From Onishia taeanensis (GTDB taxonomy: Bacteria; Pseudomonadota; Gammaproteobacteria; Pseudomonadales; Halomonadaceae), in NCBI RefSeq assembly GCF_900100755.1, contig NZ_FNCI01000001.1, forward strand, positions 186,001 to 250,000: a DNA stretch of 64,000 bases, written 5' to 3'. Of the stretch, positions 1 to 64,000 are shown piece by piece. The notes under the pieces were generated by a model that was not told the DNA's origin, searched no databases, and worked only from the letters and a program-made list of their open reading frames with translations. The translations under genes and the position numbers were made by a program. Numbering within the stretch: the stretch's first letter is position 1; the number at the start of each line of letters is the position of its first letter.

Positions 1-1899
<1,899 letters not shown>

Positions 1900-1956
1900 A
1901 AATCGGCCTGCCATCAAGCGGCCGCGGGCAACCGTCGGCCGCACTATCACCATGAG

Positions 1957-1977
1957 AGGGGCCCCGATTGGGGCCCT
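1957..1977 (+). terminator. GC hairpin between lon and thiB
   Basis: Seven G-C pairs (1959-1965 with 1970-1976) close a GATT loop. No T-run follows, so it is a weak candidate terminator for lon, or simply leader structure before thiB. The thiB ribosome binding site (GAGGAAAC) lies just after it. No thiamine-pyrophosphate riboswitch consensus (CTGAGA, ACCTGA) is present. Confidence 0.35.
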
Positions 1978-2000
1978 ACGCATGAGGAAACGACACCATC

Positions 2001-3014
2001 ATGAATGCCAAGCCGATCCGCACGGCGCTGGGGCTGGTGGCCGGGCTCGCCGCCGCGTCCGCGATGGCCGACGAGCCGCGCACCCTGACGGTCTACACCT
2101 ACGATTCTTTCGTCGCCGAATGGGGGCCTGGGCCCGGCATCAAAAAGGCCTTCGAGGCGCGCTGCGGCGACTGCCGACTAGAATTCGTGGCGCTCTCGGG
2201 CGGGGTCGACCTGCTGCAGCGGCTGCGCCTGGAAGGCGAAGACAGTGCCGCCGACCTGTTGCTGGGCCTCGACATGAACCTGATGGCCGATGCCCGCGAC
2301 CTGGATCTTCTGGCCCCGCACCAGGCGGATCTGTCGCGCCTGGCGCTGCCGATCGATTGGGACGATCCTGTCTTCCTGCCCTATGACTGGGGGCGCTTCG
2401 CCTTCGTCTATGACAGCGAGGCCCTACCCAACCCGCCCAAGAGCTTCGCCGAGCTACTGGCAGCACCGGATGATCTCAAGGTGATCATTCAGGACCCACG
2501 CACCAGCATAACCGGCCTCGGGCTCCTTTTGTGGATGAAGCGAGTCTACGGTGACGAGGCCCCGGCGGCCTGGGAAAAGCTCAACGACCATGTGCTGACC
2601 GTCACCGGGGGCTGGAGCCAGGCCTACTTCTCGCTGTTCATGAACGGCGAGGCGCCGATGGTGCTGTCCTACAGTACCTCGCCGGCCTATCACATGGCCG
2701 TCGAGAATACCGAGCGCTACCAGGCCGCCGAGTTCGCCGAGGGCCACTACCTGCAGGTGGAGACCGCAGCGATGCTCAAGTCCAGCGAGCACCCGGCGCT
2801 GGCGAGAGACTTTCTCGATTTCGTGCTGAGCCCCGACTTTCAGCGCCATATTCCGCTGGGCAACGTCATGTATCCGGCCATCGATCTCGGCGAGGAGCGT
2901 CCAGCGGTCTTCGATCGGCTGATCGAACCCGAGAGCTTCACCTTCAGTCCCGAGGAGGTGCAGGCGCATCGGCGCGAGTGGATCCGTGAATGGCTCAATG
3001 CCAGTGCCCGGTGA
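2001..3014 (+). CDS. thiB: Thiamine ABC transporter, periplasmic binding protein
   Basis: Binds thiamine or its phosphates in the periplasm and delivers it to ThiPQ. The 337-residue product has a typical signal peptide (residues 1-23, ending AASAMA) followed by a type-2 periplasmic-binding fold. It contains the ThiB-typical stretches LTVYTYDSF near the mature N-terminus and YSTSPAYH in the ligand pocket. E. coli ThiB has 327 residues. The ATG at 2001 follows GAGGAAACGACACC. It is first in a thiB-thiP-thiQ operon: thiP starts 45 bp later and thiP/thiQ overlap. No TPP riboswitch is visible upstream. Confidence 0.93.
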   Translation: MNAKPIRTALGLVAGLAAASAMADEPRTLTVYTYDSFVAEWGPGPGIKKAFEARCGDCRLEFVALSGGVDLLQRLRLEGEDSAADLLLGLDMNLMADARDLDLLAPHQADLSRLALPIDWDDPVFLPYDWGRFAFVYDSEALPNPPKSFAELLAAPDDLKVIIQDPRTSITGLGLLLWMKRVYGDEAPAAWEKLNDHVLTVTGGWSQAYFSLFMNGEAPMVLSYSTSPAYHMAVENTERYQAAEFAEGHYLQVETAAMLKSSEHPALARDFLDFVLSPDFQRHIPLGNVMYPAIDLGEERPAVFDRLIEPESFTFSPEEVQAHRREWIREWLNASAR

Positions 3015-3059
3015 TGTGGCCAAAGAAGACCAGGCTCCTCCAGGCCTTGGCCGCGTGCC

Positions 3060-4778
3060 ATGGCTTCTGAGGCGATAACGGCGGGCAAGGCCCCGCCTCA
3101 TGACCGGCGGCGGCTGACTCATCTGCCGCTATGGGCGGGACTTGCGGCGCTGACGGCACTGGTTGGGCTGGGGCTTGGCAGCCTAGGTGCGCTGCTGGTT
3201 CAGGCGCCCGGCGTCTCGCCGTCGGGCCTGTGGCGGGAACCCTATCTGGCCGGCGTGCTACGCTTCAGTCTTTGGCAGGCGAGCCTCTCGACCCTGGCCT
3301 CGCTGGGTCTGGCGGTACCGGTGGCGCTGGCCCTGGCCCGTCGGCCCAGTTTCGTCGGTCGCCGCTTGCTGCTGCGTGCCATGGAGCTGTCGCTGGTGAT
3401 CCCCAGCCTGATCGCCCTGTTCGGGTTGGTGGCCGTGCATGGCCGTCAGGGCTGGGCGGCGCCGCTGTGGGAGGCGTTGACGGGCACGCCGGCGGGCTAT
3501 CTCTATGGCCTCTCCGGCATCGTGCTGGCTCACGTCTTCTACAACCTGCCGCTGGCCGCGCGACTGCTGCTGCAGGAACTCGAGCGCGCCCCCGCCGCCC
3601 ACTGGCGGCTGGCAGCACAGCTTGGCCTGTCGCGCCGGGCCATTTGGGGCACGCTCGAATGGCCGGCGGTCAAGCGGCTGCTACCGCGACTGGCGGCACT
3701 GATCTTCACCCTGTGCTTCACCAGCTTTGCCATTGTCATGACCCTGGGCGGTGGGCCCGCCTCGACGACCCTCGAGGTGGCGCTCTATCAGGCGCTGAAA
3801 TTCGATAACGATCTGGCGCTGGCCGCCCTCTTGGCGCTGGCTCAACTGACGATCTGCCTGGGGCTCTGGGCCCTGGCGCTGAGCCGCGGCGGAGCCCCCT
3901 CGCTGGTAGCCGGCGACGGCACCATGCCAATCAAGGGGCGCTGGCAGCGCCGCGATGCCCTGGGTGTTTCCCAAATCACGGACAGTCTCTGGCTGGTGGC
4001 CCTGGCGCTGCTGCTGTTGCCTCCCCTGGTGGCGGTGGTGGTGGCGGGCCTTGGCGGTGTGACCGATCTCGCCGCTCAGGCGAGCCTGTGGCCGGCGCTG
4101 CTGCGCAGTCTGGTGATGGCGGCCGGGGCCGGGGGGCTGGCACTGGTGTTAGGGCTTGCCTTGCTTGCCGGCCGGGGTTGGCTGGCCGCTCGCGGGCGGC
4201 GCTTGGCGGCGGGGCTGATGGAGGGCAGCGGCCAACTGATCCTGGTGCTTCCGGCGCTGGTGCTGGGGACCGGGCTCTTCCTGCTGCTGCGCCCGCGCCT
4301 TGGCGGCGGCTGGCAGGGCTATGGCCTGGTGGTGCTGGTCAATGCCTTCATGGCCCTACCATTCGTCATGCAGGTGCTGCGCGGGGCGCTGCTTGGCCTG
4401 CCGTTGGCGCAGCGGCGGCTCGCGGATCAGCTCGATATTCAAGGCCTGGCGCGTTTTCGCTGGTTACTCTGGCCGCGGCTGCGACGCCCTGTGGCGCTGG
4501 CCCTGGCCTATGCCATGACCCTGTCGCTGGGGGACTTCAGCGTTATCGCCCTGTTTGGCAGCCCGTCGGCGCCGACGCTGCCGATGCTGCTCTACCAGCA
4601 GCTTGGCAGCTACCGCTGGCAGACCGCGGCGGCCACTGCGCTGGTGCTATTGGCAACGGTGGCGGCGCTATTCATGCTCTTGGCCTGGCTGACCCGCCAG
4701 CTGCCGCATTACCCCCTCTCTAACTCGCATCGCCCGGGGGCTTTTTGGTCCCATGCGGACGACCGCCAGGAGCCTTGA
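3060..4778 (+). CDS. thiP: Thiamine ABC transporter, permease
   Basis: Inner-membrane permease of the thiamine importer. The 572 residues hold two fused permease units with about twelve hydrophobic helices. Each unit has an EAA-like coupling loop for ThiQ (around AAQLGLSRRAIWGTLEWP in the first half and ADQLDIQGLARFRWLLWP in the second). E. coli ThiP has 536 residues. The start at 3060 is the only reasonable ATG after thiB. The stop TGA (4776-4778) shares one base with the thiQ ATG, so translation of the two is probably coupled. Confidence 0.92.
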   Translation: MASEAITAGKAPPHDRRRLTHLPLWAGLAALTALVGLGLGSLGALLVQAPGVSPSGLWREPYLAGVLRFSLWQASLSTLASLGLAVPVALALARRPSFVGRRLLLRAMELSLVIPSLIALFGLVAVHGRQGWAAPLWEALTGTPAGYLYGLSGIVLAHVFYNLPLAARLLLQELERAPAAHWRLAAQLGLSRRAIWGTLEWPAVKRLLPRLAALIFTLCFTSFAIVMTLGGGPASTTLEVALYQALKFDNDLALAALLALAQLTICLGLWALALSRGGAPSLVAGDGTMPIKGRWQRRDALGVSQITDSLWLVALALLLLPPLVAVVVAGLGGVTDLAAQASLWPALLRSLVMAAGAGGLALVLGLALLAGRGWLAARGRRLAAGLMEGSGQLILVLPALVLGTGLFLLLRPRLGGGWQGYGLVVLVNAFMALPFVMQVLRGALLGLPLAQRRLADQLDIQGLARFRWLLWPRLRRPVALALAYAMTLSLGDFSVIALFGSPSAPTLPMLLYQQLGSYRWQTAAATALVLLATVAALFMLLAWLTRQLPHYPLSNSHRPGAFWSHADDRQEP

Positions 4779-5524
4779 TGCTTGTCGCCGATCATCTGAG
4801 TTTTCACTACAGCCGCTGCGACCCGGGGGAGACGCCGGACTTCTCCTTTACCTTCCGTTTGGCGCCTGGCGAGTGCCTGGCGGTATCCGGGCCCTCGGGG
4901 GCGGGGAAGAGCACTTTGCTTAACCTCCTCGCCGGCTTCCTGACGCCGAGCGCGGGCAGGCTCTGCTGGTTAGGTGATGAGCTATGTGAGGGGCCATCAG
5001 AGGAGCCATCAGAGGAGCTGTGTGAGGAGCTTGGTGACAGGCCGGGCGAGAACGAGGCTCAAAGGGAAAGCGAAGACTTGGTCGCGCAACCGCCCTGGGC
5101 TCGCGGCATGACCACGGTCTTTCAGGATCATAACCTCTTCGAGCACCTGCCGGTCTGGATCAACGTCGGCCTGGGGCTTGCGCCGGACCTCAAGCTATCG
5201 GACGCCCAGCGAGCGCGCATTGTCGATGGCCTGGCCGACGTCGGCCTGGGCGGGCTGCATGATCGCTTGCCCGGCGAGCTCTCTGGCGGGCAGCAGCAGC
5301 GGGTGGCGCTGTTGCGCTCGCTGCTGCGCGAGACCCGAGTGCTGCTGCTCGATGAGCCATTCAGCGGCCTGGATCGCGACAATCGCGAGGCGCTTTGGGG
5401 CCTGGTGCGCCGCCAGCAGGCGGCGGGGGTCGCGGTCCTGCTCGTCAGCCACGATCCGGAAGACGTCGACGCCCTGGCCCAGCGTCGTCTGCAGTTGCTG
5501 GATGGTCGGCTGGTGGCGACCTAG
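4778..5524 (+). CDS. thiQ: Thiamine ABC transporter, ATPase, with an unusual acidic insertion
   Basis: ATPase that powers ThiBP thiamine uptake. The start ATG at 4778 overlaps the thiP stop and follows CAGGAG. The 248-residue product has Walker A GPSGAGKST, a Q-loop (TVFQDHN), the signature LSGGQQQRVA, Walker B VLLLDEPFSGLD and the H-loop SHD. Between Walker A and the Q-loop sit about 33 extra residues (roughly 68-100), rich in Glu, Ser and Pro. Their first half is encoded by a 12-bp tandem repeat at 4980-5027. E. coli ThiQ (232 residues) lacks this block. All catalytic motifs are intact, so the enzyme should work. Confidence 0.93.
   Translation: MLVADHLSFHYSRCDPGETPDFSFTFRLAPGECLAVSGPSGAGKSTLLNLLAGFLTPSAGRLCWLGDELCEGPSEEPSEELCEELGDRPGENEAQRESEDLVAQPPWARGMTTVFQDHNLFEHLPVWINVGLGLAPDLKLSDAQRARIVDGLADVGLGGLHDRLPGELSGGQQQRVALLRSLLRETRVLLLDEPFSGLDRDNREALWGLVRRQQAAGVAVLLVSHDPEDVDALAQRRLQLLDGRLVAT
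4980..5027 (+). repeat. 12-bp imperfect tandem repeat, 4 copies, inside thiQ
   Basis: Units AGCTATGTGAGG, GGCCATCAGAGG, AGCCATCAGAGG and AGCTGTGTGAGG follow each other without gap, and a fifth degenerate unit follows. The 12-bp period keeps the frame and adds a four-residue periodic acidic stretch to ThiQ. Confidence 0.8.
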
Positions 5525-5581
5525 CAACCTAGCAATGGCTGCAGGTCGTGTTTGCCAAGGCCGTTGAGCAGCCTGGTTGAT

Positions 5582-5617
5582 ACCGTCGTTAAGAGCGTCG
5601 TTGAGACCATCGTTGAG
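5582..5617 (+). repeat. 12-bp imperfect tandem repeat, 3 copies, between thiQ and ilvD
   Basis: Units ACCGTCGTTAAG, AGCGTCGTTGAG and ACCATCGTTGAG. They lie in the 270-bp gap (5525-5794) between thiQ and ilvD, where I see no convincing promoter or terminator. A 41-codon TTG frame (5564-5689) crosses the repeat but has no usable ribosome binding site. Confidence 0.75.
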
Positions 5618-5794
5618 CGCGCACTGGAGAGTGCCGTAGAAAGGGGCGGGGGGCTCCCTGCGGCTTCCATGCGCTCCGGGGTCATGTAAGAATTGATGGT
5701 TCACTGGACACCGAGCGCCCGGCAACGACCGTGGCGCCAGGACGACGAAAACGACGTCTCGACACACGAGATGCGCAAGAAGACAGAGGACCGC

Positions 5795-7639
5795 ATGCCC
5801 GAATATCGCTCACGTACCACCACTGCCGGCCGCAATATGGCGGGCGCCCGAGCCCTGTGGCGCGCCACCGGCATGAAGGACGACGACTTCCACAAGCCGA
5901 TAATCGCCGTCGCCAACTCCTTTACCCAGTTCGTGCCGGGCCATGTGCACCTCAAGGACATGGGGCAGCTGGTGGCTCGCGAGATCGAGAAGGCCGGGGG
6001 TGTGGCCAAGGAATTCAATACCATCGCGGTGGATGACGGCATCGCCATGGGCCACGACGGCATGCTCTATTCATTGCCGAGCCGCGACATCATCGCGGAT
6101 AGCGTCGAGTACATGGTCAACGCCCACTGTGCCGATGCCCTGGTGTGTATCTCCAACTGCGACAAGATCACGCCGGGAATGTTGATGGCCGCCATGCGCC
6201 TCAACGTGCCGGTGATCTTCGTCTCCGGTGGCCCCATGGAGGCCGGCAAGACGAAGCTTCTGGATCACGGCCTGGATCTCGTCGATGCGATGGTCATGGC
6301 CGCCGATGACAGCGTTGACGACGAGACCTTAAGCGAGGTCGAGCGCAGCGCCTGCCCGACCTGTGGCAGCTGCTCGGGCATGTTTACCGCCAACTCCATG
6401 AACTGTCTGACCGAAGCACTTGGCCTGGCGCTGCCCGGCAACGGCACGGTTCTGGCCACCCACGCCGACCGCCGCCGCCTGTTCGAGACTGCGGGCCACC
6501 GCATCGTCGAGCTGGCCAAGCGCTACTACGAGGGTGACGAGGCGCATCTGTTGCCGCGCGCCATCGGTGCCAAGGCCGCGTTCAAGAACGCCATGACCCT
6601 GGATATCGCCATGGGCGGCTCTACTAACACCATCTTGCATCTGCTGGCGGCAGCGCAGGAAGCCGAGATCGATTTCACCATGGACGATATCGACCGGCTG
6701 TCCCGAGAAGTGCCGCAGCTGTGTAAGGTGGCGCCCAACACCCAGAAGTACCATATCGAGGACGTGCACCGGGCCGGCGGCATCATGGCGATTCTCGGTG
6801 AGCTGGACCGGGCCGGGGTGCTCGATACCCGTGTGCCGACCGTCTACGGCGACAGCCTGGCCGAAGCCCTCGAGGAATGGGACATCATGCGCGCCCCGAG
6901 CCCGGAGGTCGTGGAGTTCTTCCGCGCCGGCCCCGGCGGTATTCCCACTCAGACCGCGTTTTCGCAGAGTGCCCGCTGGCCGAGCCTGGATGGCGATCGC
7001 GCCACTGGCTGCATTCGCGATCTCGCCCATGCCTTCTCGACCCAGGGCGGGCTTGCGGTCCTCAAGGGCAACATCGCCGTCGATGGTTGCGTGGTCAAGA
7101 CCGCCGGCGTCGATGATTCGATCCTGGTCTTCGAGGGCCGCGCCCATGTGGTCGAGTCCCAGGATCAGGCGGTCGAACACATCCTTGCCGACAAGGTCAG
7201 CGAGGGTGATGTGGTGGTGATTCGCTACGAGGGACCCAAGGGTGGGCCGGGCATGCAGGAAATGCTCTATCCGACCTCGTATCTGAAATCCAAGGGGCTG
7301 GGCAAGGCCTGTGCGCTGCTGACCGACGGGCGCTTCTCCGGCGGGACCTCGGGCCTCTCCATCGGTCACGTCTCCCCTGAGGCGGCGGCCGGTGGCGCCA
7401 TCGGTTTGGTCGAGCAGGGCGACCCGATCCGCATCGATATCCCCAATCGCCGCATCGATGTGCTGCTGGATGATGCCACTCTGGCATCGCGTCGCGAGGC
7501 CATGGAGGCGCGCGGTAAGCAGGCCTGGAAGCCGGCCATCGAGCGGGTGCGTAAGGTCTCGGCGGCGCTCAAGGCCTATGCGCTGCTGGCCACGTCAGCC
7601 GACAAGGGGGCGGTGCGCGACCTCGACAAGCTCGACTGA
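5795..7639 (+). CDS. ilvD: Dihydroxy-acid dehydratase
   Basis: Iron-sulfur enzyme that dehydrates 2,3-dihydroxy-isovalerate and its methyl homologue to the 2-oxo acids of valine and isoleucine synthesis. The 614-residue length matches E. coli IlvD (616). Cluster cysteines are in [12 protein letters not shown] and [11 protein letters not shown], and the family motifs [10 protein letters not shown] and [15 protein letters not shown] are present. The ATG at 5795 is chosen because it follows AGAGGA at the right distance and gives the family N-terminus [19 protein letters not shown]. An upstream in-frame ATG at 5771 would add eight residues not typical of the family. Confidence 0.96.
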
Positions 7640-7662
7640 GACCCTCGCCATTCCTGAATGAT

Positions 7663-7690
7663 AAGGCCCGCGCCGGAAGACGCGGGCCTT
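7663..7690. terminator. Hairpin between ilvD and the small minus-strand gene
   Basis: Perfect 10-bp stem AAGGCCCGCG / CGCGGGCCTT with an 8-nt loop, 23 bp after the ilvD stop. It is symmetric and lies between convergent reading frames, so it could serve both strands. There is no T-run on either side, which lowers confidence in intrinsic termination. Confidence 0.5.
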
Positions 7691-7733
7691 AATGAAATTC
7701 GCCCTATGCTGGGGTTCACCGCCGGACTGTCGT

Positions 7734-7841
7734 TTACGCCGCCTCGGCAATCTTCTCTTCCGTTTCCGGTGGCGCATACTGCTCAGATTCCAGTTCAAAC
7801 CACAGCACAAGCAGTGAAAGACTTTCCTCGCTATAGCACAT
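7734..7841 (-). CDS. Probable small acidic protein, 35 residues, function unknown
   Basis: A short frame in the 400-bp gap between ilvD and the next gene. It starts with ATG (7839-7841 read on the minus strand), preceded by GAGGGAGGCGAGTTTG, a very strong Shine-Dalgarno at good spacing, and ends at TAA. The product begins MCYSEESLSLLVLWFELES and ends PPETEEKIAEAA. It has a short hydrophobic patch (LSLLVLWF) followed by an acidic, probably helical tail. It converges on ilvD with a shared hairpin (7663-7690). The ribosome binding site and protein-like composition support it. Homologues would be needed for certainty, and I do not recognise the family. Confidence 0.5.
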   Translation of the reverse strand: MCYSEESLSLLVLWFELESEQYAPPETEEKIAEAA

Positions 7842-8041
7842 CAAACTCGCCTCCCTCGATCATGGAACACCACGATGGTGGATAAGAACCGCCACTCTTC
7901 AGTATGGTTGACTCGACCAAGGTCGATATGACGTTTCTCTGACCGTTTGATGATATGCATGGGCGCGATGGCTCTATACAGTCGCGACCTCTTCAGGCCC
8001 ATAAGGGCGCTTATCTTCCCGACATACTCCAAGGATTCTCG

Positions 8042-9109
8042 ATGAAGCAGAAGTTTGCGGTCGGCGTGGTGGGCTTCGGCTTTGCCAGTCAGACCTTTCA
8101 CGTGCCATTGATCCAGGCCACGCCCAATCTCGAACTGGTGGCGATTTCCTCGAGTGACGCTGACAAGGTGCACGCAAGCCTGCCCGAGATGGACGTGGAG
8201 GCGAAGCCTCAGGCGCTGTTTTCGCGCGCTGACATCGATCTGGTGGTGATTCCGACCCCCAATCAAAGCCACTTTCCGCTAGCCAAGGCAGCACTCGCCG
8301 CCGGCAAGCATGTGGTCGTCGACAAGCCATTCACGGTGACGCTGTCCGAGGCGAAGGCGTTGCGTGGCTTGGCTGACGAGAGCGGTCGGCTGCTGTCGGT
8401 ATTTCATAACCGCCGCTGGGATAGCGACTATCTGACCCTGAAGGCGCTGCTGGAATCTGGCGACCTGGGCCGCCTGGTATCACTCGAATCACGCTTCGAC
8501 CGCTTTCGTCCCGAAGTGCGCGATCGTTGGCGGGAGCAGGCCCAGCCCGGCGGTGGTATTTGGTATGACCTAGGACCGCACCTATTGGACCAGGCGCTGG
8601 AGCTGTTTGGCATGCCGCGGCGCATCCTGCTCGACCTGGCGGTGAGCCGTGACGGTGCTCAGACCGATGATGATTTCGTGGCCCTGCTCGACTATGAGGA
8701 GCGCCGCGTGACGCTCAAGGCCAGTGCCTTGATCGCCGAGCCGACGCCGCGCTTCGCCGCCCACGGAACCCAGGGCAGCTACCTCAAGTATGGGCTCGAC
8801 CCACAGGAAGATCGCCTCAAGGCCGGCGAAACGCCTGGGCCAGCGTGGGGCGTCGATACCAACCACGGCACGCTGCGCACATGGGATCAAGCATCGCAGG
8901 CACTGGTGGCCCAGGAGCATCCGACGCAGCCCGGTGACTATCTGGCCTATTATCAGGGCATCGCTGATGCGCTGGCGGGCCAGGCGGAGAACCCTGTTGA
9001 TGCCGGCTCGGCCATCAAGGTGATGATGCTGCTGGAAGCGGGCCTCGACAGCTATCGCCAGCAGCGCTGGGTCAAATTGCGCGAGGGCACTGGCATGCGT
9101 CAGCGCTAG
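8042..9109 (+). CDS. ydgJ: Gfo/Idh/MocA-family NAD(P)-dependent oxidoreductase, YdgJ type
   Basis: The 355-residue product has an N-terminal Rossmann fold starting VGVVGFGFASQTFHVP, the cofactor-loop motif VVDKPFTVTLSEA (DKP is the family's EKP-like motif), and a C-terminal substrate domain. It resembles E. coli YdgJ along its whole length, including FHNRRWDSD, FDRFRPEVRDRWREQ and YDLGPHLLDQA. The substrate, probably a sugar or polyol derivative, is not known from sequence. Start: ATG 8042 follows AAGGA. A longer frame from 7955 would add 29 unrelated residues. It stands alone, facing nudE. Confidence 0.88.
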   Translation: MKQKFAVGVVGFGFASQTFHVPLIQATPNLELVAISSSDADKVHASLPEMDVEAKPQALFSRADIDLVVIPTPNQSHFPLAKAALAAGKHVVVDKPFTVTLSEAKALRGLADESGRLLSVFHNRRWDSDYLTLKALLESGDLGRLVSLESRFDRFRPEVRDRWREQAQPGGGIWYDLGPHLLDQALELFGMPRRILLDLAVSRDGAQTDDDFVALLDYEERRVTLKASALIAEPTPRFAAHGTQGSYLKYGLDPQEDRLKAGETPGPAWGVDTNHGTLRTWDQASQALVAQEHPTQPGDYLAYYQGIADALAGQAENPVDAGSAIKVMMLLEAGLDSYRQQRWVKLREGTGMRQR

Positions 9110-9144
9110 TCTACGGGCAGCTACGCCGTCCTGAGGCGTCAGGG

Positions 9145-9735
9145 CTACCAGAGGTCCATCGACGGGCTGTCGTCGCGCAGCCGGTCTCTGGCAATGTACA
9201 GCGCGGCGATGGCGCGGGCTTCATGAAAATCCTCTCGGGCGAGCAGGCTGGGCAGTGATTCGATGGCGTGTGTCTCGACCATCAGCGGCTCCGGCTCGTC
9301 GCCGGGCAAGCGGTGGGGGTAAAGGTCGCTCGCCAGCATCACCTGCATGCGGTGATGCATGTAGTTGGGCGCCAGCGACAACTCGACCAGCGGTTCGAGG
9401 CGACGAGCCCCAAAGCCGCATTCCTCCATCAGCTCGCGATTGGCCGCCCCGACGATATCCTCGCCGGGGTCGACGACCCCTTTCGGCAGCGTTAGCACGT
9501 AATCGTCGAATCCGGCGGCATATTCGCGAATCAGCAGTACATGCTCGGGATCGGGCATGGCCACGATCATCACCGCGCCTATACCGTTGCCGCGTGGCAT
9601 CAGTCGCTCGAAGGTGCGTTCGGCGCCGTTGGAAAATCGCAGCTCCATTTCCTCGATGGCGAACAGTCGGCTCCTGGCCACCTCGCGGTGTGCCAGAGTG
9701 CGGGGTTTCTGTTGCCGGTCGGCGTCTTGTGGCAT
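9145..9735 (-). CDS. nudE: ADP compounds hydrolase NudE
   Basis: Nudix hydrolase that cleaves ADP-ribose, diadenosine polyphosphates and NADH to AMP-containing products. The 196 residues include the Nudix box GVVDPGEDIVGAANRELMEE followed by CGFG, and the NudE-typical opening AHREVARSRLFAIEEMELRF and LSLAPNYMHHRMQVMLASDLYP. E. coli NudE has 186 residues. It is transcribed divergently from yrfG with about 70 bp between them, the arrangement also seen near hslR-hslO in enterobacteria. Confidence 0.92.
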   Translation of the reverse strand: MPQDADRQQKPRTLAHREVARSRLFAIEEMELRFSNGAERTFERLMPRGNGIGAVMIVAMPDPEHVLLIREYAAGFDDYVLTLPKGVVDPGEDIVGAANRELMEECGFGARRLEPLVELSLAPNYMHHRMQVMLASDLYPHRLPGDEPEPLMVETHAIESLPSLLAREDFHEARAIAALYIARDRLRDDSPSMDLW

Positions 9736-9768
9736 GGGGGCTCCGTGGGCAGCGGTGGCATGAAGGGG

Positions 9769-9774
9769 TACAAT
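9769..9774 (+). promoter_or_regulatory. Possible -10 element for yrfG-hslR
   Basis: TACAAT lies 34 bp before the yrfG start in the nudE/yrfG divergent gap. No good -35 hexamer is visible at 16-18 bp, so this is a tentative call. Confidence 0.3.
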
Positions 9775-9808
9775 AGCACTCTATTCATTGCTGCGGAGCC
9801 CTTGGCCG

Positions 9809-10498
9809 ATGATCGACTGGCGCGCCATCGATACCGTGTTGCTGGACATGGACGGTACCCTGCTAGATTTGCATTTCGACAGCCATTTCTGGCTTGAGCA
9901 TCTGCCGCGGCGCTATGTCGAGTTGCATCGCTTGGATGCCGCCAGCCAGGAAGACATTCGCGCGCGCATCATCTCCGAGCAGGGCACGCTCAACTGGTAC
10001 AGCCTGGCCTACTGGAGCCGTGAGCTGGGCGTCGATATCGTGGCGTTAAAGCGTGAGGTGCAGCACCTGATCGGGCTGCGCAGCGACGCGCTGGACTTCC
10101 TCACTTGGCTCAAACAGGCCCACCCGCGGGTGGTGCTGGCGACCAATGCCGACCGCGAGAGCCTGGCGCTGAAGCTGCCGCTGACCGGGCTCGAGGATTT
10201 TCTCGACGCCATTGTGTCCTCGGCGGATGTCGGCGTTCCCAAGGAGGCGCAGGAATTCTGGTTCGCCCTGCAGGAGGTCGAGCCCTTCGATCCCGCCCGG
10301 ACGCTCTTCATTGATGACAACCCGGCGGTGCTGGAAAGCGCGCGTGAGTTCGGCATCCGTCACCTGCTGGGCATCAAACAGCCCGACAGCCGCCGCCCGG
10401 AGCGCGACCTCGAGGAATTTATCGCCCTGGACCGCTTCGCGAGCATCCTGCCAGGTGAGCGGCCCGACGATCAGCAAGATCAGGAGGGGCGAGCATGA
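9809..10498 (+). CDS. yrfG: HAD-family GMP/IMP nucleotidase YrfG
   Basis: Dephosphorylates purine nucleotides; the E. coli homologue prefers GMP and IMP. The 229-residue product has HAD motif I DMDGTLLDL, motif II TNAD, and motifs III/IV around VPKEAQEFW and LFIDDNPAVLESA. The ATG at 9809 follows GGAG at 10 bp and gives the family start with WRAIDTVLLDMDGTL. A TTG seven codons upstream is less likely. Its stop overlaps the hslR start (ATGA), so the two are co-translated, as in E. coli. Confidence 0.92.
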   Translation: MIDWRAIDTVLLDMDGTLLDLHFDSHFWLEHLPRRYVELHRLDAASQEDIRARIISEQGTLNWYSLAYWSRELGVDIVALKREVQHLIGLRSDALDFLTWLKQAHPRVVLATNADRESLALKLPLTGLEDFLDAIVSSADVGVPKEAQEFWFALQEVEPFDPARTLFIDDNPAVLESAREFGIRHLLGIKQPDSRRPERDLEEFIALDRFASILPGERPDDQQDQEGRA

Positions 10499-10881
10499 GC
10501 GACGTACGACTCGATAAATGGCTGTGGGCGGCGCGCTTCTTCAAGACTCGCCAGCTCGCCAAGAAAGCGATCGAGGGCGGCAAGGTGCATTACAACGGTG
10601 GCCGCGCCAAGACCAGCAAGACGGTGGAGGTGGGCGCCCTGATTCGCGTGCCGCAGGGCTTCGACACCTATGAGGTCGAAGTGCTCGAGCTCTCCGGTCA
10701 GCGTCGTGGCGCCCCAGAGGCACGCACCCTCTACCGCGAGACCGAAGAGAGCGCTGCGCGCCGTGCCAAGGAAACCGAACAGCGCCGGCTGGCCAATCAG
10801 GCCATGCAGCACCCCCTCAAGCGGCCCGACCGGCGAGATCGGCGCGAGATCAAGCGCTTTATGCGCGACTCCGGCGACTGA
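10495..10881 (+). CDS. hslR: Heat shock protein 15, S4-domain RNA-binding protein
   Basis: Hsp15 binds free 50S subunits carrying a stalled nascent chain and helps recycle them. The 128 residues open with an S4 RNA-binding domain ([19 protein letters not shown], then GKVHYNG) and end in a highly basic tail. E. coli HslR has 133 residues. It overlaps the yrfG stop by four bases and is followed 61 bp later by hslO, the conserved yrfG-hslR-hslO order. Confidence 0.95.
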
Positions 10882-10942
10882 GCGGCGCCAGCCCTCGCCA
10901 TCGCCCGTATTCCCCAGATTCGACGTTACCGGAATTCTTCAT

Positions 10943-11824
10943 ATGACCGACCAGATACAACGCTTCTTGCTCGACGGCACCAACGTTCGCGGCGAGCTGA
11001 TGACCCTCGATGCGGCCTACGCGGCAGTGCTCGATACCCAGGCCTATCCAGCGCCGGTTGCCCGGCTACTGGGTGAGCTACTGAGTGCCGCTGCGCTGCT
11101 TACCGAGACCGTCAAACTCGACGGCACGCTGAGCCTCGAGGTGCGCGGTGACGGCCCGCTAGGCCTCTTGATGGCCGAGTCCAACCCAGGCGGCGAGCTG
11201 CGCGGTATTGCGCGCCTGGCCGAGGACCAGCCTCTTCCCGATGACGGTTCGGGTTTCCGCGAGCTGCTGGGCAGCGGTCGCATCGTGATCACCCTCGACC
11301 CGAAAGAGGGTAACCGCTACCAGGGCATTGTCGAGCTGAGCGAAGACAGCCTGGCCGGCTGTCTGGAAGATTACTTCGCCCGCTCCGAACAACTGCCGAC
11401 CAAGCTCTGGCTGGCGGCGGATGCCGAGCAGCACCGTGCTGGTGGGCTCTTGCTGCAGCGCCTGCCCGATGAAAGCCAGAACCAGGACCAAGACGCCTGG
11501 GAGCGCTCCGTGCATCTGGCCAGCACCCTCAAGGATGAAGAGCTTCTCGGCCTCGAGCAGCGTGAGCTGCTGCATCGGCTCTATCACGAGGAAACCGTGC
11601 GGGTCTTCGATCCCAAACCCTTGTATTTCGCCTGCAGCTGTTCTCGGGAGCGCATTGCGCGGGCTCTCCACAACCTGGGTGAGGAGGAGCTGCGCAGCAT
11701 CCTCGAGGAGCAGCAGGCCGTCGACACCCAGTGCCATTTCTGCCATACCCGCTATCATTTTGGTGCCGCAGAAATCGAGGCGTTGATCGAGTCGCCTGAC
11801 GCTCCTGCGCCGACCCTGCACTGA
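10943..11824 (+). CDS. hslO: Redox-regulated chaperone Hsp33
   Basis: Holdase activated by oxidative unfolding, protecting proteins during peroxide or hypochlorous stress. The 293 residues match E. coli Hsp33 (292). The C-terminal zinc switch is intact: CSC (in [11 protein letters not shown]) and CHFC (in [12 protein letters not shown]). The start ATG 10943 gives [19 protein letters not shown], typical of the family. The ribosome binding site is poor, so translation may be partly coupled to hslR. A hairpin with a T-run at 11892-11918 probably ends the unit. Confidence 0.95.
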
Positions 11825-11891
11825 GCGATACGCGCCATCGTCGTATAAGTGCCTCTATGTAGTAGAAAAACTACACGAAAGATGGCGAAAC

Positions 11892-11918
11892 GGGACGTTT
11901 TCCCAGGCGTCCCTTTTT
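11892..11918 (+). terminator. Intrinsic terminator after hslO
   Basis: GGGACG / CGTCCC stem with a 10-nt loop followed by TTTTT, about 70 bp after the hslO stop and 148 bp before pckA. A second weak hairpin, TGTAG / CTACA, lies just upstream at 11859-11875. Confidence 0.65.
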
Positions 11919-12065
11919 GCCATAATACCCGCCCATTCAAACCGCCCGGCGCCGCTTCCCTAAAAGAACAGGCCCACCTGTCATCGGCGCTGGCGCGAAT
12001 ACAGAGGGCGCGTCATTACGCGCCGGCCATCGAGAGAGAAACGCCTTCGGGCCCAGGACACCTAA

Positions 12066-13646
12066 ATGACCACGAACCAAGCCGCCCCTCGCGTCGACGC
12101 GACCGTCAACAATCAGCAATTCACTAACCTGAGCAGCGCTGAACTGGTTGAGCATGCCCTGCTTCGCGGTGAGGGGCGCCTGGCCGACAACGGCGCTCTG
12201 GTGGTGAATACCGGAGCGCGCACCGGTCGCTCACCGGCGGATCGCTTCATCGTCGACGAGCCCTCGACCAGCACGCAGATTGATTGGGGTAGCGTCAACC
12301 GCCCCTTCGATGCGGCTGCCTTCGAGGCGCTGTGGCAGCGGGTCGAGACCTATCTGGGCGAGCGTGACAGCTTCTTCGCCGAGCTGCACGTGGGGGCCGA
12401 TCCGCAGTACTACCTGCCGGTGCGCATGACCACCGAAACGGCTTGGCAGAATCTTTTCGGTCGTACCATGTTCGTGCGTCCCGAGGGCTATAACCCGGCC
12501 GCCAAAGCAGAGTGGACCATCCTCAATGCGGCTCACTTCGCTTGCGACCCCGCGCGGGACGGCACGAACTCCGAAGCGGCGGTGATTCTGGATTTCGCCA
12601 ATCGTCGGGTGCTGATCGCGGGCATGCACTATGCCGGCGAAATGAAGAAAGCCATGTTCTCGGTCCAGAACTTCCTGCTGCCGGCCCATGATGTGCTGCC
12701 GATGCACTGCAGCGCCAACGTGGGTGAAGACGGCGAGACCACGCTGTTCTTTGGCCTGTCCGGCACCGGCAAGACCACTCTATCAGCCGACCCGGCGCGC
12801 TATCTGATCGGCGATGACGAGCATGGCTGGGGCAAGGGCACGGTGTTCAACATCGAGGGCGGCTGCTATGCCAAGTGCATCGATCTTTCCGAGAAGAACG
12901 AGCCGGTCATCTGGCAGGCCATTCAGTTCGGTGCGGTGCTCGAGAACGTGGTGCTCGATGACCGTCGCGCCCCGGACTATGCCGATGACGGCCTGACCCA
13001 GAACTCTCGTGCCGCCTATCCGCTTGAGCACATCGAGAAGCGCGTGCCGGAGAACCGGGCCGGCGAGCCCAATGCCATCATCTTCCTGACCTGCGACATG
13101 TCTGGCGTGCTGCCGCCGGTGTCGCTGCTGTCCAAGGAAGCCGCAGCCTACCACTTCCTGTCTGGCTACACCGCCAAGGTCGGCTCGACCGAGATGGGCT
13201 CTTCGGCAGGCCTGGAAGCGACCTTCTCGACCTGCTTCGGTGCGCCTTTCTTCCCGCGTCCGGCTCGCGAGTACGCCGACCTGCTGATCAAGCGTGTCGA
13301 AGAGAATGACGCGCGTGTCTACCTGGTCAACACCGGCTGGACCGGCGGTGCTTATGGCGAGGGCGGTTCGCGCTTCGCGATCCCCACTACTCGCGGCATC
13401 ATCAGCGCCATTCAGTCCGGCGTACTGCGCGACGTCGAGACTCGCACCGTCGAGGGCCTGAACCTCGAGGTGCCGCTGGCCGTACCGGGCGTCGACTCCA
13501 GCCTGCTCGACCCGCGCCAGACCTGGGAAGATCGCGCCGCCTATGATCGTCACATGCAGGACCTGGTGGCCAAGTTCGTCGATAACTTCAAGAAGTTCGC
13601 CGGCGTTGATGAGGCGATCGTGAAGGCTGGCCCCAAACTGGCGTAA
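12066..13646 (+). CDS. pckA: Phosphoenolpyruvate carboxykinase (ATP)
   Basis: Converts oxaloacetate and ATP to phosphoenolpyruvate, CO2 and ADP, the entry step of gluconeogenesis. The 526-residue product (E. coli 540) carries the kinase-1a P-loop GLSGTGKTT (230-238), the substrate-site [10 protein letters not shown] region near the N-terminus, the metal/oxaloacetate motif GDDEHGW, and [16 protein letters not shown] lies 12 bp before the ATG. It follows hslO as in E. coli (hslO-pckA) but with its own 240-bp leader after a terminator. A strong terminator at 13763-13786 closes it. Confidence 0.97.
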
Positions 13647-13673
13647 GTGTCCATAGGGTCAAGCGATAGGCTT

Positions 13674-13717
13674 GAAAGGTCGGCTCGAAAGGTCGGCTCG
13701 GAAGGTCGGCTCGGAAG
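13674..13717 (+). repeat. 13-bp tandem repeat, 3.4 copies, downstream of pckA
   Basis: Two identical GAAAGGTCGGCTC units, then GGAAGGTCGGCTC and a partial GGAAG. It starts 27 bp after the pckA stop and lies before the terminator, so it would be part of the pckA 3' untranslated region. Confidence 0.85.
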
Positions 13718-13762
13718 ACAGTGCGCTGGGGCGAACCCCGGCGCGTATCGAGAGTCAGAGAA

Positions 13763-13786
13763 GGGAAGCCGCGGCTTCCCTTTTTT
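13763..13786 (+). terminator. Strong intrinsic terminator of pckA
   Basis: GGGAAGCC / GGCTTCCC stem followed directly by TTTTTT. Confidence 0.9.
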
Positions 13787-13928
13787 GTGGGTGCCGCCTT
13801 TCTGGCAGCAGTAGTTGGATGCCCGTCTTCAAGTGCTGACTCATATTCAGGCACTCGAGTTAAGCACCGGCTCTACCTGGCGAACCGTCGCCATCTTGGG
13901 TGAACCGGTGCCATCAGTGGAGGTAGTG

Positions 13929-14426
13929 ATGAAACGTCGACACTTTATCGGTCTGCTTGGCGCCGGCGGCATGGCAAGCCTGTTTCCCGCTCTGGCCAAT
14001 GCCAGGCCCAAACCGAACCTAGAGCGCGCTCCGGGCCTCGAGGTGCTCGAGCTCAGCGAGGCGCAGTGGCGTGAGCGGCTCAGTGAAGCGCAGTTTCATG
14101 TGCTGCGGGAGGCGGGTACCGAGCCTGCGCATTCGAGTCCCTTGGACAAGGAGACCCGAAAAGGGGAGTTTCGCTGTGCGGGGTGCGAGCTGCTGCTCTT
14201 CAATAGCGACATGAAGTATGACTCCGGCACCGGCTGGCCGAGCTTCTTCACGCATGTGGAAGGCCATCTGCTCACCGAGGTCGACTATTCAGCGATCTGG
14301 CCGCGCACCGAGTATCATTGCGCCCGTTGCGGTGGGCATCAGGGGCACGTATTCGATGATGGCCCAGAGCCGACTGGCTTGCGCTGGTGCAACAACGGCC
14401 TGGCGCTGACCTTCGTTGCAGCTTGA
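13929..14426 (+). CDS. msrB: Peptide-methionine (R)-S-oxide reductase with a Tat-type signal peptide
   Basis: Repairs the R form of methionine sulfoxide. The 165-residue protein begins MKRRHFIGLLGAGGMASLFP and continues to ANA, a twin-arginine-like signal (RRHFIGL), so this copy is probably exported. The MsrB domain has zinc ligands CAGC and CARCGGHQGH and the catalytic cysteine in RWCNNG. Start: ATG 13929 follows GTGGAGGTAGTG. A longer frame from 13815 lacks a signal. Most bacterial MsrB proteins are cytoplasmic, so the signal suggests protection of envelope proteins. That location is inferred. Confidence 0.9.
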   Translation: MKRRHFIGLLGAGGMASLFPALANARPKPNLERAPGLEVLELSEAQWRERLSEAQFHVLREAGTEPAHSSPLDKETRKGEFRCAGCELLLFNSDMKYDSGTGWPSFFTHVEGHLLTEVDYSAIWPRTEYHCARCGGHQGHVFDDGPEPTGLRWCNNGLALTFVAA

Positions 14427-14478
14427 AAAGGCCAGTGTGACGCAGGAGGCTGAGAGCGGAGTATGGGTCTGAGACAAG

Positions 14479-14510
14479 ACGGCCAGAGCCAATGGCTCTG
14501 GCCGTTTTTT
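14479..14510. terminator. Terminator between msrB and the chemoreceptor
   Basis: Perfect 12-bp stem ACGGCCAGAGCC / GGCTCTGGCCGT with an AAT loop, running into six T residues on the plus strand. It lies between convergent genes and may also slow minus-strand transcription. Confidence 0.85.
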
Positions 14511-14524
14511 GGCTAGGCGGGTGG

Positions 14525-16225
14525 TTAGAATTCCTCCCATTCCTCGGCCGGCATTCTGGTCGGCGCCGGTGATGTCGTTTGCGCTGACCGGGTGATGGAG
14601 GGCGGAGCCGGGGAGTGAGCCGTCTTGGCTTCGTTAGCCGAGCGAGAAGGCAAGCCCTCGCTCAGATCATTGCCCAATCGGAATGAGGCGATCAGCTCGT
14701 TTAGGCGTTCGGCTTGCTCCTGCATGCCGGTTGCGGCGGCGTTGCTCTGCGCAACCATCGATGCGTTTTGCTGAGTCATGGCATCGAGTTCACTCACTGC
14801 CGTGTTGACTTGGCCAACGCCGATACTCTGCTCCTTGGCACCGGCGCTGATGTCGCCGATCACATCGTTCACGCGGCTGATGCTGTTGACGATCTCCTCC
14901 ATGGTCTTGCCCGTTTTCTTGACCAGGTCGGCACCGTGCTGAGTGTGCGCGACCGAGGTGTCGATCAACTCGCGGATGCTTTGAGACGCATCGCTTGAAC
15001 GGCTGGCCAGGGTGCGAACTTCCTGGGCCACGACGGCGAAACCCCGGCCGTGCTCGCCGGCGCGCGCCGCTTCGACAGAGGCATTGAGTGCCAGGATGTT
15101 GGTCTGGAAGGCGATCCCATCGATCAGGGCAATAATGTCCTTGATCTGAGCCGATGAGGCGCTGATCTCGTCCATGGTCTGCTCGACCTGGCTCATCGCT
15201 TGCTGACCCTCATGGGCGACGTTCGACGTTGACTGTACGAGCTGATTGGCCTGCTGTGCTGAGTCCGCGGTGTTGTTGACGGTGGAGGTGATCTCTTCCA
15301 TCGAGGCGGATGTTTGCTGCAGGTTGGCGGCCGCTTGCTGACTGCGCGAGGCCAGATCATGGCTACCCCTGGTGATCTCCTTGGAGGCCTGTTGCACGCT
15401 ATGGGTGTTGGCGCGAACCGCCTGCAGGGTCCGGTCGATGCGGGTCACGAAGGCATTGAATTGAGAGGCGAGCTCGCCAATTTCGTCTTTGCGTTTGGAA
15501 TTGATGCGTGCGGTCAAATCGCCATCGCCTTCGGCAATCTCCTTGATGCGATGCGTGATCTGGCGGATCGCCCTGGACATCATCAGCGGCCCTCCTAGCG
15601 CAATGGCGATGGCGACGATGGCGACCAGCAGCGTAAATATCATGACCGCAAATTGCTGCGCTTTGACGTCTTCGAGGGTCGCCGCTTCAAGCGCTTGGGT
15701 CTTGTTGGCGATTGCCTCTCCACCCACATCATAGACATCGCGCAGAGCGCCGAAAGCCGCACTCATGGGGCCGTTCAATTGGGCTTCTGCGTCATTCTGT
15801 TGGCCGCTGTCGTGCAGGGCGATGGCTTGATCAGCCTCACCTTGCCAACTGCTGAAAAGCTGCTCGAACCCATCCAGCTTGGCGATGATATCGGGGTAGT
15901 TGGCCAGCAATTCCTGGGCGCGGTGCATGCGGTCATAGGCCTGCTGGGCATTTTCACGATAATCGCCGAGTTGGGCCTCGGCTGATGTAGTGCCCGGCTC
16001 CTCGCCAAGGTACTCCAGGATGGCGACATGCGCTTGATAGAGGTCGCGGTCGGCGTTGAGTACATTAGACGTTGCTTTGTTGAAGGTACTGCTGAATTCG
16101 GTCATGCGCTCCTTGACCGTATTGACAAGCAAAGAGTCGATCGTAACCACGACGATCAACGACAGCGCCACGCCGATGAAAGCAATCGCGTACTTTATGC
16201 TTATTTTATTCAGTCGCTCTAACAT
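14525..16225 (-). CDS. Methyl-accepting chemotaxis protein
   Basis: Transmembrane chemoreceptor that signals to CheA/CheW. As annotated it has 566 residues: TM1 (about 9-31), a periplasmic helical ligand domain of about 150 residues, TM2 (about 190-212), HAMP, and a methyl-accepting domain with the conserved tip [20 protein letters not shown]. It ends EEWEEF, a C-terminal tether of the CheR/CheB-binding type. The ligand is unknown. The start is uncertain: [12 protein letters not shown] (chosen; AGGA 11 bp upstream) or four residues earlier at MHKPMLER (end 16237). No che genes are nearby, so it is an orphan receptor. Confidence 0.92.
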
Positions 16226-16439
16226 AGGCTTATGCATCCTGAACCGACAGGGGAAGGGATATGTGGAAGGCTCGACCACATATCAATTCGTATCGGCCTG
16301 CCCCGTGCCAGCTAAAGGATGTCTTTAGTCGCATAGCACCCTCGAGGCGTCATCCGACTTGGGGCGCCGGATCTCAGCGATGTCCAAGCGTTTATGATAC
16401 CTTGTCGCGATCTTTCGTCGGTCGAACGTCAAGGACTCC

Positions 16440-18800
16440 ATGGACGCACAAGCCAAGATCAATGCTCGCCTCGCCGAAGAACTCGCCGTTCGCCCCCAGC
16501 AGGTGGCGGCCACGGTGGAGCTGCTCGACGGCGGGGCCAGCGTGCCCTTCATCTCCCGCTACCGCAAGGAAGTCACCGGCGGGCTGGACGACACCCAACT
16601 GCGCCAGCTCGACGAGCGCCTGCGCTATTGTCGCGAGCTAGAAGAGCGCCGCGAGGCGGTGATGGCCGCCATCGATGAACAGGGCAAGCTCGATCCCTCG
16701 CTTGCCAAGCAGATTCGCGATGCCGATACCAAGCAGCGACTCGAAGACCTCTACCTGCCCTATCGCAAGAAGCGCCGCACCAAGGCGCAGATCGCCCTCG
16801 AGGCCGGTCTGGAGCCGCTGGCGGATGCGCTGCTGGCTGATCCGTCTCTCGACCCTCAGCAGGAAGCCCAGGGCTACCTGCGAGCCGCCGAGGGCGATAC
16901 CCCGGCCATCGAGGATGCCAAGGCGGCCCTCGACGGCGCCAAGCAGATTCTCATGGAGCGCTTCGCCGAGGATGCCGAGCTGGTCGGGCGCCTGCGCGAA
17001 CGGTTCTGGGAAGAAGGCGAGCTCAGCTCTCGCTTGATCGAGGGCAAGGCCGAGGAGGGCGCCAAGTTCTCCGATTACTTCGAACATGATGAGCGGCTGG
17101 TGAAAGTGCCATCGCATCGCGCGCTGGCGATGTTCCGTGGCCGCAACGAGGGCGTACTGGCACTGGCCCTCAAGCTGCCTGGCGAGGATGAGGCGCCGGT
17201 ACACCCGGCCGAAGTGGCGATCGCTCGCCAGGCCGGTATCCAGGACCATGGCCGCCCGGCAGACCGCTGGCTGCGCGAGGTGGTGCGCTGGACCTGGCGG
17301 GTCAAGCTCTATACGCACCTCGAGACCGAGCTGATGGGGCGGCTGCGCGAGCGCGCCGAGCTCGAGGCGATCAACGTCTTCGCCGCCAACCTGAAGGACC
17401 TGCTGCTGGCGGCCCCGGCGGGCCCGAAGGCCACCTTGGCCCTCGACCCTGGCCTGCGCACCGGCTGTAAGGTGGCGGTGGTAGATGCCACCGGGCAGTT
17501 TCTCGAGCATGCCACCATCTATCCCCATGCGCCCCAGAACCGCTGGGATGAGTCGCTTGGAGTGCTGGGCAAGCTAGTCCAGAAGCACGACGTCGAGCTG
17601 ATCGCGGTTGGCAACGGCACGGCCAGTCGTGAAAGCGACAAGCTGGCCGGCGAGCTGATCAGCCGCCTGGGCGGCCAGGGAGGCCGCAAGATCAGCAAGG
17701 TGATGGTCAGCGAGGCCGGCGCTTCGGTGTATTCGGCCTCCGAGTATGCGGCGCGCGAGTTCCCGGATCTCGATGTCACCATCCGTGGTGCCGTCTCGAT
17801 CGCCCGTCGTCTGCAGGACCCGCTGGCCGAGCTGGTCAAGATCGAGCCCAAGTCGATCGGTGTCGGCCAGTATCAGCACGACGTCTCTCAGGTTCAGCTC
17901 TCCCGCAGTCTCGAGGCGGTGATCGAGGACTGCGTCAACGCCGTCGGCGTCGACCTCAACATGGCGTCCAGCGCGCTGCTATCGCGGGTCTCGGGGCTCA
18001 ACCCTGGGCTTGCCGAGAACATCGTCGCTCGCCGCAACGCGGAAGGCGCCTTTACCAGCCGTCAGGCACTGCTTGAGGTCAGCCGGCTGGGGCCCAAGAC
18101 CTTCGAGCAGTGTGCCGGCTTTTTGCGCATCATGAACGGCGACAACCCGCTGGATGCCAGCGCCGTGCACCCTGAGGCCTATCCGCTGGTCGAGCGCATC
18201 GCCAAGGCCGGGCGTCGCGAGGTGGCGAGCCTGATCGGTGACAGCGCGACACTCAAGGCGATCAAGCCCGCCGAGTATGCTGATGAGCGCTTCGGTGTGC
18301 CGACCATCAGCGATATCCTCAAGGAACTCGACAAGCCCGGCCGCGATCCGCGCCCGGAGTTCAAGGCCGCTGAGTTCCGGGAGGGCGTCGAGACCCTCAA
18401 GGATCTCACGCCCGGCATGTTGCTCGAGGGCACGGTAACCAACGTCACCCACTTTGGCGCCTTCGTCGATATCGGTGTGCATCAGGATGGCCTGGTGCAT
18501 ATTTCGGCGCTGTCGCACAGCTTCGTCGAGGATCCGCGCAGCGTGGTCAAGGCCGGCGACATCGTGCGGGTCAAGGTGATGGCGGTGGATATCCCGCGCA
18601 AGCGCATCGGTCTGTCGATGCGGCTGGACGATGAGCCAGAAGCGGCCGACGCGGAAAGCAGCGGCGGACGCGGCAGTGATTCGCGGCGCAGCAGCCGTGA
18701 GCGCAAGCCTCGTCGCCAGGGCGGAGAGGCGTCGCGCAGCGAACAGCCGGTGGGCGCATTGGGTGCGGCCCTCCTGCAGGCCAAGCACAAGACCAAGTGA
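16440..18800 (+). CDS. tex: Tex-family RNA-binding transcription accessory protein
   Basis: Nucleic-acid-binding protein linked to transcription and stress tolerance. The 786 residues match E. coli YhgF (773). Order: helical N-terminal region, YqgF-like RNase H fold (LALDPGLRTGCKVAVVD), helix-hairpin-helix pair (NMASSALLSRVSGLNPGLAE and onward), and a C-terminal S1 domain (LLEGTVTNVTHFGAFVDIGV). It ends with a basic, Arg/Ser-rich tail of about 50 residues. AAGGA precedes the ATG at 16440. It is a single-gene unit diverging from the chemoreceptor. Confidence 0.95.
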   Translation: MDAQAKINARLAEELAVRPQQVAATVELLDGGASVPFISRYRKEVTGGLDDTQLRQLDERLRYCRELEERREAVMAAIDEQGKLDPSLAKQIRDADTKQRLEDLYLPYRKKRRTKAQIALEAGLEPLADALLADPSLDPQQEAQGYLRAAEGDTPAIEDAKAALDGAKQILMERFAEDAELVGRLRERFWEEGELSSRLIEGKAEEGAKFSDYFEHDERLVKVPSHRALAMFRGRNEGVLALALKLPGEDEAPVHPAEVAIARQAGIQDHGRPADRWLREVVRWTWRVKLYTHLETELMGRLRERAELEAINVFAANLKDLLLAAPAGPKATLALDPGLRTGCKVAVVDATGQFLEHATIYPHAPQNRWDESLGVLGKLVQKHDVELIAVGNGTASRESDKLAGELISRLGGQGGRKISKVMVSEAGASVYSASEYAAREFPDLDVTIRGAVSIARRLQDPLAELVKIEPKSIGVGQYQHDVSQVQLSRSLEAVIEDCVNAVGVDLNMASSALLSRVSGLNPGLAENIVARRNAEGAFTSRQALLEVSRLGPKTFEQCAGFLRIMNGDNPLDASAVHPEAYPLVERIAKAGRREVASLIGDSATLKAIKPAEYADERFGVPTISDILKELDKPGRDPRPEFKAAEFREGVETLKDLTPGMLLEGTVTNVTHFGAFVDIGVHQDGLVHISALSHSFVEDPRSVVKAGDIVRVKVMAVDIPRKRIGLSMRLDDEPEAADAESSGGRGSDSRRSSRERKPRRQGGEASRSEQPVGALGAALLQAKHKTK

Positions 18801-18972
18801 TGGCCGCATGACGGCGCCTTGAAAGCTGCCGTCGAGGCCGCATAATTAGTTGTTTATGCCCCCGATTGTGGCAATCCGTATCGTGCGAGCGCCAGGCCTA
18901 TGGCGCTCGCCCCGTTATCCAGAGCGAAGAGAGGGGCCCGGCCCCGCCCTTCCATGACATGGGGTGTTCACC

Positions 18973-20580
18973 TTGTCCGAGCAACTCGCCACCGTTCTCT
19001 CCCGTCTCAAGGGGCCTGCCCGCAAAGGGCTGATCGGCCGACTGCGTCGTGGTATCGAGAAAGAGGGCCTGCGCGCCGATGCCAGCGGCATGATCGCCGC
19101 GACGCCACATCCCCGTCGCCTAGGGTCCAAGCTGACGCATCCGTACATCACCACCGATTACTCCGAGGCGCTGCTCGAGTACATCACACCGGTTCATTGT
19201 CGGCCGGCGGATGCACTGGCCTTTCTCGGTGACTTGCATCGCTATAGCTATCGCTATCTTGGCGAAGAACTGATCTGGCCGGCCAGCATGCCCTCACGGC
19301 TCGATGGTAACGATAGCGTGCCCATCGCCGACTATGGAGACTCCAACGTCGGCACCATGAAGCATGTCTATCGCAAGGGCTTGGACGTGCGTTACGGCCG
19401 GATCATGCAGGCCATTGCCGGGCTGCACTACAACGTCTCGCTGCCGGATAACCTTTGGCCACTGCTCAAGGAACTCGACCGCCAGGCGGGCCGCGACACC
19501 GAAGGGGATTATCAGTCTCTGCGCTACTTCGGTCTGATTCGACATTTTCGCCGCAACAGCTGGCTCTTGATGTATCTGTTCGGTGCGTCGCCGGCCATCG
19601 ATGAGAGCTTCCTCGACGGGCGTCCCGCCTCTGACAAGCTCCATCGGCATGGCCGCCATACGCTGCTGTCCGACTACGCGACGACGCTGCGCATGTCCGA
19701 TCTGGGCTATCAGAACAAGGTGCAGGAACAGCTCAAGATCTGCTTCAACTCGCTGTCGAACTATGTCGGTACGCTTCGCCATGCCATTTCGACGCCCTGG
19801 CCTGCCTATCAGGAAAAGGGCGTGAAGGTGGACGGTGAATGGCGGCAGTTGAATGCCAACATTCTGCAGATCGAAAATGAGTACTACAGCGACATTCGCC
19901 CCAAGCGGGTGGCGCGCCACGACGAGACCCCGACCCAGGCCCTCGAGGCGCGGGGCGTCGAGTACATCGAGGTCCGCTGTCTCGACCTCAATCCCTTCAT
20001 GGCACTGGGCGTCGACGAGACGCAGATGCGCTTCCTCGATACTTTCCTGATGTGGTGTCTGCTGGCCGAAAGCCCGTGGATTTCCGATGAAGAGTGCGAT
20101 CGGCTCGATGACAATCGCCGGCTCGTCGTCGAGCGCGGCCGTGACCCCGAGCTGCGCTTGACCATCGACGGCCAGCCTCAGCGTCTTAGCGAGCGTGGTC
20201 ACGAGATCTTCTCGGAGCTCAGCGGCGTGGCCGAGTTGCTCGATATCATCGAAGGTGGCGATGCACATGCTCAGGCGCTGAGTGCGATGAAGCCGCGGCT
20301 CGACGATCCGAGCCTGACGCCTTCCGGCCAGCTGGCGGCGCGTTTGCGCGATAACGACGAAGACTTCGTCGAGGCGATTCTCGAGCTGGCCCGTGAGCAA
20401 GCAGAAGCCTGGCGCGCCGAGCCGATGGACCGCGCCCGCGACGCGCTGCTCGAAGAGCTTCGCGAGACCTCTCTGCAGCAGCAGGGCGACATCGAGGCCG
20501 CCGAAGTGGAAAGCTTCGACGACTTTTTGGCTCACTATTTCGCCCGGGCGCGGGAACCTCGCCCGATCGGTGAGGCCTGA
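18973..20580 (+). CDS. gshA: Glutamate-cysteine ligase
   Basis: First step of glutathione synthesis: ATP-dependent joining of glutamate and cysteine. The 535-residue product resembles E. coli GshA (518), with IEKEGLRADASG near the N-terminus, THPYITTDYSEALLEYITP, and QIENEYYSDIRPKR. Start choice: no in-frame ATG is available. TTG 18973 follows GGGGTG at six bases and gives MSEQLATVLSRLKG. GTG 18964 is possible but has no ribosome binding site of its own. A weak, non-ATG start could limit synthesis. Confidence 0.93.
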   Translation: MSEQLATVLSRLKGPARKGLIGRLRRGIEKEGLRADASGMIAATPHPRRLGSKLTHPYITTDYSEALLEYITPVHCRPADALAFLGDLHRYSYRYLGEELIWPASMPSRLDGNDSVPIADYGDSNVGTMKHVYRKGLDVRYGRIMQAIAGLHYNVSLPDNLWPLLKELDRQAGRDTEGDYQSLRYFGLIRHFRRNSWLLMYLFGASPAIDESFLDGRPASDKLHRHGRHTLLSDYATTLRMSDLGYQNKVQEQLKICFNSLSNYVGTLRHAISTPWPAYQEKGVKVDGEWRQLNANILQIENEYYSDIRPKRVARHDETPTQALEARGVEYIEVRCLDLNPFMALGVDETQMRFLDTFLMWCLLAESPWISDEECDRLDDNRRLVVERGRDPELRLTIDGQPQRLSERGHEIFSELSGVAELLDIIEGGDAHAQALSAMKPRLDDPSLTPSGQLAARLRDNDEDFVEAILELAREQAEAWRAEPMDRARDALLEELRETSLQQQGDIEAAEVESFDDFLAHYFARAREPRPIGEA

Positions 20581-20660
20581 CTCCTGTTGGGGCGCGCCAT
20601 CTCTGCATGTAGAGCGGGCGAGCCCCTTGGTCTCTGATTCTCTTTAAGGATGTTGTCTGC

Positions 20661-21191
20661 ATGATGCGATCACTCGAGGCGTGGACGCCGCGTCGCTTTG
20701 CGTTGGTAGGGCTGGGGTTTTGTGTGCTGATGATGGGCGTTGCGCTGTTTCTTGAGCACGTCATGGGGCTCGAACCCTGTCCGCTGTGCATCTTCCAGCG
20801 TGTCGCGGTAATGGCCACTGCGCTGGTGCTGGCACTGGCCGCACTGCATGGGCCGCGGGGGTGGGGAGGCATCGTCTACGGAGTGCTGGGACTTCTTACG
20901 GTGGCCGCCGGAATAGGGCTTGCCGGTCGCCATCTGTGGCTCCAGTCGCTGCCGCCCAGCGAAGTGCCCAGCTGTGGCCCAGGGCTTGATTACATGCTGG
21001 AGATTCTGCCGCTGCAGAAGGTGTTGAGCATGGTGCTGGTAGGTTCTGGCGAATGTGCGGAAGTGGGTGGGCGCTTGCTTGGCCTCTCGCTGCCGGGCTG
21101 GACCCTGATCGGCTTTGTCGTGCTGGCACTGTCGCCGCTTGGCATGCTGCGCGCCGCCTTGAACGGGCGTCGTCGTCAAGTGGCTGCTTGA
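20661..21191 (+). CDS. dsbB: Disulfide bond formation protein DsbB
   Basis: Inner-membrane protein that re-oxidises DsbA and passes electrons to quinone. The 176 residues contain four hydrophobic helices, the first periplasmic cysteine pair in EPCPLCIFQR and the second pair at PSCGPGLD and GSGECAEV. E. coli DsbB also has 176. AAGGA lies upstream; the second ATG (20664) is an equally possible start. It is followed by rsd, a neighbour relationship also found in pseudomonads for algQ. Confidence 0.94.
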   Translation: MMRSLEAWTPRRFALVGLGFCVLMMGVALFLEHVMGLEPCPLCIFQRVAVMATALVLALAALHGPRGWGGIVYGVLGLLTVAAGIGLAGRHLWLQSLPPSEVPSCGPGLDYMLEILPLQKVLSMVLVGSGECAEVGGRLLGLSLPGWTLIGFVVLALSPLGMLRAALNGRRRQVAA

Positions 21192-21214
21192 AACGCTCGT
21201 ACGTTGACTAAGAG

Positions 21215-21228
21215 TTGTTCTGGATCAA
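21215..21228 (+). promoter_or_regulatory. FNR/Anr-like box upstream of rsd
   Basis: TTGTTCTGGATCAA matches the FNR/Anr consensus TTGATNNNNATCAA with one mismatch. It lies about 103 bp before the rsd start. A matching -10 at the expected distance is weak, so function is uncertain. Confidence 0.3.
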
Positions 21229-21330
21229 AAGGCGCGGCATCTTTGCATTGACAGGCAATCCGCGGAAGCGGAGTCTTGCTCACAACGGAGTTACGTCAGT
21301 GGGCATAGAGCCCGGGCTTGGGAGGCCACT

Positions 21331-21837
21331 ATGCTGGAAGATTGCCAAACCGCACTGGAGCGATGGGGGGGAGTCCATCGGTTGATCGATCGGTGGCTCG
21401 AAGAGCGTCGGGTGATGCTCAATAGCTTCGTCGCGCTCAGAAAAGATTGCGACGACGCTCTCGAGTCGGTTGAAAAGTCTCAGATCGATGGCTTCAGCGA
21501 GCTGCTCATGGACTACATCAGCGCCGGCCATTTCGAGATTTACCCGCAGCTGCGCGAGGAGGCCAAGGCCTTCAGCGACGACGAGGCGCTGACCATTGCC
21601 GATCAGTTGCTCGAGCGTCTCGAGATGTCCACTGAGCTGGTGCTGTCATTCGATGCTGACTACGCCACTCCGGATCGCTGCGAGTACTATCTGTGTCGCT
21701 TGCCGGCTTGGTTAGACCGCTTGGCAAAGGGGTTGGAGTCGCGGTTCGACCTGGAAGACCAGCTCATTGGTCGCCTGCACGCCGCGCACTCGCCGCCAAC
21801 AGAGGTTCAGCGCTCTATCGGCATGACCAGCTCCTGA
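21331..21837 (+). CDS. rsd: Regulator of sigma D, Rsd/AlgQ family anti-sigma factor
   Basis: Binds the housekeeping sigma factor RpoD and shifts RNA polymerase use; the Pseudomonas homologue AlgQ affects alginate and siderophore genes. The 168 residues (E. coli Rsd 158) are all helical, with the family opening LEDCQTALERWGGVHRLIDR and WLEERRVMLNSFVAL. GGGAGG precedes the ATG. A terminator at 21984-22014 follows. Confidence 0.9.
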   Translation: MLEDCQTALERWGGVHRLIDRWLEERRVMLNSFVALRKDCDDALESVEKSQIDGFSELLMDYISAGHFEIYPQLREEAKAFSDDEALTIADQLLERLEMSTELVLSFDADYATPDRCEYYLCRLPAWLDRLAKGLESRFDLEDQLIGRLHAAHSPPTEVQRSIGMTSS

Positions 21838-21983
21838 GCCTGATATTGAGTGAGCCTGTCGGCTGGCCTTGCGCTGGCCGCGATATCTTGGTTCGGGTGC
21901 CTGCGGGGACCGTCTCACTGTCAGCAGGCCCCTCTTGATTTCAGGTCATTGGCTCAACATCGCTCAACGTCTGAAGCCAACGC

Positions 21984-22014
21984 AAACGCCCCGGCCTATG
22001 ACCGGGGCGTTTTG
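21984..22014. terminator. Bidirectional terminator between rsd and the mqo-like gene
   Basis: Perfect 11-bp stem AAACGCCCCGG / CCGGGGCGTTT with a 7-nt loop between convergent genes. The A and T flanks let it act on both strands. A 14-bp near-repeat (TGTCCAGAGACTGA, then TGTCCAGAGCGATG) follows at 22029-22056. Confidence 0.85.
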
Positions 22015-22058
22015 CGTTCTGGGCTTGTTGTCCAGAGACTGATGTCCAGAGCGATGGC

Positions 22059-23453
22059 TTACATCAGCGACGTGGCTTCGGGGCGCTCGATATCCGTCAA
22101 CGGCACTTCGCCGGTCAGCAAGTCACGCTCGAAGGCCTCAGTATCGATGTTGAAACCGAGGAATTCCTGGGCCAGGAACATGTCTTTCTCGGCATTGCCA
22201 AGGCAGCTGGTGCCGCCGGGTGAAGGTGTCATATTGAAGACGATACCGGTACCCGGGTTGATCTTGGCCTCGCCCATGACCAGCTTCTGCTTCTCCTTGT
22301 CGATCAGCTGTGGCCGCACGCCACCGAAGCCCTTGGCAAAGCTCACGTCCTTGACGGTCAGGCTAGGCACGATCTTCTGCACGTCCTTGAGGAACAGGCG
22401 CTCGCGCAGCCAGGGCACCTCGAACATGAAGTTCTTGAAGATGTAGTTGCGAATGTCGCGCACCTTGAGCAGATCCCACAAAGCCTTGACCACGTTCTGA
22501 TCCAGGCGCAGCACCTTCAGAAACTCGATGAACGTCTTGCCGTTGTAGCGCTCGAGCAGCGGCAGCATCAGGGCGGTAGGGCCGAAGCGGGTCTTGTTCT
22601 CGACCAGTACATCCGGGTCGCCGTGCACGGCGGCGAAGGGCAGGTTCTCGTTCTGGACGGTGTAGACCTTGCCGTTGAGCACCTTGGGCGTGAAGTAGAA
22701 GGAGCCGGCCATCGGCAGGCAGGACTTGTCCAGGCCATAGCCCATCTGATGGGCGAACAATAGCGAGTGGCCGCCGGCGCTTACCACCACGTAGCGGGCC
22801 GTGAGGGTGCCCTTGTTGGGCGTCTCTATCTTGAAGAGATCCCCTTCCTTATGGATCTTCTCGACGGCGGTCGAGAGGTGCACGTCGAAGTCCATGCCCT
22901 TCTCGTCGGCGGCCTTCTGGCCTTCTTCAACGAAGGCTTCGGAAAGGGTGGTGTAGTTGACCGCGGTATATTCGCCGGTAGAGCCCATGGCCACGATCGG
23001 CTCTTCCGGGCGACGGCCTTCCACCAGCTTGGGCTCGAGCTCGGCGATGTCGTCGCGCTCGAGCAGCCTCATGTTGGGGAAGAGTTCGGAGAACTTGGTG
23101 AAGCGGTTGCGCAGGAAGTCGACTTCGCGGTCGCCCACGCCCAGCACCATCTTCGGATACTTGTAGACGACCTTGTCGCGCTTAACCGGGGTCAGCTTGG
23201 TGGCGAAATTGATCACCATGCCGGCGGTCCGCTTGGTCACCTTGGCTTTCTCGAGGGTGTAATTGGTTTCGATATCGCCGCAGTGAATGGTCTGGCTGTT
23301 GTTGCGACCGTGGGAGTTGACGATCGCCACATGATCGTACTTCTCGACCAGACCGACGGCCTTGAGGTCGGTGTAACGGGCCAGTTCATATAGCAGGGCG
23401 GTGCCGGAAACGCCGCCTCCTACAATTAGCACATCGTAGGTCGGGGTAGTCAT
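22059..23453 (-). CDS. mqo: FAD-dependent oxidoreductase, malate:quinone oxidoreductase type
   Basis: The 464-residue flavoprotein opens with the dinucleotide fold YDVLIVGGGVSGTALLYELA, then the Mqo-like substrate region NSHGRNNSQTIHCGDIETNY and, near the C-terminus, MTPSPGGTSCLGNAEKD. It would oxidise malate at the membrane and pass electrons to quinone. It is shorter than E. coli Mqo (548) and closer in size to epsilon-proteobacterial forms (about 450), so the exact 2-hydroxyacid substrate is inferred. Start: ATG 23453 follows GAGAGACC. A longer frame to 23603 would add 50 residues not typical of the fold. A palindrome lies in the leader. Confidence 0.78.
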   Translation of the reverse strand: MTTPTYDVLIVGGGVSGTALLYELARYTDLKAVGLVEKYDHVAIVNSHGRNNSQTIHCGDIETNYTLEKAKVTKRTAGMVINFATKLTPVKRDKVVYKYPKMVLGVGDREVDFLRNRFTKFSELFPNMRLLERDDIAELEPKLVEGRRPEEPIVAMGSTGEYTAVNYTTLSEAFVEEGQKAADEKGMDFDVHLSTAVEKIHKEGDLFKIETPNKGTLTARYVVVSAGGHSLLFAHQMGYGLDKSCLPMAGSFYFTPKVLNGKVYTVQNENLPFAAVHGDPDVLVENKTRFGPTALMLPLLERYNGKTFIEFLKVLRLDQNVVKALWDLLKVRDIRNYIFKNFMFEVPWLRERLFLKDVQKIVPSLTVKDVSFAKGFGGVRPQLIDKEKQKLVMGEAKINPGTGIVFNMTPSPGGTSCLGNAEKDMFLAQEFLGFNIDTEAFERDLLTGEVPLTDIERPEATSLM

Positions 23454-23486
23454 GGGGTCTCTCGCTTGTCTTGGTGCGGGACGAAC

Positions 23487-23507
23487 CCTCCGAGACGGTC
23501 TCGGAGG
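23487..23507. promoter_or_regulatory. Perfect 21-bp palindrome in the mqo leader
   Basis: CCTCCGAGAC, one G, GTCTCGGAGG. It lies 34-54 bp upstream of the mqo-like start, between a TATAAT (23566-23571, minus strand) and the start codon. It could be an operator or an RNA hairpin in the 5' leader. Confidence 0.5.
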
Positions 23508-23565
23508 CCCTGAGCCTGCAGGCGAGGCGCTGTCGCCGGCAGGGTCGACATGAAGCATTGCGCGC

Positions 23566-23571
23566 ATTATA
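23566..23571 (-). promoter_or_regulatory. -10 element for the mqo-like gene
   Basis: TATAAT on the minus strand, giving a leader of about 105 nt. The -35 region is weak (TTTTAT at 17 bp). Confidence 0.5.
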
Positions 23572-23599
23572 GCGCCTTCGTGGACAAATAAAATCCATC

Positions 23600-23890
23600 C
23601 CAAAGCTCGACTTTATGCTGAAGGAGAACCCCATAAGGAATTCCTTGGGTATGTGGGGCGTCATTTATTGCATAAAAATCAATGATTTGGATGGATGTCG
23701 CGATTGGCAATATTTGCTGCGTTGCACCAATGGATAAGATCCATCATAGCCATGAATTGTCGAAATGCCATGCCGGTTGGCGTCATCTGAGGCCGGGGAG
23801 GGGGCTGGGGGCACCTGAGCGTCGGGGCGAGCTAGGGCCTGAGGGGTGAGGCGGGGCTTGATCTTGTTGCGTGCCCATTAGCGGATAACA
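23600..23890. other. Gene-free stretch with short inverted repeats
   Basis: No supported gene. Features seen: palindrome AAGGAATTCCTT at 23635-23646; inverted repeat ATGGAT-AAG-ATCCAT at 23730-23744; and repeated ATCCATC/GATGGAT words at about 23592, 23689 and 23739. The part up to 23760 is A/T-rich; after that the DNA becomes G-rich. Possibly a regulator-binding region for the mqo-like gene. Confidence 0.4.
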
Positions 23891-23929
23891 CCCTGTTTGG
23901 CCAGTGAGTGGAATCATGGCCGAACAGGG
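23891..23929 (-). terminator. Hairpin after the HAD phosphatase gene
   Basis: 13-bp stem CCCTGTTTGGCCA / TGGCCGAACAGGG with one imperfect pair and a 13-nt loop, 34 bp beyond the HAD stop. No T-run follows on the minus strand. Confidence 0.45.
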
Positions 23930-23962
23930 CGGAGGGGAAAGGTTATTGAGGGTGGCGTAGGC

Positions 23963-24616
23963 TCAGCGCAGGCTGATCAGGCGCCAGCCATTATCCAGGG
24001 CGTGTTGGCGCAGCTTGGGGTCGGGGTCGACGGCCACCGGGTGGTCCACCAGCTCCAACAGGGGGAGGTCGTTATGCGAGTCGCTATAGAACCAGGCGCC
24101 ATCCATGGTCACACCGCGCCCTTCGAGCCACTGCTCTAGACGCACGACCTTGCCTTCTCGATAGCTTGGCGTGCCGGTGACGCGGCCGGTGTAGCGCCCT
24201 TCGTGAACTTCCGGCTCGACGGCTATCAGGTTGTCGATCCCCAGCCGCTCGGCGATAGGGCCGGTAATGAAGCGGTTGGTCGCTGTAATGATCAGCAGGG
24301 TGTCGCCCCGCGTGCGGTGACGTGCCACCAGTTCCTCGCCCCGCGTCAGAATGGCCGGCTCGATCTTGCTGGCCATGAACTGCTGGTGCCAGGCGACCAG
24401 TTGCTCGGGGGTGTTTTCGGCCAACGGTTTTAGCGCGACTTCGAGAAAGGCATGCATGTCGAGCGTGCCGTTCTCGTAATCGCGCATGAAGCGCTCGTTG
24501 GCCTCCCGGTAGGCAACCGGATCGACCGCGCCCTGTTCGAGCAGGAACTCTCCCCAGGCATGATCGCTGTCGATGCCGATCAGAGTATTGTCGAGATCGA
24601 AGATGGCCAGGCTCAA
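23963..24616 (-). CDS. HAD-IB family phosphatase (SerB-like)
   Basis: The 217-residue product has HAD motif I SLAIFDLDNTLIGIDSD, motif II TATN, the invariant lysine in SYREGKVVRL, and motif III/IV YSDSHNDLPLLE. A four-helix cap sits after motif I, the HAD-IB arrangement. It likely removes phosphate from a small metabolite; phosphoserine or histidinol phosphate are only guesses. The start is set at TTG 24616 because AAGGAG lies six bases upstream and motif I then begins at residue 2, as in family members. An ATG at 24751 would add 45 unrelated residues. It diverges from rppH, as its homologue does in Pseudomonas. Confidence 0.85.
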   Translation of the reverse strand: MSLAIFDLDNTLIGIDSDHAWGEFLLEQGAVDPVAYREANERFMRDYENGTLDMHAFLEVALKPLAENTPEQLVAWHQQFMASKIEPAILTRGEELVARHRTRGDTLLIITATNRFITGPIAERLGIDNLIAVEPEVHEGRYTGRVTGTPSYREGKVVRLEQWLEGRGVTMDGAWFYSDSHNDLPLLELVDHPVAVDPDPKLRQHALDNGWRLISLR

Positions 24617-24840
24617 GGCACACTCCTTGTAGTGTTGGCAATGGACGTCAGGATCTGCGCCATAAGGGCTTGTGCCGCAGGTCATAAAGCTGTCGCCGGA
24701 AGGCGACTGGATCAGAGGCGAATTATTGCAGAGTGGTTTGGCGTTGAACACCGCTGCAGGCAGGCGCTGTGAAGTGTATTGATGCCCTTTCCAGCTTTGT
24801 GGAAGAATGGCTTCAATATTGGATTCATAAGGTGATGTCC

Positions 24841-25332
24841 GTGATCGACGCTGACGGCTTTCGCCCCAATGTTGGCATTATCATTGCCAACCATGAGGGC
24901 CAGCTGCTTTGGGCGCGTCGGGTAGGACAGAATGCGTGGCAGTTTCCCCAGGGAGGCATCCAGGCCAACGAGACACCGCAACAGGCCCTGTACCGGGAGC
25001 TGGAAGAAGAGATCGGCCTTACCGAGGCCGATGTCGAACTGCTCGCCTGTACCCGAGGGTGGCTGCGCTACCGTCTGCCACGACGCATGATACGAACCCA
25101 TTCACGGCCGGTATGCATCGGCCAGAAACAGAAATGGTTTTTGCTGAGAATTCGCTGTACCGACAGTCGGGTCTGCATGGATACCACCCCCAAGCCTGAG
25201 TTCGATGGTTGGCGCTGGGTGAGCTACTGGTATCCCTTGGGGCAGGTGGTGCCCTTCAAGCGAGAGGTCTATCGCCGTGCCCTGCGTGAGCTGGCCCCAC
25301 GCGCGCAGCGACTGGCCCTGGGGGGTGATTGA
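24841..25332 (+). CDS. rppH: RNA pyrophosphohydrolase
   Basis: Removes pyrophosphate from mRNA 5' ends, triggering RNase E decay. The 163 residues carry the Nudix box [20 protein letters not shown] followed by IGL, plus [23 protein letters not shown] and [14 protein letters not shown], all typical of RppH. The start is placed at GTG 24841 because AAGG lies eight bases upstream and the protein then begins [12 protein letters not shown], like E. coli MIDDDGYRPNVG. ATG 24835 would add two residues. ptsP follows 66 bp later, the conserved rppH-ptsP pair. Confidence 0.95.
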
Positions 25333-25398
25333 CCCCGGGTCGGGCGCCGACACTCAAGCCGGCTGCAATTCAAACCGACAATGACAAGAAGAACGCTC

Positions 25399-27660
25399 AT
25401 GCTCGACGTGTTACGTCGTATCGTCCAAGAGGTCAACGAGGCGCGCAATCTGGATGCGGCGCTCTCGACTATGGTGCGCCGCATTCGCAAAGCGATGCGT
25501 ACTGACGTCTGTTCTTTCTATCTCTACGACGTCGAGCTGGAACGCCTGGTGCTGATGGAGACCATCGGCCTGCATTCGCGTGCCGTGAAGCAGGTCAGCA
25601 TGCCCCTGGGTGAAGGCTTGGTAGGGCTGGTCGGTCAGCGTGAGGAGCCGCTTAACTTGGAAGATGCGCCGGCGCATCCGCACTTTCGCTATTTCGAGGA
25701 AACCGGTGAAGAGCGCTTTTCGAGTTTTCTCGGTGTGCCTATCATCCACCAGCGACGCATGCTGGGTGTGTTGGTCGTACAGCAGCAAGACAAGCGGCGC
25801 TATGACGAGGGCGATGAAGCCTTTCTGGTAACCATGGCCGCGCAGCTGGGCGGGGTGCTGGCCCATGCATTGGCCACCGGCGCCTTGAGTAGCCCGGTGA
25901 GGGCCGATGGCCAGGCCGTTTTTACGGGGGTTGCCGCTTCGCCGGGCATGGTGATCGGCGACGCCGTGGTGATTGCCCCACCTGCTGACCTGGACAGCGT
26001 GCCCGACCTGATTCCTACCGATATCGGCTACGAAATCGACAGGCTCAAGGAAGCGATTCTCAAGGTGCGCGATGAACTGCGTGCCACGGGGGAACGCCTG
26101 GCCAGCCGGATCAGCGCTCAGGAGCTGGCGCTGTTCGAGGTCTACCAGCAGATGCTCAGCGAGGCGGCTCTTGGGCAAGAAGTCGAAAAGCGCATCCGCG
26201 AAGGGCAGTGGGCGCCCGGCGCGCTGGCCGACGTGGTGCGCCGCCACGTGCAGTACCTCGAGCGAGTCGACGACAACTATTTGCGTGAGCGCGCGGCAGA
26301 CGTGCGCGACTTGGGGCGGCGGGTGCTGGCGCATCTTCAGGAAGAGAGTGCCGAGACACCCTCTACGTATCCCGAGCGGACCATCCTGGTCGGTGACGAG
26401 ATCAGTGTGGCGACCCTCGGTGAAGTGCCTCGCGACAAGCTTGCCGGTCTGGTATCGATTCGCGGGTCCAGTACCTCCCACGTAGCGATCTTGGCCCGGG
26501 CGATGGGCGTGCCGACGGTACTCGGCATGGTCGATTTGCCATTGACGCGCCTCAACGGGGCGCCGGTGATTCTCGACGGCCATCGTGGCCGACTGTTCGT
26601 GCGTCCCGGCGAAGAACTCAAGCGGCACTACCAGATACTGATTGCCGAGGAGGATGCGCTGGCCGAGGTGCTCGAATATGAGCAGGATCTGCCCAGTGAG
26701 ACGCCTGATGCCCATGTGATGAAGCTCATGGTCAACACCGGCTTGGCCGTGGATGCGGTAGCGTCACTCAAGCCACGTGTCAGCGGGGTGGGGCTCTATC
26801 GCACCGAAGTGCCGTTCATGATCACCGAGCGATTCCCCGGCGAGCAAGAGCAGACCCGCTTGTACCGCGACCAGTTGGAGAGCTTTGCGCCGCTACCGGT
26901 GGTGATGCGCACCCTGGATATCGGTGGCGACAAGGATTTGCCCTATTTCCCTATCGAGGAAGCCAACCCCTTCCTCGGTTGGCGTGGCATTCGCGTGACG
27001 CTGGATCATCCCGAGGTGCTGATGGTCCAGCTGCGGGCCATGCTTCGGGCGTCCCATGGTCTGGATAATTTGCAGATCCTGTTGCCGATGATCACCAATA
27101 TCGAGGAGGTCGACAGCGCCCTGCGTCTGATCGATCGAGCTCAGGCCGAGCTGGAAGAGGATGGCATGCTGATCGAACGCCCGAAGATTGGCGTGATGAT
27201 CGAAGTGCCGGCCACGCTCTTCCAGCTTGGGGCGCTGGCGGGGCGCGTGGATTTCTTCTCGGTGGGCAGCAATGACCTGACTCAGTACCTGCTGGCGGTA
27301 GACCGCAACAACCCTCGAGTGGCTGAGCTCTATGACCCTTGCCATCCGGGGGTCTTGTCCGCGCTGGCACGCTTGGCCGATGAAACCGCTGCGCTTGCCG
27401 TCCCGACGTCGGTATGTGGCGAGCTGGCGGGTGACCCGGCCGGTGCACTGCTGTTGATGGGGATGGGCTTCGATACCCTGTCGATGAATGCCCCCAGTTT
27501 GCCGCGTGTGCGCGCCGCCATTCGCCGCGTGTCTTTACCGGCGGCCCGTGAGCTGGTTCAGGAAACGCTGACGCTGTCGACACCGTCGGCGGTGCGTGCC
27601 CATCTCAATGCCCGGCTAGGTGAGTGGCAGCTTGCTCACCTGCTTCCCCCCAGAGACTGA
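25399..27660 (+). CDS. ptsP: Phosphoenolpyruvate-protein phosphotransferase EI-Ntr
   Basis: First enzyme of the nitrogen phosphotransferase system; it takes phosphate from PEP and passes it to NPr, influencing nitrogen and potassium homeostasis. The 753 residues (E. coli 748) comprise an N-terminal GAF domain (about 5-150), the EI N-domain with phospho-His in GSSTSHVAILARAMG, and a C-terminal PEP-binding barrel (FFSVGSNDLTQYLLAVDRNN, and Cys in TSVCGE). Start ATG 25399 gives MLDVLRRIVQEV, as in E. coli; ATG 25381 is possible. Its ptsO/ptsN partners are not in the window. Confidence 0.95.
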   Translation: MLDVLRRIVQEVNEARNLDAALSTMVRRIRKAMRTDVCSFYLYDVELERLVLMETIGLHSRAVKQVSMPLGEGLVGLVGQREEPLNLEDAPAHPHFRYFEETGEERFSSFLGVPIIHQRRMLGVLVVQQQDKRRYDEGDEAFLVTMAAQLGGVLAHALATGALSSPVRADGQAVFTGVAASPGMVIGDAVVIAPPADLDSVPDLIPTDIGYEIDRLKEAILKVRDELRATGERLASRISAQELALFEVYQQMLSEAALGQEVEKRIREGQWAPGALADVVRRHVQYLERVDDNYLRERAADVRDLGRRVLAHLQEESAETPSTYPERTILVGDEISVATLGEVPRDKLAGLVSIRGSSTSHVAILARAMGVPTVLGMVDLPLTRLNGAPVILDGHRGRLFVRPGEELKRHYQILIAEEDALAEVLEYEQDLPSETPDAHVMKLMVNTGLAVDAVASLKPRVSGVGLYRTEVPFMITERFPGEQEQTRLYRDQLESFAPLPVVMRTLDIGGDKDLPYFPIEEANPFLGWRGIRVTLDHPEVLMVQLRAMLRASHGLDNLQILLPMITNIEEVDSALRLIDRAQAELEEDGMLIERPKIGVMIEVPATLFQLGALAGRVDFFSVGSNDLTQYLLAVDRNNPRVAELYDPCHPGVLSALARLADETAALAVPTSVCGELAGDPAGALLLMGMGFDTLSMNAPSLPRVRAAIRRVSLPAARELVQETLTLSTPSAVRAHLNARLGEWQLAHLLPPRD

Positions 27661-27731
27661 CTCGGCTTGTCGAGTGGATAACGAAGTATCCTGTCGCGCC
27701 AGGCAGTGTGGTGCTTCCTGGGCGCAAGCTT

Positions 27732-28529
27732 CTATGTCTGCCGCGTGCTGTCCCAGTTCCCGTTAAAGAGCGAGAGGTGTGTCACGCCCAGATCGCTGGC
27801 GTTGGCGCCAAAGCGACGTTCGCTTAATTCGAGTGGGCCATTCTGGCGCCATTCCAGCCAGGTGGTGGCCCGGGTGCCATAGGTCTCGCCGCGAATGAAG
27901 GGAGGTGCCAGTTGGCGCTCCAGGGCGAGGCCGACGCCGGTATCGGGTAGAGCCTGGTCGTCGATATCGAGGCCTGGTTGGAGCATCGCCGCCAGTGCCG
28001 ATTGTGGCCACCTGTCAGCAGCTAGGCTGTCGGCCAGGCCCTGGCGCGCAAAGGTTAGCTTGGGCCAAGGGGTGTCGAGCGTCGCATTGGAAAGGCCGTA
28101 AAGGCCTGCACTCAGGCGCTTGAGCTCAATGGCATCTCTGCCGCGATGCAGGTGCCAAAGCGCGGAGTGATCGCCTACTAACAGATTGAAGCCCGCATAA
28201 CGATAGGCTTTGCCACCCGCCAGAGTCTCCAGCCAGGCCGATAGATCATCGGCCTTGAGTGCCTCGGGGATCAGGTGGCCTCGGCTAGGGCCGTCGGGTG
28301 GGGCGTCGATGGCGGGGTCGCGGACATTGGTGACGGCGGCAAAGCGTCCTCGGCGATGCACCGCTAGCCAACTGCCACCGGCGACCAAATCGCGGCCGCC
28401 AATGATGTCTGGCTCGTCGGTCCACGCTCCCAGGGGCGCACTTTGTCGCGCAAAGAATTCATCCCGGTTGGCCACCAGGCGCAACCAAGCGGCGGTATGG
28501 GGTCGGTAGTCGAAAACGATCAAGCACAT
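27732..28529 (-). CDS. NRDE/TANGO2-family protein
   Basis: The 265-residue product begins MCLIVFDY, placing Cys2 as a potential N-terminal nucleophile, and contains the name-giving NRDE motif (LVANRDEFFARQSAPL) and GGRDLVAGGSWLAV. These are hallmarks of the family once called DUF833. The biochemical role is unresolved; the eukaryotic homologue TANGO2 affects lipid and haem handling. It lies on the opposite strand between ptsP and the receiver gene, a context like that around ptsP in pseudomonads. Confidence 0.88.
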   Translation of the reverse strand: MCLIVFDYRPHTAAWLRLVANRDEFFARQSAPLGAWTDEPDIIGGRDLVAGGSWLAVHRRGRFAAVTNVRDPAIDAPPDGPSRGHLIPEALKADDLSAWLETLAGGKAYRYAGFNLLVGDHSALWHLHRGRDAIELKRLSAGLYGLSNATLDTPWPKLTFARQGLADSLAADRWPQSALAAMLQPGLDIDDQALPDTGVGLALERQLAPPFIRGETYGTRATTWLEWRQNGPLELSERRFGANASDLGVTHLSLFNGNWDSTRQT

Positions 28530-28770
28530 TGCGCTACCTTACCCTTCGGTGTCGAAGCCGCAAAGCCTGATACGCGCATGGCGAGCTTGTTATCGCAGCG
28601 CAGACTCTGCTCCCCAACGTAACCTTAGCGGTGATTGGCAAAGGCAAAGAGGGCAGGAGTCGCTCATTGGATGTAGGCGATTGCCGACAGCATCGCTCGG
28701 TTTCATGACAGGGTTCCCGCAGCCACGTACACTCACCCTATCTTGGTCAGACGAACCGAAAAGGCAGTCA

Positions 28771-30174
28771 ATGCGAGTGGAAACGCGCCCAGATAGCTTG
28801 TGGCGGCGGCTGATATGGCCGGTGTTATGGCCACTGTTGCTAGCAGAAGCATCATTGGTGACGCTATGTGCCGTGGCTTGGTTCACGATATGGCCTGCAT
28901 CGCTCTCGGTGCAGAATACGTCGCTTGCCTTAACCGTATTGCTGCTGGTGCTGTTGGTGGGCACTGGGCTTATCGTCAGTATTTTTCTCGTCATGATTCG
29001 CCACCGTCTGCAGCGCTGGGAAACCCATCTCAGCGTGCCCTATGAGCGCCTCGAAAGGCTGCTACGCGAAGTCCAGAAAGAGCTACCTAACTGGCTCAAG
29101 CCCAAGCGCGTCCGCTTGGGGGCTGTGCCGGCGGGAAGCCCTGTGACGCGTTTGGAATCCCTTCTCGATAGCCTCGATACCTTGCTGAGCAGGCTGACCG
29201 AGCGCCCTCAATTGGAGCAGATGTTGGCAGGCTTGTCGGTCCCGGCCTTCATGATGCGTAATGATGTATTGGTAGATGCCAATACGGCCTTTGAGCAACT
29301 GATGGGGTGTAGTAAGAGCGATATCAAGGGCCTGAGCGCCCAGTGCATGTTGCGCTGCGAAGCCTCCAGTGCCGGCTGGGCCAAGGTGCGGCTGCATGAT
29401 AGCAAGGGCGGTTGGCATGGCCTGCGCATGCTGTCACTGCGCGACCATCATGACCATGAACTATGCATGCTCGAGCCCCTGGATAGTGCGCCGGACTATG
29501 CCGGTCAATTGGTCCAGGCGCGTGACCGCGCCCGCGAAGACTCGCGACTCAAGTCGACCTATATGACCTTGTTGCAGCGTGAGCTCGAGCCCATGATTCA
29601 GGAGCTCAATCAGTACTTCAGCGACGCTGGCGCGCCTCCGGGGCAGGAGAGCTTGCGTGAGCGCTTGGCCGATATTACCGCCTTGGTCACGAGCCTTTCG
29701 GAACCAATGGCGGAGTTGTTGGGTCAGCCTGCTGGGTCCGCTGAAAAAAATGACAAGGGGCCGCATTGGCCCAAGGTACTGGTCGTCGATGATGGCCCGG
29801 TTAATAGCATGCTGGCGCGTAATGTGCTCGAGGCCGAGGGCTTCGACGTCGATGTGGCCGAGAGCGGCGAAGAGGCGCTAAAACTTGCCGCCGAGCGGTT
29901 CTACGACCTGGTGTTCATGGATATCTACATGCCGTCGCTCGATGGCTTGGAGACCAGCCGTCGCTGGCGAGCACGTGAGACGCTACGCGAGACCGAAAGT
30001 GGCGAGAGTGAGCGAAGCGTATTGATCGCCCTGACGGCAAATGCCAGCGAGGCCGACTGCAAGAACTTTAAATCCGCCGGCATGGACGACTACCTGGCCA
30101 AGCCCTATCGTCCGCAGGCCCTGGTCAAGATGATCCGGCGCTGGCTGCCGGAGCTGGGTCGAGCGTCTGGCTGA
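28771..30174 (+). CDS. Membrane-anchored response regulator derived from a degenerate hybrid histidine kinase
   Basis: The 467-residue protein has two hydrophobic helices (about 14-38 and 48-73), a PAS-like segment (about 145-235), a helical stretch and a C-terminal receiver domain (335-460) with acidic pocket Asp340/Asp341, phospho-acceptor Asp384 (VFMDIYMP) and the switch lysine in LAKPYRP. The helical stretch DRAREDSRLKSTYMTLLQRE looks like a BarA-type dimerisation helix, but the H-box histidine is replaced by Arg270 and no ATPase domain follows. It therefore cannot autophosphorylate and must be fed by a partner. Start: ATG 28771 after AAGG; a longer frame from 28549 is unlikely. Confidence 0.8.
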   Translation: MRVETRPDSLWRRLIWPVLWPLLLAEASLVTLCAVAWFTIWPASLSVQNTSLALTVLLLVLLVGTGLIVSIFLVMIRHRLQRWETHLSVPYERLERLLREVQKELPNWLKPKRVRLGAVPAGSPVTRLESLLDSLDTLLSRLTERPQLEQMLAGLSVPAFMMRNDVLVDANTAFEQLMGCSKSDIKGLSAQCMLRCEASSAGWAKVRLHDSKGGWHGLRMLSLRDHHDHELCMLEPLDSAPDYAGQLVQARDRAREDSRLKSTYMTLLQRELEPMIQELNQYFSDAGAPPGQESLRERLADITALVTSLSEPMAELLGQPAGSAEKNDKGPHWPKVLVVDDGPVNSMLARNVLEAEGFDVDVAESGEEALKLAAERFYDLVFMDIYMPSLDGLETSRRWRARETLRETESGESERSVLIALTANASEADCKNFKSAGMDDYLAKPYRPQALVKMIRRWLPELGRASG

Positions 30175-30200
30175 CGTGCCATTCACTCTCCGGCCTTTCT

Positions 30201-30253
30201 CTGATATCAAGCCCTGATATCAACTCCTGATAACCACGCCCTGACACATCACT
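30201..30253 (+). repeat. 13-bp imperfect tandem repeat, 3-4 copies, before lgt
   Basis: CTGATATCAAGCC, CTGATATCAACTC, CTGATAACCACGC, then a shifted CTGACACATCACT. It starts 27 bp after the receiver-gene stop and ends about 20 bp before lgt. Confidence 0.8.
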
Positions 30254-30273
30254 CCCTTAATTCACCTGGATGC

Positions 30274-31086
30274 ATGATGCTGAATTACCCCTCGATCGAC
30301 CCAGTCGCCATCGCCCTAGGCCCTTTCAAGGTTCACTGGTACGGCCTTATGTATGTGATCGGCTTTATTGCCGCCTGGTGGTTAGGCCGCCGTCGTGCCA
30401 GCCGAGTAGGACTGACCGGTGATGATGTGGGTGATCTGATCTTCTATGCCGCCATCGGTGTCGTGGTGGGTGGTCGACTGGGGTATGCCTTCTTCTATGG
30501 CCTTGATCGGCTGCTCGCCGACCCGCTTTGGCTGTTCCAGGTCTGGGACGGCGGTATGAGCTTCCACGGCGGACTGCTTGGCGTACTCGTGGCGGCCTTG
30601 TTGTTTGCCCGCAAGCACCGTCTGGCCTTCTTCCAGCTGACCGATTTTGTCGCGCCGCTGGTGCCGATTGGCCTTGGTGCCGGGCGCATCGGTAACTTCA
30701 TCAATGCCGAGCTCCCCGGTCGCTTGACCGACCTCCCCTGGGGGATGCCTTTCCCCGGCATGGGGCCGGCGCCTCGTCACCCTTCGTCTCTCTACGAGGC
30801 CCTTCTCGAAGGGGCGGTGCTGTTTGCCATCATGTGGTGGGTGTCGGCGACACCGCGTCGTCGCGGCCTGGTGTCGGGACTCTTCCTGGCCTGCTACGGC
30901 TGTTTCCGCTTCCTGGTCGAGTTCGTGCGGCTACCCGACCCACAGCTTGGCTTCATTGCCTGGAACTGGCTGACCATGGGGATGCTGCTGTCGTTGCCGA
31001 TGATCCTGGCCGGCGGGTTGCTGATGCTGTGGTCACGCCATCGCCCGGTGGATGATGCCCGCCAGACCGAGCCGGCGAGCGCCTGA
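30274..31086 (+). CDS. lgt: Prolipoprotein diacylglyceryl transferase
   Basis: Transfers diacylglycerol from phosphatidylglycerol to the lipobox cysteine of prolipoproteins in the inner membrane. The 270 residues contain about seven hydrophobic helices and the Lgt signature [16 protein letters not shown], with the early [11 protein letters not shown] and MSFHGG (catalytic His region). The start is ATG 30274 or 30277. In Pseudomonas and E. coli lgt also precedes thyA; here the gap is 133 bp. Confidence 0.96.
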
Positions 31087-31219
31087 GTGGCGTGCGCCTT
31101 AACCTAGGTGCAGCCGCGAAGGTGCTTCATTCTGGCGAGGCTGCTTGCCCTGGGGTTGGCGGCGGATTCGCGGACTCAGTACACTACGCCCTTTTGTCAC
31201 AACCTTTGGCGATACCGTG

Positions 31220-32107
31220 ATGTCAGACGACGCGCATGAGCCGGCTCTTCAGACTGAGCCGAACGATCAAGCACAACCGCACGATCCAACCGGCGGTGGC
31301 CCCGTGGCGCTCGAGCAGCCTTACCTGGATTTGATGCGTCACGTGCTCGATCATGGCGCCATCAAACATGACCGAACCGGCGTGGGCACCAGGAGCGTTT
31401 TTGGCCATCAGATGCGTTTCGATCTGGCCCGCGGCTTCCCGCTGCTGACGACCAAGAAACTTCATCTGCGCTCGATCATTCACGAGCTACTTTGGTTCCT
31501 GGCCGGCGACACCAACATCGCCTATCTGAAAGAGAATGGCGTACGGATCTGGGACGAGTGGGCCGATGAGAACGGCGACCTGGGCCCGGTCTATGGCTAC
31601 CAATGGCGCAGCTGGCCGCATCCCGAAGGAGGGCACGTCGATCAGATCGCCAAGGTGATCGAGCAGATCAAGCATAACCCTGACTCGCGCCGCCTGATCG
31701 TCTCGGCATGGAACCCGGCGCTGGTCGATGAGATGGCCTTGCCACCCTGCCATGCGCTCTTCCAGTTTTATGTCAGTAATGGCCGCCTGTCCTGCCAGCT
31801 CTATCAGCGCAGCGCCGATATTTTCCTGGGGGTACCCTTCAATATCGCCAGCTACGCGCTGCTAACCCAGATGATGGCCCAGGTCTGCGGCCTGGCGCCG
31901 GGAGAGTTCGTGCATACCCTGGGGGATGCCCACCTGTATTCGAATCATCTAGAGCAGGCCGAGCTGCAGCTGTCCCGCACGCCCTTGGCTGCTCCCACCT
32001 TATGGCTCAACCCCGAGATCGATGACCTGTTCGCCTTCCGCTTCGAGGACATTCGCATCGATGGCTATGAGGCACACTCCCATATCAAGGCCAAGGTGGC
32101 AGTATGA
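31220..32107 (+). CDS. thyA: Thymidylate synthase
   Basis: Makes dTMP from dUMP using methylene-tetrahydrofolate. The product has catalytic Cys in [10 protein letters not shown], the phosphate-binding arginine stretch [14 protein letters not shown], and [20 protein letters not shown]. From ATG 31220 it has 295 residues, about 30 more than E. coli (264), the extra being a Gln/Pro/Asp-rich head. A GTG at 31304 would give a 267-residue protein starting [11 protein letters not shown], closer to the family; neither start has a strong ribosome binding site. Its stop overlaps the folA start (ATGA), coupling the two folate-linked enzymes. Confidence 0.95.
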
Positions 32108-32661
32108 GCGATATGGCCAACAATGACGCCAGCAAGGCGGTAGACCCCATCGATACGGTAGTGCCGATTGCGATGATCGCGGCCATGTCCCGTAACCGGG
32201 TCATCGGCGTCGATAACCAACTGCCCTGGTACTTGCCTGAGGACCTCAAGTTCTTCAAGGCCATGACTCAGGGTAAGCCGTTGGTCATGGGCCGCAAGAC
32301 CTTCGAGTCGATAGGTCGGCCGCTGCCGGGGCGTCGCAATATCGTGATTACCCGCGACCCGTCCTTCGAGCATCCCGGGGTGAGCGTCTGTCATGACTTG
32401 GCCAGTGCCCTGGACCTCGCCGACCAGCAGGCGATCATCGATGGCGTTGAGGAAATCATGGTGATGGGCGGCGCCCAGATCTATGCTCAGGCTCTGCCGT
32501 ACGCCAGTCGGCTCTACCTGACCGAAGTCGATATCGTTCTCGAGGGCGACGCCATCTTTCCCGAGTTCGAGGGGCCTTCGTGGCGGCGGGAGCAGACTGT
32601 CGAGGGCACGCCTGCAGAAGGGCAGCCGGCCTATGCCTTCTGCGAGTATCGGCGCGTCTAG
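32104..32661 (+). CDS. folA: Dihydrofolate reductase
   Basis: Regenerates tetrahydrofolate from the dihydrofolate produced by ThyA. The 185-residue product has the DHFR core starting [20 protein letters not shown], then [20 protein letters not shown], the NADPH-binding [16 protein letters not shown], and [14 protein letters not shown] 20-residue head precedes the core; E. coli FolA (159) lacks it. The ATG overlaps the thyA stop by four bases. Trimethoprim-contact residues look standard. Confidence 0.95.
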
Positions 32662-32942
32662 CGCTGCCGTTCAGTGTCAGCACCTGCCAGCGCGGGCATT
32701 GTCGGTGTAAGGCTGGCATGGCAGAGCCTGACGATTAGCTGTGAGAACGCGTGCATCGGCTTGTCGTCGAGCCCTGCATCGTTTGTCAGAAAGGCCAGGG
32801 TGGCACACACTTGCCCAGAGTGGCCCTGGTCAGCGTCGGGCCGGGTTTTCCAGGTCCGCCTTCGAGCGGCCGGCATACGGCCTCTCTGGTCGGGTCAAGT
32901 GAACTGGCCCATTACCGTGAGCCGCGCATGGAGGGGCATGCC

Positions 32943-34151
32943 TTGAACAATGAACGTACCGCCACCTTGCTGGCGACGCTTGAAGCCTGTGCCACAGCCC
33001 AGGCCAACGAGTTGGCGAGCGCGCGAGGTCGGGTGGCGGCGCTTCGGGAGCAGAATCGCCGGCTCGAAGCTCGCAATCGTGAGCTCGAAGATTACAGCCA
33101 TGAGCTTGAGCGCCAAGCTCATGAGCTGGAACAGCAGCACCATGAGTTAGCCCTCAAGCACCAGGCGCTTGAGGCCAAGTGTCGCGAGCTGGAAGAGAAG
33201 TTTGCGCGCGCACCGCACACCGCCGATGGCCATGCGCACCCCCGCAGCCAGGGGTTGGCCGCCTTGCTTTCCCACCGCGTTCGGCCGGCGCCCCAAGAAC
33301 CACCTTCACAGGAAGCGGCTTTCCAGGAGCCGTCCTTCCAAGAAGAGGCGCCTTCGCCGGTCTTTCATGCGACACCTGGTCGAGCCGCTTCATCTGGCGG
33401 TGCTCCTGACGTCTCCGACACTTTTCCTTCAAAGCAAGAGCCAGCCGCGGAAGAAGTCGACGCAGCTGACCAAGTTGGCGATGCGCAAGCCGACGATGGG
33501 AGTGCTCAGACCTCTCTGCCGATTGGCGAGGCTCCATCCCCTCAAGCGCTTCTGAGTCAATGGTACCGCCGCTACCCGGATGCCTTTTTCAAAGGCCACA
33601 CCCGGCCTCTGAAGGTCGGTATTCACGAAGATCTGCTGGACCGCGAGCCCTGGCCGGAAAAGTTGGTGCGTCGCGCACTGGCTTGCTACGTGCATCTGCC
33701 CCGCTATCTCAAGGCGGTGCGAGAAGGCGCCGAGCGGGCCGGGCTTGACGGCGAGGCCGCAGGCCCGGTTTCCGAAGGCGAGGCCCGCTATGCGCGCAAG
33801 AAGCTCGAAGAACTACGCGCTCAGCAGCAGGCAGAGCGCTCAGGCAAAGCCATGTCGTCTGACGGCAAGCCGCGGGTCGATAAGAAGGGTGCTGATAACA
33901 AGCGTGCCGATAAGAATGGCGCCAACAAGAAAGGTGGCGGGAAAAAGCGCCAGCCGCCAGGGCGCCAGCAGGGGGGGGCGGGCCTAGGAAGCGCGCCGGC
34001 CGGCGACGCTGCTTCACACCAGGGCGCCCCGCGCCAAGAGGTTGCTGCGGCGTCATCTGAAACCGCCGTTGCCGGCTCATCATCAGAGGCTCCCGCCGAG
34101 CGCCTGGAGCGCAAGCTGGGGGCGCTGCTTGCCAAGCACTCTTCACGCTAA
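32943..34151 (+). CDS. ProQ/FinO-domain RNA-binding protein with an N-terminal coiled coil
   Basis: The 402-residue product (TTG start) has a long coiled coil (about 15-85, many SHELE/AHELE-like heptads), a Pro/Glu/Gln-rich linker, a ProQ/FinO domain (about 200-300; QWYRRYPDAFFKGHTRPLKV, then RRALACYVHLPRYLKAV) and a Lys-rich low-complexity tail with a 15-bp coding repeat. FinO-domain proteins bind structured RNAs and sRNAs. Start: TTG 32943 has GGAGGGG at ideal spacing; ATG 32928 overlaps that site and lacks its own. It is not the classical proQ (no prc neighbour). RNA chaperone activity is inferred. Confidence 0.82.
   Translation: MNNERTATLLATLEACATAQANELASARGRVAALREQNRRLEARNRELEDYSHELERQAHELEQQHHELALKHQALEAKCRELEEKFARAPHTADGHAHPRSQGLAALLSHRVRPAPQEPPSQEAAFQEPSFQEEAPSPVFHATPGRAASSGGAPDVSDTFPSKQEPAAEEVDAADQVGDAQADDGSAQTSLPIGEAPSPQALLSQWYRRYPDAFFKGHTRPLKVGIHEDLLDREPWPEKLVRRALACYVHLPRYLKAVREGAERAGLDGEAAGPVSEGEARYARKKLEELRAQQQAERSGKAMSSDGKPRVDKKGADNKRADKNGANKKGGGKKRQPPGRQQGGAGLGSAPAGDAASHQGAPRQEVAAASSETAVAGSSSEAPAERLERKLGALLAKHSSR
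33876..33935 (+). repeat. 15-bp coding tandem repeat, 4 copies, in the ProQ/FinO tail
   Basis: Units begin GTCGATAAGAAGGGT and GCTGATAACAAGCGT and encode four pentapeptides of the type (A/V)DKKG. The result is a strongly basic, flexible tail suitable for RNA contact. Confidence 0.8.
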
Positions 34152-34561
34152 AGTCCCGCGAGCCCGTGAAAAAAGTCCCGCGCAAAGTCGATAAAGCGTT
34201 GATGAGCACGACTTTGCGTTGACGTGATCCCTGTGCATGATGGGCGCCGCTGAACGTCATCGGGTTGTCACATCGGCGTGCCACCCTCAAGCCGCTGAAT
34301 GACCCGCGAGAGGACAGCAGTCAGCAGAAAGCGTTCCATATACTTTGTGCATCGAGATTAAAAACAGTGTTTTTTCTTGTTGCACTCCGCAAAATCCCGG
34401 TATATGGTTTGCCTGCGAGCATTGGATTATAACAAGGCCAATATCGGATAGACGCTTGGTGTTTGAGCAATAAGCCCGGGCGAAAAAAACCGAAAGGCCG
34501 GCTGCATTAAGCAGCACTCACGATCGAAACCTGAAGCTAGTCACACAAAGGACTTATCGCG
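34152..34561 (+). promoter_or_regulatory. Porin upstream region, 410 bp
   Basis: No gene seen. It begins with two AAAGTCCCGCG direct repeats (34150-34160, 34172-34182) and a hairpin CGCAAAGTCG / CGACTTTGCG (34181-34190 with 34209-34218), which may end the ProQ/FinO message. The middle is A/T-rich and carries a promoter candidate: TTGCAC (34380-34385), 17 bp, TATGGT (34403-34408). That would leave an untranslated leader of about 145 nt before the porin start. Confidence 0.45.
34380..34408 (+). promoter_or_regulatory. Candidate sigma-70 promoter of the porin gene
   Basis: -35 TTGCAC, exact 17-bp spacer, -10 TATGGT. Four of six bases match consensus in each hexamer. Confidence 0.4.
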
Positions 34562-35581
34562 ATGAAAAAGACACTCTTAGCGACTGCTATCGCCGGCGCC
34601 ATGGTAGTTTCCGCCTCTGCCTCCGCTGCTACCGTCTACAACCAGGACGGCACCAAGCTGGACATCTACGGCAACATCCAGATGGTTTACACCAACATCA
34701 ATGATGCTGCTGGCGATTCTGAAGACGAAATCACCGATAACGGCACCACTTTTGGCTTTGCCGCCGAGCACGCCATCACCAGCGACGTGACCGGCTACAT
34801 GAAGCTCGAGTTTGACGGCATCCAGGCAGACGAGAAGAAGACCACTGGCTTTGACGATGGCGGCGACCAGGCCTACGTCGGTGCCAAGGGTTCCTTCGGT
34901 GATGTGCGTCTCGGCTCCTACGATCAGCTGATCGACGACTGGATCCAGGATCCGATCACCAACAACGAATACTTCGACGCCTCTGACTCTACTTACGACC
35001 GCACTAACGACAATAATGTCGGCAGCATTCGTGAGACCGATAAGGTTACCTACACCTCTCCGTCCTTCGGCGGTCTGCAGTTCGCCGTTGGTAGTCAGTA
35101 CAAGGGTGACGCAGAAGACGAGAACGTCACCGATTCCGGTGAAGCTTCCTTCTTCGGCGGCGCCAAGTACACCGTTGGCGCCTTCTCCATCGCGGCTGTC
35201 TACGACAACTTGGATACCTTCGACGCTACCACTACTCCGGAAACCGATTTTGGTGACCAGTATGGTGTGACCGCTCAGTACACCGCTGGTGCGCTGCGCC
35301 TCTCTGCCAAGTACGAGAAGTTCGACGATGGCAGCTCCGCTGAAAATGATGTCGATTTCGCCGCTCTGGGCGCGCGTTACGGCTACGGCATGGGCGACGT
35401 CTACGGCGCCGTGCAGGAAGTCAGCTACGACGAATCTGGTCGTGATGACCGTACCGAAGTTATCGTCGGCGGCACCTATAACATCTCCAGCGCCATGTAC
35501 ACCTACATCGAAGTGGCAAACTACGATGCAGATGAAGACGCTTACGACGGCGTTGCTACCGGTATCACCTACCTGTTCTAA
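34562..35581 (+). CDS. Outer-membrane porin, general diffusion type
   Basis: The 339-residue product starts with a clear signal peptide (MKKTLLATAIAGAMVVSASA, cleavage after SAA or ASA) and continues with porin strands from LDIYGNIQMVY. The L3-type constriction region and closing GITYLF with a C-terminal Phe for BAM insertion are recognisable. It is very acidic (many Asp/Glu), as in halophile porins. AAGGA lies before the ATG, and codon choice looks like that of a highly expressed gene. A strong terminator follows at 35631. Substrate specificity cannot be read from sequence. Confidence 0.92.
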   Translation: MKKTLLATAIAGAMVVSASASAATVYNQDGTKLDIYGNIQMVYTNINDAAGDSEDEITDNGTTFGFAAEHAITSDVTGYMKLEFDGIQADEKKTTGFDDGGDQAYVGAKGSFGDVRLGSYDQLIDDWIQDPITNNEYFDASDSTYDRTNDNNVGSIRETDKVTYTSPSFGGLQFAVGSQYKGDAEDENVTDSGEASFFGGAKYTVGAFSIAAVYDNLDTFDATTTPETDFGDQYGVTAQYTAGALRLSAKYEKFDDGSSAENDVDFAALGARYGYGMGDVYGAVQEVSYDESGRDDRTEVIVGGTYNISSAMYTYIEVANYDADEDAYDGVATGITYLF

Positions 35582-35630
35582 GTCTTTGGCTTTTGGGGTT
35601 TGACCCCGCAGCCTCAGGCTTATATAACGA

Positions 35631-35657
35631 AAGCCGGCCCCTTGGGCCGGCTTTTTT
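35631..35657 (+). terminator. Strong intrinsic terminator of the porin gene
   Basis: AAGCCGGCCC / GGGCCGGCTT stem with a tight loop, then TTTT. It ends 20 bp before the next gene. Confidence 0.9.
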
Positions 35658-35676
35658 CGTCTTGATGAGAGGTTCC

Positions 35677-36693
35677 ATGAAACAGCCCATTGTCAGCGGG
35701 GTGCTGGTCGCCCTTGGCCTTTCGCTGATCAGCAGTGTCAGCCTGGCCAGCGCCGTCGAAGATCGCTTTCGTGAGGAAGGCAAAGCGATGGATTTGACCG
35801 GTTTCCTGCAGTCGGAGAGCGACGCTCGCAGCCAGAGTTTTCAATATGACCGCGTGTACGAGCATGCCTTCAGCGTCGATACGGCCGGCGACTATCGGTT
35901 CGAGAGCGATGTGCCCGGTGGCCAGTCGGAAGACTATCGGCTCGAGGCGACGTTGCTCGATAGCGATGGGGGGGTGATTGCCCGCGCCGATGCCCTGGGC
36001 CAGAACGGTGGCTTGGACATGCGCAAGCGTCTCGAGCCCGGTGACTATGTGCTGCGGGTCGAAGGGCAGAAGTATGGGTCCAAGAGCTCTCGGGGCAACA
36101 GCTACTATGTCACCGTGGTCGGTATCGACGATCAGGGCAATCGCACCAATGTGCTGGATGATGGCGGCACGGTCACGACGAGCGTCGATCGCGATGGCAA
36201 TCGCAGTGCCTTCGTGAATGACGATGATGCGGTGACTGCCCTGGCGGCGCCAGCCGCGACGGCTGCTAGCCAAGCGGGCCGGCCGAGCCAGCCTGAAGCC
36301 CCGGAAGCTTCCGCGACGCCTGAAGCGGCGTCAGAGCCGGCTGAGCCTGCTAAAGCTGCCCAGGCACAAAGCTTTCAGACCATCGTCACCGACGTGAAGA
36401 TTCGCGCCCGCGGTGAGGTGCTGTCGTTCGAAGTGCAGAACGCGGGTGCCGTTGCGATTACCACCTCGACCTATCCGACCGGTTATGAAGGCACCTATCG
36501 GATCGAGCTCGAGGTGCGGGATCAGGCCGGTAACGTGGTGGTTCGTGATGCGGGAGAGGGTTTCGATGGCGATGTCGATCTCGAAACGCGCCTCGAGCCC
36601 GGCCAGTACCGTATTTGGGTCAATGGCCAGAAGTTTGGCTCGGCGATGACCGGCGTCAACAACTACGAGCTGCGCGTCAAGCAGCTCGACTGA
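35677..36693 (+). CDS. Exported protein with two repeated beta-sandwich domains, function unknown
   Basis: The 338 residues start with a signal peptide (1-26, ending SLASA). Two related domains follow, at about 50-155 and 240-338, joined by a Pro/Ala/Glu linker. Both contain the same closing motif: RLEPGDYVLRVEGQKYGS at residue 118 and RLEPGQYRIWVNGQKFGS at 305. The fold looks like the bacterial pre-peptidase C-terminal (PPC) type, usually an accessory or binding module, but no enzyme domain is present. GAGAGG precedes ATG 35677. It is separated from the porin by a terminator, so it is probably expressed separately. I do not recognise a named family. Confidence 0.75.
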   Translation: MKQPIVSGVLVALGLSLISSVSLASAVEDRFREEGKAMDLTGFLQSESDARSQSFQYDRVYEHAFSVDTAGDYRFESDVPGGQSEDYRLEATLLDSDGGVIARADALGQNGGLDMRKRLEPGDYVLRVEGQKYGSKSSRGNSYYVTVVGIDDQGNRTNVLDDGGTVTTSVDRDGNRSAFVNDDDAVTALAAPAATAASQAGRPSQPEAPEASATPEAASEPAEPAKAAQAQSFQTIVTDVKIRARGEVLSFEVQNAGAVAITTSTYPTGYEGTYRIELEVRDQAGNVVVRDAGEGFDGDVDLETRLEPGQYRIWVNGQKFGSAMTGVNNYELRVKQLD

Positions 36694-36754
36694 AGCCCAG
36701 TCGATGCATCTTGCGCTGATTTATAGTGCATCAAGGTGAATGCAGTGAAAGATT

Positions 36755-36783
36755 AAGGCCTGCCATAGTGGCAGGCCTTTTTA
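36755..36783 (+). terminator. Strong intrinsic terminator
   Basis: AAGGCCTGCC / GGCAGGCCTT stem, ATAGT loop, then TTTT. It ends the unit of the two-domain exported protein. The following 217 bp up to the diguanylate cyclase show no gene. Confidence 0.9.
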
Positions 36784-37000
36784 TATGACAAGCACCCAGC
36801 ATGTGGCGAAGGCGTTTAGTCAGCCATGCTCTTTATGGTAGCTAAGGCGCCATTAGGTTACTCGAAGTGTCAGCCTTTCAGCAGGAAGGCGGTATTTCAT
36901 CTGCGCTCTCATCAGCTAGCATGAGGTTGTGGGAGAATATTTCATGATGGTGTTCATGATAAAGTGCCAGTTTGATTGATGATTTGTGGGTGGTGCCGGC

Positions 37001-38962
37001 ATGATGCGAATCCTAGCTACGCTTCATTCCCGCCTCATGCTGTGGATTGGCATTGGCTGGAGTGTTCTTGTTATTGCGACGCTGGCGTTCACTTATCTGA
37101 CCGGTAGTGAGCTAATTCGTCAGGCCAATATCAGCCACCTCAACTATGAAGCCAGTTTGATCGCGCGTCAGGTCGACCGCTCGATTGAGCAGCGTATCGA
37201 GGCGCTGCAACATCTTGCCGATCAGGTCAGTCCTCACCTTCCCGCTCGGTCAGACGAGTCCTTGATTGCCAATCCGCCGCTGTTGGCCTTGTTCGACCGA
37301 CTGGCCCTTATCTCGCGCGACGGCAAGATCACCGCCAGTTATCCCCACCTTGAAAGCCTGAGCGATGTCGACGTCACCGATCGTGAATATTTTCGCTTTG
37401 CACGCGCTCTGGGTAGGCCCTATGTCAGCGATCCTCTAGTCAGCCGCGGCTCGGGTAGGCCCTTCGTGATGGTGACCGTGCCCATTAAAGATGCCGAGGG
37501 TCGTTTCAACGGCCAGCTCGTGGGTGCTGTAAGCGTCGAGACCAGCAGCTTCTTCGATAGCCTCAGGCATATCCGCATCGGCACTGACGGCTTTGCTTCC
37601 CTGATCAGTGCCTCAGGCACCGTGCTGTCGCATCCAAAGAATAGCCGGCTCATGGATGTATACGAGAATCAGAATGGGGAAGGGCTTCTCGACATGGCGC
37701 TGTTGGGCTGGCAAGGCGCCGGCCAGGGCGTCATGGCCGATGGCCGGCAATCCCTCGAGGCCTATGCCCAGGCATGGAATGCGGGGTGGGTCGTCAAGGT
37801 TGTCCGGCCGATGTCTCAGGTGCAGGCACCCATTGGGCAACTGGTGGAAAAACTATGGTGGGTGGGCCTGGTGACCATCTTGCTGATGCTGCCACTGCTG
37901 TGGTGGTTGCTGAAGCTGGCGCTGGGTTCCCTGCATCGTCTGGAGCATCAAATCGGCCAGGTAGCCTCGGGTGACCGCAAGCGGGTTGATATTCATACCC
38001 GCATGAGCGAGCTCAGCCAGTTGGCCACGACCTTCAATCGGCTCGAGGTTCAGCGAGAAGAGGCGACGGCCAGTCTGAGCGAGCGCCAAGCTTTCCTAGA
38101 TGCGGTGCTGGCTTCGTCACCGGTGGGTATGTTCGTGGCGTCTCCCGCTGGCGAGATCCAGTACATCAATCCCGCGCTGGCCGACTTGATTGGCTATGAG
38201 GGCGAGAATCATCCGGATATCGATTGGGTGAGTCATATTCATGCTGAGGACCGCAACGACTTCGTCGATCTATGGCGCGATGCCATACGTTACGGGCGTG
38301 ATTTTTTGCGCCAGGTGCGTTACCTGCCATCTCAGGGTGAAGTGCTCTGGCTCGAGGTCCATGTCGGCCAGGTGCTCAAGCAGGGAGCTTTGCTTGGCCA
38401 TGTGGGTACGGTCAAGGATATTACCCTGCGCCGCGAGCAGGAGGCGTTACAGCTATGGGAAGCCGAGCATGACCCCTTGACGGGGCTGCTCAACCGGCGT
38501 GGCTTCGAGCGTCGCCTTGAAGAGGCCTTTATTGAATGGCAGCAGCGTGATCAGCAGTCTGTGCTGATGATTTTCGATCTCGACCACTTCAAGCCGATCA
38601 ATGACGAAGGCGGGCATGCGTTAGGCGACGAGATGCTGAGGGCCATTGCTAATGCGATAACGCCGCTGGTGCGCAAGAATGATTATGTGGCGCGCCAGGG
38701 CGGGGATGAGTTCGCCATCCTGATGCCGAGCTGCACCCTTGTTCAGGCCAGGACGGTGTCAGGGCGGCTGCTGCAAACGGTCTCTGATCTCTACGTATCG
38801 GCGGAGGGTAAAGACTACCGTGTCACCTTGAGTCTGGGCGCTGCTTCCTTCCTTGACACCGATGCGGCGATCGATGAGATTCTGGTGCGTGCCGATGATG
38901 CTAGCTATGAGGCCAAGCGCAAGGGGCGCAACCAGATCATTGAGAGCCTTGCATCAGCCTGA
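37001..38962 (+). CDS. Sensor diguanylate cyclase: dCache-HAMP-PAS-GGDEF
   Basis: Membrane sensor that makes cyclic di-GMP. The 653 residues hold TM1 (about 12-34), a periplasmic double-Cache sensor (about 35-280), TM2 (285-308), HAMP, PAS (about 365-485) and a GGDEF domain. The active-site loop GGDEF is intact (567-571), and the product-inhibition I-site RKND sits five residues before it (558-561). It should therefore be active and feedback-inhibited. ATG 37001 is chosen (GGGTGG upstream); ATG 37004 is also possible. No EAL domain is present. The signal sensed is unknown. Confidence 0.92.
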   Translation: MMRILATLHSRLMLWIGIGWSVLVIATLAFTYLTGSELIRQANISHLNYEASLIARQVDRSIEQRIEALQHLADQVSPHLPARSDESLIANPPLLALFDRLALISRDGKITASYPHLESLSDVDVTDREYFRFARALGRPYVSDPLVSRGSGRPFVMVTVPIKDAEGRFNGQLVGAVSVETSSFFDSLRHIRIGTDGFASLISASGTVLSHPKNSRLMDVYENQNGEGLLDMALLGWQGAGQGVMADGRQSLEAYAQAWNAGWVVKVVRPMSQVQAPIGQLVEKLWWVGLVTILLMLPLLWWLLKLALGSLHRLEHQIGQVASGDRKRVDIHTRMSELSQLATTFNRLEVQREEATASLSERQAFLDAVLASSPVGMFVASPAGEIQYINPALADLIGYEGENHPDIDWVSHIHAEDRNDFVDLWRDAIRYGRDFLRQVRYLPSQGEVLWLEVHVGQVLKQGALLGHVGTVKDITLRREQEALQLWEAEHDPLTGLLNRRGFERRLEEAFIEWQQRDQQSVLMIFDLDHFKPINDEGGHALGDEMLRAIANAITPLVRKNDYVARQGGDEFAILMPSCTLVQARTVSGRLLQTVSDLYVSAEGKDYRVTLSLGAASFLDTDAAIDEILVRADDASYEAKRKGRNQIIESLASA

Positions 38963-38977
38963 TTGGCCAAGTTGAGG

Positions 38978-39019
38978 TGATGTCGTTGAGCTGACTTCGT
39001 TGAGTTGAATGAATGAGGC
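38978..39019 (+). repeat. 14-bp imperfect tandem repeat, 3 copies, after the diguanylate cyclase gene
   Basis: TGATGTCGTTGAGC, TGACTTCGTTGAGT, TGAATGAATGAGGC, starting 16 bp beyond the stop. They share the word TCGTTGAG with the repeat at 5582. Confidence 0.7.
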
Positions 39020-39077
39020 TCAGGCGGCATCGCCTGCCATACTGGTATCGAGAGTTCAGCCGCTAGGGACGTATTCA

Positions 39078-39281
39078 ATGCCTGAGTACACCAGTATTGA
39101 GCCGCTGCCCGACGGTAGCTATCGCATCACCTGCCGAAACGATCACCACGGCCACCCTGTCGTTGAACGTATACACGACATAGATGGCGGTGAGACGCCG
39201 GGATTCATGATCAAGAACGAAGACGGCCAGCGCTGGGTTCAGTGCAAAGAATGCCAGCGAGGCAATTACTGCGATATTTGA
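39078..39281 (+). CDS. Small Cys-containing protein, 67 residues, possible zinc ribbon
   Basis: The product starts MPEYTSIEPLPDGSYRITCR and ends CKECQRGNYCDI. Its four cysteines (ITCRN and C-x2-C-x5-C) could bind zinc, though the first is isolated. ATG 39078 follows AGGGA at good spacing. It lies between the diguanylate cyclase gene and the oppositely oriented tRNA gene. No family is recognised and the function is unknown. Confidence 0.7.
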   Translation: MPEYTSIEPLPDGSYRITCRNDHHGHPVVERIHDIDGGETPGFMIKNEDGQRWVQCKECQRGNYCDI

Positions 39282-39316
39282 GGCGGGTATCAGGATGAGG
39301 GCTCTGAGAGCATAAG

Positions 39317-39393
39317 TGGCGCCCCCTGAAGGATTCGAACCTTCGACCTATCCCTTAGGAGGGGATTGCTCTATCCAGCTGAGCTAAGGGGGC
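39317..39393 (-). tRNA. tRNA-Arg (anticodon CCT)
   Basis: 77 nt on the minus strand including an encoded CCA (39317-39319). The acceptor stem GCCCCCT / AGGGGGC pairs perfectly. The anticodon stem ATCCC / GGGAT encloses loop CTCCTAA, giving anticodon CCT, which reads AGG. The T-arm GGTTCGAATCC is standard. No direct repeat of its 3' end and no integrase is seen nearby. Confidence 0.96.
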
Positions 39394-39408
39394 GTCGTTA
39401 GAGCGATC

Positions 39409-39414
39409 ATTATA
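39409..39414 (-). promoter_or_regulatory. -10 element of the tRNA-Arg gene
   Basis: TATAAT on the minus strand, 15 bp before the tRNA 5' end. The -35 (TTATCT/TTTATC) is poor. Confidence 0.5.
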
Positions 39415-39452
39415 AGCGTCTGATGGCACGAGATAAACCCGTATCTTGAGGC

Positions 39453-41561
39453 TCATAGCTTGCGCAGCGGGTAGCGGGGCGAGGCCGTTTCACTCAAGTA
39501 GCTTTGATGTAACTCGTCGAGCGGCATCGGCTTGCCAATCAGGTAGCCTTGGGCCATGTCGCAGCCTAATTCTCGAATGCTGCTCAGTTGAGCTTCGGTT
39601 TCGATGCCCTCAGCCAGTACTTCGCGCTGCATGGCGTGACCCATGGCTACAATCCCGCTAATGAACAGGCGTTGCTCGGGGCGCGTATCCAGGTGTTTCA
39701 CTGCGCTGCGATCGATCTTGATGGTGTGCAGAGGCAACTGGCTGGCGTAGGTGGTCGAGGAAATGCCGGAGCCGAAGTCGTCCAGGGCAATGTGTGCCCT
39801 TTGATTGCGTGCTTCGTTCAGCAGGCTGCACGCCAGGTCCAGGTCATGGAAATGGGTGGATTCGAGTACTTCGGCAATCAGGAATGGCGCGCTGAGGTCA
39901 TAGCGTTGGCGAGTGGCCGCCAAGGCTTCAATGAAGGCTCCTGTTTCAATCTGATCCTGACTCAGGTTGACCCCGATCAAGGCATGACATCCTCGGCGAC
40001 GCAACATGCTGGCCATTTGGCCCGCTTGGTCGATCAGCCAGCGTCCGAAAGGCAAGCTCATCGATGAATGGATGATAGTGTCGATAAAGTGCTCGGGGCC
40101 GAGAATGCCTTTTTCGGGGTGTCGCCAACGGGCCAAGGCCTCGAAGCTGATGATCTCATTCGTCGCTAGAGAGAGAACGGGCTGGAAAAAAAGCTCGATT
40201 TCGCCTCGCTCGAAGGCGGCTTTGATCCGCATATGCGCATCTTCGGCTATTGCTTCGGTGAGCTGTGTGTCGGCGATAGCAATGCGGTTCTTGCCCTGCT
40301 GCTTCGCGTCATACATGGCGGCATCGGCGGCGTCTAACAGCGCCGAGCTTGTCGTTTCGCTACTGGTCGTAAAGGCGATGCCCACCGATGCGGAGATCGT
40401 TACCTGTTCGCCGCTCTCGAGAACATGGGGTTGGACAATATCGTCGAGCACCTTTTTAGCGACCTTGCGCGCCTTTTCGGCCGTGCCGAGCCCGCTCAGC
40501 GCAATGACGAATTCGTCACCGCCGAAGCGGGCCGTCAGGTCATTGGCGCGCATGAGGTGCTTGAGCCGACGGCTGATCTCCACCAGCAGTTCGTCACCGC
40601 TGGCATGGCCAAAGGTGTCGTTGATTGGCTTGAAGTCATCGAGGTCAAGAAACAAAACGGCAATGCCGGTTTGGGTGAACTCCAGGCTCGCGAGTTGGCG
40701 CTCCAGCAAGATATTGAAATGGCCGCGATTGAACAGGCCCGTCAGGGTGTCGTAGCTTGCCATGCGCTCCAAGCGTGCCTGGTTCAAACGACGCTGGGTA
40801 ATATCGCGGAACACGCCTATGTAGTTGATGATCTCGCCATCGTCATTGTGAATAGCCGAGATAGTGGTGTTCTCGATCAGTTGGCTGCCATCCTTGCGCG
40901 TATTCCAGATGTCTCCGGTCCAGAAGCCTCGCTCTTCGACGGCGGCAAACATGCTTTGATAGAAGCCCGAGTCGTGCTTGCCCGACGACAGCAAGTTGGG
41001 GCGCTTGCCCAATACCTCTGCCTGGGTATAACCGGTCAGGCGAGTGAAGGCAGGGTTGGTATCGATGATGCGCTTGTCGGCATCAGTGACCAGAATGCCG
41101 TCGTGAGTGTTATGAAAGACCGCCTGCGTCAGCTCCATTTGCTTCCAGGCCAGTTCGCGATGACTGACATCGCGCTGAACTCCCACCACGTAGCGACGAC
41201 CCGACTCGGTGTGTATCGTCGAAAGGCTAAGCTCGTTCCAGAACTCCGTTTTGTCTTTGCGCCTGTTTTTCAACGTCAGCGTGATCGGAGTGCCTCGTTC
41301 AATGGCGATGCTTAGCTGTTTGATCGCTTCCGGATCGGTATCAGTGGCTTGCAGAAACCGGCAGGAGTGGCCAATTACTTCGTCGCGATGAAATCCGGTC
41401 AGGCATTCGAAAGCGTCGTTGACGTAAATCAAGGGGTTATCCTGCACGTCGCCGTCGGCTACTGAAATGGCCAGGCTAGGCAGTTCCAGCAGCTTGGTCA
41501 GTTGGTCGGGCAGGGTGGCAAGCTGAGTCAATGGTGGTGTTCCCGGCGTAGGAAAGCACAT
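39453..41561 (-). CDS. LOV-PAS-GGDEF-EAL protein, candidate blue-light-regulated c-di-GMP enzyme
   Basis: The 702 residues have no membrane segment. The first PAS is a full LOV domain (about 30-140): NDAFECLTGF, the flavin-reactive Cys67 in GHSCRFLQ, NRRKDKTEFWNELSLS and GVQRDV. A second PAS follows (about 145-265), then GGDEF with an intact GGDEF loop (347-351) and I-site RAND, then EAL with Glu474-Ala-Leu, VNLS, DDFGSG, IKIDRS and AEGIET. Both catalytic halves look competent, so it may make or degrade c-di-GMP depending on light. AAGGGA precedes the ATG at 41561. FMN binding is inferred from the motif. Confidence 0.92.
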   Translation of the reverse strand: MCFPTPGTPPLTQLATLPDQLTKLLELPSLAISVADGDVQDNPLIYVNDAFECLTGFHRDEVIGHSCRFLQATDTDPEAIKQLSIAIERGTPITLTLKNRRKDKTEFWNELSLSTIHTESGRRYVVGVQRDVSHRELAWKQMELTQAVFHNTHDGILVTDADKRIIDTNPAFTRLTGYTQAEVLGKRPNLLSSGKHDSGFYQSMFAAVEERGFWTGDIWNTRKDGSQLIENTTISAIHNDDGEIINYIGVFRDITQRRLNQARLERMASYDTLTGLFNRGHFNILLERQLASLEFTQTGIAVLFLDLDDFKPINDTFGHASGDELLVEISRRLKHLMRANDLTARFGGDEFVIALSGLGTAEKARKVAKKVLDDIVQPHVLESGEQVTISASVGIAFTTSSETTSSALLDAADAAMYDAKQQGKNRIAIADTQLTEAIAEDAHMRIKAAFERGEIELFFQPVLSLATNEIISFEALARWRHPEKGILGPEHFIDTIIHSSMSLPFGRWLIDQAGQMASMLRRRGCHALIGVNLSQDQIETGAFIEALAATRQRYDLSAPFLIAEVLESTHFHDLDLACSLLNEARNQRAHIALDDFGSGISSTTYASQLPLHTIKIDRSAVKHLDTRPEQRLFISGIVAMGHAMQREVLAEGIETEAQLSSIRELGCDMAQGYLIGKPMPLDELHQSYLSETASPRYPLRKL

Positions 41562-41762
41562 CGATCCCTTGCCCTTAGTGCAAGCGATTGATGATTATTG
41601 ATTGTTAGCTAATTAAAAAATATGAGGTTTTGGTTATAATTAATCAGTGCCCGAATCATATCGCATCCCGTAGATGTCGACCATGTATGTCATCCAGTGC
41701 GATGAGTCAGTGGGCGTTTCCAGATAGAATGAGCGTCTGATTTCTTCTTGTTCGGAGCCCTG
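41562..41762. promoter_or_regulatory. A/T-rich divergent promoter region between the LOV gene and cmoM
   Basis: About 60 bp (41590-41650) is strongly A/T-rich, in contrast to its surroundings. A plus-strand TATAAT lies at 41635-41640 without a clear -35. No gene is seen. Confidence 0.4.
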
Positions 41763-42650
41763 ATGGTCGCCAACTCTTCCTCTCATCCCCCGGCGGCGTA
41801 TCTGTCCGAGCATGGTGATCGCTACTTTGACGGTTTGGCCGATAAGTTCGCTGCAGGGCTATACGGCAGCGTACGGGGCGATATTCGCCTCGCCGTGCTT
41901 GACCATTGGCTACCACGCCATCTCGAGCTCGCTCGCCAACCGGTGCTGGATGTAGGCGGGGGGCTTGGGCAGATGGCGCGCTGGTTCGCTCAGCGCAACC
42001 ATCCGGTAACGCTGCTCGAGCCGTCCAGAGAAATGCTGGCACACGCTCGGCAAGCATTGGCAGACACCCAAGTCGAACTGATCCAGGCCCCGCTGCAGGC
42101 CCTCTCCGAGCGGGCGCCAGGCCCCTGGGGCTTGATCGCCTGTCATGCGGTGCTCGAGTGGCTGTCCGATCCCCATGACGCCTTCATGCGCTTGGCGAGG
42201 GCGCTTGCTCCCGGTGGCCAGCTATCGTTGATGGTCTTCAATCGTGATGCCCTGCGACTCTCCAACGTGGTCAAGGGCAATCTCGACAAGGCGTTGGCGG
42301 ATCGCCTCGCCGGTACCGGCCAGCGGCAGCGCCTTACACCGATTTCACCACTGACGAATGAGCAGATAGAGGCCTGGGCGAGCGAAGCGGGGCTCGACAT
42401 CCAGGCTCGTGCCGGCGTACGTGTCTTTCATGATTACCTCAAGACGCGCGAGTTAGCGCCCGAGGCCTTGGACAAACTGGTAGAGCTCGAGCGTCGCTAC
42501 TGCGACGCAGAGCCCCACTGGCGACTGGGCCGCTACCTGCTTTACACCCTGACTCGGCCGATCGCTGACGTCGACACCATTTCAACTTCCTCTTCATCAC
42601 ACTCTTCATCACCTTCTTCATTACCCTCTTTATCACCCCAGGGAGCCTGA
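41763..42650 (+). CDS. cmoM: tRNA 5-carboxymethoxyuridine methyltransferase
   Basis: SAM-dependent enzyme that methylates cmo5U34 to mcmo5U34 in certain tRNAs (formerly SmtA). The 295 residues include SAM motif VLDVGGGLGQMARWFA, the cmoM-type HAVLEWLSDP and VRVFHDYL, and LERRYCDAEPHWRLGRYL. E. coli CmoM has 261. The extra length is a C-terminal tail made of Ser, His and Pro, encoded by a 12-bp tandem repeat (42590-42637) just before the stop. Start: ATG 41763 after GGAG. rsmC starts four bases after the stop, so an rRNA and a tRNA methylase are co-transcribed. Confidence 0.9.
   Translation: MVANSSSHPPAAYLSEHGDRYFDGLADKFAAGLYGSVRGDIRLAVLDHWLPRHLELARQPVLDVGGGLGQMARWFAQRNHPVTLLEPSREMLAHARQALADTQVELIQAPLQALSERAPGPWGLIACHAVLEWLSDPHDAFMRLARALAPGGQLSLMVFNRDALRLSNVVKGNLDKALADRLAGTGQRQRLTPISPLTNEQIEAWASEAGLDIQARAGVRVFHDYLKTRELAPEALDKLVELERRYCDAEPHWRLGRYLLYTLTRPIADVDTISTSSSSHSSSPSSLPSLSPQGA
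42590..42637 (+). repeat. 12-bp tandem repeat, 4 copies, at the cmoM 3' end
   Basis: CTCTTCATCACA, CTCTTCATCACC, TTCTTCATTACC, CTCTTTATCACC. In frame it encodes a Ser/Pro-rich tail after the methyltransferase fold is complete. Confidence 0.85.
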
Positions 42651-42653
42651 CAG

Positions 42654-43688
42654 ATGCCTGCCGAGACTGCTGTTTGCCAGCTGCTGGAACGCCAACGCAT
42701 GGATTATCGTGACTGGCTGTGGGTGGCGCCCCCCAGGGATGCTTGGCTGGAAGGCGGGGAAGGGCGTCTGCTGTCGGCCGACCATGGCGTCGTGGAAGCC
42801 TGGCGGCAAGGCGGCAAGATGGCGTCACCGCCCTTCGCGGAGACCCTGGATGCGCCGCCTGGCGCCGTGCTGTTCTGGCCCAAGAGCCATGCGCTGGGGG
42901 AATGGTGGCTACTCAGGCTCTGTGACGCCCTGCCGGCTGGCACGCCTTTGCAGGTCGTGGGCGAGAACAACGGCGGTATCAAGCGCGTTCTGAAGGTGCT
43001 GGCGTCTCTGGGGCTTGGCTGTCGCAAGCGCGATAGTGCTCGGCGCTGCACCGTGTTTGAAACGCGAGTCGAGCCGGTCGGTATCGACCCGGACCTGGCG
43101 TGGACGCGTTTCGAGGCCGAGGGGCTGACGCTTGCCAGCCACCCCGGCGTGTTTGGTCATGGCAAGCTCGATGATGGCACTCGGCTGCTGCTCGAGACCC
43201 TGCCGGAGGTGTTGCCGGCTATTGGCGTCGACGCCAATAGCCAGAGCATGGCAGAAACAGCAGGCTCGGTGCTCGACGTGGGCTGTGGCGACGGCATCCT
43301 GTCTGCCTGGCTGGCACGTCGCGGCGCGACAGTCACCGCGGTGGATGTCAACGCCTTTGCCGTGGAAGCAACCCGCCGCACGCTTGCTGCCAATCACCTG
43401 AGCGGTGAAGCGCTCGAGAGCGATGTTTACTCCCGGCTCGAAGGTCGGTGCTTCGATACCATCGTCAGCAATCCACCCTTTCATCAGGAGCGGGCCATTG
43501 ACTATGGCCCGGCGGCGCGGTTGATCCGCGAGGCGCCGGCGCATCTGGCCGCCGGTGGGCGACTGGTGTTGGTTGCCAATGCTTTTTTGCCTTATCCGGA
43601 CCTGCTCGAGGCCGCTTTCGGCAACTTCCAGATTCTCGCCGGTGACCGGCGGTTTCGGGTTTATCTGGCGAAAAAAGCCAGCGGGTAG
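42654..43688 (+). CDS. rsmC: 16S rRNA m2G1207 methyltransferase
   Basis: Methylates G1207 of 16S rRNA in the 30S subunit. The 344 residues (E. coli 343) contain a non-catalytic N-terminal methylase-like half and a C-terminal SAM fold with VLDVGCGDGILSAWLA and the amino-methylase motif SNPPFH. GGGAG lies within the end of cmoM, giving tight coupling. It is not followed by a related gene in the same operon apart from the SIMPL protein 41 bp on. Confidence 0.93.
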   Translation: MPAETAVCQLLERQRMDYRDWLWVAPPRDAWLEGGEGRLLSADHGVVEAWRQGGKMASPPFAETLDAPPGAVLFWPKSHALGEWWLLRLCDALPAGTPLQVVGENNGGIKRVLKVLASLGLGCRKRDSARRCTVFETRVEPVGIDPDLAWTRFEAEGLTLASHPGVFGHGKLDDGTRLLLETLPEVLPAIGVDANSQSMAETAGSVLDVGCGDGILSAWLARRGATVTAVDVNAFAVEATRRTLAANHLSGEALESDVYSRLEGRCFDTIVSNPPFHQERAIDYGPAARLIREAPAHLAAGGRLVLVANAFLPYPDLLEAAFGNFQILAGDRRFRVYLAKKASG

Positions 43689-43729
43689 CATGCTTAGGCG
43701 ATCCGTTTATCGTGCAAGGAGTGCTCGTC

Positions 43730-44443
43730 ATGACCATGGGTCGGATCATTGGGGCCTTGATTCTAGGCTGCCTGTTGATGCTGGGGCTGGTGTGGGGTGG
43801 CAGTTATATTCGCGCCGCCGCTCAGGTGTGGAAACAGGCCGATCGCGTCGTGACGGTCAAGGGGCTGGCCGAGCGGCAGGTACCCGCCGATCTCGCCCTG
43901 TGGCCGCTGCACTTCAGCGTAACGGGCGATCAACTGGGGCCCTTGCAGGCGGAAATGGCGGCCTCTGAGCGGCGCATCCGTGACTTCCTGGTCGCCGAAG
44001 GGTTTGACGCCGGCAACATCAGTGTCACGCCGCCCAATGTGCGCGACCTGCAGGCCGAGAGCTACGGTCAGCCGCCTCCCGAGGAGCGCTATCGCGGTGA
44101 GGCCACCGTGCTGCTGCGCACGCCCAAGGTGGCAAGGGTCAAGGCTGCCATGCCCAAGACCGGCACCCTGGTGGGCAACGGGGTGTTGTTGTCACCCAAC
44201 TACGAGTATCGCATCGAGTTCTTGTTTACCGGGCTTGAGGCCATCAAGCCCGAGATGATCGCCGCTGCTACCCAGGATGCACGGCGTGCCGCCGAGCAGT
44301 TCGCCAACGATGCTGGCAGCGCCGTGGGGCACATTCGAAGTGCAAGCCAGGGGTATTTCTCCATCAACGACCTGGACAGCTATACCCCGGATATCAAGCG
44401 GATCCGGGTGGTCACGACGATCGATTACGCCTTGGACGACTGA
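43730..44443 (+). CDS. SIMPL-domain protein
   Basis: The 237-residue product has one N-terminal hydrophobic segment (about 5-26), acting as signal or membrane anchor, followed by a SIMPL domain (former DUF541; VVTVKGLAERQVPADLALWP, C-terminal IKRIRVVTTIDYAL). Homologues are periplasmic or membrane-bound oligomers implicated in oxidative-stress tolerance, mechanism unresolved. Start ATG 43730 follows AAGGAG at eight bases; an in-frame upstream GTG (43712) is less likely. Confidence 0.85.
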   Translation: MTMGRIIGALILGCLLMLGLVWGGSYIRAAAQVWKQADRVVTVKGLAERQVPADLALWPLHFSVTGDQLGPLQAEMAASERRIRDFLVAEGFDAGNISVTPPNVRDLQAESYGQPPPEERYRGEATVLLRTPKVARVKAAMPKTGTLVGNGVLLSPNYEYRIEFLFTGLEAIKPEMIAAATQDARRAAEQFANDAGSAVGHIRSASQGYFSINDLDSYTPDIKRIRVVTTIDYALDD

Positions 44444-44519
44444 GGCACCCGATCAAGTCGTTAATACGACCTGCAAAGCAAGGCTGAGCGCTTCAAGGAG
44501 CGCCCCATTTCAGTGGTAG

Positions 44520-44543
44520 AGGGCGCCGTTTCGCAGGCGCCCT
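44520..44543. terminator. Hairpin between the SIMPL gene and greB
   Basis: AGGGCGCC / GGCGCCCT 8-bp stem with an 8-nt loop between convergent genes, reaching into the greB stop. There is no T-run on either strand. Confidence 0.45.
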
Positions 44544-45069
44544 AGCTTGGCTTGGGCGTGCGGTACTGGATCGCGGTGATGACATAGGTGGTCTGGCCAG
44601 CGGGGGCGGCTACCGTTGCTTCATCGTCCAGCGACTTGCCGATCAGCGCCTTGGCCAGCGGGGCGTCGACGCTGATCCAGCGCAGGTCGCTGCGGGTTTC
44701 GTCGTGGCCGACGATGCGAATCTCGAGCTCCTCTCCCTGCTCATCTTCCAGGGTCACGAAGGCCCCGAAATAGACCTTGTTGGTATCGGCCGGCAGGCGA
44801 TCGACCACCTGCAGCTCATCCAGCCGTTTGGTGAGGTAGCGGATACGCGCAATGACGCGGTTCAATTCCTTCTTGTTGTAGGTGTAGTCGGCGTTCTCGC
44901 TGCGATCGCCGAGCGCTGCCGCTTCGCCGACCTTGGCCGAAAGTTCAGGGCGCTTGACTCGCGAGAGATGATCGAGGATGCCCTTCAGGCGGGCATGACC
45001 CTCGGCGGTGATCAGTTGGCTCTTGGGTTCCTGCCGCGGATCCTTGGCAGGGTCCCGCCAGCGCGTCAT
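44542..45069 (-). CDS. greB: Transcript cleavage factor GreB
   Basis: Rescues backtracked RNA polymerase by stimulating cleavage of the transcript 3' end. The 175 residues have the N-terminal coiled-coil finger (ITAEGHARLKGILDHL through ENADYTYNKKELNRVIARIR) with tip acidic residues in GDRSENADY, and the FKBP-like C-terminal domain. TYNKKELNRVIARIRYLTKR is GreB-like rather than GreA-like. The start is placed at ATG 45069, preceded by AAGGG at seven bases; ATG 45084 has only a weak site. Confidence 0.93.
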   Translation of the reverse strand: MTRWRDPAKDPRQEPKSQLITAEGHARLKGILDHLSRVKRPELSAKVGEAAALGDRSENADYTYNKKELNRVIARIRYLTKRLDELQVVDRLPADTNKVYFGAFVTLEDEQGEELEIRIVGHDETRSDLRWISVDAPLAKALIGKSLDDEATVAAPAGQTTYVITAIQYRTPKPS

Positions 45070-45365
45070 ATTGCGACCCTTCATGGCATGGCTCTCTTCA
45101 GGTCTAGCTTCAGATGCCTCTTCATCTCTTTCTCCATTGCTAGCTACACGGCTCTCTATTGGAAATAGTGCTCGTGGGTAGGCTCTCGGGCACCCTAATC
45201 ATGACATGTCGATACGCCAAGCCTCGTTTAGCTTAGGCCCGGGGGCAGACAATGCCATGCAAAGAGCGCGACTACGACGCAAGTCGAGCAGGCATAAAAT
45301 CAAACGTTCGTTAGAATGCAGTGAAGACAGTATCCCCGCCATCTGCTCGTTTGAGGATGTTTGCC

Positions 45366-46088
45366 ATGCTAGCTCGATCGTCTCGCTTTGCCGCCCTGCT
45401 ACTGTGTGGCTGTCTGGTTGCACCGCAGCTTGCCCAGGCCGACGTCGTTACTCAAGACCCAATGGCGGCCAGTAGTACCAGTACGCAGGCATCCCAGCTC
45501 GATACTCAAGCGACAGCTGATACCTGGAAAGCCGACTTGAGTGCGTTGGTCGAACGCTTCGAGCGTGTCAGTACCGAATTGCCCGAGTCAGAGCAGGCCA
45601 AGGCCCTCGAGAGCCTTGCCGCCGATGCCCGAGCGCTGAGTGAGCGCTACCCCAACCAAGCCGAGCCGCTGGTATGGCAGGGGATCATCCTGGCGTCCCA
45701 GGCGCGCGCCGAGGGCGGACTTTCGGCTCTGGGGCTTGCCAAGGACGCCCGAGCGGTGCTCGAGCGCGCCGTCGCGCTGGACCCAGATGGGCTCCAGGGC
45801 TCGGCCTATGTGACGCTGGGAGCGCTCTATGATCGGGCGCCGGGCTGGCCGCTGGCCTTTGGCGATGACGCCACCGCCGAGCGCATGTTCAAGCGTGCGC
45901 TGACCATTCGTCCCCAGGGCATCGACGTGCATTTCTACTTTGCCACCTTCCTTGAGGACCAGGGGCGCATGGATGCTGCCCGCATGCATCTCGAGCAAGC
46001 CGTCAATGGCCAGGCTCGTCCGGCGCGCGCCGCCACGGATGCGGCCCTGCGCGAAAAGGCCCGCCGCCTGCTTGCCGATCTGGGATAG
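45366..46088 (+). CDS. Exported tetratricopeptide-repeat protein
   Basis: The 240 residues begin with a signal peptide (MLARSSRFAALLLCGCLVAP to AQA); LCGC could also act as a lipobox. Two to three TPR-like helical pairs follow (about 95-225: LVWQGIILASQARA, ERAVALDPDGLQGSAYVTLG, FKRALTIRPQGIDVHFYFAT). TPRs mediate protein contacts, and the partner is unknown. ATG 45366 follows AGGA at eight bases; ATG 45357 is an alternative. A 13-bp tandem repeat overlaps its stop. Confidence 0.78.
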   Translation: MLARSSRFAALLLCGCLVAPQLAQADVVTQDPMAASSTSTQASQLDTQATADTWKADLSALVERFERVSTELPESEQAKALESLAADARALSERYPNQAEPLVWQGIILASQARAEGGLSALGLAKDARAVLERAVALDPDGLQGSAYVTLGALYDRAPGWPLAFGDDATAERMFKRALTIRPQGIDVHFYFATFLEDQGRMDAARMHLEQAVNGQARPARAATDAALREKARRLLADLG

Positions 46089-46135
46089 CAAGTTGAGATG
46101 GTGAGTTGAAATAGCGAGTTGGGATAGCAAGCAGC
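46084..46135 (+). repeat. 13-bp imperfect tandem repeat, 4 copies, at the TPR gene stop
   Basis: GATAGCAAGTTGA, GATGGTGAGTTGA, AATAGCGAGTTGG, GATAGCAAGCAGC. The stop codon TAG (46086-46088) lies in the first unit. Confidence 0.8.
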
Positions 46136-46219
46136 ACCCGGGGCATGATCTAGGCAACAAGGTGTAAACGCCATTGCGGGCAAGACGCGGTGCCAGTGGC
46201 TGCGCTACTCTTGGTGCCC

Positions 46220-48256
46220 ATGATGACGACTGATGACCAACCCCCTTTGCCTGATGTACTCGCCGGCCCGCTGCTGCGTCGCTCTAGCCCTGAGCGGCTG
46301 GTGCTGTGGTTGGTGGGCAGTCGTGAGTTGCCCCTAGAACTCATCCTGATTCCATCCGACGAGAGCGAAGAGCGGCGGCTGCTGCTCAATGAATCCTGCT
46401 GCCGCTGCCTGCCGGTGGGCCGCCATGCAGTCGTGCACCTGATCGACGTGACGCTCGTGACGCCACTGCCACAGGACGTGCGCATCGACTACGACCTGGT
46501 GATTCGGGATGCGCCGGCCAACGCCCGCAGTATCACCGAGTGGGCGCCTCACCTCGGTTATGAAGATACCCGTTGTGCAGCTGCCGGCCATCGAGGTAGT
46601 CGTGATGGAGCCGGGCTGCCCGGCTTCGTGATCGCGTCCCGTATTCGTCAGCTGCTGCACGGTTCCTGTCGCAAGCCTCACCATCCTGGCGGTGACGGTC
46701 TCGTGCGTGCCGATGAGTGGCTGGGCGAGCGCTGGAATGAGGCCGACGAGCGGCCGGCCTGGCTGTTGATGACCGGCGACCAGATATATGCCGACGATGT
46801 CGCGGGGCCCATGCTCGCCGCCATTCATGCGCTGATCGCACGTCTGGGGCTGGTCGATGAGACCCTTGAAGGCGCCGAGGTGAAAAACAGTGAGGATCTC
46901 TATGCCTCGTCCAAGGGCTACTATGCCCGCGAAGCGCTGCTGCCCGACGTTTACGCTACCGAGGCTCTGCGAGAGCGCTTCTTCGGTGGGGTGCGCAAGC
47001 CGATCTTTACGACCGCGAATGCGCACAATCATCTGATCACCTTCGCCGAAATGCTGGCCATGTACCTGCTGGCCTGGTCGCCGGTGCCCTGGCGGTTGAT
47101 CACTCCGGCCGTGCCAGCCCTCGAGGCAAGTAACCGCGAGCAGTACGACCAGGAAGCGTCAGTGATCGAGTCGTTCGTGGCGGGTTTACCGTCGGTGGCA
47201 CGGTTAATGGCCAATGTGCCGACCCTGATGATCTTTGACGATCATGACGTCACCGATGACTGGAACCTCACGGCGGCCTGGGAAGAAACCGCTTACGGCC
47301 ATGACTTCTCGCGTCGCATCATCGGTAACGCGCTGCTGGCCTATTTGCTCTGCCAGGGCTGGGGAAATGACCCTGACCGGATGGCGACGCCAGTCGATGA
47401 CCTAGCCAATCTGCTGGCCAAGGCAGAGACGCCAGGCGACGGCCAGGATGCAAGCCCTGGGGTATCAACCGAGATACCGGCAAGCGCTAGCGTGGGCTGG
47501 CTGGAGGCCGCGTCTCAGGATGCGGTCATCGCGCGCTTGCTGCGCTTCGAGGGCTGGGAGGTGATCGTTCCCGGTACGCCGAAGCTTCTGATGCTCGACA
47601 CCCGCACCCGGCGCTGGCGCAGCGAGGTGCGTCGCCACCGTCCCTCGGGGCTGATGGACTGGGAAGCCCTGTGCGATCTGCAGCAGGAACTGCTTGATGA
47701 ACCCTCGGTATTGATCGTGTCGCCGGCGCCGATGTTCGGCGTCAAACTCATCGAGGCGGTACAGAAACTCTTTGCGCTGGCCGGCAAACCACTGCTGGTG
47801 GATGCCGAGAATTGGATGGCCCATCGCGGGGCGGCCAGCGTCATGCTCAACATCTTCCGCCATTCGCGCACGCCGGGTAACTACGTGATTCTTTCCGGCG
47901 ACGTGCACTACTCCTTTGCCTACGATATCGAAGTGAGGCATCGCCAGCGCGGGCCGCAGCTTTGGCAGATCACCTCGAGCGGGTTGAAGAACACCTTCCC
48001 CGATACGTTGCTCGACTGGTTCGACCGCCTGAATCGCTGGCTATATGCGCCGTACTCGCCGCTCAATCGACTCACTAAGCGTCGTGCGCTGCGGATTCGT
48101 CCTCGCGATCCAGACCGCGCCAAAGCCGGCGAGCGGCTGTGGAACGGCGCCGGCATTGGCCTGGTTCGCCTCGATGACCAAGGGCGTCCCCAAGAGGTCC
48201 GCCAGCTCGATGCCCGCGGCTTCGACGTGCGCTTTCCACCTCGCGACGAGCGCTGA
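46220..48256 (+). CDS. PhoD-like metallophosphatase/phosphodiesterase
   Basis: The 678-residue product carries calcineurin-type metal motifs of the alkaline phosphatase D group: GDQIYADD, FDDHDVTDDWN and LSGDVHYSF. It has an extra N-terminal beta domain of about 130 residues. Unlike classical PhoD there is no Tat or Sec signal peptide, so it may be cytoplasmic. The substrate, some phosphomonoester or diester, is unknown. Start ATG 46220 (or 46223) is chosen over a GTG at 46190; ribosome binding sites are weak for all. It stands between the TPR gene and nudF. Confidence 0.82.
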   Translation: MMTTDDQPPLPDVLAGPLLRRSSPERLVLWLVGSRELPLELILIPSDESEERRLLLNESCCRCLPVGRHAVVHLIDVTLVTPLPQDVRIDYDLVIRDAPANARSITEWAPHLGYEDTRCAAAGHRGSRDGAGLPGFVIASRIRQLLHGSCRKPHHPGGDGLVRADEWLGERWNEADERPAWLLMTGDQIYADDVAGPMLAAIHALIARLGLVDETLEGAEVKNSEDLYASSKGYYAREALLPDVYATEALRERFFGGVRKPIFTTANAHNHLITFAEMLAMYLLAWSPVPWRLITPAVPALEASNREQYDQEASVIESFVAGLPSVARLMANVPTLMIFDDHDVTDDWNLTAAWEETAYGHDFSRRIIGNALLAYLLCQGWGNDPDRMATPVDDLANLLAKAETPGDGQDASPGVSTEIPASASVGWLEAASQDAVIARLLRFEGWEVIVPGTPKLLMLDTRTRRWRSEVRRHRPSGLMDWEALCDLQQELLDEPSVLIVSPAPMFGVKLIEAVQKLFALAGKPLLVDAENWMAHRGAASVMLNIFRHSRTPGNYVILSGDVHYSFAYDIEVRHRQRGPQLWQITSSGLKNTFPDTLLDWFDRLNRWLYAPYSPLNRLTKRRALRIRPRDPDRAKAGERLWNGAGIGLVRLDDQGRPQEVRQLDARGFDVRFPPRDER

Positions 48257-48341
48257 ATGGCGTCGCTTAGGTCATGACCAAGGTTGGCAGGGCGTGGTCG
48301 GGTCAGGATAATGGCATCTTTGATTTCAACGTGGAGGCCTA

Positions 48342-48983
48342 ATGGGCGAGCGTCATGACCCGACTCCCGAGCTCGACCCGCCGCGCTTCGGCCCGGCCGA
48401 CGTCGAGCGACTGGAAGACGAATGCCTCCACCAGGGCTTCTTTCGCCTCGAACGCCGGCGCCTGCGCCATCGGCAATTCGAAGGTGGCTGGAGCCAGGAA
48501 GTGGTGCGCGAGGTGCATGTGCGCTTCGATGCCGTGGGCGTGTTGCTTTACGATGTCGAGCGCGATGCCGTGGTACTGGTCGAGCAGATACGCGCTGGTG
48601 CCCTGGACGATGCGGTCAGCCCCTGGAAGCTGGAGCCGGTAGCGGGGCTGATCAAGCCGGGGGAAAGCCCGGCCGAGGTGGCCAGGCGCGAAGCCATCGA
48701 GGAGGCCAATTGCCCGATCGGCGAGCTGATCGAACTCCATAGCTATTACCCGAGCCCTGGCGCCTGCAACGAGCGAGTCACCCTGTTCTGCGGCCTGGTG
48801 GATAGCTCGGGACTTGGCGGGGTGCATGGCCTCGACGAGGAACATGAGGATATTCAGGTGCATGTGATACCGTATCTGAAGGCGTGGGAACTGCTCGATG
48901 CCGGCCGACTCGACAATGCCATGTGCCTGATCGCCTTCCATTGGTTGGCGCGCGAGCGAGCCTCACTGCGCGCACGGAGGTAA
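48342..48983 (+). CDS. nudF: ADP-ribose pyrophosphatase
   Basis: Nudix hydrolase that cleaves ADP-ribose to AMP and ribose 5-phosphate. The 213 residues (E. coli 209) contain EVVREVHVRFDAVGVLLYD, the arginine segment VLVEQIRAGALD, and the Nudix box GLIKPGESPAEVARREAIEE followed by ANC. GGAGG precedes the ATG. First of nudF-yqiB-cpdA, with four bases between nudF and yqiB, the same order as in E. coli. Confidence 0.94.
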   Translation: MGERHDPTPELDPPRFGPADVERLEDECLHQGFFRLERRRLRHRQFEGGWSQEVVREVHVRFDAVGVLLYDVERDAVVLVEQIRAGALDDAVSPWKLEPVAGLIKPGESPAEVARREAIEEANCPIGELIELHSYYPSPGACNERVTLFCGLVDSSGLGGVHGLDEEHEDIQVHVIPYLKAWELLDAGRLDNAMCLIAFHWLARERASLRARR

Positions 48984-48987
48984 CCCT

Positions 48988-49434
48988 GTGGCCAGAACCG
49001 CTTATGTCACCGATCTGAAGACCCTGCAGGGCGAATGCAGCGCCAACTACCTGCGGCTCAGCCGCCTGCTGGGCGAGCTGGGTGCCGGGGAGCGCCGCGA
49101 GGTCGCCCTGTCCGGTCGCGAGCAGCGGTTTGGCACCCTGCACCTGGAGGTGCTCGAGTGCGCTCCCTACACCACCATCGTGCGTGTCAGCCAGTCGGGT
49201 GTACTCGACGCCGTCATCGACCCGCCCTGCATGCGGGTTCACCTCTACCATGACGTGCGCATGGCCGAAGTCACCGATTTCCAGCGTCATCGCCATTTCC
49301 ATGGCCGCTATCGCTACCCCAACGCGCGCATGCACCAGCCCGACGAAAAGCTCCAGCTCAATCGCTTCCTGGGTGAATGGCTCGAGCACGGCATGGCGCA
49401 CGGCCACTCCCTGGATGCGACGGTGCTGCGCTGA
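48988..49434 (+). CDS. yqiB: YqiB, DUF1249 family protein
   Basis: The 148-residue soluble protein of unknown function is conserved between nudF and cpdA. Family-typical segments: LQGECSANYLRLSRLLGEL, then HLYHDVRMAEV and YPNARMHQPDEKLQLNRFLG. Start GTG 48988 follows CGGAGGTAACCCT. Its TGA overlaps the cpdA ATG, giving translational coupling. Confidence 0.9.
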   Translation: MARTAYVTDLKTLQGECSANYLRLSRLLGELGAGERREVALSGREQRFGTLHLEVLECAPYTTIVRVSQSGVLDAVIDPPCMRVHLYHDVRMAEVTDFQRHRHFHGRYRYPNARMHQPDEKLQLNRFLGEWLEHGMAHGHSLDATVLR

Positions 49435-50168
49435 TGCGACTGGTTCAGGTCACCGATACCCACCTTCACGCCGATCCCGGGGCGCGTTCACGCACCGGCT
49501 TCCCGCTGCGCCAGCTGCATACGGTGCTTGAGCATGCCCGCACAAAGCGTCCGGACGTGCTCTTGGTGACCGGTGATGTCAGCCAGGATGAAACCCTCAA
49601 GTCCTATGAGCATGCCCAGCAGGCCTTCGCGTCTATGGGCTGCCCCTGGTTCTGGTTGCCCGGCAATCATGACCAGCCTGAGCTGATGGCCGAGCATCGC
49701 GAGCTCAACGTTGAAGTCGATTTGGGCCACTGGCGCTTGCTGCTGCTGGACACGCGGGTCAACGGTCAGCCCCACGGCGAGCTCGGTCAGGCCAAGCTTA
49801 AGGCCCTGGCGGAACAGTTAGAGGGGGACGACCGTCCCACCATGTTGGTGATGCACCATCCGCCGGTGGCCATCGGCTCAGAGTGGATGGATGCCATCGG
49901 CCTGCATGATCGTGAGGCGCTATGGCAGACCCTCGCCGCCTATGGGCAGGTGCGGGCCATCCTTTGTGGCCACATTCATCAGGCCTTTGCCAGTCGCGAG
50001 TCGCTGGCCGAGGGCGAAGTGGCCGTATTCGGTTGCCCGTCCACGACCGACCAGTTCCTCGGCGGCTCGCCGCATTTCGCCGTGGATGAGGCCTCTCGGC
50101 CCGGCTATCGAGTGGTCGACTTCCACGGTGGTGAGCTGACCACCTGGATCGAGCGGGTCGACCTGTAA
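49434..50168 (+). CDS. cpdA: 3',5'-cyclic-AMP phosphodiesterase
   Basis: Hydrolyses cAMP, tuning Crp-dependent regulation. The 244 residues show class III metallophosphoesterase ligands in order: VTDTHLHAD, VTGDVSQ, PGNHD, MHHPP and CGHIHQ. E. coli CpdA has 275 residues. It overlaps the yqiB stop. In E. coli the next genes are yqiA and parE; here they lie 12.2 kb downstream. Confidence 0.93.
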   Translation: MRLVQVTDTHLHADPGARSRTGFPLRQLHTVLEHARTKRPDVLLVTGDVSQDETLKSYEHAQQAFASMGCPWFWLPGNHDQPELMAEHRELNVEVDLGHWRLLLLDTRVNGQPHGELGQAKLKALAEQLEGDDRPTMLVMHHPPVAIGSEWMDAIGLHDREALWQTLAAYGQVRAILCGHIHQAFASRESLAEGEVAVFGCPSTTDQFLGGSPHFAVDEASRPGYRVVDFHGGELTTWIERVDL

Positions 50169-50249
50169 GTCTCAATCTCTCGTCTTATGTCGTTGCCTCC
50201 TCTATGAGCGGCCGCTCATGGGGTCGCGCAAGGTGGGGCGTGCGAATCT

Positions 50250-50266
50250 CTTTATAGCGAATAAAG
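50250..50266. promoter_or_regulatory. Inverted repeat upstream of cysD, candidate CysB site
   Basis: CTTTAT-AGCGA-ATAAAG followed by an A/T-rich tract (to about 50290) in a GC-rich genome. A TTGACG lies at about 50288. CysB, the sulfur-assimilation activator, binds A/T-rich sites in such positions. Assignment to CysB is inference. Confidence 0.4.
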
Positions 50267-50401
50267 CTTAAAAGATAGTTCTTCATTCTTTGACGTTATC
50301 AGCGTCGCCTCGTTACCCTAGCGCTATTACGCTGCCGCGAGTCCGCCACAAGCGGAGCTTTACCGGCCGTTCGTCTGCCATCAATAGAGCCCGAAACGCC
50401 G

Positions 50402-51319
50402 ATGACTGAGTTAACCCCTGAACGCTTGACCCATCTGAAGCAGCTCGAAGCCGAGTCGATTCATATCATCCGTGAGGTGGCTGCCGAGTTCGCCAACCCG
50501 GTAATGCTCTACTCGATCGGCAAGGACTCCTCGGTGATGCTGCATCTGGCGCGCAAGGCCTTCTATCCGGGCACGCCGCCGTTTCCGCTGATGCACGTCA
50601 ATACCACCTGGAAGTTTCGCGAGATGATCAAGTTCCGCGACCGCATGGCGGAAGAGGCGGGCATGGAGTTGATCGAGCACATCAACCAGGAAGGCGTCGC
50701 GGCGAACATCAACCCGTTCGATCACGGCAGCTCCAAGTACACCGACATCATGAAGACCCAGTCGCTGAAGATGGCGCTCGACAAGTACGGCTTCGACGCC
50801 GCTTTCGGCGGTGCGCGTCGCGACGAGGAAGCCAGTCGCGCCAAGGAGCGTGTCTACTCCTTCCGTGACAAGTTCCACCGCTGGGACCCCAAGAAGCAGC
50901 GTCCCGAGCTTTGGAACATCTACAACGCCAAGGTCAACAAGGGCGAGTCGATCCGCGTCTTCCCGCTCTCCAATTGGACCGAGCTCGACATCTGGCAGTA
51001 CATCTATCTGGAGTCGATCCCCATCGTGCCGCTGTACTTCTCCGCGCCGCGCCCGGTGGTGCATCGCGATGGCATGGACATCATGGTCGATGATGATCGC
51101 CTGCCGCTCGAAGAAGGCGAAGTGCCCGAAGAGAAGTGGGTGCGCTTCCGGACCCTGGGCTGCTACCCGCTGACCGGCGCCGTGGAATCAAAGGCCACCA
51201 CGCTGCCCGAGATCATTCAGGAGATGCTCTTGACCCGCACCTCCGAGCGCTCGGGGCGTGCTATTGACCACGACCAGGCCGGCTCGATGGAGAAGAAGAA
51301 GCGCGAGGGGTACTTCTAA
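50402..51319 (+). CDS. cysD: Sulfate adenylyltransferase subunit 2
   Basis: Catalytic subunit that forms adenosine 5'-phosphosulfate from ATP and sulfate, driven by GTP hydrolysis in CysN. The 305 residues (E. coli 302) contain the PP-loop [33 protein letters not shown], and the C-terminal [17 protein letters not shown]. Just after its TAA comes a perfect hairpin and then the inserted four-helix-bundle gene, so cysN is 468 bp away instead of directly adjacent. Confidence 0.97.
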
Positions 51320-51337
51320 CGCGCTGGAAGCGCGTTA
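51317..51337 (+). terminator. Perfect hairpin at the cysD stop
   Basis: TAACGCGC / GCGCGTTA 8-bp stem with loop TGGAA, beginning at the cysD stop codon. No T-run follows. It could be an attenuator, an RNA processing or stability element, or the outer boundary of the inserted segment. Confidence 0.55.
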
Positions 51338-51372
51338 GGAAGACGGAAGAGGGAAGTTGGAAGAGGGAAGAA
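51338..51372 (+). repeat. Heptamer repeat GGAAGAN, 5 copies, before the four-helix-bundle gene
   Basis: GGAAGAC, GGAAGAG, GGAAGTT, GGAAGAG, GGAAGAA without gaps, three bases before the ATG. The purine run also provides the ribosome binding site. Confidence 0.9.
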
Positions 51373-51375
51373 AGC

Positions 51376-51729
51376 ATGGACTTTGAGCAGCTTGATGTCT
51401 GGAAGCGGTCGGCACGGTTGTCGGCATCGTTGTACCGGCATTTTGCTGATTCCCGGGATTTCGGCTTCAAAGATCAGATCACGCGATCCGGCTTGTCGGT
51501 GCCTAGCAATATTGCCGAGGGCATGACGAGGCCTTCCGTCAAGGACCGAACCAAGTTTCTCTATATCGCCAAAGGGTCTTGTGCCGAACTCCGGACGCAG
51601 ATCTATATCGGCGTCGAAATTGGCTACATCGAACGCGAGAAGGGGCATGATTGGGTTAAAGAAACCAAAGAGATCGCTGCCATGCTAACCGGGCTGATTC
51701 GCAAGCAGGGTGACTTCGGCACCAGGTAA
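51376..51729 (+). CDS. Four-helix-bundle protein of the 23S rRNA intervening-sequence (S23/Avd-like) family
   Basis: The 117-residue protein matches the family encoded in 23S rRNA intervening sequences: [51 protein letters not shown] and a final helix ending LTGLIRKQG. Homologues form pentameric bundles, and some (Avd) aid retroelement reverse transcription by binding RNA; the role of solitary copies is unknown. It is inserted between cysD and cysN, is visibly less GC-rich at third positions than either, and is flanked by a purine heptamer array and a pyrimidine tract (51735-51765). This suggests acquisition as a small unit. Start ATG 51376 follows GGGAAG. Confidence 0.88.
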
Positions 51730-51734
51730 GCGGG

Positions 51735-51765
51735 TTTCCTTCCTTCTTCTTTCTTTCTTCTTCAC
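51735..51765 (+). repeat. Pyrimidine-rich arm after the four-helix-bundle gene
   Basis: About 30 bases of almost only T and C begin 6 bp after the stop. In an mRNA they could pair, with slippage, with the purine heptamer array at 51338-51372, enclosing the gene in a long stem. Complementarity is imperfect. Confidence 0.6.
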
Positions 51766-51787
51766 TCTAATATCTACAGGCTTTGTC

Positions 51788-53230
51788 ATGTCTCACCAAT
51801 CAACTCTGATCGCCGACAACATCGAGCAGTACTTGCAGGAGCACGAGAACAAGGATCTCTTGCGCTTCATCACCTGCGGCAGCGTCGATGACGGCAAGTC
51901 CACCCTGATCGGTCGGCTGCTGCACGACTCCAAGATGATCTACGAGGATCAGTTGGCCGCCATCACCCAGGCCTCCAAGACCAGCGGCACCACCGGCGAT
52001 CAGGTCGACCTGGCGCTGCTGGTCGACGGCCTGCAGTCCGAGCGGGAGCAGGGCATTACCATCGATGTGGCCTATCGTTTCTTCTCCACCGATCGGCGCA
52101 AGTTCATCATCGCCGATACGCCGGGCCACGAGCAGTACACTCGCAACATGGCCACCGGTGCCTCCACCGCGAGCCTGGCGGTGATCCTGATCGACGCCCG
52201 TTACGGCGTGCAGACCCAGACCCGCCGCCACAGCTATATCGCCGACCTGCTGGGTATTCAGCACCTGGTGATCGCGGTCAACAAGATGGACCTGGTCGAC
52301 TACTCCGAAGAGCGCTTCAACGAGATCGTCGCCGAGTACCAGGCCTTCGCCGAAAACCTCAACGCCCCGGACATCCGCTTCGTGCCGTTGTCGGCGCTGA
52401 CCGGCGACAACGTGGTCAACGCAAGCGACAACATGCCTTGGTACCGTGTTGATGGAGAGCCGGGCACACCGCTGCTCTCGTTGCTGGAAACCGTCGAGGT
52501 CGCCCACGACTCGAACCTTAGTGATCTGCGTCTGCCGGTGCAGTACGTCAACCGCCCGAACCTCGACTTCCGTGGCTACTGCGGCACGCTTTCCGCCGGT
52601 ATCCTGCGCCCCGGCCAGGCCGTTAAGGCGCTGCCCTCGAACAAGACGAGCAAGATCGAGCGCATCGTCACCTTCGACGGCGATCTGGAAGCGGCCTATC
52701 CGGGACAGGCGATTACCGTGACCCTGGAAGACGAGATCGATATCTCTCGCGGCGACTGGATCGTTGCCGCCGATGCCGAGGTGCCGATGTCCAACGCCTT
52801 CGAGGCCGACATCGTCTGGATGCACGAGACGCCGCTCGAAACCGGCCGCCCCTATGATCTCAAGCTCGCGACTCGCGATCTGACCGGTCAGGTGAGCCAT
52901 ATCGACTATCAGGTTGACGTCAACACCCTTGAGCACAAGGATGCCGAGCACCTGGAGCTCAACGCTATCGGTCGCTGCCAGGTGGAGCTGACCGCCGAGG
53001 TGCCGGTGGATGACTATCGCAAGAGCCCGGGCACCGGCAGCTTCATCGTCATCGATCGTCTGACCAATGTCACCATTGGGGCCGGCATGATTCGCGGCAC
53101 GGCCAAGGGCAGCGGTCAGATCGGCGGCGACGTTGACTGGAAAGGCTTCGAAGTCGAGCTCAACGCCCTGGTGCGCAAGTATTTCCCGCATTGGGAAGCC
53201 AAGGATGTGAGCAAGCTGCTGAATCGCTGA
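51788..53230 (+). CDS. cysN: Sulfate adenylyltransferase subunit 1, GTPase
   Basis: GTPase subunit that couples GTP hydrolysis to APS synthesis by CysD. The 480 residues (E. coli 475) have G-motifs GSVDDGKST, the switch region [32 protein letters not shown], and NKMD, followed by EF-Tu-like beta domains. No CysC kinase is fused. Start ATG 51788 gives [16 protein letters not shown]; the ribosome binding site (ACAGG) is modest. A terminator at 53266-53295 ends the unit. Expression now depends on reading through the inserted gene. Confidence 0.97.
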
Positions 53231-53265
53231 GGCGTCGCCAAGGCCAGCATCCTGCCAGCCAGAAG

Positions 53266-53295
53266 CCCCGTCACCCTTGGGTGGCGGGGTTTTTT
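53266..53295 (+). terminator. Strong intrinsic terminator after cysN
   Basis: CCCCGTCACCC / GGGTGGCGGGG stem (one wobble pair), TT loop, followed by six T residues. Confidence 0.9.
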
Positions 53296-53320
53296 CATGC
53301 CCTATTCGTGCCCTTGGAAG

Positions 53321-54895
53321 CTAGTCCTTCAAGCCCAGGCGCCTGGCCAGGCGGTGCAGGTTGCCGGGATCTATGCAAAGCCCGCGGGCGGTGGCTGCCC
53401 AGTTACCGGACTTCGCCTCGAGATGGGCCTTAATGTGGCGACGTTGGAAGTCATCGGTCGCTTCGCGCAAGGGAGTCGTGTCCGCCGAGCTGTACGCAGA
53501 TTCTAGGTAAGCAGCAGGGGAGGTGAGTGTCTCGCCGGTAGGAATCGGGGATGTGTTCATGCCGGGCAGCGCCAGATGATAGGGCGAAAGGCGTAGCACC
53601 GTCTGTCGCCTCACCTGGGGGCTGATGACACCCTGCTCGCCAAGGGCCCTAAGTGCAGCTCTGCCCAGGGTGTGTTCGAGCTCGCGTATATTGCCAGGCC
53701 ACTGCCAAGCCGTCAGCGCGGCCATGGCGTCGGCATCGAGGCGCAGGTTGGCAATACCGAGCCGTATCCGGTTGTCCTCGAGGAAATGGCCGGCCAGCAG
53801 CGAGATGTCTTCGGGCCGCTCGCGCAGCGGCGGAACGGCAAGCGGAAAGGCATTCAAACGGTGGTAGAGGTCCTCGCGGAAGCGGCCCGCTGCGACCTCG
53901 CTCGACAGATCGCGATTGGTGACCGCGACGATACGCACGTCGATACGCTCAGCGCGTTCGCTGCCCAGCGGTTGAATCTCGCCTTCTTGAAGCGCTCTCA
54001 GCAGCTTGGGTTGAAGCGCCAGTGGCAGCTCGCCGACCTCATCGAGCATCAGGGTGCCGCCATCGGCCATGGCGAAGTGGCCACGGCGCTCGGCGTGTGC
54101 GCCCGAAAAGGCGCCGCGCCGGTGGCCAAACAGCTCGCTTTCGATCAGGTGCTCGGGGAGTGCCGCACAGTTGACCTGTACGAGTGGGCCGCGATGGCGT
54201 TGAGAGCGGGCATGCAGGGCGCGCGCCACGGCTTCCTTGCCGACGCCGGTTTCGCCATGCAGCAGCACGCTCATATCGGTAGGTGCCACCAGTGAAAGCG
54301 CATTCATCAGACGCTCCATGGCGGGGCTGTGCCACTGTTGCAGCGGAGCGCTACGCTGCTCTTCTTCCAAGGCTTCGCTGAGTTGCAGGCGGGTGGTGCT
54401 GAGCTGTTCGGCCACGCGTAGGCAGGTGCCTAACAGGCGCGCGGCGGCCAGCAGTTCACCCTCATCCAGGCTCGCCAGCCCCTGAACGTTCAGCGCGTCG
54501 AGGGTCAGCAAGCCGATGAGCCGGTCGCCGTCTCTCAGCGCGACGCCAAGGCAGTCATGGACCTGGCTCATGTCCTCGTCGAGCAAGCCATCGAAGGGGT
54601 CGGGAAGTTCGCTGTCTGGCGGAAAGCGACAGACCCCGGGGTGGGCGGCGATGGCCGCCAGCCGAGGGTGGTCCTGCAGGCGAAAGGGGCGGCCGCGAAC
54701 GTCACCGGGCAGTCCCAAGACCGCCACCGGTCGCAGGCTACCCTGGTCCATCACCATCAAGGTGCTGGCATCGGCTTGGGTATCCCCCACCAGCGTGTGT
54801 AGCAGCCTGGTCCAATCATCATGATAGCTATCCTCGCCACCGCCTTTGGAAAGCCGAGCAAGCAGGTCGCGAAGAGCGTCGAGGAAGTCAGCCAT
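53321..54895 (-). CDS. norR: NorR/FhpR-type sigma-54-dependent nitric-oxide regulator
   Basis: The 524 residues contain an N-terminal GAF domain (about 20-165) that in NorR binds NO through a non-haem iron, an AAA+ domain with Walker A GETGVGKE, the sigma-54 loop GAFSGA (261-266; usual form GAFTGA), Walker B TLMLDEVGEL and WPGNIRELEH, and a C-terminal Fis-type helix-turn-helix (NWAATARGLCIDPGNLHRLA). It is divergent from hmp, with a sigma-54 promoter in front of hmp, as for Pseudomonas fhpR-fhp. Its ribosome binding site lies inside a perfect inverted repeat, implying autoregulation. Confidence 0.93.
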   Translation of the reverse strand: MADFLDALRDLLARLSKGGGEDSYHDDWTRLLHTLVGDTQADASTLMVMDQGSLRPVAVLGLPGDVRGRPFRLQDHPRLAAIAAHPGVCRFPPDSELPDPFDGLLDEDMSQVHDCLGVALRDGDRLIGLLTLDALNVQGLASLDEGELLAAARLLGTCLRVAEQLSTTRLQLSEALEEEQRSAPLQQWHSPAMERLMNALSLVAPTDMSVLLHGETGVGKEAVARALHARSQRHRGPLVQVNCAALPEHLIESELFGHRRGAFSGAHAERRGHFAMADGGTLMLDEVGELPLALQPKLLRALQEGEIQPLGSERAERIDVRIVAVTNRDLSSEVAAGRFREDLYHRLNAFPLAVPPLRERPEDISLLAGHFLEDNRIRLGIANLRLDADAMAALTAWQWPGNIRELEHTLGRAALRALGEQGVISPQVRRQTVLRLSPYHLALPGMNTSPIPTGETLTSPAAYLESAYSSADTTPLREATDDFQRRHIKAHLEAKSGNWAATARGLCIDPGNLHRLARRLGLKD

Positions 54896-54899
54896 GACG

Positions 54900-54934
54900 A
54901 TGTCCTTATGACACGTTAATTGTCATAAGGACAT
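54900..54934. promoter_or_regulatory. Perfect inverted repeat, probable NorR operator overlapping the norR ribosome binding site
   Basis: 14-bp arms ATGTCCTTATGACA / TGTCATAAGGACAT around CGTTAAT. On the minus strand the arm nearest norR supplies AAGGA, its Shine-Dalgarno. The TGACA/TGTCA cores resemble NorR half-sites. It lies about 180-215 bp upstream of the predicted hmp start of transcription, a normal enhancer distance. Confidence 0.75.
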
Positions 54935-54942
54935 CATTGGTA

Positions 54943-54960
54943 CTGTCAAAATGTCAATGA
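54943..54960. promoter_or_regulatory. Second NorR-like site
   Basis: TGTCAAAATGTCAATGAC contains GTCA-AAA-TGTC, one mismatch from the reported NorR core GTCA-N3-TGAC, plus a further GTCA/TGAC pair. It lies next to the large inverted repeat. Confidence 0.45.
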
Positions 54961-55088
54961 CGGCCGGTGTCTAGCATGCCTGGAATCTGCATCGAGCAGG
55001 GCTGCGGCATGGCAGATAGTGCCGCAGGCGGCTTGGGGCCTGGCCGGCGAAGGCGAGAGTAAGGTCGGGCGCACTTCTGGCGCACTTT

Positions 55089-55103
55089 TGGCACGCGGCT
55101 TGC
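55089..55103 (+). promoter_or_regulatory. Sigma-54 promoter of hmp
   Basis: TGGCAC-GCGGC-TTGC, an exact match to the -24/-12 consensus TGGCAC-N5-TTGC, preceded by T-rich sequence. Transcription would start near 55115, leaving a leader of about 105 nt before the hmp ATG. Confidence 0.88.
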
Positions 55104-55218
55104 TCATTGATAAAGGAGGAGGGCGCGGCGTGTTGCCTCGATGCCCTCGCCAGGCGGTAAACAGCGGATTACCGCCAAACATTGTTATCAACCGCCTTTA
55201 TCAAGAGTGAGAGCCTGC

Positions 55219-56397
55219 ATGCTGACGAAAGACCAGGAACGTCTGATCGATGCGACTGCGCCGGTGGTAGCCGAGCACCTCAATACGATTACATCACGCT
55301 TCTACCCGTTGATGTTCGAGCGTTACCCGGACGTTGCGCCACTATTCAACCAGACCCATCAGACCAATGGAGCGCAGCCGCAGGCGCTTGCCGGGGCGGT
55401 GCTGGCCTATGTGCAACTGCGCCGCGAGCCGGCTCGTGCCCGCCAGGTGTTGGCCACGGTGGTCAGCAAGCATGTGTCGCTGGGTATTCGGCCCGACCAG
55501 TACCCGATCGTCGGCGAGTGCCTGATGGCAGCCATCGGCGAGGTGTTGGGCGATGCCGTGACGCCGGAAATCGCCGATGCCTGGGGGGCGCTATACGAGG
55601 AACTGGCAGGGCTGCTGATCGAGCTCGAGGACCATCGCTATCAGGAGTTTGCTCAGCGTGAGGGCGGTTGGCGCGGCACGCGTACTTTCCGCATCGACAC
55701 GACACACCAGGAGAGCTCGGTGATTCGCTCCTTCGTGCTCGTACCTGAGGATGGCGAGCCCGTGGCCGATTTCACGCCTGGGCAGTACATCGGGGTGAGG
55801 CTCATGATCGAGGGCGTACCTGTCTATCGTCATTACAGCCTTTCAGCCTCGCCCAACGGCAAATATTATCGGCTATCGATCAAGCGCGAGCCTGAGGGAC
55901 GGGTCAGCCGGCATCTGCACGATGTGCTTGGTGTCGGTGACACCCTCGAGTTGCTGCCGCCGGCGGGGGAACTGACCCTCGGCGAGGGCAATGCGCCGCT
56001 GATGCTGATCAGTGGCGGTGTCGGCCAGACGCCGATGTTGCCGCTGGCAGCGCAGGCGCTGGAGCAGGGGCGTGAAGTCGTCTATCTGCACGCCGCCCAG
56101 GAGCGCGCCCAGCATGCCTTCGCCGATGAGCTGGCGTCGTTGCAGGCGAGCTATCCGGAGCATTTGACCAGTGCGGTCGTTTGCGAGCGTGTCGAACCGG
56201 GTGATACCACCGCCGATCATGTCGGCCGTATCGATCGCGACTTGCTGGCTCGTTACCTGCCGGCGGGGCAGCCGCACTGCTTTTTCGTCGGTCCCCAGGG
56301 CTTCATGACGGCAATGGACCAGTCGCTTTCATCACTAGGGGTTGGCGTTGACCGTCGCCACTATGAGCACTTCGGGCCTTCTCGCCCACTGAAATAG
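55219..56397 (+). CDS. hmp: Flavohaemoglobin, nitric oxide dioxygenase
   Basis: Converts NO to nitrate using O2 and NAD(P)H, detoxifying nitrosative stress. The 392 residues (E. coli 396) include an N-terminal globin (haem-ligand His in SKHVSLGI, with FYPLMFERYPD), an FAD domain (RHYSLSASPNGKYYRLSIKR) and an NAD domain (LMLISGGVGQTPMLPL; closing RRHYEHFGP). ATG 55219 gives MLTKDQERLIDATAPVV; a longer frame from 55141 is not family-like. It is controlled by the sigma-54 promoter 105 bp upstream and NorR sites beyond it. Confidence 0.96.
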   Translation: MLTKDQERLIDATAPVVAEHLNTITSRFYPLMFERYPDVAPLFNQTHQTNGAQPQALAGAVLAYVQLRREPARARQVLATVVSKHVSLGIRPDQYPIVGECLMAAIGEVLGDAVTPEIADAWGALYEELAGLLIELEDHRYQEFAQREGGWRGTRTFRIDTTHQESSVIRSFVLVPEDGEPVADFTPGQYIGVRLMIEGVPVYRHYSLSASPNGKYYRLSIKREPEGRVSRHLHDVLGVGDTLELLPPAGELTLGEGNAPLMLISGGVGQTPMLPLAAQALEQGREVVYLHAAQERAQHAFADELASLQASYPEHLTSAVVCERVEPGDTTADHVGRIDRDLLARYLPAGQPHCFFVGPQGFMTAMDQSLSSLGVGVDRRHYEHFGPSRPLK

Positions 56398-56475
56398 CTG
56401 ATCAGTCTTTGGCGGGGCGAGGTGATTGCCTTGCCTACTTCCCATCGTGTGTTGGCCGGCCTGCGTTGATCACGG

Positions 56476-56525
56476 CTTTTCGTTAGGCCTTTCGAAGGGG
56501 CTCTCGAAGAGGCTTTCGAGAGCCC
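56476..56525 (+). repeat. 12-bp repeat array forming the hairpin after hmp
   Basis: Three contiguous 12-bp units, CTTTCGAAGGGG, CTCTCGAAGAGG and CTTTCGAGAGCC (56489-56524), plus a degenerate one upstream. Because the unit is nearly self-complementary, two copies fold into an 11-bp stem (GGGCTCTCGAA with TTCGAGAGCCC, 56498-56508/56515-56525) that may end hmp transcription, although no T-run follows. Confidence 0.65.
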
Positions 56526-56590
56526 TTGAGGATCGTCAGGCCTTAAGTGGGCCGTTATAGTACGCGTCGCCTAACACGATGGGATGACAA

Positions 56591-58666
56591 ATGATTGACA
56601 CTGGAATGACCGTCTCGCGCTGGGAACATTGGCGCGAGATCAATCGCCAGCTATGGCGCCTTGGGCTGATCGGGGTGGCAACCTTGACCCTGATGCGTGG
56701 CCTGCTGCTATGGATGAATGTCCCGACGCCCCTTACCGCTCCTACCTCAGACCTGCTGCAGGCGTTCTGGATGGGCCTGCGCTTCGACGCCAAGATCATG
56801 GCGGTGTTGCTCGGCCCCTGGCTGCTGATCGCGACCCTGCTGTTGGCGCTGCCGCGTCCCTTCATCGCCCTATGGCGGCGGCTGTGGTTGCCCTGGGCAC
56901 TGGTGTGCATGGTGCTGGTCAACTTGTTGTCGCTGGTCAATCACTTCTTCTTCAGCTTCTATCAGGGGCCGATCAATTCACTGATCTTTGGCCTGTTCGA
57001 GGACGACACTCGGGCGGTGATCGATACGGTGTGGAGCGATTACCCCCTGCTGGCATTGCTGGTGGCGCTGGCTGGCATGACCGGCGCCCAGCTGGCCTGG
57101 ATGCGCCGTGGCGGTCGTCGCGCCTCGCATCGCCTCGGCTGGCCGCGAGCGAGTGCGCTGGTCGCCGTGAGCCTGATCGCCCTCATCGGGCTGGGGCGCG
57201 GAAGTCTCGGCACCTTCCCGCTGCGTGAAATGAACATGGCCGTTTCGGCCAATGCCTTCGTCAATGATCTGGTGCCAAGCGGCCCGCAGGCGCTTTACTT
57301 GGCATGGCAGGAACGCGAACTCAATAATATCGGTGACAACCCTCAGTCAGGGCTCGAGCACTACGGCTTCTCATCTCCGGTCGAGGCGGCTCGGGCGCTG
57401 GGCTGGACGGAGGTCGACGATGCCGAGGATGTGCTTGAGCGCATGACGCTGACCACGCCTCGCCGTTCGGCGGCCGAAGAGGCTCCGCCCCATGTGGTCG
57501 TCAGCCTGATGGAAAGCTGGGGACGCCGACCGTTGGATTTCGATGATCCCAATAACAACGACCTGCTGGGCCGTTTGCGGCCCTGGCTCGAGGGTAAAGC
57601 AGACTATTTCCCCCACGCCCTGTCGTCCGAGAATGGCACCCATCCGAGCCTCGAAGGGTTGCTGTTGGATACGCCGATCAGCCCGCTGACCCAGAGTCGC
57701 TATGGCTATCGGCGCTTCTCGACCTCGGCGGCCTTACCCTACCAGCGAGCCGGTTACCGCACGGTGTTTCTGACTGCGGGTTCGGTGCAGTGGCGGGACC
57801 TCGACGATGCGCTCAAGCGTCAGGGCTTCGATGAGGTGCTCGGTTCCAGTGCGATTCGCGAGCGCTTCCCCGAGGCGACCGGAGGTACCTGGGGGCTGGA
57901 CGACGAGTGGATGTTCCGCACCGGCGCCGAGCTCTTGCGCGAGGCAGACGCCAGGGGCGAGAAGGTGATGCTGGTGATGCTCTCGATCACCAATCACCCT
58001 CCCTATCATGTGCCCGATCACTATGCGCCGGCGCCGCTGGATGTCTCGGCGCTGGGGGATGCGTTGGCGGTATCGCCCGAATTTGGCACTTCAATTCTCG
58101 AAACCTACCAATACGCCAACGATGCCATGGGCGGCTTTCTGAATCGTCTCGAATCACAGGGATTGCTGGACCACACGCTATTCGCTGCCACCGGCGATCA
58201 CAATTCGCGCTCGATCATCCAGTACCCGGATGCCCATGATCTGTTTGATCAGTTCGGGGTGCCGATTCTGATGTGGCTGCCGCCGCGCTATCGCGAGGGT
58301 GGCACCGCTCAGCGCGATGACTGGACCAGTCATCGGGATATCTTTCCCACCCTGTGGGCGCATTCGCTCTCCCAGGCCGAGATTCCCTGGGAAGGGCGTG
58401 ATCTCTTCGCCGCGGCCGAGTCGCCAATGGCGTTGTCGTTCAATCGCCAGGACGGCGGCGCGGGCATGATGGTGAGCGAGCAGGGCGCCGCGACCAACCT
58501 GGCACAGCCGACCTTTTACGCCTGGCAGGATGGGCGCGAGCTTGCCGCCACCGAGACACCTGCCGATGCCCTGCGTGAGCAAGCGCGTCAGGCCCGGGCG
58601 GTGCTGGCGCTGAAAGATTGGCGAATTCGCCGTCAGGCCTTGGGCGAGGCCGGCCCCGCAGACTGA
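56591..58666 (+). CDS. LTA-synthase-family membrane sulfatase/phosphotransferase
   Basis: The 691 residues have about five N-terminal membrane helices (to about residue 210) and a periplasmic alkaline-phosphatase-superfamily domain. Metal and nucleophile motifs: MESWGR, SSENGTHPS with nucleophile Thr350, and TGDHNSR. In Gram-negatives, related proteins (OpgB, EptA-like, CptA) transfer phosphoglycerol or phosphoethanolamine to periplasmic glucans or lipid A; which applies here cannot be told. It stands alone between hmp and cmoB. Confidence 0.85.
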   Translation: MIDTGMTVSRWEHWREINRQLWRLGLIGVATLTLMRGLLLWMNVPTPLTAPTSDLLQAFWMGLRFDAKIMAVLLGPWLLIATLLLALPRPFIALWRRLWLPWALVCMVLVNLLSLVNHFFFSFYQGPINSLIFGLFEDDTRAVIDTVWSDYPLLALLVALAGMTGAQLAWMRRGGRRASHRLGWPRASALVAVSLIALIGLGRGSLGTFPLREMNMAVSANAFVNDLVPSGPQALYLAWQERELNNIGDNPQSGLEHYGFSSPVEAARALGWTEVDDAEDVLERMTLTTPRRSAAEEAPPHVVVSLMESWGRRPLDFDDPNNNDLLGRLRPWLEGKADYFPHALSSENGTHPSLEGLLLDTPISPLTQSRYGYRRFSTSAALPYQRAGYRTVFLTAGSVQWRDLDDALKRQGFDEVLGSSAIRERFPEATGGTWGLDDEWMFRTGAELLREADARGEKVMLVMLSITNHPPYHVPDHYAPAPLDVSALGDALAVSPEFGTSILETYQYANDAMGGFLNRLESQGLLDHTLFAATGDHNSRSIIQYPDAHDLFDQFGVPILMWLPPRYREGGTAQRDDWTSHRDIFPTLWAHSLSQAEIPWEGRDLFAAAESPMALSFNRQDGGAGMMVSEQGAATNLAQPTFYAWQDGRELAATETPADALREQARQARAVLALKDWRIRRQALGEAGPAD

Positions 58667-58678
58667 ATAGCTTGGGCA

Positions 58679-58707
58679 CCCGGCCCCTGTGCGTCGACGG
58701 GGCCGGG
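58679..58707. terminator. Hairpin between the LTA-synthase-like gene and cmoB
   Basis: CCCGGCCCC / GGGGCCGGG 9-bp stem with an 11-nt loop between convergent genes. No T-run. Confidence 0.5.
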
Positions 58708-58754
58708 GTAAGCACTATGCGTGTTGGGCGGAGGCTTGACGATAGCGCGGCGTA

Positions 58755-59747
58755 TCAGGCCGGCTTGGTGGCGATCAGCACGGCGCGTCTTGGGGCCGGA
58801 TAGCCCTCGATGGTGCGGCGCCGATCCTCAGGGTCGAGGAAGTCGGCCAGCGATTGGAAGGTCATCCACTCGGTCGAGCGCTGCTCGTCGAGGCTGGTCA
58901 TGGATTCGTCGACCACCCGCACGTCCCGAAAGCCGCAGCGTTCCAGCCAGTGGCTCAAGGCGGCGGAAGAGGGCAGAAAGTAGACGTTGGGCATCGCCGC
59001 GTAGCGCTCGCCGGGCATGAACACGGTCGTGGCATCGCCCTCCACCACCAGGGTCTCCAGCACCAGCTCGCCGCCGGGTCGCAGGGCATCCTTCAACTGC
59101 TGAAGATGCTCGAGAGGCGAGGGGCGGTGATAGAACACCCCCATCGAAAACACGGTATCGAAGGCCTCGATCCGCTCGGGCACGTCCTCGATGCCCACCG
59201 GCAGGAAGTGGGTGCGGCCGCCATCGGCGTCGCCGACAAAGTGACGCACCGCCTGGAACTGGTAGAAGAAGCGCGGCGAGGGATCGATCACCAACACGAA
59301 GGCGGCGCCGGCCCCGGCCATCCGCCAGGCGTGGTAACCACTGCCGCCGCCCACATCGAGTACCCGGCGACCGGCCAGCGGCGAGAGGTGCGGCGCGACT
59401 CTCTGCCACTTCCAGTCCGAGCGCCATTCGGTATCGATATGGATGCCGCCTAGCGCATAGGGGCCCTTGCGCCAGGGCGCGAGTTTCTTCAGCAGGTTAT
59501 GGCATTGGCGTTGTTGAGGCTCGGTCAGCGCCACCTCAACGCTGACCGTGTCGCGGTCCAGGTCTGCCCGGCGTTCATCGGGCAGCGTGGGCAGTTTGGC
59601 CACTGCCTTTTCCCAGGCGGGCAGGTCGCCGTGGCGCTTGCGGTCAAGGCCACGGGCCAGCTGTTCGGGGAGGCGGGCCAGCCAGGGCTCCAGGCCTTGG
59701 TCAATGAAAGCGTGATAGAGGCGGCGATGGGAATCCGGTGACAACAC
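58755..59747 (-). CDS. cmoB: tRNA U34 carboxymethyltransferase
   Basis: Transfers a carboxymethyl group from carboxy-SAM to ho5U34, giving cmo5U in tRNA. The 330 residues (E. coli 323) contain GGIHIDTEWRSDWKWQRVAP, SAM motif VLDVGGGSGYHAWRMAGAGA, FSMGVFYHRPSPLEHL and SLADFLDPEDRRRTIEGYPA. Start GTG 59747 follows directly on the cmoA stop (TGA-GTG), so the pair is translationally coupled. Confidence 0.96.
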   Translation of the reverse strand: MLSPDSHRRLYHAFIDQGLEPWLARLPEQLARGLDRKRHGDLPAWEKAVAKLPTLPDERRADLDRDTVSVEVALTEPQQRQCHNLLKKLAPWRKGPYALGGIHIDTEWRSDWKWQRVAPHLSPLAGRRVLDVGGGSGYHAWRMAGAGAAFVLVIDPSPRFFYQFQAVRHFVGDADGGRTHFLPVGIEDVPERIEAFDTVFSMGVFYHRPSPLEHLQQLKDALRPGGELVLETLVVEGDATTVFMPGERYAAMPNVYFLPSSAALSHWLERCGFRDVRVVDESMTSLDEQRSTEWMTFQSLADFLDPEDRRRTIEGYPAPRRAVLIATKPA

Positions 59748-60491
59748 TCAGGCGTCCTTGAAAGCGATGATCGAGGCGAAGTTCAGGTACTGGAACCAGG
59801 TGTGGCTGCGCTGGAAGCCGGCGCGGGCCAGGCGCTGGTGGTGGGCGGCGAGGGTATCCGGCACCAGCACGTTTTCAAGCGCGGTACGTTTCTGGCTGAT
59901 TTCCATGTCGCTGTAGCCGTTGGCGCGTTTGAAGTCGTGGTAGCGTTCCACCAGCCAGGCGTTTTCCTGCTCGTCATCGGCGACGATCTTTTCGGAGAGT
60001 ACCAGCACACCGCCGGGCTCCAAGGCATCGAAAAGCGCCTTGATCACCGCTTCACGGTCGGCGGGTGGCAGAAACTGCAGGGTGAAGTTGAGCACTATCA
60101 TGCCCGAGGGTCGGTAGTCCAGGGTGCGGATGTCGCCCTCGACGACCTCGATGGCATGCTCGGGGCACTCGGTGGCGAAGGTCTCGCCGGCGCGGCTGAC
60201 CATCGCCGGCGACAGGTCGACGCCGGTCAGGCGGAAGGCGTCCGCCGGCAGGCGCCCGGCCAGCGCCAGGCCTACCGCGCCCAGCGAGCAGCCCAGGTCA
60301 TAGACATGGGCGCCATGGCGCAGATGGCGCTCGGCGATCACCCCGAGCATGCCAAGTATCTGGCCATAGCCCGGCACTGAGCGACGGATCATGTCGGGGA
60401 AGCAGGCCACCACCTGTTCGTCGAAGGAGAAGCGGGCCACCCGGTCCAGGGGTGTCGAAAAGATCGCGTCACGGTAAGATGCGTCACTCAT
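59748..60491 (-). CDS. cmoA: Carboxy-SAM synthase
   Basis: Makes carboxy-S-adenosylmethionine from SAM and prephenate, the donor used by CmoB. The 247 residues equal the E. coli length, with [23 protein letters not shown] motif [15 protein letters not shown], and [12 protein letters not shown]. It starts the cmoA-cmoB unit, divergent from pgi. Confidence 0.96.
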
Positions 60492-60576
60492 GGCGTCATG
60501 TCAGGGTCATAGCGGAATTTCCGGCATTCTACGCCCCGCGCCGCCCGGCTGCACCCGCTGCACCGGGAGGTTGCTG

Positions 60577-60602
60577 TGTTCGTCAACGGTGTTCGTCAAG
60601 GC
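60577..60602 (+). repeat. 13-bp direct tandem repeat, 2 copies, upstream of pgi
   Basis: TGTTCGTCAACGG and TGTTCGTCAAGGC, with a third degenerate CTCGTCAAGG just after. It lies in the pgi leader, immediately before the ribosome binding site. Confidence 0.7.
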
Positions 60603-60629
60603 GCCGCGCTCGTCAAGGAGAGAGAGTTC

Positions 60630-62387
60630 ATGAGCCACCCGACCCCGATCGATCAGCGGCCCGCCTGGAAGGCACTGGCGGAGCATGCGCGGCAGATGCG
60701 CCAGGTGCATCTGAAGACCCTGTTTCAAGAGGCCGCGACGACGGGTGAGCCCCGCTATCCGCGCTTCTGCCGTCGGGCCACGGGCCTGACGCTCGACCTT
60801 TCCAAGCAGCGCTTCAGCAACGCGACCTTCGAGGGGCTGATGGCGCTGGCCCGCGAGGCGGATCTGCCGGCAGCCATCACGCGGCTACTGGCCGGCGAAA
60901 AGGTCAACCATTCTGAAGATCGCCCGGCGCTGCACACCGCTTTGCGCCTGCCGGCGGACGCCCATCTGGAGGTCGATGGCCAGGATCTGGTGCCCGCCGT
61001 GCACGAAACGCTCGACCGCATGGAGGCGATCGTCAACAAGTTCCACGCCGGCCAGTGGCGTGGCGCCACCGGCAAGGCGGTCAGCGATGTCGTCAATTTG
61101 GGGGTCGGCGGGTCGGACCTGGGTCCTCTCATGGTCACCCATGCGCTGGCCGACTATCGGCCCCGCGACGTGCACGAGGTCAAGGTGCATTTCGCCTCGA
61201 CCATGGATGGCTCACAGCTTGCCGATTACCTGACGCGGCTGAATCCCGAGACCACCCTGTTCGTGCTGTCATCGAAGTCCTTCACTACCATCGATACCCT
61301 GTCGAATGCCCGCACGGCGCGGGATTGGCTGCTGACCCGGCTGGTCCATGACGATCACGAGGAGCCCAGTGCCATCGACCGAGCCCTGGTAATGCGGCAG
61401 CACTTTATCGGCGTTTCGGCGAGCCCCGAGAAAATGGCCGAGTGGGGCATTGCGCCGGCCAATCAGCTCGAGTTCTGGGAGTGGGTCGGCGGGCGTTATT
61501 CGCTGTGGGGCGCCATCGGGCTGCCCATTGCGCTGGTGGTTGGCATGGCAAACTTCCGCGCCCTGCTGGGCGGCGCCCACGCCATGGATTGCCACTTTCA
61601 GGAGGCGCCACTCGAAGACAACCTGCCGGTGCTGCTGGGCCTCGCCGGCATCTGGAACGTCAACTTTCTGGATATCCGCGCGCACTCGATCCTGCCCTAC
61701 GACGGTCGGCTCGAGTATTTCGCGAGCTATCTCGAACAGCTCGAGATGGAGTCCAACGGCAAGTCGGTGACCAACGAAGGCCAGGTGACCGCTTACTCCA
61801 CCTGCCCGGTACTCTGGGGCCAGCTCGGGCCCAATGCCCAGCATGCCTTCTATCAGCTACTTCACCAGGGCACCCAGGCCGTCGAGTGCGATTTCATCGC
61901 GCCGCTACGTCGCTATGACCGCGTCGAGGACGCCGAGACCCGCGCGCACCTCAAGGCCCAGCACCGCCTGACGCTTGCCAACTGTTTCGCCCAGTCGCGG
62001 CTGTTGATGCTGGGCGATGATGCCATCGAGGATGATGCCCCCCGACCTAGCCACAAGCGCTATCGCGGTAATCAGCCTTCCAGCACCGTGCTGCTCGACC
62101 GCCTGACGCCTCATACACTGGGTGCGCTGATTGCTCTGTATGAGCACAAGGTGTTCGTGCAGGCCACCGTCTGGGACATCAACCCCTTCGACCAGTGGGG
62201 CGTGGAGCTTGGCAAGCAGATCGCCGGCGAGACCGAGCGTATCCTGGGCTCCCGCGAAGGCCTGGAGACCATGGACGATTCCAGCCAGGGGCTGATTCAA
62301 GCACTGTGGGCCGCCGAGGACCAGGCGAGCAGCGAAGCCAAGTCAGCAACCTCAACGGCAGGCACGACTCGGCGCGAGGTGTCTTGA
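60630..62387 (+). CDS. pgi: Glucose-6-phosphate isomerase
   Basis: Interconverts glucose 6-phosphate and fructose 6-phosphate. The 585 residues (E. coli 549) include the signatures GVGGSDLGP, VLSSKSFTTIDTLSNA, EWVGGRYSLWGAIGLP, the catalytic Glu region and LLHQGTQAVECDFI, and QWGVELGK. It ends with about 30 extra residues rich in Ser/Ala/Thr beyond the usual fold. GGAGAGAGAG precedes ATG 60630; an upstream in-frame GTG (60576) lies in the repeat and is unlikely. yqiA follows 28 bp later. Confidence 0.96.
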   Translation: MSHPTPIDQRPAWKALAEHARQMRQVHLKTLFQEAATTGEPRYPRFCRRATGLTLDLSKQRFSNATFEGLMALAREADLPAAITRLLAGEKVNHSEDRPALHTALRLPADAHLEVDGQDLVPAVHETLDRMEAIVNKFHAGQWRGATGKAVSDVVNLGVGGSDLGPLMVTHALADYRPRDVHEVKVHFASTMDGSQLADYLTRLNPETTLFVLSSKSFTTIDTLSNARTARDWLLTRLVHDDHEEPSAIDRALVMRQHFIGVSASPEKMAEWGIAPANQLEFWEWVGGRYSLWGAIGLPIALVVGMANFRALLGGAHAMDCHFQEAPLEDNLPVLLGLAGIWNVNFLDIRAHSILPYDGRLEYFASYLEQLEMESNGKSVTNEGQVTAYSTCPVLWGQLGPNAQHAFYQLLHQGTQAVECDFIAPLRRYDRVEDAETRAHLKAQHRLTLANCFAQSRLLMLGDDAIEDDAPRPSHKRYRGNQPSSTVLLDRLTPHTLGALIALYEHKVFVQATVWDINPFDQWGVELGKQIAGETERILGSREGLETMDDSSQGLIQALWAAEDQASSEAKSATSTAGTTRREVS

Positions 62388-62415
62388 TGCTGGATGTGTA
62401 TACAGGATCTGCGTT

Positions 62416-63066
62416 ATGCTGAGCCTCGTCATCGACCGAGAGGCGGCCCCGGCCAGTGGCTTGCTTTACCTGCATGGCTTCAACAGTGGCGTCAGTTCAC
62501 CCAAGTCGCGGTTGATGCGTGCGGCCTGCGAGGCCGTGGAGGGCGCGCCGCTGCCCTGTGAGGCGCCGCAGCTCTCGCACCGCCCCGACGAAGCCCTGGC
62601 TACCGCCATGGCGTCACTCGACGTCTTGGGCCCACGGCCATTACTGGTGGGCAGCTCCATGGGTGGGTTCCTGGTCAGTTGCCTTGCCGAGCGGCTGGGG
62701 CTGCCGGCGGTGGTCATCAACCCGGCGGTGCGCCCGGCGCGGTTGATGCAGAGCTGGATCGGCATGGACTTCGTCAACGACGACACCGGCGAGCGCTTCG
62801 TCATCGACCGTCGTCACCATGAGGCGCTCGAGGCCCTGACGCCGCTCCGGCTGACCCCTGCGCATTATCTGCTGCTGCTGGGCACTGCCGACGAGACGCT
62901 GGACTGCCGGGATGCCTTCGCGGCCTACGCGGGGTGCACAACGATACTGCATCCCGGCGGCGATCACGGCTTCAGTGCCCTGGCCGACTACCTGCCGGCG
63001 GTGCTGGCCCATGGCGGTCGCCGCCTGCTACCGGGCCGGGTGACCACGATCTTTCATCACGCGTGA
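62416..63066 (+). CDS. yqiA: YqiA-family alpha/beta-hydrolase (esterase)
   Basis: The 216 residues have an alpha/beta-hydrolase fold with the oxyanion HGFNSG, nucleophile elbow GSSMGG, catalytic acid region LLLGTADETLD and His in GGDHGFS. E. coli YqiA (193) shows esterase activity on short acyl esters; the natural substrate is unknown. It precedes parE by 55 bp, the conserved yqiA-parE order. The ribosome binding site before ATG 62416 is weak. Confidence 0.9.
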   Translation: MLSLVIDREAAPASGLLYLHGFNSGVSSPKSRLMRAACEAVEGAPLPCEAPQLSHRPDEALATAMASLDVLGPRPLLVGSSMGGFLVSCLAERLGLPAVVINPAVRPARLMQSWIGMDFVNDDTGERFVIDRRHHEALEALTPLRLTPAHYLLLLGTADETLDCRDAFAAYAGCTTILHPGGDHGFSALADYLPAVLAHGGRRLLPGRVTTIFHHA

Positions 63067-63121
63067 CGAAGTCTGGCGGTGTGCCGTCCGCCTCGTTCAC
63101 TGCCAAACACCTGGACAACGC

Positions 63122-64000
63122 ATGACGCAATACAGTGCTAGTTCCATCGAGGTTCTTTCCGGTCTCGAACCGGTGCGAAAGCGCCCGGGGATGTACACGG
63201 ATACCTCGCGACCCAATCATCTAGCTCAGGAAGTCATCGATAACAGCGTCGACGAAGCCCTGGCCGAGCATGCCCGCCATATTCAGCTGCGCCTGTTGCC
63301 CGATGGTGGCATCGAGGTCTCCGACGATGGCCGCGGCATGCCCATCGATATCCATCCCGAGCACGGTGTCTCGGGTATCGAGCTGATCCTTACCAAGCTG
63401 CATGCCGGCGGTAAGTTCTCCCAGTCCAGCTACCGTTTCTCCGGTGGTTTGCACGGCGTCGGCGTGTCGGTGGTCAACGCCCTATCGCGACGCCTCGAGG
63501 TCGAGGTCTGCCGTGATGGCAGCCGCCACGCCATCGCCTTTGAGCACGGCGAGAAAGTCTCGGACCTGGCCGTTATCGGCAGCTGCGCCAAGCGTGCCAC
63601 CGGCACCCTGGTGCGCTTCTGGCCTGACGAGAGCTATTTTGATAGCCCCAAGCTGGCCCTGCCGCGCCTCAAGCATCTGTTGCGTGCCAAGGCAGTGCTC
63701 TGCCCGGGGCTCAAGGTGACGCTTACCGAGACCGACGGTAGCCAGAGCGAGTGGCAGTACGAAGATGGCCTGCGTGACTATCTGGCCCAGGCCACCGATG
63801 GCTTCGAGGTATTGCCGGCCTCGCCGTTCGTTGGCCACTTCGCCGACGACGAGCAGGGCGTCGACTGGGCGCTGCAGTGGCTGCCGGAGGGCGGCGAGCC
63901 GCTGATGGAATCCTACGTCAACCTGATTCCCACGCCACTCGGCGGCACCCATGTCAATGGTCTGCGCTCGGGGCTGCTCGAGGCATTGCGAGAATTCTGC
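63122..64000 (+). CDS. parE: DNA topoisomerase IV subunit B, 3'-truncated by the window edge
   Basis: First 293 codons of ParE, the ATPase subunit that with ParC decatenates daughter chromosomes. Visible: SIEVLSGLEPVRKRPGMYTD, the ATP-site Glu/Asn in VIDNSVDEALA, SDDGRGMP, and the GHKL lid GGLHGVGVSVVNALS. MTQYSA at the start and the yqiA neighbour indicate ParE rather than GyrB. The frame is open to base 64000. Confidence 0.95.
   Translation, partial: MTQYSASSIEVLSGLEPVRKRPGMYTDTSRPNHLAQEVIDNSVDEALAEHARHIQLRLLPDGGIEVSDDGRGMPIDIHPEHGVSGIELILTKLHAGGKFSQSSYRFSGGLHGVGVSVVNALSRRLEVEVCRDGSRHAIAFEHGEKVSDLAVIGSCAKRATGTLVRFWPDESYFDSPKLALPRLKHLLRAKAVLCPGLKVTLTETDGSQSEWQYEDGLRDYLAQATDGFEVLPASPFVGHFADDEQGVDWALQWLPEGGEPLMESYVNLIPTPLGGTHVNGLRSGLLEALREFC

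Follow-up and report, generated by a model that had tools for sequence, protein, structure and literature searches.

The window, meaning the whole stretch of 64,000 nucleotides analysed here, leaves 402 bases (positions 7640-8041) between ilvD and a gene for an oxidoreductase, and the locus raises the question of whether this gap holds a gene and, if so, what its product might do. An initial annotation, made from the letters of the sequence, had put the gap at about 400 bp and placed in it an overlooked minus-strand frame of 35 codons, opening with ATG and provided with a ribosome binding site. The frame is present: translation of the minus strand from 7841 to 7734 gives MCYSEESLSLLVLWFELESEQYAPPETEEKIAEAA followed by a TAA stop, with the Shine-Dalgarno-like site GAGGGAGGCGAG four bases ahead of the ATG. 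The product was also described correctly as a mini-protein that is hydrophobic in its first part and acidic after it, and has a net charge of -8. The features of the locus are as follows.

Positions 5693..7639, plus strand: ilvD, dihydroxy-acid dehydratase, the convergent neighbour; a long open frame whose match to NCBIfam NF009103 (1172 bits) begins at residue 35.
Positions 7663..7690 (7663-7672 with 7681-7690), no strand assigned: GC-rich inverted repeat between the stops of the small gene and ilvD, a candidate shared terminator.
Positions 7734..7841, minus strand: the 35-codon gene, its frame kept in 39 of 275 family genomes under purifying selection.
Positions 7846..7857, minus strand: Shine-Dalgarno-like site, with counterparts in relatives.
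Positions 7901..7926, minus strand: promoter-like element TCGACCTTGGTCGAGTCAACCATACT, with a candidate -10, CATACT, at 7901-7906.
Positions 8042..9109, plus strand: Gfo/Idh/MocA-type oxidoreductase (NCBIfam NF008607, PRK11579), the divergent neighbour.

A frame of this kind could be spurious, lying within a conserved non-coding spacer. The frame is short, and within the window, GGAGG or GAGGG, a comparable ribosome site, also precedes five ATG frames of 30-60 codons; because a frame plus a ribosome site is not in itself beyond chance, the gene call rests on conservation. Coding sequences from relatives, 69 rows merged to 35 distinct sequences with one copy carrying an internal stop (G065) left out, all begin with ATG-TGY (Met-Cys), and all 35 are preceded by a Shine-Dalgarno-like word (GGAG, GAGG, AGGA or GGGA). 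Cys2, Ser7, one Trp, one Glu and a terminal Ala-Ala are each found in 35 of 35, and the codons of these invariant residues vary synonymously where possible. The script that collected the sequences required the Ala-Ala end, and profile hits and a search that did not require it end in the same way. Lengths are 35, 36, 38 and 43 codons, with the changes consisting of whole codons in the linker, plus two codons in the helix of the g2 sequences. Substitutions lean synonymous in all six genera, as the initial annotation had proposed to check, with pooled pN/pS values of 0.42, 0.10, 0.32, 0.32, 0.19 and 0.26. When substitutions were reshuffled, as few amino-acid changes were reached in at most 5% of reshuffles for 10 of 17 pairs, the other seven not being individually significant, and the 17 pairs overlap and are not independent.

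The spacer, furthermore, is mostly shortened in genera that do not have the small gene, to about 45 to 190 bases at gene-free loci in the five genera examined where ilvD adjoins the oxidoreductase gene. A spurious frame is contradicted by the synonymous bias, by length changes that keep the frame, and by a start and an Ala-Ala end that are fixed in 35 of 35; we rejected this reading, which has next to no chance of being correct. Start, ribosome site and frame, whose lack of conservation would have spoken against an overlooked gene, are thus all conserved in relatives, and the minus-strand frame from 7841 to 7734 is, with hardly any room for doubt, a conserved protein-coding gene.

The same annotation had called the gene unreported-looking, a description that holds for the sets compared: no relative of the small protein was found in Pfam, NCBIfam or the sequences of solved structures. 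Literature searches of an open-licence library returned no paper on small proteins or short open reading frames of Halomonas, and none of the ten papers listed by a wider search there names Halomonas. The locus holds a real, conserved and apparently unnamed micro-protein gene. It has much in common with the unannotated bacterial small proteins of fewer than 50 residues that have been found by conservation or ribosome profiling, namely a short conserved frame, a good ribosome site, a missed or unnamed status and a single helix, the last of these predicted here. It differs from them in constituting a new family that has no relative in Pfam, NCBIfam or solved structures, is restricted to one lineage and is accompanied by a near-private promoter-like element.

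Of 275 genomes from the family, 39 contain the small protein according to profile searches; they belong to 6 of 24 genera and have one copy each. Profile A1 gave 39 full-length matches at E-values of 6.2e-6 or better, all others being at 0.07 or worse, and profile A3, built from 25 representatives, recovered the same 39 genomes at 4.7e-10 or better together with two weak matches at 0.005 and 0.045. An initial search of 58 relatives had already shown that six of the seven genomes in the genus of the window have the gene, as do other genera. The oxidoreductase was used to fetch 80 loci, which include 21 named carriers: Onishia niordana, Litchfieldella anticariensis, Litchfieldella qijiaojingensis, Franzmannia pantelleriensis, six Modicisalibacter species, two Chromohalobacter species and nine strains filed as Halomonas. 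(Carrier rows L170 and L171 were empty, and L161 was skipped, in one comparison.) Outside the family, no convincing homologue was found in the sampled sets of the order (390 genomes) and class (274 genomes), where the class-level set yielded one match at 0.014, in a 19-codon frame. Searches of phage records with the window peptide (tblastn), of plasmid records with a typed consensus (tblastn) and of viral contigs with an IUPAC pattern of the first eight codons each returned zero matches.

Within the family the gene has been lost more than once. In G001 (L054), a congener of the window, the small gene is deleted and the upstream region is still there; in H. salinarum (L071) it is missing at the same place, again with the upstream region retained. 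The G065 copy (L051, Chromohalobacter group) has an in-frame TGA inside the helix and is probably decaying. Since one congener has lost the gene and one genome has an internal stop in it, the gene is dispensable. On a tree of the oxidoreductase, carriers are scattered, with five most-parsimonious changes, at least 3 of them forced by well-supported branches; the tree holds 39 hand-chosen rows (36 of the 80 named loci, L145, the window and one g9 genome), and several of its forks are weakly supported. This scatter fits an old gene that was repeatedly lost, and recent horizontal acquisition was rejected. Separately, the oxidoreductase match of L059 (G014) contains one in-frame TAA.

The oxidoreductase gene is the constant neighbour: all 39 carriers have it next to the small gene in divergent orientation. 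The tie to ilvD that had been proposed is real in the window, where the two genes converge, but looser than suggested, since 23 of the 39 carriers have a convergent ilvD no more than 500 bases away and 25 have ilvD in the locus. A hairpin had also been said to be shared with ilvD. An inverted repeat does lie between the two stops, and in 30 of 39 carriers the first 140 bases past the small-gene stop can form a short-looped stem of 8 or more pairs, which ends in a T-run in L052 and L053, but a terminator scan of window positions 7600-8100 scored none, the T-run at the inverted repeat being weak. In Chromohalobacter canadensis (L131, 113-2328) the small gene does not face ilvD and instead lies about 160 bases upstream of a co-directional aconitase-like gene. 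Given this pairing with an aconitase-like neighbour, a function linked to ilvD as such was rejected.

These arrangements also bear on whether the frame might be a cis-acting leader peptide, or part of a dual-function RNA, whose translation regulates a neighbouring gene. A Leu-rich frame near ilvD invites such a reading, as does the same-strand aconitase-like gene downstream in Chromohalobacter. In the window, however, ilvD is convergent and the oxidoreductase gene divergent, so that neither lies co-directionally, and a convergent ilvD means that no sense-direction transcript is shared with it. Conservation is furthermore at the level of the protein, with synonymous changes that include codons 2-8, which is not what an attenuator needs. 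An Rfam search of positions 7500-8100 gave two chance matches, the better at 19.2 bits against a gathering score of 55. A leader peptide or dual-function RNA is accordingly highly improbable.

An element upstream of the gene suggests that it may have its own promoter. Alignments of upstream regions gave the consensus TCGACCTTSGTC..A.....CCATACT, which occurs with up to 1 mismatch in 22 of 121 family genomes, one copy each, and in 21 of the 22 lies just upstream of the small gene. The remaining copy (G198) falls within an unrelated coding frame with no such gene nearby and is attributed to chance, and a control in which the element was read backward had 0 matches in the 121 genomes. The small gene itself is present in 37 of these 121, and the element was not found at 1 mismatch in 16 carriers (10 g2, 2 g9 and 4 g19). 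The window's genome has no second copy better than a 3-mismatch match. CATACT would be suitable as a -10 and would leave a leader of about 40-65 bases; a scan of positions 7600-8100 for the sigma-70 consensus found 0 promoters.

Further upstream, 47-50 bases before the CATACT -10, 18 of the 27 distinct sequences outside g2 have a dyad TGAY-N4-RTCA, versus 0.4% in shuffles, and this dyad presumably resembles an FNR/CRP-type site. Such a site would fit a micro-protein in which Cys2, Cys3 and the Cys of an 'EC' pair bind metal or sense redox state, and among the 35 sequences Cys2 is invariant, residue 3 is Cys in 28 and the 'EC' Cys is present in 25. But no Cys other than Cys2 is invariant, the protein encoded in the window contains just one, and none of the six carriers in the window's genus has the dyad. 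We consider a metal or redox role very unlikely.

With regard to the product itself, AlphaFold predicts one helix (residues 5-22) and a loose tail, with block-mean pLDDT values of 89-93 for residues 1-20 and of 54-63 for the tail. Net charge ranges from -5 to -11 across the distinct coding sequences, with no positive patch, and from this we infer that a protein would be a likelier partner than DNA, RNA or membrane. The linker varies while its Ala-Ala end stays fixed, which makes that end a candidate degron. ClpXP recognises a C-terminus of this type in the ssrA tag, but proteins ending in Ala-Ala are common. Loss of the gene in several lineages points to a conditional, non-essential role.

The reading that we put forward, and that could equally well prove right or wrong, is of an independently transcribed, acidic, partner-binding micro-protein of 35-43 residues with a single docking helix, a possible ClpXP-type degron and a conditional role. 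Transcription would start at the candidate -10 CATACT, some 50-60 bases ahead of the ATG, and end at the GC-rich stem-loop, and the product would be a single amphipathic helix spanning residues 5-22. A conserved face made up of Ser7, Leu8, Trp14, the aromatic residue 15 and Glu18 would dock on one protein partner and modulate it, and the variable acidic linker with its invariant Ala-Ala C-terminus could act as a ClpXP-type degron, making the protein short-lived. The best concrete candidate for the partner is an enzyme whose usual ligand is acyl carrier protein helix II, the part of AcpP that is recognised by most enzymes (PMC9386255).

This candidate arises from a resemblance that also admits a more specific reading, in which the helix imitates acyl carrier protein helix II and is either phosphopantetheinylated on Ser7 or a decoy for phosphopantetheinyl transferase or a fatty-acid enzyme. 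In the order-level set just three out-of-family matches reached E-values up to 0.05 (2.6e-5, 3.5e-4 and 0.037, per genome; 390 genomes), and all are carrier proteins; two of them were mapped and lie next to an aminotransferase-like gene, as does the AcpR carrier of serine palmitoyltransferase (PMC9386255). However, the 19-codon frame of the class-level set and an unrelated 217-codon frame score almost like the weakest of them. The alignment to helix II is free of gaps, and the invariant Ser7 falls on the phosphopantetheine serine of the DS(V/R) motif. Comparison by hhalign gave a probability of 82.7% to a mixed carrier alignment and of 92.4% to the three matched carriers, the latter with none of 150 permutations of the columns reaching that value, a result that is biased because those three were chosen for their scores. 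Fatty-acid acyl carrier proteins alone, in contrast, gave 1.7% (3 of 150 permutations as high) and peptidyl carriers 0.26% (37 of 150). For AcpP of the window's genome the scoring register is the same and the rank is 9th among 3,009 windows of equal length, but 15 of 300 permutations that keep the helix period reach its score. The register is therefore found, at about 0.003 to 0.05 in unbiased controls, and is only suggestive.

Set beside known carriers, the small protein shows both likenesses and differences. Like helix II of AcpP and of AcpR (PMC9386255), its helix starts from a Ser after an acidic residue, followed by Leu and an acidic-hydrophobic pattern, and its W-Y is a likeness to AcpR-like carriers. 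Unlike acyl carrier proteins, it has no helices I, III and IV, the AlphaFold model giving one helix in 35 residues and not the four-helix carrier fold. Residue 6, which is Asp in carriers, is Glu in 31, Asp in 3 and Ala in 1 of the 35 sequences. Carrier models are also unmatched, with 0 of 25 members matching PF00550 at E-values up to 10 and none matching the NCBIfam carrier models at 10, and a search of solved structures for the small protein found no carrier, the best hits being unrelated. As a separate observation, loci L153, L154 and L155, from other families of the order, encode AcpR-like carriers whose helix II contains an unusual W-Y-D, and in L153 and L154 the carrier adjoins an aminotransferase-like gene.

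Short peptides of this type can be modified, since PMC4245215 describes eight- to twelve-residue tags of the helix II kind that are phosphopantetheinylated, including the AcpS tags A1 (GDSLDMLEWSLM) and A4 (DSLDMLEW). Relatives of the small protein contain ESLDML or DSLDML, and two g6 proteins share DSLDML with A1 and A4. Tags A1, A4 and S6 resemble the small protein in having a short DSLDML-type helix but are laboratory peptides, and the small protein would be a putative substrate. The window genome has one PF00550 match and one PF01648 match, and the latter places a phosphopantetheinyl transferase in it. The transferase is found in 24 of 24 genomes tested, small-gene carriers or not, and so provides no co-occurrence signal with the small gene. 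On balance, imitation of helix II is unlikely, and we regard as distinctly unlikely its fullest form, a natural stand-alone helix II mimic of 35 residues that would be modified by, or would block, phosphopantetheinyl transferase or another carrier partner and so tune lipid synthesis in halophilic bacteria.

With the gene described here, genomes of several genera of salt-loving bacteria, in which genes of such size go unnamed, gain a well-supported family of very small proteins whose ends are fixed and whose promoter-like element is almost exclusive to them. If imitation of helix II were true, the small protein would be a natural counterpart of the laboratory tags A1 and S6, and if the resemblance is functional, the family would provide a natural micro-protein whose targets are the loading enzymes of acyl carrier proteins.
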